Shown: in pieces, positions 1 through 35,039 of the stretch
Numbering within the stretch: the stretch's first letter is position 1
How the letters are laid out: the number at the start of each line of letters is the position of its first letter
From: Methyloprofundus sp.
GTDB lineage: Bacteria; Pseudomonadota; Gammaproteobacteria; Methylococcales; Methylomonadaceae
DNA length: 35,039 nucleotides
Assembly: GCA_012960135.1 (NCBI GenBank)
Contig: DUBW01000017.1
Location: 1 to 35,039 of the forward strand
Reading direction: 5' to 3'
Notes under the pieces: model-generated
Databases searched by the model: none
What the model saw: only the letters and a program-made list of their open reading frames with translations
What the model was told of the DNA's origin: nothing
Made by a program: the position numbers and the translations under genes

Positions 1-154
1 TATAGGAATAGGCTATCCGGCTATTTTGATACTCAGACTGAAAAGCGGCTAAAAAACGCTGGTAATTCGCCTCAAATAGAGTGGGGTTCATCAGGTAGAA
101 TGAATCACCGTATTGCTGAGCTATTTCGTCGATTGTATTCCAGGATAAACTCAT
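1..154 (-). CDS. Fold-type III PLP-dependent decarboxylase, N-terminal fragment
   Basis: Only the first 51 codons are inside the window; the gene runs off the left edge. The ATG at 154 lies 8 nt after the stop of the upstream ATP-grasp gene, so the two are probably co-transcribed and translationally coupled. Visible residues include an IDEIAQQYGDSFYLMNP start and a stretch ending RIAYSY. This matches the opening of the ornithine/diaminopimelate/arginine decarboxylase superfamily, where the protein begins with a 'YGTPxYVYD'-like strand and the next residues after '(V/I)AYxx' would be the K-x-N carrying the PLP lysine. That lysine lies just outside the window, so catalytic competence cannot be judged. 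The substrate is unknown. In known clusters such enzymes decarboxylate amino acids or amino-acyl carriers. Confidence 0.6.
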   Translation of the reverse strand, partial: MSLSWNTIDEIAQQYGDSFYLMNPTLFEANYQRFLAAFQSEYQNSRIAYSY

Positions 155-162
155 TATTGTCG

Positions 163-1374
163 TTAATTACTAGGTTTGAGGTCTGATTCTATGCTTAACT
201 GGAATGCGTCTTGCAGACGTGTGATCATGTTTTGGTAATTGCTTTCAGGTGGGCAATAAAACAGCGCATAGCCCAGGCTATTGCCGCTGTGCTCAAAGGC
301 AGGGATATGGTCACCAATCTGGTAGTTATAGCGGCACTCTATCAGTTCGGGGAAGGTGTTTTTTAAGTCCTCAACCGGAGTGATATAGTTCAGTTTTCCT
401 GCTGTTTCACTACCAAAAATCAGGGAAGCACAAGGCGTGAGTGAATCAGGCTGTTCCGGAATATTGCAAGGTTTGCCCAATGCATAGTTAATGGTCATAC
501 CAATTACGTCTATGCCGGAGCTATAGTAAATTAATTCGGGTATACCATTACCGCCTAATCGCGGGCTCATTTCAATAACAGTTATACGATCGCTAGAAAT
601 TTTTACATCAAAATCAATAGGGCCATCAAAGTAGCCGATGGCATGGCAGTTTTTTTCGATTTCGCTAAAAATACGTTGCTGGTCTACCGGCTTGATATTA
701 GTCGGAAAGTAGTGACCCGTAGGGATAAAGCCTTGTTTAAATTTCTGGCTAATTAGTGCATGCAATTGACCATTAATTAAAAAGCCATCGCCGCTAACAT
801 CAATGCCTTCGACAAATTCCTCAATGCTGACAGTATTTGCACGCGAAAAACTCTGCGCATACGTAAATGCATGGTGACAGAGGTCTGGGTTGAGTGTATC
901 AAGTTTGACCAAGCCGCGTGAGCCAGAGGTATCGGCCGGCTTAAATATTACGGGCACTGATAACTGGCTATAGTGCTTGTTCAGGTGGTCAATATTTTGG
1001 GCAATAAAAAACCAGGGGCAGTCAAGTTGCTGCCGATCCTGAAATTGGCGAAACAGTGCTTTATTAGATAAGGTTTCGGCAATACTCAGTTTGCAGGCTG
1101 TCAAATTGAGATGACCGGCAACATAAGCGACTGTGGGAGTAGCAATATCGGAAGCAAAAGTGACAATGCCATCAATCTCCAAGTCCTTTGCATAGGCGAG
1201 GACAGCTTCGCGATCTGCGGTACTGCAGTTGATGCTCTGATGGGAATGTCGGTGGCCAATATTATCCGGGATATTGTCTACAGTAATAACAAAGCAATTG
1301 AGTTCCAGCGCTTTTAAAATGATAGGTAGCTGAGTATTGCTGGCACCTAAAACTAATAATCTGGGTTGCTTCAT
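163..1374 (-). CDS. ATP-grasp superfamily carboxylate-amine ligase-like protein
   Basis: A 403-residue protein with the layout of a stand-alone ATP-grasp ligase. The N-terminal pre-ATP-grasp domain opens with a nucleotide-fold strand and loop (LLVLGASNTQL, about residues 6-16). A central ATP-binding strand reads VIFKPADTSGSRG (about 142-154). The C-terminal half carries the metal-binding motif IEMSPRLGGNG. Enzymes of this superfamily activate a carboxylate as acyl-phosphate and couple it to an amine or other nucleophile. It is followed 8 nt later by a PLP decarboxylase and sits divergent from a glycosyltransferase, which suggests that it makes or attaches an amino-acid-like substituent for a surface glycan; that role is inference. 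No strong Shine-Dalgarno precedes the ATG at 1374. Substrate unknown. Confidence 0.75.
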   Translation of the reverse strand: MKQPRLLVLGASNTQLPIILKALELNCFVITVDNIPDNIGHRHSHQSINCSTADREAVLAYAKDLEIDGIVTFASDIATPTVAYVAGHLNLTACKLSIAETLSNKALFRQFQDRQQLDCPWFFIAQNIDHLNKHYSQLSVPVIFKPADTSGSRGLVKLDTLNPDLCHHAFTYAQSFSRANTVSIEEFVEGIDVSGDGFLINGQLHALISQKFKQGFIPTGHYFPTNIKPVDQQRIFSEIEKNCHAIGYFDGPIDFDVKISSDRITVIEMSPRLGGNGIPELIYYSSGIDVIGMTINYALGKPCNIPEQPDSLTPCASLIFGSETAGKLNYITPVEDLKNTFPELIECRYNYQIGDHIPAFEHSGNSLGYALFYCPPESNYQNMITRLQDAFQLSIESDLKPSN

Positions 1375-1604
1375 TGATTCTGTTAAATAAGGTTAACTAG
1401 GTACAAGACTGGTCGAGGGGCTAATAGTATGATTGACTGCAAATTATCCCATATCTAAACTTTTATAACTATTGGGCATTAAAATTCAATTGCTTTAAAA
1501 TGTCTGTTTGCACTTGAAAATAGGGTTTAAGAAATATTGAAATACAGTATGATATTTTTCAATTGATTCCAGTTCTCCTGCTTACATCGTCCAAATACTG
1601 AATT

Positions 1605-2531
1605 ATGCAACTTTCCATCGTAAGTACCCTATATTATTCAGAGCCGTATCTAGAAGAGTTTGTTGAGCGTATTTGCGCCAGTGTAGAGCAGATAAGTAAC
1701 GATTATGAATTGATTCTAGTCAATGATGGCTCACCCGATGATTCCCTGCACAAAGCTTTAAGCTTACAACAACAGTATGCGCGGCTGAAAATTGTCGATT
1801 TATCACGCAATTTCGGACATCATGAAGCAGGTATGACAGGTCTGGAACAAGCGCAAGGTGAGTATGTTTTTCTGATTGATTCCGATTTAGAAGAAGCGCC
1901 CGAATTAATGCTGGATTTCTGGCAGGCTATGCAGAATGATCAGAATGTCGATGTTATTTATGGTGTGCAGGAGCAACGTAAGGGGAAGTGGTTCGAGCAG
2001 TTTACAGGGTATCTGTTTTATATTATTTTTAATAGGCTCAGTCCTGTGAAAATATCGACTAATGCTCTAACCGTTCGATTAATGAAAAAAAACTACGTCC
2101 AGGCGGTTACTCAATATCAGGAAAGAAGTTTGTTTGTCGCGGGCATTATGGCACATGCGGGTTTTAATCAACAGCCATGGGTGGTAACAAAAACATCCAA
2201 AGAAAGTAGCAGTTATACCTTTGCCAAACGACTCAGGCTGTTTCTTACCTGTATCACTTCATTCTCTACAAAGCCATTGGAATATTTGTTTAGCCTGGGC
2301 TGTGGTCTCTTGTTGCTGAGCATTCTTGCAATGCTCGTTGTTGGTTTTAACTATTTAATCTTTTCTGCTAGTATTTCTACTATTACTGCGATTTTTCTAG
2401 CGGCGGGCCTAGTAATAGGGAGTGTTGTCAGTTGCACTGGTTTACTCGGCCTATATCTTGCCCCTATGGTGACTGAAATAAAACAAAGACCGCGCACTCT
2501 GATTAAGACGATTTTCCCGGGTGTGGATTGA
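1605..2531 (+). CDS. GT2 family glycosyltransferase with two C-terminal membrane helices (ArnC/DPM1-like)
   Basis: The 308-residue protein has a GT-A catalytic domain at residues 1-210 and two hydrophobic helices near 229-253 and 259-288. Family signatures are SIVSTLYYSE at the N-terminus, LVNDGSPDDS (38-47), LSRNFGHHEAG (66-76) and the DxD-type metal site IDSDLEEAP (91-99). This architecture is that of polyisoprenyl-phosphate glycosyltransferases such as ArnC, GtrB and DPM1, which move a sugar from a nucleotide donor to undecaprenyl phosphate on the inner leaflet. It is divergent from the ATP-grasp gene across a 230-bp spacer. Its sugar cannot be read from sequence; the aminotransferase in the same locus suggests an amino sugar. 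A candidate terminator follows its stop. Confidence 0.85.
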   Translation: MQLSIVSTLYYSEPYLEEFVERICASVEQISNDYELILVNDGSPDDSLHKALSLQQQYARLKIVDLSRNFGHHEAGMTGLEQAQGEYVFLIDSDLEEAPELMLDFWQAMQNDQNVDVIYGVQEQRKGKWFEQFTGYLFYIIFNRLSPVKISTNALTVRLMKKNYVQAVTQYQERSLFVAGIMAHAGFNQQPWVVTKTSKESSSYTFAKRLRLFLTCITSFSTKPLEYLFSLGCGLLLLSILAMLVVGFNYLIFSASISTITAIFLAAGLVIGSVVSCTGLLGLYLAPMVTEIKQRPRTLIKTIFPGVD

Positions 2532-2535
2532 TACG

Positions 2536-2595
2536 CTCTTGTTATCGGGCGGGCCACAAAGCGTACCCGATAACGTGACGCTCAAGAGTGTTTTT
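2536..2595 (+). terminator. Candidate intrinsic terminator after the GT2 gene
   Basis: A 9-bp perfect inverted repeat (gttatcggg at 2541-2549 and cccgataac at 2566-2574) is nested in an outer short match (ctcttg 2536-2541, caagag 2583-2588). It is followed by a run of five T at 2591-2595. The position, directly behind the stop of the glycosyltransferase, fits transcription termination. The loop is long and the stem is not directly next to the T run, so efficiency is doubtful. Confidence 0.45.
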
Positions 2596-3046
2596 GAGAG
2601 TGTTAAGCGGAAAATAAACCTGATGTTAAAAAAGCGAAGGTGGTCACTGTGAGGCTAGGCTCTACTAGAGAGAATGAAGTCAAATTACGGAGTGCATAAG
2701 CTTGCGAAAAGTAAGGTTTGACGTGGAAAAATATGATGTTTCTTTTCAAAGTCTGTCGGGGGAATAAAAAAATCAGAATGATCAAAAGGGAGTCCCCGAC
2801 GCTACAATATTGAGTGCTGAGAAAGGAAGCTTGGATGGCTACCACGAAAATATCTTCATAATTCTGACCTTTACTACTTAAAAATGAACAGAGCTGTTTT
2901 TCAAGGCCCTGAAAGTTATGAACACTGCGTAATGCAATTGGAATATTAAAGCTTATTTCTCAAGGATAAGAGGACTTTAGAAATGAAAAATTCATTTCTA
3001 AAGAGGATGTTTTTTTCTGGGTTGGAAAAGTTAGTAGATTCAGAAA
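2596..3046. other. Gene-poor spacer before a broken ParE-like toxin
   Basis: No convincing gene is seen here. A minus-strand open frame at 2603-2845 has no recognisable motif and no ribosome binding site. Just before 3047 the plus-strand frame reading FISKEDVFFWV (about 2990-3022) resembles the C-terminal part of small antitoxins that precede ParE/RelE toxins (compare 'FISHEDVxxWV'). It has a stop shortly upstream and runs into the toxin frame, so at best it is a relic of the antitoxin. A 7-bp inverted repeat gtcgggg/ccccgac (2755-2761, 2794-2800) is also present. Confidence 0.4.
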
Positions 3047-3386
3047 ATGGCTAAAAACTATAATGTTATTTCGGCTAAAATTGCGAACGAAGATTTGATA
3101 GAGATCATTAAGGTTATTAAATTGGATAGCCCTAATGCAGCAAAAAACACCCTTAATAAGATTAAAAAGAAGTCATTTTCACTTGATTCCTTCCCTCAAA
3201 GAGGCCAAGATGTTCCTGAACTTAAAGAACAAGGAATCTTTCAATATCAAGAATTAATCATTCAGCCATGGAAGGATGATTTATAGAGTTTGTAGCAGTA
3301 CGGTTTATGTTTTGTCCATTGTTGATGCTAGAAGAAATGTAGAAGACATATTATTAAATCGATTTATTAGGGATGGTCGTAAGTAA
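3047..3386 (+). pseudogene. ParE/RelE-family toxin, frameshifted
   Basis: The first 75 codons give a typical ParE-like protein: an ANEDLIEII helix, SPNAAKNTLNKI, then FPQRGQDVPEL and YQELIIQPW. After W75 the frame reads KDDL and stops at 3286. Shifting by one base at 3272-3273 (one A too many in tggaagg) restores the family's usual continuation: RMIYRVCSSTVYVLSIVDAR, then R-N-V-E-D-I-L and an FIRDGRK ending with stop TAA at 3384-3386. The toxin therefore has an intact C-terminus in the wrong frame. The cognate antitoxin, normally directly upstream, is not present as an intact gene. ParE-family proteins poison gyrase and RelE relatives cleave mRNA; this copy should be inactive unless the insertion is a sequencing error. 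Confidence 0.8.
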
Positions 3387-3672
3387 TATGTTTAGATGTT
3401 TTGGTACAAAGACCACCACATCAGGATATATCGCACCCTTTGATGTATCTGGAGTTACGCACAATCAACTACTTTAAATATATTAAATGCTGTTGAAGAG
3501 TCAAGAAAAGGCTAATCAGGTTTGCAGTTGATCATCGGTAATATTACTCATTTCAAAGGTCTTTTTTATCCTGGTTCTGAGCGTTGCCAGAGGTCATTGA
3601 GCGTCTGCCCGCATCAACTGAACTTGGTGTGATCTATGTTGCTGGTATATAAACTTTTCATATTTGAGATTA

Positions 3673-4866
3673 ATGCATAAGGAATCTAAGCAAGCACATC
3701 AAGCCCACCTGGATTCTCTGCGTGGTATAGCAGCAATAATAATTGTCATTACCCATTATATTGGAGCTTTTTTCCCTTTTGCAGCCTTTGCAAATCAGGG
3801 GAGTTATCAGCAAAAGCACTTATTAGAAGAAATTTTCTTTTATCCTCCTTTTGGGCTGGTTATAGCGGGTCATCTGGCTGTTTGTCTGTTTTTTATCCTG
3901 AGTGGTTATGTGCTTAGTTATAATTATTTGGGGACTCCTGGAAAGAAAATAAAATTGTTGGCCGCGATTGCAAAGCGACCTATTAGATTAGGTGGGGTTG
4001 TTTTAGCGACTACCATTTTAAGTGCCCTACTCTGGGCGAATAACTTATATTATAATGCTCAGTTGGTTGAAATAACTACGTCGAAGCCCTGGTTTTTTGA
4101 TTTATGGAGAGGGCAGTTTGCCTTAAAATATTTCCTGATTAATACGGGTAGTTCATTATTTGATAGTGCCGATATTTATAATATTTCACTATGGACCATA
4201 CAGGTTGAATTATATGGATCTATACTGGTTTTTTTGACGCTGATATTGTTTGCTAATTTTAAGTATAGGTGGGTCGTTTTTTCTATATTGATACTGGTTT
4301 TTGCAAAAAGCTTTTATCAGGGGTTTTTTTTAGGGATGCTACTTGCGGATTTGGTTAAACATAAACCGGTTGAACTTTCCGTTAGGCTGAAACAAACGAT
4401 AGCCGTTTTATTAGGGTTGATGTTTTTTTATCTGGGCTCCTATCCGCATTACGCAAATATAGAATATATAAAAACCACCGTGTATCATTGGCTGCCTGCT
4501 GATACTGGATATGAAGGCGGCTATCCTATGCTTGCAGCTTTATTGTTGTTCTGCTTTATCTGTTTGAATGATCGAGTAAAAAAGGGCTTGCAGTTACCTG
4601 TATTTAAATATCTAGGGAAGGTATCTTATGGCGTGTATGGTGTGCATATATTGGTGATTGGTTCGCTGTCATCCTGGTTGTTTTTATTGTGTTATCAGCA
4701 GGTAGGCTACCTGGGGGCATTTATAATCGCTTTTGCTGGGGGTTTAACTGTCATCATTGCAACAGGCCACTTAATCACGGTTTATGTGGATAAGCCAGCT
4801 ATCAGACTGGCTAATTATGTCGGCAATAAATTCGTGGCTGCGTTGCAGGCTTTTTTTAAAATATAA
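3673..4866 (+). CDS. Acyltransferase 3 family membrane protein (OafA-like)
   Basis: A polytopic membrane protein of about 397 residues. The N-terminus carries the family signature LDSLRGIAAIIIVITHY, containing the Arg and the conserved His of membrane O-acyltransferases. A second conserved block, FFILSGYVLSYNYL, follows. Near the C-terminus YLGKVSYGVYGVH is the usual 'lG+iSYgiYl.H' motif. These enzymes transfer acetyl or other acyl groups onto extracytoplasmic sugars of O-antigen or exopolysaccharide. I place the start at the ATG at 3673, preceded by GAGAT; an in-frame TTG at 3664 would add three residues. The 286 bp upstream contain nothing I recognise. The gene is followed after 35 bp by an acetyltransferase and probably forms a unit with it. 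Acyl donor and acceptor are unknown. Confidence 0.85.
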   Translation: MHKESKQAHQAHLDSLRGIAAIIIVITHYIGAFFPFAAFANQGSYQQKHLLEEIFFYPPFGLVIAGHLAVCLFFILSGYVLSYNYLGTPGKKIKLLAAIAKRPIRLGGVVLATTILSALLWANNLYYNAQLVEITTSKPWFFDLWRGQFALKYFLINTGSSLFDSADIYNISLWTIQVELYGSILVFLTLILFANFKYRWVVFSILILVFAKSFYQGFFLGMLLADLVKHKPVELSVRLKQTIAVLLGLMFFYLGSYPHYANIEYIKTTVYHWLPADTGYEGGYPMLAALLLFCFICLNDRVKKGLQLPVFKYLGKVSYGVYGVHILVIGSLSSWLFLLCYQQVGYLGAFIIAFAGGLTVIIATGHLITVYVDKPAIRLANYVGNKFVAALQAFFKI

Positions 4867-4901
4867 AAGAATCTAACATCATTACTTATTTGGAAAGGAA
4901 T

Positions 4902-5567
4902 ATGCCAGAGAAAATTGTTATTTATGGAGTGAGTGCATTTGCAGAAATGATGTATCACAATTTCACGCGCTATAGTGAGTATAGAGTCGTCGCCTTTTGT
5001 GTAGATCAGGAATATATGCAGGAATCCTCTTTTTGCCATCTGCCGGTGGTTGCTTTTGAAGAGATGGCGGAATTATACCCGGCAAAGGATTATAAGATGT
5101 TTGTTGCCATTGGTTTTAGTCGTATGCGTAACCGGGCATTAATGTTTGATAAAGCCAAGGCTAAAGGCTATCAACTGGTAAATTATATTAGCCCTCAAGC
5201 CATTATTCGTGAGGACTTAGTGATTGGTGAAAATAATGTTATTCAATCTAGTACCGATATCGATATTTTTGTCAGCATAGGCAATAACAATGTTTTCTGG
5301 ACCGGCTGTATACTGGGGCATAATGTAGTCGTGGGTAATCATAACTATGTATCGGGTAATTGCGGTCTGGGCGGGAATTGTGTGATTGGTGATGCCTGTT
5401 TTATCGGTAATGCGGCGTGTATGGTAAATAATATTAATATTGCCGATGAAACCTACTTGGTGGCCGGCGCTATTATCGTTAGAAGTACCGAAAAATCTTG
5501 CCAGTACCATGGTAATCCCTCCAAGCGGGTTGCTCGCCATGCAGATGCCGGTATTGTTATTACATAA
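4902..5567 (+). CDS. NeuD/PglD-type left-handed beta-helix acyltransferase
   Basis: The 221-residue protein has a small N-terminal nucleotide-fold domain (KIVIYGVSAFAEMM) and a C-terminal hexapeptide-repeat helix from about residue 95 (isoleucine/valine-x-G-x-N/D repeats such as VIGENNVI and VSIGNNNVF). It ends with the GNPSKRVA motif typical of sugar O/N-acetyltransferases. A His in the ILGHNVVVGNH coil is the likely catalytic base. The ATG at 4902 is preceded by AAGGAAT, a good ribosome site, so the upstream in-frame TTG at 4890 is not used. PglD and NeuD relatives acetylate bacillosamine or sialic-type sugars with acetyl-CoA. Here it could N-acylate the 4-amino sugar made by the aminotransferase at 8317-9450; that link is inference. 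Confidence 0.8.
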   Translation: MPEKIVIYGVSAFAEMMYHNFTRYSEYRVVAFCVDQEYMQESSFCHLPVVAFEEMAELYPAKDYKMFVAIGFSRMRNRALMFDKAKAKGYQLVNYISPQAIIREDLVIGENNVIQSSTDIDIFVSIGNNNVFWTGCILGHNVVVGNHNYVSGNCGLGGNCVIGDACFIGNAACMVNNINIADETYLVAGAIIVRSTEKSCQYHGNPSKRVARHADAGIVIT

Positions 5568-5589
5568 AGCTGGTGCAGCAGTTTCAGAC

Positions 5590-5955
5590 TTAAGCGCGGC
5601 TGGTAATCACGATACCTAATACGATCAATGTCAGGCCGATGATTTTATAGGCATTGACCGATTCTTCAAAGACAAACACCGAGAACAGGAATACCAATAC
5701 AAATGCCAGGCTCATAAACGGATAGGCATAGCTGATTTCAAATTTAGTCATTGCCAGGATCCAGAAGAGCGATGCGATAAAGGCAGAGGCTAGGCCAGAC
5801 ATTAAAAACGGGTCGAGAAATAATTTGGCCAAAAACAATAGTTTCTCGGTTAACTGCAGGGGCACGGCATCATATTGCGCAATACGCCATTTCAGCATTA
5901 ACTGGCCGTAGACAGTAAATGCAATCGTGCCGAAGATGTAGAAATATCCGATCAT
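5590..5955 (-). CDS. EmrE/EamA-type small transporter (ArnE/ArnF-like)
   Basis: A 121-residue protein with four predicted membrane helices: residues about 3-22, 44-67, 74-93 and 98-118. The ending (KIIGLTLIVLGIVITSRA) and the E in FVFEESVNAYK are typical of the small multidrug resistance/EamA superfamily. The length matches the half-size subunits ArnE and ArnF, which flip undecaprenyl-phosphate-aminoarabinose across the inner membrane. It is the last gene of a minus-strand unit, 14 bp behind the GT-C-like protein. Flipping of a lipid-linked sugar is the likely job in this context; a drug or cation exporter role cannot be excluded from sequence. It converges with the acetyltransferase gene, 22 bp apart. 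Confidence 0.75.
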   Translation of the reverse strand: MIGYFYIFGTIAFTVYGQLMLKWRIAQYDAVPLQLTEKLLFLAKLFLDPFLMSGLASAFIASLFWILAMTKFEISYAYPFMSLAFVLVFLFSVFVFEESVNAYKIIGLTLIVLGIVITSRA

Positions 5956-5969
5956 GGTATAAAGTTTAT

Positions 5970-8324
5970 TTAGCTAAAAAGGTAGTTTAAAGCGACTACT
6001 CTGAATGAGTAAAATGAAAGTACCATTAAGGTAATGACACTGCTTATTAACACTGCTTTTTCCATACGATTCCACAGGGGGAGCATCTTCCAGAAAAAGA
6101 CCAGTAGAATTGGAATAATCGGAAATATATAGCGGCCCTGAGGCTGAAAATCATAAAGCCAGGAAAAAAGTATACTCATCAGCAGACCACCAGCAATAGC
6201 GGTGATCGTTACTGCAGTGAATAGTTTATATCGCCAGTTGGCCTTGAAGATGGCATGCCGTAACACTAATAGAATGACGATGCCGTAGATAAGCATGATA
6301 TAGGTGTAATACCATTTTGGTGAGTATTGCGCATAGTAACCATAGAGGCCTGTAAAGCTTTTGAATGTCATTTTATGCCACTGCCATTCTGGCTGGAAAA
6401 TTTCCGCCAGGCTAACCCCTTTTGCCTTTAAGCGTAAGCCCGGATAAGATTGTTCTGTTTCGGCAATCGATGGCTTAAAGTCAGGTGCCGCATGTTGCTC
6501 GGCATAGGCGATGCGCTGTTCCAGCTTGTTGCTGCCATTGATTGCATGATCTATCCCGTGACGGGCAAAAAAGATCGATGCGCCGATTAATGAAAAAAAC
6601 AGGCACTTATAGATAAATGTTTTTTTCTGTTTTACAAAGAATAACAGCTCCCATAAAAGCAACGAGAATACAAATAATATAAACAGCAGATAATTGGTTT
6701 GCTCTATGCTTAGTATGCCTAATAGAACCCCTGGAAATACAGCATCTTGCCAGCGGGCTAAAGCTCTGTCTGTATTCAGAAACCGGTTTAGTGAGCTTTG
6801 TTTGTTCGCCAGTTGCCATGCCAGTAATAGACTAATAAAAAGAACAAAACCACCGCGATTGGCATAGGCGTATAGATACCAAGTTTGCGGAGTGCACAGT
6901 AGCGGCGTTAGGAAAATCAGTAAGCGCTTGTTGCTCCAGTTCATGATGAATAACAGTAAAAATAGCAAGGCATTGAAAGCTCTGTTGATAAAGGTTTCAT
7001 CAGCAAACAATTGTTGTACAAGCAGGCTGAATTTACCGGCAAAAAAATAACTGATACCCAGATCATCCAGTCGCGAGGTTGCCCAGGGTTTCTGGTAAGC
7101 TCCGGTTGCGCGCGGGTCGCCAACTGTTGGGGGTAGCCAGTATTGACTATAATACTTTGTGGACTCTATATGTGCGCCTTCATCAGGATGAATATTATAA
7201 TCAGCCTGCCAGGCGAGGCAAAATACTAGTGCAGAGGCAAATAAAAAACAGCTTTTGATAAAGTTTTCGTAGAACAAATTCCATGTATAAGGCTTCTTTT
7301 TTTTGTAATACCAGACACTATAGAGCAGTAAAAGGTATATCCCCAGAAAAACAGCAACAGAGGGTACCAAAGTCACAGCGTTACTTTGTTTGTTGAGCAT
7401 AACTTCTGATTGCTGATAGCTTTGTTCTTTAAAACCGGGGGCGCGTATAGTTAAAGTATCCAGATTCTGTAAAGCCTGATTATTACCAGATTCTAAATAG
7501 AAAACGTCAATATTGCTAATATCTGCACTGGCTACAGAGGTTTGATTTGCTCCTGATGGAAGCTCTATTTTCTGGGCTCTGGTCGTTGATATCTTTTGTC
7601 CTTTATCACGCCAGAAGAGCTTTGCTGTTTCTGGGTTTTTCAGGTGAGTGTCCAGAGAGATGGTGGTATCGTTAAAGGTAAATAAATAGCTTAACAACAC
7701 CGAGGCTAAAATCAGAAGAATCGCTTGAGTGAGTGCTTTTTTGCGAAAAACAGTGATTGTTATCAGAGCGAATAATAGTAGATAAAAGCTGGGGTTAATA
7801 ATGTGAATGACTCTGAATTCAATTTGTGGGTCATTGCCTAAGCTCTGAAATTCGATATAAGGCCGAGAATCATCGGGTTTGTTGATTATTTTTATTTCAT
7901 TGGATTCTGAACGGTCATTAACGGGGTTTAAATCAACAGGGAAATAATGCAATGAATAAAGTTGAGTACTATATAGCTTGATGAGCGCTTGTTGATTGAC
8001 CGGGTCTATTCTAAAGCGAGTTGATTGATTAAAACCATCAATCCAGAAATGATAGCTATGCCTGCCTGCTTTTACCTGGTCAGTCCTGGATTGTGACTCA
8101 GAAAAGGAACCCAGTTCATTTGCCCAGAATACCTGTATCTCACTGTTGGTATCAGCATCCATATCAATCTTGATTAGTGAGACTGTTGATAGGTAGCCGA
8201 TAAATGACAAGATAATAAATAATAACACCAGCCATACACTTTGTTTGAAGGGGACAATACCCCGCAGTGGTCTTAGTTTTGGTTGGGTAGAAGACGTTGA
8301 TGCTGCAGAGTCAATGCTAAGCAT
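5970..8324 (-). CDS. Large GT-C-like polytopic membrane protein
   Basis: 784 residues. A membrane helix near 28-50 is followed by a roughly 130-residue soluble part, helices near 180-193 and 199-216, a second soluble part, and helices near 318-340 and 356-372. From residue 376 the sequence NIHPDEGAHIES is the acidic 'DE' loop found after the first helix of GT-C glycosyltransferases (compare DPDEGRYAE in ArnT) and also in DUF2142 membrane proteins. The second half has about eight further helices. GT-C enzymes take the sugar from a polyprenyl-phosphate donor outside the inner membrane. The ATG at 8324 overlaps the end of the aminotransferase gene by 8 bp, indicating translational coupling. The N-terminal 350 residues are an addition not seen in plain GT-C enzymes; I do not recognise the domain. 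Confidence 0.65.
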   Translation of the reverse strand: MLSIDSAASTSSTQPKLRPLRGIVPFKQSVWLVLLFIILSFIGYLSTVSLIKIDMDADTNSEIQVFWANELGSFSESQSRTDQVKAGRHSYHFWIDGFNQSTRFRIDPVNQQALIKLYSTQLYSLHYFPVDLNPVNDRSESNEIKIINKPDDSRPYIEFQSLGNDPQIEFRVIHIINPSFYLLLFALITITVFRKKALTQAILLILASVLLSYLFTFNDTTISLDTHLKNPETAKLFWRDKGQKISTTRAQKIELPSGANQTSVASADISNIDVFYLESGNNQALQNLDTLTIRAPGFKEQSYQQSEVMLNKQSNAVTLVPSVAVFLGIYLLLLYSVWYYKKKKPYTWNLFYENFIKSCFLFASALVFCLAWQADYNIHPDEGAHIESTKYYSQYWLPPTVGDPRATGAYQKPWATSRLDDLGISYFFAGKFSLLVQQLFADETFINRAFNALLFLLLFIMNWSNKRLLIFLTPLLCTPQTWYLYAYANRGGFVLFISLLLAWQLANKQSSLNRFLNTDRALARWQDAVFPGVLLGILSIEQTNYLLFILFVFSLLLWELLFFVKQKKTFIYKCLFFSLIGASIFFARHGIDHAINGSNKLEQRIAYAEQHAAPDFKPSIAETEQSYPGLRLKAKGVSLAEIFQPEWQWHKMTFKSFTGLYGYYAQYSPKWYYTYIMLIYGIVILLVLRHAIFKANWRYKLFTAVTITAIAGGLLMSILFSWLYDFQPQGRYIFPIIPILLVFFWKMLPLWNRMEKAVLISSVITLMVLSFYSFRVVALNYLFS

Positions 8325-9450
8325 AAAAACTTTCTATAGTTTTGGTGATATGTTTTACTTCTGCATCTTGCAGGCTAAAATACAGCGGCAGGCGAACAAT
8401 GAGCCGGCTAGTTTCCAGAGTATGCTGATCATTACCGATAAATTCCCCGTACTGTTTGCCCATTTCGGTATTATGCAATGGTAAATAGTGAAAAACGGCA
8501 TGAACCTTATTTTGTTTTAAATAGGCTAAGAGCTGGCCTCTAATTTCAGCCGATTGGGTTTTTAAATAAAAAATATGCCCGTTTTGCTCACAGGAGTCGG
8601 GTATTACGGGTAAAGATATCAGCCCTTTATTTTCCAAAGGTTTAAGTGCTTGATAATAAGCAGACCAGATAGCACAGCGCTTTTCTTTGATTTTTTGAGC
8701 CTGCTCCAGGTTAGCGTATAAAAAAGCGGCCTGTAATTCGCTCATTAAGAAACTGGAACCGATATCCTTCCAGGTATATTTATCTACTTCACCACGAAAA
8801 AACTTGCTCCGGTCGGTGCCTTTTTCGCGTATGATTTCGGCACGCTCGACAAAGCCTTTATTGTTCAGGACGATTGCGCCACCTTCACCGCAACTATAGT
8901 TTTTGGTTTCATGAAAGCTAAAGCAGCCTATATCGCCAATAGTTCCTAATGCCTGACCTTGATAATCTGAAAACAAACCATGGGCCGCATCTTCGATCAC
9001 GAGTAGATTATATTTTTGCGCTAGCCTCATGATGATGTTCATATCACAGCTAATACCTGCGTAATGCACTGGAACTATGGCAACGGTTTTATCACTGATC
9101 GCTTGCTCTATCAGTTGCTCATTAATATTTTGCGTATCGGGCCGGATATCGACAAACACACACCGGCCGCCTCTGGAGACAAAGGCATTCGCCGTGGAGA
9201 CAAAGGTATAACTGGGCATAATCACTTCATCGCCGGGCTTAATATTTGCCAGAATTGCCGCCATTTCGAGTGCGGCGGTACCAGAGGAAGTCAGTAATAC
9301 TTTATTAGCGTTAAGCTCGGTTTCCAGTAGGGTTTGACAGCGCTTGCTAAATAAGCCATCGGCAGCAATTTGATCGGAATGAATAGCCTGTTCTATGTAT
9401 TTGAGTTCATTGCCGGTTAAGGCGAATTGATTAAAAGGAATTTGGCGCAT
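8317..9450 (-). CDS. wecE: dTDP-4-amino-4,6-dideoxygalactose transaminase (WecE/RffA-like)
   Basis: 377 residues, close to the length of E. coli WecE, with near-colinear motifs: IPFNQFALTGNE at the start, VLLTSSGTAALEMAA (51-65), GDEVIMPSYTFVSTANAFV (73-91), VPVHYAGISCDM, VIEDAAHG with Asp154, and CFSFHETKNYSCGEGG with the PLP lysine at about residue 183. It belongs to the DegT/DnrJ/EryC1 family. The closest match I recognise is the enzyme that converts dTDP-4-keto-6-deoxyglucose and glutamate to dTDP-Fuc4N in enterobacterial common antigen synthesis. It is the first gene of a three-gene minus-strand unit with the GT-C-like protein and the small transporter. dTDP-sugar precursor genes (rmlAB) are not in the window and must come from elsewhere. 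Confidence 0.88.
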   Translation of the reverse strand: MRQIPFNQFALTGNELKYIEQAIHSDQIAADGLFSKRCQTLLETELNANKVLLTSSGTAALEMAAILANIKPGDEVIMPSYTFVSTANAFVSRGGRCVFVDIRPDTQNINEQLIEQAISDKTVAIVPVHYAGISCDMNIIMRLAQKYNLLVIEDAAHGLFSDYQGQALGTIGDIGCFSFHETKNYSCGEGGAIVLNNKGFVERAEIIREKGTDRSKFFRGEVDKYTWKDIGSSFLMSELQAAFLYANLEQAQKIKEKRCAIWSAYYQALKPLENKGLISLPVIPDSCEQNGHIFYLKTQSAEIRGQLLAYLKQNKVHAVFHYLPLHNTEMGKQYGEFIGNDQHTLETSRLIVRLPLYFSLQDAEVKHITKTIESFYA

Positions 9451-9804
9451 TAATTAAGAATAATTAAAAAGTAACAATAGTAAATATTGTAAAGTAAATT
9501 GCAGGTATTTACTTTTTTTGTTTTTTAATACTATCGTTTGCTTTATTCAGTCGTGTCATTCAATCGCTGGCAGTGAATCAGGCCTTTAGCGTTCTACCTG
9601 TTTCGGTCTGCAGGCGACTTATATGATTCGCGGTTAAAGAATACGGCTAATGGCCCCGTCTTCTGAAATACATTAAATGATAAGCGTGAGAGTAGTAAAA
9701 TAATAAACAAAGCCTTGGTGCCTGTGTATAATTCAGTGTAAACATGAAAGAAGAGTCGGGTATCGCTATCAGTAGTAAAAAACCAGTTTTCTAGTCACTA
9801 AGAA
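9451..9804. other. Divergent intergenic region, left part
   Basis: AT-rich next to the wecE start, then mixed. No gene is seen. A 16-codon open frame from the ATG at 9743 lacks a ribosome site and recognisable features. The region should contain the minus-strand promoter for the wecE unit and the plus-strand promoter for the M50 protease; only a plus-strand candidate could be picked out by eye. Confidence 0.4.
9704..9732 (+). promoter_or_regulatory. Candidate sigma70 promoter upstream of the M50 protease gene
   Basis: TAAACA (9704-9709) and TATAAT (9727-9732) are separated by 17 bp, giving a consensus -10 and a 4 of 6 match in the -35. It points toward the M50-scpAB operon but lies about 250 bp upstream, with a hairpin repeat element between, which would become part of the leader RNA. 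Confidence 0.35.
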
Positions 9805-9955
9805 GCGTGCGCGAAACAAGTTGAGCAACTGACTTGTCTTTTTATTCGTTTTTTGTGTTGCAGAAACAGTTACGTAGCTAGCTATGCTCCAGTTTCTACG
9901 CCTTGAATACGAATAAAAATCCTGCGCCAGATGCTCAACTTATTCCGCGCGCGTC
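9805..9955. repeat. Hairpin-forming interspersed repeat, copy 1
   Basis: The element is an imperfect long palindrome. The left end (gcgtgcgcgaaacaagttgagca) mirrors the right end (tgctcaacttattccgcgcgc), and an inner arm ctttttattcg mirrors cgaataaaaat. A second copy lies at 19902-20042. The two share a 23-bp identical core beginning cgccttgaatacgaat (9899-9921 here), plus further similarity such as gaaacagtt and cttattccg. Size, palindromic ends and intergenic location suggest a non-autonomous mobile element or REP-like repeat. No flanking target duplication was evident. It lies 27 bp before the M50 protease start, so it would form a stem in that gene's leader. Confidence 0.75.
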
Positions 9956-9981
9956 CCTAACAAGATAAATAAGTCTGCAAT

Positions 9982-10632
9982 ATGGAAGAATTAACATTAA
10001 TACAGAAAATTGTAGTCTGGGTGATCCCGGTTATCTTTGCTATTACTGTGCATGAAGTGGCGCACGGCAGGGTCGCCAAATATTATGGCGATAATACCGC
10101 CTGGATGCTGGGACGTTTAACTTTAAATCCGCTTAAACATATCGACCCTATTGGGACTATTCTAGTGCCAGGCTTAATGCTAGCCTTTACCGGCTTTGTT
10201 TTTGGTTGGGCAAAACCTGTTCCAGTTAATGTCAGAAATTTGCGTAATCCAAAGCATGATATGGCTATTGTTGCCTTAGCAGGCCCTATGGCCAATATGA
10301 TTATGGCCACAGGGTGGGCCTTGTTTGCCAGATTGGGTGTGTTAATTAATAGCAATGAAGTCTCAATTCCTATGATTTACATGGGCATTGCAGGAATAAT
10401 GATTAACCTGGTTTTGGGTTTGCTAAATTTATTGCCTATTCCACCTTTAGATGGCAGTCGTATTTTATCTTGGGCCTTACCGGGTCGCTGGGGGTATTAT
10501 TACAATCGATTTGAACAATATGGCTTTTATCTGTTGGCACTGTTATTAATGACCAATAGCCTGGGCGTTATTTTAGGCTACCCATTAAGTATTGCTAAAG
10601 GCCTGTTTTTTACTTTAGCCGGATTGCAATAA
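9982..10632 (+). CDS. Site-2 protease family membrane metallopeptidase (M50)
   Basis: 216 residues with several membrane helices. The zinc motif HEVAHG is at residues 24-29 in the first helix, and the second active-site motif PIPPLDG (152-158, with metal-binding Asp157) sits in a later helix. This is the compact M50 form without PDZ domain, shorter than RseP. Such small S2P homologues frequently precede scpA in proteobacteria. They cleave substrates within the membrane; the substrate here is unknown. The scpA start follows within 7 bp of the stop, so the genes form one operon. The start at 9982 gives a full-length family match and lies just after the hairpin repeat. Confidence 0.88.
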   Translation: MEELTLIQKIVVWVIPVIFAITVHEVAHGRVAKYYGDNTAWMLGRLTLNPLKHIDPIGTILVPGLMLAFTGFVFGWAKPVPVNVRNLRNPKHDMAIVALAGPMANMIMATGWALFARLGVLINSNEVSIPMIYMGIAGIMINLVLGLLNLLPIPPLDGSRILSWALPGRWGYYYNRFEQYGFYLLALLLMTNSLGVILGYPLSIAKGLFFTLAGLQ

Positions 10633-10639
10633 GTTGAAT

Positions 10640-11443
10640 ATGGAAGCCGCTTCGGATAATGAAGCAGCTATTGCCATTGTTTCGGGTGAGCCGTTTCTGC
10701 AATTACCCGAAGATTTATATATTCCCCCGGAAGCGCTTAAAGTTTTTTTAGAAGCCTTTGAAGGACCTTTAGACCTGTTACTATATCTAATTAGAAAGCA
10801 AAATCTGGATATTGTAAATATACCCATCGCTCAGATTAGTAAACAATATATGCGCTATATTGATGTGATGAGTAATTTTCAACTGGAACTAGCGGCTGAA
10901 TATTTGCTGATGGCGGCTTTGCTTGCAGAGATAAAATCACGTATGCTATTACCCAGGCAAGTGAATCCTGAAGAGGAAGAAGAGGATCCGCGAGCGGTTT
11001 TAGTGCGTCGTTTACAGGAATATGAGCGTATTAAAAAAGCGGCAGAAGATTTAGAGGAAATGCCGCGCATGGAGCGGGATATTTTTATTGCTACAGTAGA
11101 TACCTCGACAGTCAATGTCCATAAATGTCAGCCTGAAGTTCAATTGCAAGATATTGTGCTCGCCTTACAAAGTGTATTGAAGCGTGTTGATCAATTAAGT
11201 CATCATATAATAACTAAAGAACCTTTATCTGTCCGTGAAAGAATGGCCCTCATTATGGGAAGACTCGAAGATACGAGTAGCTTCCTTTTTACACGACTCT
11301 TTACCCAGCAAGAAGGAAAAGCAGGGGTTGTTGTCACGTTTCTTGCCATTCTTGAACTCAGCAAAGGAGAACTTATCGAAATTCTCCAGGCAGAACCCTT
11401 CGGAGAACTCAGAGTCCGGGCTAAATCAGCAAATACCGCCTGA
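10640..11443 (+). CDS. scpA: Segregation and condensation protein A
   Basis: The kleisin subunit of the bacterial condensin-like Smc-ScpA-ScpB complex. The N-terminal kleisin motif FEGPLDLLLYLIRKQNLDI is followed by the ISKQYMRYID and AAEYLLMAALLAEIKSRMLLP blocks that bind the Smc neck. An acidic linker (PEEEEEDPR) comes next, and the C-terminal winged helix ends with VVTFLAILELSKGELIEI. The length (267 residues) is usual. I take the ATG at 10640; an in-frame TTG at 10634 would add two residues, and neither has a strong ribosome site. The gene is followed by scpB as expected. Its C-terminal 200 bp are open in another frame too (11235 on), but the conserved winged helix shows that the scpA frame is the coding one there. 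Confidence 0.92.
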   Translation: MEAASDNEAAIAIVSGEPFLQLPEDLYIPPEALKVFLEAFEGPLDLLLYLIRKQNLDIVNIPIAQISKQYMRYIDVMSNFQLELAAEYLLMAALLAEIKSRMLLPRQVNPEEEEEDPRAVLVRRLQEYERIKKAAEDLEEMPRMERDIFIATVDTSTVNVHKCQPEVQLQDIVLALQSVLKRVDQLSHHIITKEPLSVRERMALIMGRLEDTSSFLFTRLFTQQEGKAGVVVTFLAILELSKGELIEILQAEPFGELRVRAKSANTA

Positions 11444-11462
11444 TATCATTGAACAGCAGGTT

Positions 11463-12428
11463 TTGACCGAACTCGAGTTACCAGTCGATCTTCAGACAGA
11501 GCCTAAGCAAAAACCCAGGACTCCGCCCAAGCCGAAGTCAATAGAGCTTGCCGTAAAAAAAGAAAAGCTTAGGCAAACTGAACAGAAAGAGAAAATGACT
11601 GAGCTAGTTGCCAAAGTCGCTGCTTTGCAAGCAGAGCTGGATACAGTCTCTGAGCAATCGAAATTACAAGAAATCAATGCAGCTTCTGAGCGGTCGCGTT
11701 TGCAGACAGAGCTTAAAGCAGTGACTGAACAATCAAAATTATCAGAGCTTAACGTCGTTTCTGCCGCGGCGAGATTGCATGAAGACGAAGATCTTCCAGC
11801 GCCTGAGCTATCTAATTTGCAAGAAGAGCAAGAGATTATCCCCGAGCAGTCGAGTATTAACCCGCCTGCTCCGGTTGATGCGAATACTAAAGTTAAGCGC
11901 ATTATTGAAGCGCTTTTATTTGCTGCCGAACAGCCGATGACAGTCAAGCAATTGCACGCGGTCTTTCCAGAGCTGGAAGCGCCTGAAAAGCAGGAAATTC
12001 AAAAAGCAATTGATGCCTTATGTGATGACTACCGGCAACAGGCAATTGGCTTGCATCAGGTTGCCAGTGGCTATCGCTTTCAGGTAAAAATGGATATGGC
12101 TCCTTGGGTAGCGCGGTTATTTGCCGAAAAACCACCCAAATATTCCAGAGCATTATTAGAAACTATTGCGATTATTGCCTACCAGCAACCTGTTACCCGG
12201 GGTGATATAGAAGAGATACGCGGTGTCAGTGTTAGCTCGCAGATGATCCGTACGTTACTGGAAAGAGAATGGGTTAAGGTCTTGGCGCATAAAGAAGTTC
12301 CCGGCAGGCCAGCTCTGTATGGCACGACCAGACAGTTTTTAGATTATTTTAATCTCCAGTCCCTGGATGCAATGCCGGCATTAGAAGAGTTACAGGCATT
12401 GGCTATAGAAGGTGAACTGGAAATATAA
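11463..12428 (+). CDS. scpB: Segregation and condensation protein B with long N-terminal extension
   Basis: The partner of ScpA in the Smc complex. The conserved twin winged-helix domain starts with VKRIIEALLFAAEQPM (about residue 143) and includes YSRALLETIAIIAYQQPVTR, EEIRGVSVSSQ and VPGRPALYGTT. The preceding 140 residues are unusual: a Pro/Lys-rich stretch, then a charged coiled-coil-like part with about four degenerate 12-13-residue repeats (SEQSKLQEINA, SERSRLQTELKA, TEQSKLSELNV), then an acidic linker. The start is uncertain. The frame is open back to an ATG at 11235, but that would overlap conserved scpA by 209 bp. I chose the TTG at 11463. The ATG at 11595, preceded by AAAGAGAAA, would give 277 residues and cut into the coiled coil. 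Confidence 0.85.
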   Translation: MTELELPVDLQTEPKQKPRTPPKPKSIELAVKKEKLRQTEQKEKMTELVAKVAALQAELDTVSEQSKLQEINAASERSRLQTELKAVTEQSKLSELNVVSAAARLHEDEDLPAPELSNLQEEQEIIPEQSSINPPAPVDANTKVKRIIEALLFAAEQPMTVKQLHAVFPELEAPEKQEIQKAIDALCDDYRQQAIGLHQVASGYRFQVKMDMAPWVARLFAEKPPKYSRALLETIAIIAYQQPVTRGDIEEIRGVSVSSQMIRTLLEREWVKVLAHKEVPGRPALYGTTRQFLDYFNLQSLDAMPALEELQALAIEGELEI

Positions 12429-12430
12429 AT

Positions 12431-12745
12431 ATGTGGACCGATATACTTATGATCCTGTTGTTTACGGCGGGATTTTTATACTGGCAAAGTACCCAGAAAA
12501 TAAAAGAAATTGCTCTGGCAGCAACAATACGACATTGCCAAAAGATGGAATTGCAAATGCTGGATGGCTACATCGCTTTTAATAAGCTTTCCTTGAAGCG
12601 CGATAGTAGAGGCAAGATACATATCGCCCGCGGCTATCAGTTTGAATTTTCCTCGACGGGTGCCGAACGCTATAACGGCCAGATACAAATGTTAGGTAGA
12701 CGAGTGGAATTCATACGGCTAGAACCTTATCGAATTCAGGAGTAG
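12431..12745 (+). CDS. DUF3301 family small membrane-anchored protein
   Basis: 104 residues beginning with one hydrophobic helix (MILLFTAGFLYW, about 7-18), followed by a soluble domain. The family pattern of a C-x-x-x-x-L-Q-M-L-D block (HCQKMELQMLDGYIAF) and a FEFSSTGAERYNG block matches what I know as DUF3301 (PF11743), a gammaproteobacterial family of unknown function. It starts 2 bp after scpB, so it is probably read on the same transcript. The stop is followed after 2 bp by the GTG of a broken DUF4160 gene. The protein faces inside or outside depending on topology, which cannot be decided by eye. Confidence 0.8.
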   Translation: MWTDILMILLFTAGFLYWQSTQKIKEIALAATIRHCQKMELQMLDGYIAFNKLSLKRDSRGKIHIARGYQFEFSSTGAERYNGQIQMLGRRVEFIRLEPYRIQE

Positions 12746-12747
12746 TA

Positions 12748-13013
12748 GTGCCAATTATTTCATATTTTTTGGTATATACGTGCGTATGTACCACGACGAC
12801 CATAAATCACCTCATATCCATGTTGAATACCAAGGCCATGAGGTGTTAATAGTGATAGATAGTGGTGATATTCTGGTTGTCTCGTTACCAGGAAAAGCAC
12901 ATAAAATAGTTTAGGAGTGGATGCAGGCACACCAAAGTGAGTTGCTGGATGATTTTCAGCGTGCAATCGCATTGGAGCCATTGCCGAGAACTCCTGGAGC
13001 AGGTAATGATTAA
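12748..13013 (+). pseudogene. DUF4160 family gene, frameshifted and with a nonsense codon
   Basis: A GTG at 12748 preceded by AGGAG reads VPIISYF and then leaves frame in a T run at 12765-12770, one T short. In the next frame the family signature is clear: FGIYVRMYHDDHKSPHIHVE, YQGHEVLIVI and SGDILVVSLPGKAHKIV. A TAG follows at 12912-12914 where the family normally has Leu or Ala before 'WI'. After the stop the frame continues as EWMQAHQSELLDDFQRAI to a TAA at 13011-13013. It overlaps the next gene's ATG by 8 bp, the usual arrangement for DUF4160-DUF2442 pairs. Two independent lesions make real inactivation more likely than a single sequencing error. Confidence 0.82.
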
Positions 13014-13275
13014 AATCACTCGAGCAGAATACCAACGCGATAAAGTCATTCAGTTGCACTTTTTTGATGGCAGCTGGGGAGATTATGATTTGTTGTGTTT
13101 AACTGAAAGGAAAGCTGAATTAAGCGCAATGTTACAAGATGATGCATTTTTTAAGCAGTTTTATCTGGAAATGGGAGCTCTTTGCTGGCGTAATGGCTTT
13201 GAACTTAGTTCTGGGAATATTCATCTGAAATTACAAGCTCAACATAAATTACATAGAAAAGTAAAAGTCGCTTAG
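13006..13275 (+). CDS. DUF2442 family protein
   Basis: 89 residues from the ATG at 13006, which has a good ribosome site (GGAGCAGG). An upstream in-frame ATG at 12937 lies inside the DUF4160 frame and is not needed. The sequence has the family pattern: a basic N-terminal strand (KITRAEYQRDKVIQLHFFDG), then DYDLLCLTERK, and a C-terminal ALCWRNGFELS. DUF2442 proteins usually lie directly after DUF4160 genes and the pair has been considered toxin-antitoxin-like, but the function is not established. This gene is intact although its partner is broken. A neutral survivor or an antitoxin role for another locus are both possible. Confidence 0.8.
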   Translation: MIKITRAEYQRDKVIQLHFFDGSWGDYDLLCLTERKAELSAMLQDDAFFKQFYLEMGALCWRNGFELSSGNIHLKLQAQHKLHRKVKVA

Positions 13276-13286
13276 GAAATATCTTC

Positions 13287-14906
13287 ATGTTACGTTTAGT
13301 CAATATCAAACTCCCTCTAGAACAGACTGGCTCTGACCTACGCTCGGCTATTATTACAAAGCTGGAGATTAACGACAGTGAATTGCTGAGCTACACGGTT
13401 TATAAGCGTAGCTATGATGCACGCCACAAGAAAAATATCTTTTTTATTTACAGTCTTGATGTCGATACCAGTAAAAATACGCAGTTATTAGAGCAATTTT
13501 CTGAGGATACGCAAGTTAAAGCCAGGCCTGATGATCGCTATCAGTTTGTGGCGCAGGCGCCTGAAAATATTTCTGAGCGACCCTTGGTTATCGGCTTGGG
13601 GCCTTGTGGTTTGTTTGCCGGATTGATATTGGCACAGATGGGCTTTAAGCCGATTATTCTGGAACGGGGTAAAGAAGTGCGTGAGCGCACGGTAGATACT
13701 TTTGGCCTCTGGCGTAAAAGAAAGCTGAACAGCGAATCAAATGTGCAGTTTGGTGAAGGTGGGGCGGGGACGTTTTCTGATGGCAAGCTGTATACGCAGA
13801 TAAAAGATCCACAACATCATGGACGTAAAGTCTTGGAAGAATTTGTTGCTGCTGGAGCGCCAGAGGAAATTCTATATCTGAGCAAGCCCCATATTGGTAC
13901 GTTTAAGCTGGTCAGGATGGTCGAGAAAATGCGCCAGACCATAGAGTCTTTAGGTGGTGAAATTCGCTTTGAGCAACGTGTTGATGAACTATTAATTGAA
14001 AACCAGCGTGTGCAAGGCGTGATTTTAGCGAATGGGCAAAGCATCAGCAGTCAGCATATAGTCTTTGCAATCGGGCATAGTGCACGAGATACCTTTAAAA
14101 TGCTGTATGAAAAAGGTGTCTATATTGAGGCGAAGCCCTTTTCTATAGGTTTTAGAATAGAGCACCCACAGTCATTAATTGACCAATGCCGCTTTGGTGA
14201 TTATGCAGGCAATGAATTACTCGGTGCCGCAGACTATAAACTAGTACATCACTGTAAAAATGGTCGCTCAGTCTATAGCTTCTGTATGTGCCCCGGCGGT
14301 ACAGTGGTTGCCGCGACTTCGGAAGCAGGGCATATAGTGACTAATGGTATGAGCCAATATTCGCGTAATGAGCGTAATGCCAATAGCGCGATTGTGGTTG
14401 GCATTGATCCCGAGCAGGATTATCCGGGGTATCCTCTGGCAGGGCTGGAGTTACAAGATCGATTAGAAAAACAGGCTTTTGTTTTAGGGGGAGGAAGCTA
14501 TGATGCTCCCGCGCAATTAGTGGGTGATTTTATGGCGAATAAGCCTAGCAATGAACTCGGCAGTGTTCAGCCCTCTTATAAACCGGGTGTAAAATTAGGC
14601 AATTTAAGTCAGAGTCTACCCGACTATGCGATTTCTGCAATTCGTGAAGCTATCCCGGTATTTGATAAAAAAATCCGTGGATTTGCCATGCATGATGCTA
14701 TCTTAACAGCAGTAGAGACGCGCACTTCATCACCCATACGCTTAAAGCGAGATCGTGATTTACTGCAAAGCATCAATACCCGTGGTCTTTATCCGGCAGG
14801 TGAGGGAGCGGGATATGCAGGAGGCATATTGTCTGCTGCCGTAGATGGCATTAAAGTTGCTGAAGCACTGGCATTAGATATGGTAAAAGGTATGGACAGC
14901 TGCTAA
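13287..14906 (+). CDS. COG2509-type FAD-dependent oxidoreductase
   Basis: 539 residues. An N-terminal domain of about 90 residues precedes the FAD-binding Rossmann motif VIGLGPCGLFAG (about 101-112), ending in IILERG. The block SNVQFGEGGAGTFSDGKLYT is the hallmark of the COG2509 'uncharacterised FAD-dependent dehydrogenase' family. It is followed by a middle domain with FAIGHSARDTF, a Cys-containing YSFCMCPGG, and a C-terminal FAD-contact motif GLYPAGEGAGYAGGI. The full length suggests an intact enzyme. It starts 11 bp after the DUF2442 gene and may share its transcript. Substrate and pathway are unknown; distant relatives oxidise or reduce small aromatic or steroid-like compounds, which is not enough for a call. 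Confidence 0.8.
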   Translation: MLRLVNIKLPLEQTGSDLRSAIITKLEINDSELLSYTVYKRSYDARHKKNIFFIYSLDVDTSKNTQLLEQFSEDTQVKARPDDRYQFVAQAPENISERPLVIGLGPCGLFAGLILAQMGFKPIILERGKEVRERTVDTFGLWRKRKLNSESNVQFGEGGAGTFSDGKLYTQIKDPQHHGRKVLEEFVAAGAPEEILYLSKPHIGTFKLVRMVEKMRQTIESLGGEIRFEQRVDELLIENQRVQGVILANGQSISSQHIVFAIGHSARDTFKMLYEKGVYIEAKPFSIGFRIEHPQSLIDQCRFGDYAGNELLGAADYKLVHHCKNGRSVYSFCMCPGGTVVAATSEAGHIVTNGMSQYSRNERNANSAIVVGIDPEQDYPGYPLAGLELQDRLEKQAFVLGGGSYDAPAQLVGDFMANKPSNELGSVQPSYKPGVKLGNLSQSLPDYAISAIREAIPVFDKKIRGFAMHDAILTAVETRTSSPIRLKRDRDLLQSINTRGLYPAGEGAGYAGGILSAAVDGIKVAEALALDMVKGMDSC

Positions 14907-15563
14907 AGTGCTCAACTTTAAATTTATTTTGCCTGTTTGAATCTTTTGCTCGTTGTTAACCCTATTTTGACTTTAGTTGTGGATGGTTAATGGCATAACT
15001 TTTTTTATAATTCCTCCAAAAACTACAAAGATAACGGCTAGATTTTTTTTAACCTAGTGTGTTTTAATTTTCATCATATTTTATTAATTTTAGCCATTTC
15101 AGCTCAAGCAATCCCTCCTGTAACTAAATAGCCGTTATTCCAAATGCTTACTCAAAAGTCAGGTGTCCCTGACAGAAATGGGTTGCAACTTATTAAACAT
15201 GGTTGAAGAGCTTTCTAAAATTCAAGAATCAGAATTGATTCACCCGTCCCTGATAAAAAGTACACCGAAGTACTTGAGGAAAGACAGTAATCTGCTAAAA
15301 AAAGGAGAGATTGGGAGTGCATTATTTTTAATGAAAGAATCGCGCGGATAACCCCGCCTACTATTCGAGCTGCTTTAATGCGCAATAATGACTGAAAAGT
15401 CCACTGAGTAGCTTTATCAGTGCGCTTGTTACCATATTAGCTCCGGATCACCTATGTTTTTTATTCCCTATGAAACCTGCGGGTATTATTAAGCCTCTGT
15501 CTTTTAGTAAATATCAAAGAGCGTAGATTTAAGTGGTTTTTTATTCTTAAGTGTTATAAGAAC
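14907..15563. other. Long spacer between the flavoprotein and rplM
   Basis: An AT-rich spacer without a convincing gene. A 62-codon plus-strand frame at 15163-15351 has no recognised motif and no ribosome site. Short fragments in neighbouring frames (for example from the ATG at 15144) stop within 20 codons, so the stretch could be eroded gene remains. The strong promoter at the right end serves rplM. No tRNA or terminator of good quality was found. Confidence 0.4.
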
Positions 15564-15592
15564 TTGAAAGAAAAGTTTAAATTTAATATAAT
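15564..15592 (+). promoter_or_regulatory. Strong sigma70 promoter of rplM-rpsI
   Basis: TTGAAA (15564-15569) and a perfect TATAAT (15587-15592) are separated by exactly 17 bp. The -10 lies 37 bp before the rplM ATG, giving a leader of about 30 nt. It is the best promoter in the window by eye and suits a ribosomal protein operon. Confidence 0.85.
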
Positions 15593-15629
15593 GCACGGCT
15601 AACTTAAAATCTTAATAAAAGATACGAAT

Positions 15630-16058
15630 ATGAAAACATTTAGCGCAAAACCAGCTGAAGTGAAGCGCGATTGGTATGTGGTCGATGCAGAGGGAAAGAC
15701 GCTTGGACGTCTGGCTACCGAAATTGCACGACGCCTTCGCGGTAAGCATAAGCCAGAATATACATCTCATGTAGACACAGGTGATTATATTATCGTCATT
15801 AATGCCGAGAAAATTGGCGTGACAGGTAATAAAGAAAAAGACAAAATGTACTACCACCACACAGGTTACATTGGTAACTTGAAAAGTGTTAGTTTAGGTA
15901 AATTAAGACAAACTTTTCCTGATCGTATTATCAATAAAGCAGTTCAGGGAATGTTGCCAAGAAACCCTCTGGGTCGTGCAATGTTTAAAAAGTTAAAAGT
16001 GTATGCGGGCCCTGAACATGGTCATCAAGCTCAACAACCTAAAGTTTTAGAACTTTAG
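15630..16058 (+). CDS. rplM: 50S ribosomal protein L13 (uL13)
   Basis: 142 residues, the length of the E. coli protein. Characteristic segments are [20 protein letters not shown] at the start, [32 protein letters not shown] and the [15 protein letters not shown] block; the C-terminus contains [14 protein letters not shown]13 is an early assembly protein of the large subunit and binds 23S rRNA. In E. coli the rplM-rpsI mRNA is autoregulated through its leader. Here the gene is driven by the promoter at 15564-15592 and followed 20 bp later by rpsI. Confidence 0.98.
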
Positions 16059-16078
16059 GCAACTAACAGGTTAAAATC

Positions 16079-16471
16079 ATGGCAGAAACTCAATATTACG
16101 GAACAGGACGACGCAAAAGTGCAATTGCACGTGTTTATGCAAAATCAGGTTCTGGACAAATTACAGTTAACGATAAAGCAATTGACGTTTATTTTGGTCG
16201 TAAAACTGATGAAATGGTTGCTCGTTCGCCGCTAGAATTAGTAGAATTAGCTGATAAATTTGATATCAATGTTACGGTTAAAGGCAGCGGCCCTTCTGGG
16301 CAGGCTGGAGCTATCCGTCACGGCATTACGCGTGCTTTAATGGTGTACGATGAAACATTGCGTCCTGAGTTAAGAAAAGCAGGCTTTGTTACTCGCGATT
16401 CACGTTGCGTAGAACGTAAGAAAGTCGGTTTACACAAAGCGAGAAAGCGTCCTCAGTACTCAAAGCGTTAA
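16079..16471 (+). CDS. rpsI: 30S ribosomal protein S9 (uS9)
   Basis: 130 residues. It has the N-terminal [14 protein letters not shown] motif, the GxGQITVN-like segment ([11 protein letters not shown]), [14 protein letters not shown], and the conserved basic tail [17 protein letters not shown]. The last residues reach the P-site tRNA in the ribosome. It lies 20 bp behind rplM, and an intrinsic terminator follows within 110 bp. The gene is ordinary and complete. Confidence 0.98.
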
Positions 16472-16489
16472 TCGTTTATCGGTATGCAC

Positions 16490-16519
16490 CGTTTATTATC
16501 GACTTGTTGATAATAAACG
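16490..16519 (+). other. Hairpin behind rpsI
   Basis: A perfect 11-bp inverted repeat (cgtttattatc at 16490-16500, gataataaacg at 16509-16519) with an 8-nt loop, 18 bp after the rpsI stop. It has no T run of its own and sits upstream of a complete terminator, so it may protect the 3' end of the mRNA. Confidence 0.6.
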
Positions 16520-16539
16520 GCGTATCAATCGATCAGCAA

Positions 16540-16576
16540 AAAAGGGCTGTAATTATTTAATTACAGCCCTTTTTTT
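16540..16576 (+). terminator. Intrinsic terminator of rplM-rpsI
   Basis: The stem gggctgtaatta (16544-16555) pairs with taattacagccc (16558-16569). A purine run precedes it and seven T follow (16570-16576). This is a textbook Rho-independent terminator, and with the A run on the other side it could work in both directions. Confidence 0.9.
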
Positions 16577-16632
16577 ATGGGAATTTCCGAGGGCGACCTA
16601 ACTAACATCAGCACATAGACTGAACATTAGTA

Positions 16633-16669
16633 TATAAATAACTTTACCGCTAAGCGGTAAGTATTTATA
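16633..16669. promoter_or_regulatory. Dyad upstream of higBA, likely operator
   Basis: A near-palindrome: a taccgct / agcggta core centred at about 16650, flanked by tataaata on the left and tatttata on the right, 9 bp before the higB reading frame. HigA-type antitoxins autorepress by binding such dyads over their own promoter. HigA at 16968-17267 is intact, so the site may still be bound; that is inference. Confidence 0.5.
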
Positions 16670-16677
16670 CTGATCTC

Positions 16678-16956
16678 ATAAAAAAATCATTTGCTGATTC
16701 GGATACTGAGTCGCTATTTGGTGGTCAGTGCTTTGGCGTGTTCAGGGCATTTAGGAAAATTGCAGAACGCAAACTTCAGTAATTGGATTTTGCCGACACG
16801 ATTGATTTCTTGCGCAGTCCACCAGGAAACTGTTTAGAAAAGTTAGCGGGTAACAGAAAAGGGCAGTTTAGTATTCACATCAACCGTCGATACCGGGTTT
16901 GTTTTACCTGGAAAGATTCTCATGCTTATGACGTTGAAATAGTTGATTACTACTAA
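16678..16956 (+). pseudogene. higB: HigB-family toxin with an internal stop and no start codon
   Basis: The frame reads IKKSFADSDTESLFGG, then RKIAERKLQ, a TAA at 16780-16782, and continues LDFADTIDFLRSPPGN, LEKLAGNRKGQFSIHIN and YRVCFTWKDSHAYDVEIVDYY to a TAA at 16954-16956. This is the full HigB/RelE-like plan, including the PPGNxLExLxGxRxGQxSI motif. Where the family has ATG the sequence has ATA (16678-16680), so both start and reading frame are damaged. HigB toxins cleave mRNA on the ribosome. The gene order toxin first, antitoxin second, with 11 bp between, is usual for higBA. Only the antitoxin remains functional. Confidence 0.85.
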
Positions 16957-16967
16957 GGTGACGACTT

Positions 16968-17267
16968 ATGCCAAAAAATAATATGCGCCCTATCCACCCA
17001 GGAGAAATTCTAAAAGAAGATTATCTAGTCTCTTTGGAATTGACCCCCAATGCACTCGCGAAAGCGTTGCATGTTCCTGCGTCACGTATTAATGATATTG
17101 TACTGGAACGCAGGGCAATCACACCAGACACTGCATTACGTCTTGCGCGGTACTTTGGCAACGATGCCCAGTCTTGGATAAATTTGCAATCAGCGTATGA
17201 TTTGAAAATGGCCATTCAAAAGCATGGAGAAGAGATTAATAAGTCTATTTCACCGCTAGCTACTTAG
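16968..17267 (+). CDS. higA: HigA-family antitoxin (XRE-type DNA-binding protein)
   Basis: 99 residues. The opening MRPIHPGEILKEDYL is the signature of HigA/VapI antitoxins, followed by a helix-turn-helix (LTPNALAKALHVPASRINDIV) and ITPDTALRLARYFGNDAQSW. It binds the operator of its own locus and neutralises HigB. The reading frame is complete and the start is preceded by AAGGTGACG. Its toxin partner upstream carries a stop codon, so the antitoxin is orphaned at this locus. It may persist as a plain repressor or protect against a related toxin elsewhere. Confidence 0.92.
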   Translation: MPKNNMRPIHPGEILKEDYLVSLELTPNALAKALHVPASRINDIVLERRAITPDTALRLARYFGNDAQSWINLQSAYDLKMAIQKHGEEINKSISPLAT

Positions 17268-17393
17268 ATGCAAGGTTAGTAATTTTTATTATTTCGAATT
17301 GAAGTAGATACAGAAAGCGATATTTTAGTTTTGCATTAGGTGTATGACTCGCCTGTATCCCCCCTAAAACAAGCTCCTATAAGAGACGCATTT

Positions 17394-18788
17394 ATGGTAG
17401 ACACTGAATTTAGAAGCCGCGACAGAGCAGTAGATTCTTTAAAAGTACCTCCACATTCAATTCAGGCTGAGCAATCTGTATTGGGGGGCTTAATGCTGGA
17501 CAATGAACGCTGGGATACGGTTGCCGATAAAGTCAGTGAGGTTGATTTTTATCGCAAAGATCACCGCCTTATTTTTCAGACTATTTCGGGTCTGGCCGAA
17601 AAACAAATTCCGTTTGATGTGGTCACGATTTCTGAATCGCTGGGAAAAATTAACGAACTTGAAGATGCGGGTGGTCTGGCTTATTTAAGTGTGTTGGCAA
17701 AAGATACGCCAAGCGCAGCAAATATCGTTGCTTATGCCAATATCGTGCGCGATCGCTCGGTATTAAGGCAGTTAATTCATGTGGGGACAGATATATCTGA
17801 ATCCGCCTTTAACCCTGAGGGCCGGTCGACTAGCGATTTACTGGAAGGGGCAGAAAAGAACGTTTTTGAAATTGCCGAGCAGCGTCAAAAAGGGCAGTCG
17901 GGATTTATACCGATCAAGGATTTGCTGGGTACGGCGGTTGAAAAAATAGAAACCCTGTTTGAACAAGAAGGAAATATTACCGGAGCCGGAACAGGTTTTA
18001 CCGATCTGGATGAAATGACATCGGGTCTGCAAGCGGGTGATTTAATTATTGTTGCCGGACGACCCTCGATGGGTAAAACCACGATAGCCATGAATATGGC
18101 AGAAAATGTTGCGGTAGGAAGTGGTTTGCCGGTTGCTGTCTTTAGCATGGAGATGCCGGGAGATTCACTGGCAATGCGTATGATGTCATCACTAGGGCGC
18201 ATCGATCAGCATAAAGTAAGAACTGGTAAGCTCGATGATGATGAATGGCCGCGCCTTACTTCAGCCATTAACTTATTAGCCGAAACCAAGCTGTTTATTG
18301 ATGACACTCCTGCCTTGACGCCAAATGAAGTACGCTCACGAGCAAGGCGCTTGACCCGTGATCATGGGCAGCTAGGCTTAATCGTACTGGACTATTTACA
18401 ATTGATGCAGTCGCCCTCGAGTGGCGAAAGCCGGGTTGCGCAGATTTCGGATATATCGCGTGGCTTAAAAACATTGGCCAAGGAAATGAATGTACCAGTG
18501 GTTGCCTTATCCCAGTTAAATCGTAATCTGGAGCAGCGGCCTAATAAGCGTCCTGTTATGTCTGATTTACGTGAATCTGGAAGTATTGAGCAGGATGCCG
18601 ATGTCATTATGTTCGTTTACCGGGATGAAGTGTATAACGAAGATAGCCCGGATAAAGGCATGGCGGAATTGATTATTGGTAAACAACGGAATGGACCGAT
18701 TGGTACGGTACGCTTAACCTTTTTGGGTAAATACACGCGCTTTGAAAATTACGCTCATGATCCTTATACCGATGGAGATTATGAGTGA
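17394..18788 (+). CDS. dnaB: Replicative DNA helicase DnaB
   Basis: 464 residues from the ATG at 17394; an in-frame GTG at 17340 would add 18 residues without improving the match. The N-terminal primase-interacting domain has LKVPPHSIQAEQSVLGGLML. The RecA-like C-terminal domain has Walker A RPSMGKT (about 223-229), FSMEMP, the arginine-rich VRSRARRL, Walker B IVLDYLQLM (Asp at about 333), SQLNRNLEQRPNKRP and DLRESGSIEQDAD. It forms the hexameric helicase at the replication fork. No intein is present at the usual Walker or DLRESG sites. The stop overlaps the alr GTG by 4 bp. Confidence 0.97.
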   Translation: MVDTEFRSRDRAVDSLKVPPHSIQAEQSVLGGLMLDNERWDTVADKVSEVDFYRKDHRLIFQTISGLAEKQIPFDVVTISESLGKINELEDAGGLAYLSVLAKDTPSAANIVAYANIVRDRSVLRQLIHVGTDISESAFNPEGRSTSDLLEGAEKNVFEIAEQRQKGQSGFIPIKDLLGTAVEKIETLFEQEGNITGAGTGFTDLDEMTSGLQAGDLIIVAGRPSMGKTTIAMNMAENVAVGSGLPVAVFSMEMPGDSLAMRMMSSLGRIDQHKVRTGKLDDDEWPRLTSAINLLAETKLFIDDTPALTPNEVRSRARRLTRDHGQLGLIVLDYLQLMQSPSSGESRVAQISDISRGLKTLAKEMNVPVVALSQLNRNLEQRPNKRPVMSDLRESGSIEQDADVIMFVYRDEVYNEDSPDKGMAELIIGKQRNGPIGTVRLTFLGKYTRFENYAHDPYTDGDYE

Positions 18789-19870
18789 TACCCGCAGCCG
18801 CATATGTTGAACTAGATATCAATGCCTTGCGGCACAATGTAGGTCGAGTAAAAGAGTTAGCTCCGAAATCAAAGATCATCGCAGTAATCAAAGCAAATGC
18901 TTATGGCCATGGTTTGGAGCTGGTAGCCAGCAATCTGGCGGCACAGGTTGACGCTTTCGCGGTGGCACGTATTGATGAAGCGCTGCGCTTACGAGCGGCG
19001 AATATACAAGGAAGAATTCTAGTATTACAGGGATTTTCCGGGCCTGATGAGCTGCTGTTAATGCAACATAATCAACTGGAAGCAGTTATACACAGCGAGC
19101 AGCAGGTTGATTTGCTAGAGACTGAAAACTTACCCGCTGGGTTACCTGTGTGGATCAAAATAGATACCGGAATGAACCGCCTGGGCTTTCGGCCTGAGCA
19201 GTTTTCTGATGTGCTACAACGATTACTGCAATGCAGGAATGTTCAAGCTGAAATCAACTTTATGACTCATTTTGCCAATGCGGATGATCTGCAGGATGAT
19301 AAAACGACGCGGCAATTACAACTATTTAACGCAACGACCAAAGGCTGTGCCGGCCTTAGAAGTAGCGCCAATTCAGCAGCAATTATCGCCTGGCCAGCGA
19401 CGCACCAGGACTGGGTGAGACCTGGTTTGATGCTATACGGTGCATCGCCACTATTAAATCAGAGCGCAAGGCAACTTGAACTCTTAGTGGTAATGAACTT
19501 CTATTCGCGGATTGTTGTGATTAAACAAGTTAAAAAGGGCGAGGCAGTTGGATATGGCGGTAGCTGGGTGGCGACTAAAGATATTCTGCTTGGTGTGATA
19601 TCCATAGGTTATGGTGATGGTTATCCACGTTATGCAAAACCAGGCACGCCAGTATTAATCAATAAGCAACGCGTGCCTCTGGTAGGTCGTGTGTCTATGG
19701 ATATGATCACTGTTGATTTAACGGGACATACAGACATCAAGACAGGAGATCAGGTGTTGTTATGGGGTGCTGGATTGCCAGTAGAGGAAATTGCAGGCTA
19801 TGCAGATACGATTCCTTATACCTTGCTTTGTGGTATTACCCGTCGAGTGCAGGTGATCGTTAAAAAGTAG
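18785..19870 (+). CDS. alr: Alanine racemase
   Basis: 361 residues, the usual length. The PLP lysine lies in AVIKANAYGHG (Lys36), the second catalytic base is the Tyr in SIGYGDGYPR (Tyr276), and SMDMITVDLT and the C-terminal YTLLCGITRRV are family blocks. It interconverts L- and D-alanine for peptidoglycan. The start is GTG at 18785, inside a GTGA overlap with the dnaB stop, so translation is coupled. The dnaB-alr order is the standard gammaproteobacterial arrangement. A hairpin repeat follows 31 bp after the stop. Confidence 0.96.
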   Translation: MIPAAAYVELDINALRHNVGRVKELAPKSKIIAVIKANAYGHGLELVASNLAAQVDAFAVARIDEALRLRAANIQGRILVLQGFSGPDELLLMQHNQLEAVIHSEQQVDLLETENLPAGLPVWIKIDTGMNRLGFRPEQFSDVLQRLLQCRNVQAEINFMTHFANADDLQDDKTTRQLQLFNATTKGCAGLRSSANSAAIIAWPATHQDWVRPGLMLYGASPLLNQSARQLELLVVMNFYSRIVVIKQVKKGEAVGYGGSWVATKDILLGVISIGYGDGYPRYAKPGTPVLINKQRVPLVGRVSMDMITVDLTGHTDIKTGDQVLLWGAGLPVEEIAGYADTIPYTLLCGITRRVQVIVKK

Positions 19871-19901
19871 TTGAATCCAAGGTTTTATATCAACCATGTA
19901 T

Positions 19902-20042
19902 GAAATAAGTTCGAAAACTAACGGGTCTTTTTATCCGTCTTCTGCGTTGTCGAAACAGTTGAGTAGGTTGCTATATACTTTTTTCAACGCCTTGAATACG
20001 AATAAAAATCTTATGCCAATTGCCGAGCTTATTCCGTGCCCC
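19902..20042. repeat. Hairpin-forming interspersed repeat, copy 2
   Basis: The second copy of the element at 9805-9955. It shares the 23-bp core beginning cgccttgaatacgaat (19987-20009), the gaaacagtt segment and the cttattccg end. Its ends also mirror each other imperfectly (gaaataag on the left, cttattcc on the right; ctttttatccg and cgaataaaaat inside). The centre differs from copy 1, as expected of diverged copies. It lies between alr and the M48 protease gene and is itself open in one plus-strand frame, which I regard as chance. Confidence 0.75.
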
Positions 20043-20089
20043 GTTCCTGACGCAAAATCAATTAGGCGGCACAGACTGATAATAGGATT

Positions 20090-21574
20090 TTGAAAAAAAA
20101 CATGCAGATGATCATCCTAATACTGAAAAAAATTATTTTAATAGTTCCAGCTATTTTGATTTATGGCTGTGCAGTTAACCCTGTGACGGGCAATCGTGAA
20201 GTAGTCTTTATGTCGATTGAAGGTGAAAAGGAACTTGGGGCAGAAAATGCCAAACAAGTAGAAGAGAAAATGGGCCTGGTGGATGATCCCAATCTAGTTA
20301 GTTACATACAATCGATTGGTCAGCGCCTGGCGAAGTACTCGCCATACCGGGACGTGACTTATCAATTTCAGGTTGTTGATATGGACATGCCCAATGCGTT
20401 TGCACTGCCTGGCGGGTATGTTTATGTCAGTCGCGGCCTGCTGGTATTGGTTAATTCGGAAGATGAGCTGGCTGGTGTCATCGGTCATGAAATTGGACAT
20501 GTTGCTGCGCGTCATTCTGTACAACGTTTAACCCGCGCCGCGCCGATAGGTTTGGTGACAGGTGTTACTTCTGCGGTCGTTGGGATCGTCAGTTCCTCTC
20601 TTGCCAACGCCGTGTCTGGTACGGGAACGGTGCTTAACTCTGTAATTCTTGCTCCCTATAGCCGAGAACAGGAAAATGATGCTGATGCCATAGGGCAGAA
20701 AATGGCGATTAAAGCGGGCTGGAACCCTGAAGGAATCACCCGTTTTCTAAGTACTTTGGATCGCGAAATGATCAGGCAGGGGGAAGAAAGCGGTATTTCT
20801 TTTCTGGCGACCCACCCGTTCACTCCGCATCGTGTAAAAGCCACAGCAATAAGAGCCGGTGAGTTAAATGCAGAAAATAGCTCAACTCTACCAGTTAGCG
20901 CCCAGGCAAAAAAACACCAGGATTTTCTAGATAAACTGAACGGCTTAATCGTCGGGATTGATGCCAGACAAGGCGTCTTTCTAGGGCAGGAGTTCCTACA
21001 CCCGACAATGGATTTTGGCCTTGTATTTCCCGAAGATTGGAAAACGACTAACCAGTCACAATATGTTGCTGCTGTATCAAAACAAGAAAATGCACTGATA
21101 TTATTGCAACTCCAGAGTGAGGGAGACGACCCGGTTGAAGCGGCCCATGAATTTCTCAATGAAGCGAAGCTGGAAAATAAGACGGTGACTAAACTGAGAA
21201 TCGGTGGACTTCCTGCTAGCCAAGCCAGTGTGAATAGTTATAAACAAGAGTCAACGGTTAGCTGGATTGCCTATGATAATCAAATATTTCGATTGACTTC
21301 AATGATTACAAATTCAGGCGTAAAGTATCGAGATGCTATTAATAAAACAATCTCAAGTTTTCATCAGTTAACGGCAAAACAAAAGACTAAAATTCAGCAG
21401 CAAAGATTGCGTATTTTCTCGGCCAGAGCAGGGGAAAACTTGCCTGCATTATTGAAAAGGGTGGGTAGTGACTGGGATGAAGAAAGTTGTGCAATAGCCA
21501 ATAATCTGCAATTAGGCGCTGTCCTTAAAAAAGGACAGCTTATTAAAGTGGTAAATTCTGAGCCATTTGAATAG
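20090..21574 (+). CDS. M48 family metalloprotease, outer-membrane or periplasmic lipoprotein
   Basis: 494 residues. A signal sequence with lipobox IYGC (Cys27) predicts lipid attachment. The peptidase domain has HEIGH (133-137, zinc ligands His133 and His137, catalytic Glu134) and the third ligand in SREQENDADAIG. This resembles BepA/LoiP-type proteases that act on outer-membrane assembly. After residue about 270 comes a second region I cannot assign, and the last 60 residues (ARAGENLPALLKRVG through QLIKVV) look like a LysM-related or Zn-peptidase-associated tail. I keep the TTG start at 20090, with AGGA close upstream and MKKNMQMIIL giving a normal signal peptide; ATG at 20102 is the alternative. 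BepA itself carries TPR repeats instead. Confidence 0.88.
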   Translation: MKKNMQMIILILKKIILIVPAILIYGCAVNPVTGNREVVFMSIEGEKELGAENAKQVEEKMGLVDDPNLVSYIQSIGQRLAKYSPYRDVTYQFQVVDMDMPNAFALPGGYVYVSRGLLVLVNSEDELAGVIGHEIGHVAARHSVQRLTRAAPIGLVTGVTSAVVGIVSSSLANAVSGTGTVLNSVILAPYSREQENDADAIGQKMAIKAGWNPEGITRFLSTLDREMIRQGEESGISFLATHPFTPHRVKATAIRAGELNAENSSTLPVSAQAKKHQDFLDKLNGLIVGIDARQGVFLGQEFLHPTMDFGLVFPEDWKTTNQSQYVAAVSKQENALILLQLQSEGDDPVEAAHEFLNEAKLENKTVTKLRIGGLPASQASVNSYKQESTVSWIAYDNQIFRLTSMITNSGVKYRDAINKTISSFHQLTAKQKTKIQQQRLRIFSARAGENLPALLKRVGSDWDEESCAIANNLQLGAVLKKGQLIKVVNSEPFE

Positions 21575-21728
21575 ATTCTATTGAGTATGCAAATGATTTT
21601 TTCTAAAAATATTCGGAATAACAGTCGTTTTTAAATATTAAAAACACCATAGCAATTATGTTGTAAATTATTATGATGTTCTAGAAAAATACACGGGTTC
21701 TTAGATTTGGTTAGAGTATAGTTTGAAT

Positions 21729-21902
21729 ATGAAAGTTTATGAAATGCTTCGTAAGCTACAAAGTGATGGGTGGTATTTACCACGCCACTCGTGGAACCCT
21801 CCGTCAATTTAAACTGGGCGAGTTATAGTCCCTGGCAAGCCTGGCGATGAATTAGCTCCTAGAGCATTGAATAGCATTTATAAGCAAGCAGGTTGGAGGT
21901 GA
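21729..21902 (+). pseudogene. hicA: HicA-family toxin remnant with two frame disruptions
   Basis: The frame starts MKVYEMLRKLQSDGWYL, a HicA N-terminus. One extra base then shifts it, and the next family block ATRGTLRQFK is read in another frame. A deletion follows where 'HPTKxG' would be. The ending RVIVPGKPGDELAPRALN...QAGWR returns to the original frame and stops at 21900-21902. In the starting frame the product ends at a TAA after about 28 codons. HicA is a small mRNA interferase of the dsRBD-like fold with a catalytic His in the 'G(S/T)H' segment; here that His position reads Leu (GTLRQF). The gene is clearly dead. Confidence 0.82.
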
Positions 21903-21909
21903 ATATAAT

Positions 21910-22092
21910 ATGAAATATACCGTTGTTATTGAAAAGACCTAATCAAATTTCTCGGCTTTTGTTTCTGATCTTCCGGGATGTGCTGCAACAGGAGTAACGA
22001 TTGAGGAGGGTGAAGAACAGATGCGAGAGGCAATTGAGTTTCATATTGATGGTATGTGACAAGATGGTGAGGATATTCCGCAGCCAAACTAG
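21910..22092 (+). pseudogene. hicB: HicB-family antitoxin remnant with two nonsense codons
   Basis: It starts 7 bp after hicA as usual. The frame reads MKYTVVIEKT, TAA (21940-21942), SNFSAFVSDLPGCAATGVTI, EEGEEQMREAIEFHIDGM, TGA (22057-22059), QDGEDIPQPN, TAG (22090-22092). This is the whole HicB partial RNase H-like fold, including the DLPGC motif and the 'REAIEFHI' helix, interrupted twice. No C-terminal DNA-binding domain is seen. Loss of both antitoxin and toxin in the same locus is consistent with neutral decay of the whole module. Confidence 0.85.
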
Positions 22093-22110
22093 AAACCTGA
22101 ATTACAAAAT

Positions 22111-22728
22111 TTATTTTTCGGCCCTCTCTATTAGCAAACGCTGATCGTTAATCAGTATTTGTTTATTGCGTGTTAATCGCTCCTGCTTGGCGCGTAGGAT
22201 ATAGCCACTTAAGCCGCTGCCTGACGCGACCAGGAACATAACACCGACGGTCACTAGTTGGCTGAAGATCATAATGCCACCTGCGCCGACAGCGGTAGCA
22301 AATGCAGCGCCTACCTTGAAATTTGCTTTGGCATGGGCTTTGCGGGTTTCTTGTTTGATTTTCTCATAACTTGCAACCATAATATTACTTTTCTCCCGTT
22401 CGGTATCTAGTAGTATTCTCTCGCGCTCACGGGCATGCATATCCTGCATTTGTGATTTTTCTTTTATGGCACTGGCCTTTTCTTCGCCTGCTTCTCTTAG
22501 GAAGTTTTCCCTATCCTGTGCGTGTTGTTTGCGTAGTGCTGTTTGCTGGTCATGGAAAATATTACGCGCAATGGATGAAAACCAGAATGCTGTCAGAATA
22601 GCACTAAAAAATGCGATTATGCCAATCACAATAACCAGTTGAAAATCCTGTGACCAATTAAGTGCCATCACTACCAGAGCGCCAGTGACTAGTTGTATCA
22701 AGATAATGCCGGGTAAAAATTTAAACAT
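22111..22728 (-). CDS. Uncharacterised membrane protein with central coiled coil
   Basis: 205 residues that I do not recognise. Two hydrophobic helices (about 5-23 and 30-52) are followed by a long charged helix (about 56-135, rich in E, K, R and Q) likely to form a coiled coil. A hydrophobic, Gly-rich stretch (about 137-170, VGAAFATAVGAGGIMIF) comes next, then a basic tail. The general plan of paired helices, coiled coil and Gly-rich helices recalls membrane-associated scaffolds, but no family can be named. It lies 172 bp downstream of glcF on the same strand, with a long inverted repeat between, so it may be transcribed separately. A 30-bp gap separates it from hicB relics on the other strand. 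Confidence 0.6.
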   Translation of the reverse strand: MFKFLPGIILIQLVTGALVVMALNWSQDFQLVIVIGIIAFFSAILTAFWFSSIARNIFHDQQTALRKQHAQDRENFLREAGEEKASAIKEKSQMQDMHARERERILLDTEREKSNIMVASYEKIKQETRKAHAKANFKVGAAFATAVGAGGIMIFSQLVTVGVMFLVASGSGLSGYILRAKQERLTRNKQILINDQRLLIERAEK

Positions 22729-22759
22729 AATATTTATTATTTATCCACATCGGATAACT

Positions 22760-22881
22760 TGTGTTTCACCATGAAGATAATGAAGGAAAGAGAAAAAACT
22801 GTTTATTGCATAAGGGTAATCGAAGTTCATAATACATCAATAATATCTTCAGGTACTGCCTGCTTTTCATGGTGAAGCACA
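22760..22881. repeat. 16-bp inverted repeats bracketing 90 bp
   Basis: tgtgtttcaccatgaa (22760-22775) and ttcatggtgaagcaca (22866-22881) are inverted copies with one mismatch that is still a G-T pair in RNA. The enclosed 90 bp carry no gene. The unit could be a small MITE-like insertion or a long stem-loop in the glcF transcript. No clear target-site duplication is visible outside the repeats. Confidence 0.6.
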
Positions 22882-22900
22882 AATGACATTGTATACTTAT

Positions 22901-24133
22901 TTAAATAAAACTTTCATCCACAAGCTCTATCCAGTGTTTAACCGGAACGCTGGTCTGTCTCTGCAAGTGTAATTGACAGCCTATATTAGCGCTAACTATT
23001 AGTTCAGGCTGATGTTTTTGCAGTGCGCTGAGCTTATTAGTTAATAGTTTTTGTGCTAGTTCAGGCTGTAATATGGAATAGGTACCGGCAGAGCCACAGC
23101 ATAAGTGTGCATCATCAACTGGGCTAAGATTAAAGCCGCAGCGAGTAAGGATAGACTCGACCATGCCATCGAGTTTCTGGGCGTGTTGCAAAGTGCAGGG
23201 GCTTTGGAATGCAATATTGCGCATAGATGGTTTAATGCGGGTTAGGGGTAATTCTTCTGCTGCTAGAATTTCACTGATATCTTTAGCGAGTTCACTGACT
23301 TTTCTAGCTTTATCGGCATAGTGGGCATCCTGTTTTAGCAAATAGCCATATTCTTTGATTATAGCGCCACAGCCGCTGGCAGTAATAACAATAGCCGATA
23401 CGCCTTGCTCGATATAAGGCCACCAGGCATCAATATTACGGCGCATAAAATCCAGTGCTTCCAGCTCTGCGGATAAATGTTGGCTTACAGCGCCGCAGCA
23501 ACCTGCTTGGGCAGGTGTAATAAGCTCTATGCCGAGTTTATGTAAAATATTCGCAGTGGCGCTATTGGTATTAGGAGTAGCTACAGACTGCACGCAACCT
23601 TGGAAGATCAGCATTTTCGGTACTTGAGTTGGTTTTGTCAGGCTATAATCAGGCAGTGATCTGCTTACTTGCCTGTCAGGAATATGTTGTTTTAATTTGC
23701 AGGGAAGTAAAGGCTTAAATAACTGCCCGGTTTTTACTAACAGCGCAAATCGCTGTGGAAAGGGGAGCAACTTGCGTAGTGTATAACGCATGAGTCGAGA
23801 TAATGCCGGGCGAGTAGCCTGGTCATTCATCAATTGACGGCCTATATCGACTAGACGGCCATACTGCACTCCTGAAGGGCAGGTAGTTTCACAGGCTCGG
23901 CAACTAAGACAGCGGTCTAGATGGGTCTGAGTTTTGTTGCTAACCGCCTGACCTTCAAGTATCTGTTTTATTAAATAGATACGGCCTCTCGGGCTATCTC
24001 GTTCATCACCTAATAATTGATAGGTGGGGCAGGTCGCGTTACAGAATCCGCAGTGCACGCAGGAGCGGATAATATTATCGGCTTCCTTGCCAGTTGCTGT
24101 GTTTAAAAAATGTTTTGTTGTTTGGGTTTGCAT
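22901..24133 (-). CDS. glcF: Glycolate oxidase iron-sulfur subunit
   Basis: 410 residues, as in E. coli GlcF. Two [4Fe-4S] ferredoxin motifs are seen: CVHCGFCNATCP (Cys25, 28, 31, 35) and CLSCRACETTCP (Cys75, 78, 81, 85). Two CCG domains follow, with AGCCGAVSQHL and HLCCGSAGTYS. It passes electrons from the GlcD/GlcE flavoprotein to the quinone pool. It follows glcE after 128 bp rather than overlapping it. Glycolate oxidation recovers 2-phosphoglycolate-derived carbon or supports growth on glycolate. Confidence 0.93.
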   Translation of the reverse strand: MQTQTTKHFLNTATGKEADNIIRSCVHCGFCNATCPTYQLLGDERDSPRGRIYLIKQILEGQAVSNKTQTHLDRCLSCRACETTCPSGVQYGRLVDIGRQLMNDQATRPALSRLMRYTLRKLLPFPQRFALLVKTGQLFKPLLPCKLKQHIPDRQVSRSLPDYSLTKPTQVPKMLIFQGCVQSVATPNTNSATANILHKLGIELITPAQAGCCGAVSQHLSAELEALDFMRRNIDAWWPYIEQGVSAIVITASGCGAIIKEYGYLLKQDAHYADKARKVSELAKDISEILAAEELPLTRIKPSMRNIAFQSPCTLQHAQKLDGMVESILTRCGFNLSPVDDAHLCCGSAGTYSILQPELAQKLLTNKLSALQKHQPELIVSANIGCQLHLQRQTSVPVKHWIELVDESFI

Positions 24134-24261
24134 AAAATGGCTCTTCTAAATTTCGAGTGGGTAAAATAAATTAAGTTACCCAAAGGTTTATTATGGAAAT
24201 CCTAATATGAAACAAAGAACTCATAAAATGAGGTTAGCTAAGGCAATCTTATCTGAGGGCT

Positions 24262-25335
24262 TTAAAATTCAGCATACATACGGCCGATATTAAAAATACC
24301 GTGCGGGTCGAACGCCTGTTTTAAGCGACGGTGTAGGGCTAATAAAGGGGCGGGTAATGCCTGGAAGACAGCGTCACGTTGAGCGTTACTACAATACAGT
24401 GTTGTGTGGCCATTTAATAGTAGGTCATTGCAGCGAATTTCTTGCGATGATAAGTCGCTTTTAAGCCAGCGCAAAGCACCACCCCATTCATATAGCATGT
24501 CTCCTGTCAGAGATAAAGCAGGCGTGTTAGATGCTAATGAAAAACGCCATAAAGCATGCTGACTTTGAAAAAAAGGGTGGGTTTGATTGCATATTGATCG
24601 CCAGAATTCATGCGCATTATTTAACTGCTCACCGCCTATAAGCTGGCCAGCATTATTAATCGCTTTTTCTATACCGGATAGGCGAATATAAAGCCTATTC
24701 TGATAAAAACAACTGGCGCTAATGGGCAGGGGAAGCCCAGACCACTGATGTAGTTTTGCCAGAGCTTCAGTAATAGTAATAGATTGCACCAAGGTGATCT
24801 CAGCTTCTGGCATAGGCACGACCTTGATCGATGCGTCCATGATGACACCTAAGGTACCTAGGGCGCCAGTCATTAAGCGGGAGACATCATAGCCGGCAAC
24901 GTTTTTCATGACTTCACCGCCGAATGATAATAATTCAGCCTTGCCATTAATTATGGTTGTGCCTAATACATAATCTCGGGCAGCGCCCGTATAGGGCCGA
25001 CGTGGGCCGGAAAAGTTACCTGCTAAGGTGCCGCCTAACGTTGTTTTCTCATTATAGACAGGCGGTTCAAATGCCAGCATTTGCCGGTTTTCTGCCAGCG
25101 CTTGTTGAATGTCTTTTAACGGCGTGCCTGCTCGCGCTTTTATTACTAATTCTGTGGGTTCGTAACTGATAATCCCCTGGTGTTGTGCAAGACTTAATAC
25201 ACTATCTGCACTGACTTTGCGGCCATAAAAATCTTTTGATCCACCTGCTTTAATGGTTAAACTATTACCCGTAGAGATAGCTTGCAGGACTTTGGCTTGC
25301 AATTGCTGGCTGATATCGTTATCTATAACAGACAT
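24262..25335 (-). CDS. glcE: Glycolate oxidase FAD-binding subunit
   Basis: 357 residues. The FAD-binding 4 (PCMH) domain has IKAGGSKDFYG near residue 28, TPLKDIQQALAENRQMLAFEPP, GGTLAGNFSGPRRPY and VLGTTIINGKAELLSFGGEVMKNVAGYD. The end HRRLKQAFDPHGIFNIGRM is the GlcD/GlcE C-terminal signature. The ATG at 25335 overlaps the glcD stop by one base (TAATG), so the pair is translationally coupled. It is required for the activity of GlcDEF although GlcD holds the substrate site. Confidence 0.92.
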   Translation of the reverse strand: MSVIDNDISQQLQAKVLQAISTGNSLTIKAGGSKDFYGRKVSADSVLSLAQHQGIISYEPTELVIKARAGTPLKDIQQALAENRQMLAFEPPVYNEKTTLGGTLAGNFSGPRRPYTGAARDYVLGTTIINGKAELLSFGGEVMKNVAGYDVSRLMTGALGTLGVIMDASIKVVPMPEAEITLVQSITITEALAKLHQWSGLPLPISASCFYQNRLYIRLSGIEKAINNAGQLIGGEQLNNAHEFWRSICNQTHPFFQSQHALWRFSLASNTPALSLTGDMLYEWGGALRWLKSDLSSQEIRCNDLLLNGHTTLYCSNAQRDAVFQALPAPLLALHRRLKQAFDPHGIFNIGRMYAEF

Positions 25336-26813
25336 TAAAAGCGTTCCAGTTCCGGGTGAGTGAGCTTGCCCTGATGTACATGCATGGCACCAAATTCGGC
25401 GCAGCGGTGTAAACTCGGCACTGCTTTGCCTGGATTTAACAAGGCTTTGGGGTCGAATGCTGCCTTTATTGCATGAAACTGAGCTAGCTCGATTGTCTCA
25501 AATTGCACACACATCTGGTTTAATTTCTCCATACCGACGCCATGTTCGCCGGTTATGGTGCCACCTACAGCAATACACAACTCTAGGATTTGAGCACCAA
25601 ATTCTTCGGCACGTTTCAGCTCGCCGGGAATATTGGCGTCATAAAGTATTAAGGGGTGTAAATTGCCATCGCCCGCATGAAAAACATTGGCTATGGCAAG
25701 GCCATTTTGTTGCGACATTTCTGCCATCGTCTGTAAAACTCGAGCCAGGTTTTTCCGGGGGATGGTGCCATCCATGCAGTAATAATCGGGAGAGATACGA
25801 CCGACGGCAGGGAACGCAGCCTTGCGACCTTTCCAGAAAGTGAGGCCTTGTTGTGCATCTTTTGCGGTGCGAACTTCAGTGGCTCCACTGTTATTTAAGA
25901 GTTCGCGTACTGCATCGGTATGCGTGGCAACTTCTATTTCGCTGCCGTCTAGTTCGCATAATAAAATAGCGGCGGCATCGACTGGATAACCGGCATGGAC
26001 AAAATCTTCTACCGCTTGAACAGCCAATTTATCCATCATTTCCAGGCCAGCAGGAATAATGCCTGCGGAAATGATATCGGCAACGGCTGTTCCTGCTTTG
26101 CTGATATCATCAAATGCAGCTAATAAGGTTTGCGCGCATTCTGGCTTGGGGAGAAGTTTGACGGTCACTTCGACAATAACTCCTAGCATGCCTTCGGAGC
26201 CGGTCATTAAGGCGAGTAAATCATAACCAGGGCAGTCTAGCCCAGTACTGCCTATAGTAATTAGGTCGCCTGCTATGCTTATGATTTTTATTTGCTGAAT
26301 ATTATGTACCGTTAAGCCATATTTTAAGCAATGTACGCCGCCAGAATTTTCCGCGACATTACCGCCGATAGTGCAGGCAATTTGTGAAGAGGGGTCAGGT
26401 GCATAAAATAAATCAAATTGAGCCACCGCTTGTGAAATAGCCAGGTTTCGTACGCCAGGCTGAACTCTAGCCGTGCGTAATTCGCTATTGATAGCAATGA
26501 TGCTATTTAATTTTGCAAGCGAAAGTAACAGCCCATTCTCATTAGGTAATGCGCCGCCAGACAGTCCTGTTCCAGCCCCTCTGGCGACGATGGGCAGGTT
26601 TATTTTATGACAGAGGCGTAATATGCTTTGTACTTGCTCGGTTGTATCAGGCAAGACAACAATTAAAGGCATTTGTCGATAAGCCGAGAGCGCGTCACAT
26701 TCATAAGGTCTAAGATCCTCTGGTTGCGATAAGATAGCATCAGCGGGCAGAACATCTTGTAGTTGTTGAATTAATTGCTGGCGATTTACGCCTTCAATTG
26801 AAGTATGGCTCAT
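25335..26813 (-). CDS. glcD: Glycolate oxidase catalytic subunit
   Basis: 492 residues, close to the 499 of E. coli GlcD. FAD-binding blocks are PIVARGAGTGLSGGALP and CTIGGNVAENSGGVHCLKYG with the following ALMTGSEGMLGVIVEVTVKL. The C-terminal FAD-oxidase domain has the metal/substrate motif NVFHAGDGNLHPLI and GTITGEHGVGMEK. It oxidises glycolate (or D-lactate-like 2-hydroxy acids) to glyoxylate. It is the first gene of glcDEF, and no glcC regulator or malate synthase gene adjoins. The D-lactate dehydrogenase alternative is weakened by the presence of glcE and glcF. Confidence 0.93.
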   Translation of the reverse strand: MSHTSIEGVNRQQLIQQLQDVLPADAILSQPEDLRPYECDALSAYRQMPLIVVLPDTTEQVQSILRLCHKINLPIVARGAGTGLSGGALPNENGLLLSLAKLNSIIAINSELRTARVQPGVRNLAISQAVAQFDLFYAPDPSSQIACTIGGNVAENSGGVHCLKYGLTVHNIQQIKIISIAGDLITIGSTGLDCPGYDLLALMTGSEGMLGVIVEVTVKLLPKPECAQTLLAAFDDISKAGTAVADIISAGIIPAGLEMMDKLAVQAVEDFVHAGYPVDAAAILLCELDGSEIEVATHTDAVRELLNNSGATEVRTAKDAQQGLTFWKGRKAAFPAVGRISPDYYCMDGTIPRKNLARVLQTMAEMSQQNGLAIANVFHAGDGNLHPLILYDANIPGELKRAEEFGAQILELCIAVGGTITGEHGVGMEKLNQMCVQFETIELAQFHAIKAAFDPKALLNPGKAVPSLHRCAEFGAMHVHQGKLTHPELERF

Positions 26814-27183
26814 AAGTAGGCGAAAAGTTCAGGGTAGAGTGCATTTTTATTTATTATAAAGACTGTCAGCAGTTAAGCTTTAATTATTTGTGAATGATCT
26901 CTGGCTTAAGCCTTTCATGGTCTGATATTTCTGGCTTACAAAGCTTTAAGTGCTTATGGTATTAATGCCCTGATCGGTGTGAGGGTTTCAGATTAAGCAT
27001 ATATCTGTCTAAATTATAAATTATTTCTGGTAAAATGCGCGGAATTCTCATATAGTACGCACAGCTACAGATTTTGTAATTGGCAGTAATGGTTGTTCCC
27101 TCCGTGTTACCCCCTTCTGATTTTCCGTTTCACTAGCTGTACGCAAATCCCTATTTGTTTAATTTAATTCAGGTGTAATTTAC
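26814..27183. other. Divergent region between glcD and cspA
   Basis: 370 bp without a gene. The right half contains the probable cspA promoter and a leader of about 140 nt, which includes a 7-bp inverted repeat (acagcta 27061-27067, tagctgt 27134-27140). The left half should hold the glcD promoter on the minus strand, but no good match was found by eye. Confidence 0.5.
27008..27036 (+). promoter_or_regulatory. Candidate extended -10 promoter of cspA
   Basis: TGG followed by TAAAAT (27028-27036) makes an extended -10. The element 17 bp upstream (TCTAAA, 27008-27013) is a poor -35. It would yield a leader of about 143 nt, a typical length for cold-shock mRNAs whose structure changes with temperature. 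Confidence 0.45.
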
Positions 27184-27387
27184 ATGGCTACAGGTACTGT
27201 AAAGTGGTTCAACGAGGCTAAAGGTTTTGGTTTTATTTCTCAGGATGGAGGCGGTGATGATGTATTCGTACATTTCAGTGCTATTCAAGGTGATGGTTTT
27301 AAAACATTAAATGAAGGCCAGCCAGTTAATTATGAAGTAGAAGATGGTCCAAAAGGCCCTCAGGCTACGAGTGTTACGGCTGCCTAA
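27184..27387 (+). CDS. CspA-family cold shock protein
   Basis: 67 residues forming one OB-fold cold shock domain. It starts [17 protein letters not shown], with RNP1 KGFGFI (13-18) and RNP2 VFVHF (27-31), and ends with GPQATSVTA. It binds single-stranded RNA and DNA and unwinds mRNA structure. A long leader, an extended -10 promoter candidate and an intrinsic terminator right behind the gene show a monocistronic unit. Which csp paralogue it is, and whether it is cold-induced, cannot be told from the protein. Confidence 0.95.
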
Positions 27388-27412
27388 AGCATCGCGCTTT
27401 AGAACAGCAAAG

Positions 27413-27439
27413 ACCCCGCTCAGGCGGGGTTCTTTTTTT
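27413..27439 (+). terminator. Intrinsic terminator of the cold shock gene
   Basis: accccgc (27413-27419) pairs with gcggggt (27424-27430) around a 4-nt loop, followed by tc and seven T (27433-27439). It lies 26 bp after the cspA-type stop and 52 bp before the RRM gene. Confidence 0.9.
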
Positions 27440-27490
27440 GTGGATTGTTATACATGGCCACTTTGAAATACTCCTAAAGGGAAAACAGAA

Positions 27491-27751
27491 TTGAAAAAAC
27501 TATTTATTGGAAATTTGCCTGCCAGCACAAGTGAACCAGAGCTTGAAGCTTTGTTTTCTGAATTCGGAAAGGTGCGCTCTCTTAAGCTTATCACGGATGT
27601 TTTTTCCGGTCAGTGTAAAGGTTTTGGCTTTATCGAAATGGAAGGTCATGAGGCTCGTGCAGCAATAAGCGGCTTAGACGGTAAAGATTTTAATGGTAAG
27701 CCCTTGCGAGTTGGGTTCGAGACTGCTAAAGCAGGGCGTCGCGGCCGTTAA
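27491..27751 (+). CDS. RRM-type RNA-binding protein
   Basis: 86 residues comprising a single RNA recognition motif. RNP2 is KLFIGNLP at the N-terminus and RNP1 is KGFGFIEM near residues 43-50, with aromatic residues at the usual RNA-stacking positions. A short basic tail (AKAGRRGR) follows. Small RRM proteins of this type are common in proteobacteria and cyanobacteria and are often linked to cold. The start is TTG at 27491, with AAAGGGA upstream; no in-frame ATG is available. It follows the cold shock gene beyond a terminator, so it has its own promoter or depends on read-through. Confidence 0.92.
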   Translation: MKKLFIGNLPASTSEPELEALFSEFGKVRSLKLITDVFSGQCKGFGFIEMEGHEARAAISGLDGKDFNGKPLRVGFETAKAGRRGR

Positions 27752-27892
27752 GTCATTGATCTGTTGATTAGCCCTGGACACTCAATTCCCACCTTGCCTG
27801 ATTGGCAATACCAGGAATCTTCGGATGTGTATGGGGCGTAATCAATAAAGTCCAGAAATCTCAATTTTACTGTTGTGCTTTTTTCTAGCGCA

Positions 27893-28657
27893 CTACATTA
27901 ATTTTAATAGCTCCTCTAGAATTGTGCCGTTACTGGCCAGGATTTGTTTAGGAAAGACACCCTTGTTGCCTTTAAAATCCGTCACCGTTCCCCCTGCTTC
28001 CAGAACTATTAGCGCACCTGCCGCAATATCATACAGGTTTAATTCCTGTTCCCAGAAAGCATCAACCTGACCATCAGCGACCAGACACAAGTCCATGGCG
28101 GCAGAGCCAAAACGGCGTTGTCCTGTTGTCTTTTGGGCAATGCGGCAGAAACGATCCAGGTTATTTTCTTCCAGATATGAGCGTAAGCAGGCAAACCCCG
28201 TAGCAATCATGGAGTTGCCTAGATCAGTTTCATTAGATACGCCGATTTTCTGGCCATTTTTAAATGCACCCTGATCTTTTTTAGCGCAGTAATAATCATT
28301 GAGTGCTGGCGCGTAAACTGCGCCGAAAATAAGCTCACCATCAATTTCCAGCGCGACACTGATAGACCAGAAGTATTGCCCCTTGGCAAAAGAGTGAGTG
28401 CCATCGATAGGGTCAACAATCCAGCGTTGAGCTTGATTTTCGCTTTGTCCGCTTTCTTCTCCCCAAAAGCCATATTCAGGAAATTGCCCGGTAAGTGCCT
28501 GTTTAAGGAATTTTTCTACTGCAATATCGGCTGCAGTCACAAAATCACGCGGGCTTTTTTGCGAAACTTCCAGGTTCTGTAAATCATTAAATTGATTTAA
28601 GGCGATATCTCCGGCTTCGCGGATGATGGTTTCTAGCGTGTTTAATGATACAGGCAT
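27893..28657 (-). CDS. Inositol monophosphatase family phosphatase (HisN/SuhB-like)
   Basis: 254 residues with all family metal-binding motifs: FWGEESG (Glu67, Glu68), the central VDPIDGTHSFAKG (Asp82, Asp85) and the C-terminal LYDIAAGALIVLEAGG (Asp210). In that last motif the common W before D is Y. These Mg-dependent enzymes remove phosphate from inositol-1-phosphate, histidinol phosphate, 3'-phosphoadenosine phosphate or related substrates. Sequence alone does not separate these; the length and KGQYFWSISVAL segment seem closest to histidinol-phosphatase-like members. It stands alone, convergent with the RRM gene and divergent from gapA. Confidence 0.88.
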   Translation of the reverse strand: MPVSLNTLETIIREAGDIALNQFNDLQNLEVSQKSPRDFVTAADIAVEKFLKQALTGQFPEYGFWGEESGQSENQAQRWIVDPIDGTHSFAKGQYFWSISVALEIDGELIFGAVYAPALNDYYCAKKDQGAFKNGQKIGVSNETDLGNSMIATGFACLRSYLEENNLDRFCRIAQKTTGQRRFGSAAMDLCLVADGQVDAFWEQELNLYDIAAGALIVLEAGGTVTDFKGNKGVFPKQILASNGTILEELLKLM

Positions 28658-29078
28658 GGATGGGTGCTCATGTAATTATTAATAAAGTTAGAGGGTCGTT
28701 CGCTATTGGTATCGGCAAGTAAAGCTTTCCCAGCGTACTTTAGGGTTTGCGTAGCAGAAGCAAGAGTCTAAAGTATCTGCAATTATAACATAGCAATAAG
28801 TTGAATGAGCTTGTTACGGAGCCTTGGGGGAGTACAGGTAGGTGCTATTAGTTGTCGTAATATATTTGAAGTTTGCTGAAGCCCATTTTCACCCTGACGA
28901 TAATAAAAATCCTAATTTTATATAGCCTGTGCATGGACTTGAGTCGGTATTTTTCTTTATTATGCGTGTTAGATCGAATTGAATGGCGAAAGAGGCTGAT
29001 ATTTAGTACAATTAAAGAATTTCCATGCTAATTACTGTATGGATAAGCCTTGTTATATTTATCTTTAGGAGAAACTGG
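28658..29078. other. Divergent region between the phosphatase gene and gapA
   Basis: 421 bp without a gene. A 7-bp inverted repeat (actttag 28737-28743, ctaaagt 28768-28774) and a TACAAT box at 29007-29012, 67 bp before the gapA start, are the only signals seen. The latter is a plausible -10 without a good -35. An in-frame ATG at 29025 would extend gapA by 18 hydrophobic residues, which I reject because of the ribosome site at 29067-29071. Confidence 0.45.
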
Positions 29079-30092
29079 ATGGCGATTAAAGTTGCAATTA
29101 ATGGTTATGGCCGGATTGGTCGTAATGTTGTGCGAGCTGTATATGAAACAAACCGTACAGGTGAAGTTGAAATTGTTGCAATCAATGATTTAGGCGATGC
29201 AGAAACCAATGCACATTTAACTCAATACGACACTGTGCATGGAAAATTTCCTTTTGAAGTTAGTGTGGAAGGCGATTATATTGTTATTAATGGCGATAAA
29301 ATCAGAGTCTTGGCGGAAAGAGATCCAGCAAAACTTCCGTGGGCTGAGTTAGGTATTGATGTAGTGCATGAGTGTACTGGTTTTTTTGCGAATAAAGAAA
29401 AAGCGTCAGCGCATTTGGCAGCAGGTGCAAAGAAAGTCATTATTTCTGCGCCCGGTGGAAATGATGTTGATGCAACGATTGTTTATGGTGTGAACCATGA
29501 TGTTTTAAAGGCATCTGATACGGTTATTTCTAATGCTTCTTGTACTACAAACTGTCTTGCGCCATTAGTTAAGCCGCTGATTGATGGTATCGGCATCGAA
29601 AGTGGTTTAATGACGACTATTCATTCATATACGAATGACCAAGTACTAACCGATGTGTATCATCCGGATTTACGTCGTGCGCGTTCTGCGACTCAATCTA
29701 TGATCCCAACTAAAACAGGTGCGGCAGCTGCAGTTGGTCTTGTGCTACCTGAAATGGCTGGAAAACTGGATGGCTTTGCCATGCGCGTACCAACTATTAA
29801 TGTATCAGTCGTTGATTTAACCTTTGTTGCTTCCAGAGCGACCACTAAAGAAGAAATTGATCGGTTATTGGTAGCGGCATCAGAAAGCACATTAAAAGGC
29901 GTATTGAATATTAATACTAAGCCTCTAGTATCAATGGACTTTAATCATGATCCAGCATCAGCAACTTATGAAGCCAGTTTGACTAAAGTGGTTAATGGCA
30001 CATTAGTTAAAGTGCTTGCCTGGTATGATAACGAATGGGGCTTTTCAAACCGCATGTTAGATACTACTTGTGCCTTAATGAACGCAAAATAA
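29079..30092 (+). CDS. gapA: Glyceraldehyde-3-phosphate dehydrogenase, type I
   Basis: 337 residues from the ATG at 29079, preceded by TAGGAGAAACTGG. The NAD-binding fold opens [14 protein letters not shown]. The catalytic Cys155 is in [12 protein letters not shown], with the His in [10 protein letters not shown] (His182), and phosphate-site residues lie in [13 protein letters not shown]. The end [13 protein letters not shown] is typical. It converts glyceraldehyde-3-phosphate to 1,3-bisphosphoglycerate. The residue after the second strand (INDLGD) is compatible with NAD preference. It stands 180 bp before pykA on the same strand, so the two lower-glycolysis genes may be co-regulated; no pgk lies between them. 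Confidence 0.95.
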
Positions 30093-30271
30093 ACACTTTA
30101 TATGCTGGTAACGGGTACAGGGCAGACTTTGGTTCGCTTCGTCTCTCGGACAACTACAGTTAATTTAGAGTAATAGCTCAGATTTTATAAGATCTGACAT
30201 TATTCGACCTTTTCTGTGATTGAATTACTACATTGTTTAGTTAACTTAATAACCCTTACCCCCTCCCATAT

Positions 30272-31726
30272 ATGCCTGACATTAGAAGAACGAAAATATT
30301 AGCAACCCTTGGACCTGCAACAGATAAGCCTGGGGTATTAGAAAAACTGTTTTATGCCGGAGTTGATGCGGTACGCCTGAATTTTTCTCATGGCAGTGCT
30401 CAAGATCATATAGATCGTGCGAACAATGTGCGTGAAATATCGAAAAAAACAGGGCGTCGTATAGGTATTCTTGCTGATTTGCAAGGACCAAAAATTCGTA
30501 TCGCTCGTTTTTCTGATGATAAAGTCTGGCTAGATGAAGGGCAAAGCTTTGCCTTAGATATTAATTTATCTGAAAATGCGGGCGATAATACCCACGTTGG
30601 TATTACTTACGAAACATTAGCACGTGAGGTGCAGCAAGGAAGTCGCTTATTACTTGATGATGGGCGAGTTGTATTGGATGTTGTTGATGTCGTTAATGGG
30701 CGTATTAACTGCACCGTTGTTGTCGGTGGGTATTTATCCAATAATAAAGGCATAAATCTGTTGGGCGGTGGTTTATCAGCCGCAGCATTAACGGCTAAAG
30801 ATAAGGAAGATATTTTAACCATTGGTAAAATTCAGGCAGATTTTGTTGCTGTTTCTTTTCCGCGTTGTGCGGATGACTTGAATTTAGCGCGTAAACTATT
30901 GGCCGATGTCGACTGCTACCCTGGGATTGTTGCCAAGGTAGAGCGAGCTGAAGCCATGCAAAAAGATGTCATGGATGAGATTATTCTTGCTTCTGATGTC
31001 ATTATGGTCGCACGTGGAGATTTAGGTGTAGAAATCGGTGATGCTAATTTACCAGCAGCGCAGAAAATTCTTATTAGTCGTTCACGAGAGCTAGATAGAG
31101 CGGTCATTACTGCTACGCAGATGATGGAGTCAATGATTGAGAGTCCTATTCCAACGCGTGCAGAAGTCTTTGATGTCGCGAATGCTGTACTCGATGGTAC
31201 TGATGCCATTATGCTTTCAGCAGAAACTGCAGCGGGTAAGTATCCAGTACAGGCAGTCGAAGCCATGGTGCGTGTCTGTATGGAAACGGATAAACAGAGA
31301 GCCGCTAAAACCTCTAAACATAGGGTTGACACATGCTTCAAACGTAAGGATGAGGCGATTGCCTTGGCAGCAATGTACATGGCTAATCATTCTGATGTGC
31401 AAGGATTGGTGTCGCTGACAGAATCGGGTGCAACTCCTTTGTGGATGTCACGTATCAGATCAGGTTTGCCTATCTTTGCATTTAGTAGTCGTGAAGCAAC
31501 TTTGGGTAGAGTGACTTTGTTTCGTGGTGTAATCCCTATTTTTTATGAATATAAAAATCAAGATCATGTGCAACTAAATAGGGATATTATTGCACTGTTA
31601 AAAAAATTCAATTATGCCGCAAAAGGCGATACCTTTATTATTACTAAAGGTGATCTAACTGGGCAGGAAGGTGGTACAAATGCCCTTAAAATAGTCACTG
31701 TTGGTGAAGGGTTGATCCCTGAATAA
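30272..31726 (+). CDS. pykA: Pyruvate kinase (PykA type)
   Basis: 484 residues. The start RRTKILATLGPATDKPG matches the E. coli PykA (type II) N-terminus. Catalytic and metal residues are visible in DAVRLNFSHGS (Arg35, Asn37, His40), GILADLQGPKIRIARF, the DFVAVSFPR segment, IMVARGDLGVEIG and the conserved ITATQMMESMIESPIPTRAE. The C-terminal allosteric domain (FSSREATLGRVTLFRGVIPI, then TKGDLTGQEGGTN) is complete. It makes ATP and pyruvate from phosphoenolpyruvate. No Shine-Dalgarno is seen in the pyrimidine-rich leader before the ATG, which is unusual for a well-expressed enzyme. Confidence 0.95.
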   Translation: MPDIRRTKILATLGPATDKPGVLEKLFYAGVDAVRLNFSHGSAQDHIDRANNVREISKKTGRRIGILADLQGPKIRIARFSDDKVWLDEGQSFALDINLSENAGDNTHVGITYETLAREVQQGSRLLLDDGRVVLDVVDVVNGRINCTVVVGGYLSNNKGINLLGGGLSAAALTAKDKEDILTIGKIQADFVAVSFPRCADDLNLARKLLADVDCYPGIVAKVERAEAMQKDVMDEIILASDVIMVARGDLGVEIGDANLPAAQKILISRSRELDRAVITATQMMESMIESPIPTRAEVFDVANAVLDGTDAIMLSAETAAGKYPVQAVEAMVRVCMETDKQRAAKTSKHRVDTCFKRKDEAIALAAMYMANHSDVQGLVSLTESGATPLWMSRIRSGLPIFAFSSREATLGRVTLFRGVIPIFYEYKNQDHVQLNRDIIALLKKFNYAAKGDTFIITKGDLTGQEGGTNALKIVTVGEGLIPE

Positions 31727-31826
31727 AGAGAACAGTTATATCTGGATTAGTTTATTTTGATAGAATATTCGACAATAATTAGCTATAAATAATAACCATA
31801 ATATTTTAAGTGATTAATATTTAAAG

Positions 31827-31855
31827 TGATTACTGGTCTTTATTTATGGTATTAT
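31827..31855 (+). promoter_or_regulatory. Candidate extended -10 promoter of the small secreted protein
   Basis: TGG-TATTAT (31847-31855) forms an extended -10, with TGATTA 17 bp upstream of the hexamer as a weak -35. It would give a leader of about 60 nt. Together with the terminator behind the gene it defines a monocistronic unit. Confidence 0.4.
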
Positions 31856-31924
31856 AGGCAATGTGCGTACGTTTTAATTATGCATTAACACTATAATAAT
31901 CATTTATATAAGGTGAAATCTACG

Positions 31925-32320
31925 ATGGATTTATTGAAAAAATTAGTAATGGCGTTTTTTGTTAGCTTTGCAATGCTTGCTGTAGCTCCTTCTGCTATGG
32001 CGGCTGGTAAAACAGAAAACCAGACTCAGGCTGAAGTCGCACAGTCTCTTACTGACACTGTTACAGTAGCTGAGGAAACATTAGCTGCTATGAAAGGTGG
32101 TGCTGATAAAGAAACTGTTATGGCGTTAATAAAAAAGACTAAACAAACTGCGAAAACAATTGAAAGCTCAGTTGTTTTAGCGCGACGTGATAGAGCACTT
32201 GCAAAAGTTTCTAAAGCCCGTGGAGCTTACAAAAAAGGTCAACAAGAAAAAGCTGAAGATTTGATGGAAAAAGCAGTTAAAGGTTTCAAAGACGTAAAAG
32301 CAATGTACCATAACTTCTAA
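31925..32320 (+). CDS. Small secreted helical protein of unknown function
   Basis: 131 residues from the ATG at 31925, preceded by AAGGTGA (the GTG inside that box at 31913 would be an alternative start). A clear signal peptide (LLKKLVMAFFVSFAMLAVAP) ends with an AMA cleavage site before residue 27. The mature part of about 105 residues is Ala/Lys/Glu/Gln-rich, predicted all-helical, without cysteines, and contains a helix pair (ARGAYKKGQQEKAEDLMEKA) with a TPR-like spacing. Small helical periplasmic proteins such as SmbP are His-rich; this one is not. I do not recognise the family. The strong ribosome site and terminator suggest good expression. Confidence 0.75.
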   Translation: MDLLKKLVMAFFVSFAMLAVAPSAMAAGKTENQTQAEVAQSLTDTVTVAEETLAAMKGGADKETVMALIKKTKQTAKTIESSVVLARRDRALAKVSKARGAYKKGQQEKAEDLMEKAVKGFKDVKAMYHNF

Positions 32321-32369
32321 AGTATTTATTGTATATGGTAATTTGATATAAGTTACTAAATCAATACTA

Positions 32370-32400
32370 GGCTCACTGCTTTTAGCAGTGGGCCTTTTTT
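32370..32400 (+). terminator. Intrinsic terminator behind the small secreted protein gene
   Basis: ggctcactgct (32370-32380) pairs with agcagtgggcc (32384-32394) with one T-G pair and a 3-nt loop, followed by six T (32395-32400). It is 50 bp after the stop. Confidence 0.88.
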
Positions 32401-32442
32401 ATATCTGCTTTTTGAGTGTTTATAGAGCTGTGTATTGCTCTT

Positions 32443-32975
32443 TTATTTCACCAGTTCGGGTTCGAAATGTGACCCTGCTTCCTTTTTTAGCAGATTAATA
32501 GCATCCGCTACCAGCCATGCGTGTTTATATGGTCTGGTCATTGTAAGAGTATTAAAAGTATCCACAATTGCAACGATACGTGCTAAGTTGAGTAATACGG
32601 AGCTATCACTGCCTAATATTTCGGCACCCATTTGCGTATGTGATTTCATAATCACCCACTCAGCGGCATCTAATTTTTGCGGTTTTTACAGGATTCTATC
32701 TGGAATCCCGATTTTACCTATATCATGCATAAGTGCTGTATTAAGTAACAGTTCAGTTTCTTCTTTAGACATGCCATCAGCAAGCCCCAGTAATTTTACA
32801 TAGCGGCTCATACGGATGACATGCATACCCGTTTCGGTATCTCTATACTCAGCGGCGCGACCCAAACCAAACGTTGAATACTTTGTAATCGGCTTTTTTC
32901 CAGCTCTTTAATTCATTCTTTATCACCATAAAGTGGATAATGTTTTTTAAACGCGGGCTTTACTAGGAAATTGTC
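32443..32975 (-). pseudogene. HD-GYP phosphodiesterase-type gene, decayed and lacking the GYP block
   Basis: Reading right to left, a fragment DNFLVKPAFKK (compatible with the end of a response-regulator receiver domain) is followed by a TGA at 32913-32915. LEKSRLQSIQRL comes next, then a 5-bp duplication (ccaaa twice, 32862-32871) that shifts the frame. The HD domain follows: GRAAEYRDTETGMHVIRMS and LLLNTALMHDIGKIGIPDRIL. A TAA lies at 32686-32688, then KPQKLDAAEW and SHTQMGAEILGSDSSVLLNLA. The sequence jumps directly to RIVAIVDTFNTLTMTRPYK, skipping about 30 residues that would carry HHExxDGxGYP, and ends SHFEPELVK at 32443. HD-GYP proteins hydrolyse cyclic di-GMP; this one cannot. Confidence 0.85.
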
Positions 32976-33630
32976 GAGTTAACTTTGCCGTAGAATTTCC
33001 AGTCTAAGCTCGATAGTCATGTTAATTATAGATACTTTGCCAAGCTGGAAGCAGAAGCCATTAGCTAACAAGAAGAAATGCGGACAGAATGGCTTCTGCG
33101 TTTAATCTATATAGTAATCACAGTTCCCTGGGTCGCCTACTCGATTATTGCTGCTTAGCAAGCTTATTTCACAGTTTAGATCAGATGATGTTAAAACAGA
33201 CTCACGCTTAAAGTAATTATCTAAAAACAAACTCATGGCAGAAAAAAGCTGCTCCAATGACATTGGTGCAGCGGTCTGATACTGATTAACTCCATATTTA
33301 AATAGAGGAAGATATTCAGCAATATAGCCAGCTGTCTCCGAAATTTAGGGGTGGGGGGGCTGTGTAATTAAAATGAAAAAATTTGTGGATAATTCCTTAC
33401 AGGGTGCTTATTTAAATGATGCTGTTGTAATAGCACTGAGGGATTTTTTAATCAACAAAAACAAGCTTTGGTATGGGTTAATTTCTTTTAGTAATACTCA
33501 CGATACAAGTGTTCTGGAGCGACCGCGATTTACACGCATCTTTTAAAGCAGCGTGGGGAGGTATGCTGAATCCGCTTAATTAAGTGAGCGATTCTGAAGT
33601 CTAGCAGGTATTAGTTAAGCTTAGCAGGAC
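32976..33630. other. Gene debris between the HD-GYP relic and the Cys-rich gene
   Basis: No intact gene is recognised. On the minus strand the frame 33102-33344 is open for 80 codons and looks like a real protein's C-terminus (see separate entry). On the plus strand short frames at 33088-33168 (26 codons, hydrophobic) and 33373-33546 (57 codons) have no ribosome site or known motif. A GGGG-T-GGGGGGG tract lies near 33348-33359. The stretch gives the impression of several eroded genes. Confidence 0.4.
33102..33344 (-). pseudogene. Orphan open frame, likely C-terminal remnant of an unknown protein
   Basis: 80 sense codons lie between a TAA on the upstream side (33345-33347) and the stop at 33102-33104. 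Segments such as GYIAEYLPLFKYGVNQYQ and MSLEQLFSAMSLFLDNYFK have a normal amphipathic composition, unlike chance frames. The only internal ATG (33261-33263) would leave 53 residues and lacks a ribosome site. I take it as the tail of a gene whose front has been lost. No family recognised. Confidence 0.35.
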
Positions 33631-33807
33631 TTATTTCTCGCACACACCGCCTTTACAGCCGCAGTTTTTACCGCAACCTAAGCCTTCTTCTTTCATGGCG
33701 CCAAATTCGGGGTGTTTGGCAGCATATTCTCTGGCAATTTGCTGGATATAAATCCAGGCGAGCATTAGCCCGAATATAACAGCCATTGCGATAATAAAAT
33801 TTAACAT
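33631..33807 (-). CDS. Small single-helix protein with Cys-rich tail, next to rnfA
   Basis: 58 residues from the ATG at 33807, which follows an ideal AGGAGAAACCT ribosome site; the frame extends further upstream but without signals. One membrane helix (residues about 3-22) is followed by a soluble part and a C-terminal cluster with Cys45, Cys49, Cys51 and Cys56 (LGCGKNCGCKGGVCEK). It lies 107 bp downstream of rnfA on the same strand. NqrM, a one-helix Cys-containing protein, helps assemble the membrane Fe-S centre of the related Na+-NQR. An equivalent role for RnfA/RnfE would fit but is inference; a clear sequence match to NqrM is not seen. Confidence 0.75.
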   Translation of the reverse strand: MLNFIIAMAVIFGLMLAWIYIQQIAREYAAKHPEFGAMKEEGLGCGKNCGCKGGVCEK

Positions 33808-33841
33808 AGGTTTCTCCTGTTTTGGTTCAGTCTTGTATATG

Positions 33842-33898
33842 AACCTAGAACTTTCCGTGTTCAATTGATTTTTCTAGGTTTAGCGGACTGTAGTCCGC
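33842..33898. other. Two perfect inverted repeats between rnfA and the Cys-rich gene
   Basis: aacctagaa (33842-33850) pairs with ttctaggtt (33872-33880), and immediately next gcggact (33883-33889) pairs with agtccgc (33892-33898). Both stems are perfect. On the minus strand, the direction of transcription, no T run follows, so they look like RNA-processing or stability elements, or a short extragenic palindrome, rather than a terminator. Confidence 0.55.
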
Positions 33899-33914
33899 TC
33901 TACAGTTTTTTGCC

Positions 33915-34505
33915 TTATGCCGTTGCTCCGCCAAGGCCGGCAAAGCCCATAAAAGTCAGGGATAAGATCCCCGCCAGCATCATGCTTAAAGCAGCTGCCT
34001 GGGTGATGTTGGGTAAATTAGATAATTCCAGTTTCTCGCGTAGTCCTGCCATTAAAACGATAGCCAGGCCAAACCCTGCTCCGGCTCCGAGGCTGAAAGA
34101 TACCGATTGCAAAAAGTCATACTCACGAGAGGTCTGAAACAGAGCTACGCCTAAAATCGCACAATTAGTGGTAATTAAGGGCAGGAAGATCCCAAGGGCT
34201 CTAAATAAGGCTGGGCTAAATTTCTTTAATACCATTTCTACTAATTGCACTGACGAAGCAATTAATGCGATATAACTAATCAGACGTAAAAACTCCAGAT
34301 CGAAAGCCGTTAGCACCAGATTGATACCATAAGCACTGGTAGAGCTAACAAACATAACAAAAGTAGTTGCCAGGCTCATATTAAAAGCGGTATCACGTTT
34401 AGCCGAGACACCAACGAAAGGACATAGCCCTAAGAACATGGCGAGCACGAAATTGTTGATAAGAAATGCGCTGAGAAATATATAACTGAGAGATTCTGGG
34501 TTCAT
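33915..34505 (-). CDS. rnfA: Electron transport complex subunit RnfA (RsxA)
   Basis: 196 residues with six predicted membrane helices. Hallmarks are INNFVLAMFLGLCPFVGVS (Cys28), SLATTFVMF, and the second Cys segment GIFLPLITTNCAILGVAL (Cys115). The two cysteines match those that, with RnfE, hold the [2Fe-2S] centre in the membrane. Rnf couples ferredoxin oxidation and NAD reduction to ion movement across the inner membrane. rnfA normally leads an rnfABCDGE operon; here the only neighbour on its strand is the Cys-rich protein, so the rest of the complex must be encoded elsewhere. The length and motifs are normal. Confidence 0.95.
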   Translation of the reverse strand: MNPESLSYIFLSAFLINNFVLAMFLGLCPFVGVSAKRDTAFNMSLATTFVMFVSSTSAYGINLVLTAFDLEFLRLISYIALIASSVQLVEMVLKKFSPALFRALGIFLPLITTNCAILGVALFQTSREYDFLQSVSFSLGAGAGFGLAIVLMAGLREKLELSNLPNITQAAALSMMLAGILSLTFMGFAGLGGATA

Positions 34506-34864
34506 GATTAACTAACTTGTCAAGACAATAAAGGTAATTGTACAGGTTTATTTAGCGTAATGGTTTTGAATATTTATTCAATTAGGAATATAGGTTAAGC
34601 GACAATAGAAGCTGTGCGGGACGGGGTAAAGAGATTGAAGAATAGGAATTCCAAGCCACAAAGTCAAGGTATTATGAAATGAATGATAACAATTAGCCTG
34701 TCAACTGCATGCAAATAAAACAAAAGAAGGTGAGATTTAATCCACCAAACTAACGTGCTTGAGAAAAATAATGAATGGCTCTGAATTTTCTCTTTCAGAT
34801 TTTTCAGCACATAGAAACGGCTTGCCTGTTCTGAAAGAACTTGCAGATTCAGTCTGTTATAAGG
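34506..34864. other. Spacer upstream of rnfA
   Basis: 359 bp without a recognised gene. A plus-strand frame of 34 codons from the ATG at 34771 has no known motif and runs into the gene on the other strand. It should contain the rnfA promoter on the minus strand, but no good consensus was found by eye. Confidence 0.4.
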
Positions 34865-35039
34865 CTACCAACTGACGGATTGATCAAACTCATCATCTGT
34901 TATCGGCTTAACTGTATTATCATCCCAATACTGCGTTTGATCTATCTCTCTGCATAGAATACTGTAATGGTTTAATAAACCTGTAGGGTTTGATAGCCTA
35001 TTAATATCAGAATAGGATACGACATGACCAATACAACTA
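34865..35039 (-). CDS. Unidentified protein, C-terminal fragment
   Basis: A minus-strand frame enters from the right edge and stays open for 57 sense codons to a TAG at 34865-34867. Its residues (for example VVSYSDINRLSNPTGLLNHY and WDDNTVKPITDDEFDQS) have a balanced composition with an acidic end, as in a real protein C-terminus. No family is recognised. The gene points toward rnfA on the same strand, 359 bp away. Confidence 0.5.
   Translation of the reverse strand, partial: SCIGHVVSYSDINRLSNPTGLLNHYSILCREIDQTQYWDDNTVKPITDDEFDQSVSW

Follow-up and report, generated by a model that had tools for sequence, protein, structure and literature searches.

A putative three-component glycosylation locus with a WecE-type aminotransferase and a predicted GT-C-fold transferase in Methyloprofundus sp.

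The start of contig DUBW01000017.1 of Methyloprofundus sp. (assembly GCA_012960135.1; positions 1 to 35,039, the whole stretch analysed, are referred to here as the window) carries genes for an aminotransferase, a candidate lipid-phosphate sugar synthase, a small candidate flippase and a large membrane protein, and raises the question of which sugar these proteins might handle and by what kind of system it would reach its acceptor. The original prediction had described an Arn-like toolkit built around a 4-amino-4,6-dideoxy sugar, and every ORF that it named was found in place when the reading frames were checked. We consider it probable (about 70%) that the locus is a three-component, Gtr-type extracytoplasmic glycosylation system carrying N-acyl-Fuc4N.

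The nature of the sugar is suggested by the aminotransferase gene (8317–9450, minus strand). Its product belongs to the DegT family and scores well above the cut-offs of the WecE equivalog NF008687 (593.3 vs 375 bits) and of the WecE model TIGR02379 (584.8 vs 434.85); among its PDB sequence matches, WecE (4piw, 1.2e-146) stands far ahead of ArnB (3.1e-42). As a WecE equivalog, that is, a dTDP-4-amino-4,6-dideoxygalactose transaminase, it most likely makes dTDP-Fuc4N, which backs both the WecE-like aminotransferase and the Fuc4N-type sugar proposed before. RmlA (484 vs 360.65 bits) and RmlB (496.4 vs 365.1 bits) are encoded elsewhere in the same genome and would supply dTDP-4-keto-6-deoxyglucose, which WecE would then aminate to dTDP-Fuc4N.

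The gene at 1605–2531 (plus strand) encodes a GT2 protein (Pfam Glycos_transf_2, E 2.8e-24) of the GtrB/ArnC type of polyprenyl-phosphate sugar synthases. Its closest solved structure is GtrB sll0501 (5ekp, 8.3e-41), followed by ArnC (9hwj, 4.8e-30), both matches starting at residue 2 or 3 and ending at 303 of 308, and its C-terminus has a long hydrophobic stretch (residues ~228–292). Judged by family and homology, it has the features of an undecaprenyl-phosphate sugar synthase, in agreement with the original prediction, and its copies in five aligned relatives, one of them a fragment, show 53–72% identity. The half-size flippase expected at 5590–5955 (minus strand) is an SMR/EamA-type protein of 121 aa that scores 31.2 bits against an EamA cut-off of 28.2; at an E threshold of 0.01, the genome of the window has a single SMR match. 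Residue Thr14 aligns to the central Glu14 of EmrE (a 0.8-bit pairing) and is unchanged in 9/9 aligned SMR copies. According to PMC9574504, lipid SMRs are frequently without the proton-binding glutamate, and by its Thr in place of Glu the protein is a candidate flippase of the lipid subtype.

Two genes between these may modify the sugar, and both families had been recognised correctly. The NeuD/PglD-type N-acyltransferase (4890–5567, plus strand) is barely over the TIGR03570 cut-off (162.3 vs 160.8 bits) and is the only one of six NeuDs to pass, the other five scanned having 149.3–156.2; its PDB matches include PglD (3bss, 1.4e-16), perosamine N-acetyltransferase and VioB. The acyltransferase-3 membrane protein (3664–4866, plus strand; Acyl_transf_3, 88.5 vs 31 bits) might possibly have a role in O-acylation, of which we are unsure. 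Locus L078 also holds an acyltransferase-3, to which phmmer with the window's protein gave no match at E 1e-3.

Two linked genes, one for an ATP-grasp ligase and one, present only by its start, for a PLP decarboxylase, had escaped the original prediction, as had the tandem beta modules of the large transferase. The ATP-grasp gene (163–1374, minus strand) is divergent from the GT2 gene, and its product matches ATP-grasp_4 (36 vs 27 bits) and, in the PDB, 4dim (7e-25) and the L-amino acid ligase BL00235 (3.3e-14). The decarboxylase start (2–154, minus strand, the rest lying beyond the contig end; open frame 2–166, minus strand, reading MSLSWNTIDEIAQQYGDSFYLM...) is by eye of the ornithine/DAP/arginine type and resembles the decarboxylases adjoining ATP-grasp in L107, L130 and L131, the best NCBIfam models of which, FslC and LysA, were under cut-off. 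An ATP-grasp orthologue adjoins GT2 in four of the eight genomes with the transferase, the window's genome counted. The ATP-grasp protein may make the acyl group, and the pairing of ATP-grasp and PLP decarboxylase beside GT2 in these four genomes hints at an unusual acyl group.

The large membrane protein (784 aa; 5970–8324, minus strand) had no match in NCBIfam and, in Pfam up to E 0.1, only an under-cut-off match to DUF5052 (E 0.0016), an identity which we rejected since it was seen, weakly, in just one of four family members. No Pfam GT-C family was found in any of the eight core sequences with E up to 10 asked, where HMMER filters drop most matches above 0.1. The PDB sequence matches of the family contained no GT-C; the core's matches with SAKe proteins and with an antiporter subunit (E from 0.00052 to 1.3) were dropped as short or compositional. 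A full-length structure model from two sequences (mean pLDDT 39.2) was set aside, and the fold was read from the predicted core only (pLDDT 69.0, pTM 0.75). With this core, the Foldseek matches in PDB at ranks 1–13 were all GT-C enzymes by title, OST and ALG among them, with Pmt4, a protein O-mannosyltransferase, at the top and ArnT bound to Und-P second; their probabilities were 0.97–1.00, vs 0.14 for the first other fold, and their scores were weak (best E 3.5e-3, query-length TM-scores 0.28–0.49, rmsd 5.5–16.2). On these 13 matches we assign a GT-C fold to the core with moderate confidence, as the original prediction had supposed, and the protein appears to represent an undescribed GT-C family without a known sequence family. 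The motif HPDEGAH (residues 379–385; 7170–7190, minus strand), which may contain the catalytic acid, has its first H, P, D, E and final H invariant in 8/8 members.

Tandem beta modules, two, three or four per protein depending on lineage, are a further feature of the family. In the window they correspond to residues 49–166 (7827–8180, minus strand), found with a module HMM built partly from this very copy, and to residues 223–300 (7425–7658, minus strand), which matched the second-round HMM at 5e-10, an HMM from which this copy was absent and in which the second copies of relatives were included. A scan of genome contigs with the 784-aa protein alone found no relative, and a scan with a two-row profile found three. 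Two class-wide profile searches each covered a sample of 369 genomes from a larger group; the first returned the own genome only and the second the own genome plus a match in G538, the latter dropped as chance (36 residues, internal stops). A scan of viral contigs had no match. Among the searches made, relatives of the transferase appear confined to the same bacterial group, and since the class-wide sample was thin, a wider spread is possible. The C-terminal 78 residues also match proteins of 809–823 aa, two in G000 and one in G138, which were left out of the family and counted as distant GT-C relatives.

The core was searched for in 311 genomes of the order, of which 11 matched; after exclusion of G114, G590 and G052, with short matches only, eight remained. 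WecE, SMR, a related GT2, and NeuD or a candidate GNAT were each present in seven of these eight, bearing out the expectation that the set co-occurs in related genomes. The lone exception was every time G652, which is 73% complete and has the gene at a contig end. GT2, flippase and GT-C are encoded together in related genomes: all three are on a single contig in G000, G628, G647 and G654; G098 and G631 have SMR with GT-C and a GT2 fragment on a separate contig; and G653 has GT2 and SMR together in a GT2-NeuD-SMR half, apart from GT-C on a separate contig. A compact example, L076, is a same-strand run of wecE, gtC, an acyltransferase candidate, gt2 and smr, in which the assignment of the N-acylating candidate is weak (19.2 vs 219 bits with the WecD model, 15.9 vs 23.6 with GNAT).

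The encoding together of a lipid-phosphate sugar synthase, a small flippase and a GT-C is shared with Gtr-type three-component systems (GtrA/GtrB/Gtr*, with SMR and MATE variants). Unlike in these, the set includes an aminotransferase gene for the donor, which would be an N-acylated 4-amino-4,6-dideoxy sugar; the flippase is of SMR type, and the GT-C, with its two to four beta modules, belongs to no known sequence family. Enterobacterial common antigen (WecE/WecD/WecF) has in common WecE and, presumably, the acylation of Fuc4N, whereas the locus has a candidate Und-P-sugar synthase and a GT-C. Similar in architecture is the GT136 pentofuranose three-component system (Kelly et al. 2024, PMC11127046), which likewise combines a GT-C of a separate family, bearing an additional beta-rich extracytoplasmic domain, with a flippase and donor genes of its own; it is set apart by a donor made from PRPP and a MATE flippase, vs the SMR flippase and WecE-type donor route here.

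The likeness to Arn (ArnA-F, ArnT) was central to the original prediction. An SMR-type flippase, a GT-C fold and, probably, an amino sugar on Und-P are common to both, and a true Arn analogue, placing the sugar onto lipid A or LPS core phosphates and altering the surface, would agree with the rank of ArnT among the fold matches and with the kinship of GT2 to ArnC and of SMR to ArnE/F. Yet the equivalog cut-offs were missed for ArnB (184.8 vs 631), ArnC (117.6 vs 529), ArnF (47.8 vs 99 bits) and ArnE (37.4 vs 92), and neither an ArnA formyltransferase nor an ArnD deformylase is among the seven proteins of 163–9450. The route would run through dTDP-4-keto-6-deoxyglucose instead of UDP-glucuronate, with one SMR gene in place of the E/F pair. 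An acylated amine would lack the positive charge that Ara4N brings, and beta modules in tandem would point to a larger acceptor. We therefore consider an Arn analogue quite unlikely: the general logic of the toolkit stands, its filing under Arn beyond that logic is not supported, and Gtr-type three-component systems seem the better frame. A protein acceptor (pilin, flagellin or lipoprotein) instead of a polysaccharide is rather unlikely; Pmt4 as top fold match and PgfS as best NCBIfam match of GT2 (146.3 bits, under the cut-off of 500) speak for it, but the GT-C fold by itself is uninformative on the acceptor and no candidate acceptor gene was seen beside the set on the gene maps, where few flanking genes were scanned. 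Also against a protein acceptor, the tandem modules recall the carbohydrate-binding modules that other GT-Cs bear (PMC11127046).

Another explanation, which we regard as unlikely, is that WecE serves a polysaccharide of the ordinary Wzx/Wzy or ECA-like kind, the GT2-SMR-GT-C trio carrying a different sugar. In its favour, the WecE of G098 lies beside a Wzy_C protein on a contig other than that of GT-C, and a GT2 and flippase pair within 9 kb was not found at 12 of 27 WecE loci, some of them truncated by contig ends (a count that leaves out L072–L074, with WecE matches under cut-off). Against it, WecE adjoins GT-C in six of the eight genomes, with an 8-base overlap in three (in the window, counted from first possible starts, and identically in L108 of G631 and L111 of G653); the WecEs from seven GT-C genomes form one clade, on one side of a branch with support 98/93; and WecF (PF07429) was found in 0/8 GT-C genomes, the same model matching one of 14 controls, E. 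coli. Of 16 large membrane neighbours in the 27 loci, two are not GT-C, a sulfate permease (G114) and the Wzy_C protein of G098, and the others are mostly unscanned or without a GT-C Pfam family; a WecD-like acetyltransferase guessed beside WecE in L056 turned out to be a methyltransferase. That the genes adjoin by chance in a decaying stretch and do not work together is very improbable: the window's set does use both strands and includes a 1.1-kb gap with a ParE-like gene, but it recurs in several arrangements in three genera, and the best SMR copy is within 5 kb of GT-C in 6/8 genomes, though these hold only 10 SMR matches in total.

Under the Gtr-type reading, which builds on protein families, a predicted fold and gene linkage, NeuD would acylate the amine of Fuc4N, perhaps with an acyl group from the ATP-grasp and PLP-decarboxylase pair, and GT2 would place the sugar on undecaprenyl phosphate at the cytoplasmic side. 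An SMR dimer would let the lipid-linked sugar cross the inner membrane, outside which the GT-C would transfer it to an acceptor, perhaps held by the beta modules; this is most likely a surface polysaccharide, though the set itself showed no gene for an acceptor. If true, a 4-amino-4,6-dideoxy sugar would join the donors used by three-component glycosylation, Fuc4N would gain a use outside ECA, and a GT-C family testable in vitro would be founded. BtrJ/BtrK offer a model for an amino-acid-derived acyl group made by an ATP-grasp and a PLP decarboxylase. In a more far-reaching version, tentative and rather doubtful, a new glycosyltransferase family with stacked extracytoplasmic beta modules (two, three or four by lineage) would move Und-P-linked Fuc4N bearing such a group to a surface polymer of methanotrophs, a mussel symbiont included, with WecE as the constant donor end throughout the order and the flippase (SMR or GtrA) and GT-C swapped. 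One carrier genome is indeed that of a mussel symbiont, which makes host recognition of the surface a natural question.

The gene set of the window (WecE, a putative GT-C transferase, GT2, SMR and NeuD, with acyltransferase-3, ATP-grasp and PLP decarboxylase genes alongside) is real and recurrent. The reading that fits it best is three-component glycosylation, with N-acyl-Fuc4N as the donor and a GT-C that is an orphan. The single parts are of known kinds; what is new is how they are combined, together with the GT-C family and the modules it carries. Among the papers listed in a literature search none gave an account of a Fuc4N-carrying three-component system or of the GT-C family, and earlier work may exist. 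The window spans contig C17 from end to end, in a genome of 2.5 Mb that is 90% complete. Every ORF named in the original prediction was present at its position, and Pfam and NCBIfam placed the products in the DegT aminotransferase, GT2, acyltransferase-3, NeuD/PglD acyltransferase and EamA/SMR families. The 784-residue GT-C (5970–8324, minus strand) had no Pfam or NCBIfam family above cut-off, the sole match being DUF5052 (0.0016, below cut-off). Two genes were absent from the earlier list, namely that of the ATP-grasp protein (163–1374) and the start of the decarboxylase (2–154), whose open frame is cut where the contig stops.

Searching 311 genomes of the order with the GT-C (E 0.01 or better) gave matches in 11, of which eight possess the GT-C core (residues 322–784) and three, with short matches, were dropped. 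One GT-C relative, with the gene map of contig C193 of genome G098, is that of the Bathymodiolus puteoserpentis methanotrophic endosymbiont (NZ_FQTQ01000193.1, 8,695 bases). G098 is listed in the same genus as the window, which probably derives from a Methylococcales methanotroph of that genus. The set recurs in these related genomes, as the proposed gene coupling had implied: WecE was over cut-off in seven of the eight (adjoining GT-C in six), SMR was present in seven (no more than 5 kb from GT-C in six), and GT2, at 48% identity or above, in seven, two of these being fragments (G098 and G631). NeuD or a candidate GNAT stood beside the set in 7/8, counted among neighbouring genes. The exception for every component was G652, a 73% complete genome with GT-C starting at a contig end. 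The WecE and GT-C frames share an 8-base overlap in the window's own genome, G631 and G653, and the G647 locus (L076) carries wecE, gtC, an acyltransferase candidate, gt2 and smr on a single strand, with flanks that look unrelated by eye. As SMR is rare (10 matches in the eight genomes), its repeated position beside GT-C is, judged from counts, far from chance. In a tree of 29 aminotransferases, including two very long rows that drew a program warning, the seven WecEs of GT-C genomes formed one side of a branch (support 98/93); the clade includes the unlinked WecE of G098, and that of the same-genus G114, a genome with a short match only, falls outside. Four of the seven come from one genus, and host relatedness therefore explains part of the clustering.

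The aminotransferase, predicted to be WecE-like, scored 593.3 bits with the WecE equivalog, which has a cut-off of 375, but with ArnB, where the cut-off is 631, it reached 184.8; its two best PDB matches were dTDP-4-amino-4,6-dideoxygalactose transaminases (1.2e-146 and 4.4e-146), with ArnB far behind (3.1e-42). RmlA and RmlB, which are needed for the WecE precursor dTDP-4-keto-6-deoxyglucose, are encoded in the same genome on contigs C16 (484 vs 360.65 bits) and C45 (496.4 vs 365.1). Judged by family membership, dTDP-Fuc4N is the most likely product. For the GT2, the nearest solved structures, in nearly full-length alignment, were GtrB (8.3e-41) and ArnC (4.8e-30), in agreement with its assignment as a putative polyprenyl-phosphate sugar transferase. 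Three hydrophobic segments of the SMR passed the scan, and a fourth, N-terminal one was seen by eye. Its similarity to EmrE is weak (E 0.14), and its Thr14, aligned to EmrE Glu14 in a 0.8-bit piece of this weak pairing, is invariant in 9/9 aligned copies. According to PMC9574504, lipid SMRs often lack the central Glu; the window SMR has threonine there.

Profile searches of PDB sequences and Pfam with the GT-C gave no GT-C match. The core model, built from an alignment of all eight sequences, reached a mean pLDDT of 69.0 and pTM of 0.75 (remaining four models, 42.3 to 65.8). When it was compared with the PDB by Foldseek, each of the 13 top-ranked structures was a GT-C enzyme by title: Pmt4, ArnT with and without Und-P, oligosaccharyltransferase complexes, ALG9, ALG3, ALG12 and Pmt1-Pmt2. 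Their probabilities were 0.97 to 1.00, against 0.14 for the first other fold, and the scores were modest (best E 3.5e-3, none below 0.001; TM-scores of 0.28 to 0.49 when normalised by query length; rmsd between 5.5 and 16.2). The model supports the predicted GT-C fold with moderate confidence, ArnT being among the fold matches. An HPDExxH motif is invariant in all eight members; either the D or the E in it may be the catalytic acid, by comparison with several GT-C structures in which an Asp follows the first membrane helix (PMC11127046). A model built on the N-terminal module, the first one, from five proteins detected additional copies in relatives. After one round it also detected a second copy within the window's own protein (residues 223–300, 5e-10; not in the model), three in the 1,108-residue protein of G654 and four in the 1,344-residue protein of G653. 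Strands appeared in a low-confidence full-length two-sequence model (pLDDT 39.2), and we infer that these repeated modules are beta folds that may bind the acceptor. Other GT-Cs carry extra extracytoplasmic domains, some carbohydrate-binding (PMC11127046).

The original prediction of an Arn-like toolkit held for the counterparts, i.e. aminotransferase, GT2, SMR and GT-C, and failed for Arn identity: the window proteins stay below the Arn equivalog cut-offs, and ArnA and ArnD are absent from the locus. Enterobacterial common antigen (ECA) is disfavoured, since WecF was found in none of the eight GT-C genomes while the E. coli control was positive. For the N-acyl-Fuc4N system, the acylating step would be served by NeuD, whose PDB matches were PglD, perosamine N-acetyltransferase and VioB, enzymes that acylate 4-amino sugars; the window copy is barely above the family cut-off of 160.8, and five other NeuDs scanned reached 149.3 to 156.2. 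The L076 operon has no NeuD and in its place a 257-residue protein (best model WecD, 19.2 bits vs 219; GNAT match below cut-off), which at these scores is only a lead as an N-acylating enzyme. ATP-grasp and decarboxylase genes form a pair that lies beside GT2, divergent from it, in four of the eight genomes (the window's own, with the decarboxylase cut, G098, G628 and G653). L-amino acid ligase BL00235 is among the matches of the window ATP-grasp (3.3e-14). The closest match of the G628 decarboxylase is N-citrylornithine decarboxylase (2.4e-38), and BtrK is another (1.2e-17). BtrJ and BtrK act in butirosin synthesis, where they assemble an acyl group derived from an amino acid; by analogy the pair might supply such an acyl donor for Fuc4N, and a separate metabolic role is equally possible.

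WecE was over cut-off in 27 genomes (22 + 5), the window included. Within 9 kb of it were a GT2 relative (E below 1e-20) in 20, NeuD in 10, and SMR in 12 or GtrA in six, never both (L051–L071, L107–L112 and the window); GT2 and a flippase occurred together in 15. Its direct neighbour was a membrane protein of at least 450 aa in 16/27, compared with 17/262 other ORFs of at least 250 aa from those loci. Of the 16, two are proteins other than GT-C; one WecE neighbour belongs to PMT_2, which is among the known GT-C families. All-vs-all phmmer of 17 proteins, mostly large WecE neighbours and some of other kinds, matched only five pairs. Given these varied flippases and GT-C neighbours, WecE seems to be the constant donor end of several such systems with different GT-Cs. 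Proteins of 809–823 aa with C-termini distantly like the window GT-C are encoded at L006 (104–2548) and L007 (163–2634) on contigs C23 and C86 of the same genome, and at L005 of G138 (601–3030). The L007 protein, the only one of the three scanned, has an N-terminal GtrA flippase domain (48.5 vs 26.1 bits) and looks like a putative flippase and GT-C fused in one chain.

WbqC-like genes recur by eye in WecE loci, one being Pfam-confirmed (L071). An open frame of ~525 aa in G114 (L113 6844–8415; contig C1, match 338846–339085) resembles the GT-C family in the beta module alone (1.6e-7), and the gene after it scored 165.8 bits with DltB, below the cut-off of 375. A ParE-like gene of toxin-antitoxin type (3065–3286, plus strand; 24.6 bits vs cut-off 23) occupies a 1.1-kb gap inside the window's set; two small genes adjoining GT-C in G098 (L008 4380–4933) resemble another such pair by eye and had no NCBIfam match at 1e-10. 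Elsewhere in the window, DnaB, alanine racemase, GAPDH and pyruvate kinase look ordinary, and two FAD-linked oxidase genes with an iron-sulfur protein (22901–26813, minus strand) resemble, taken together, the genes for glycolate oxidase.
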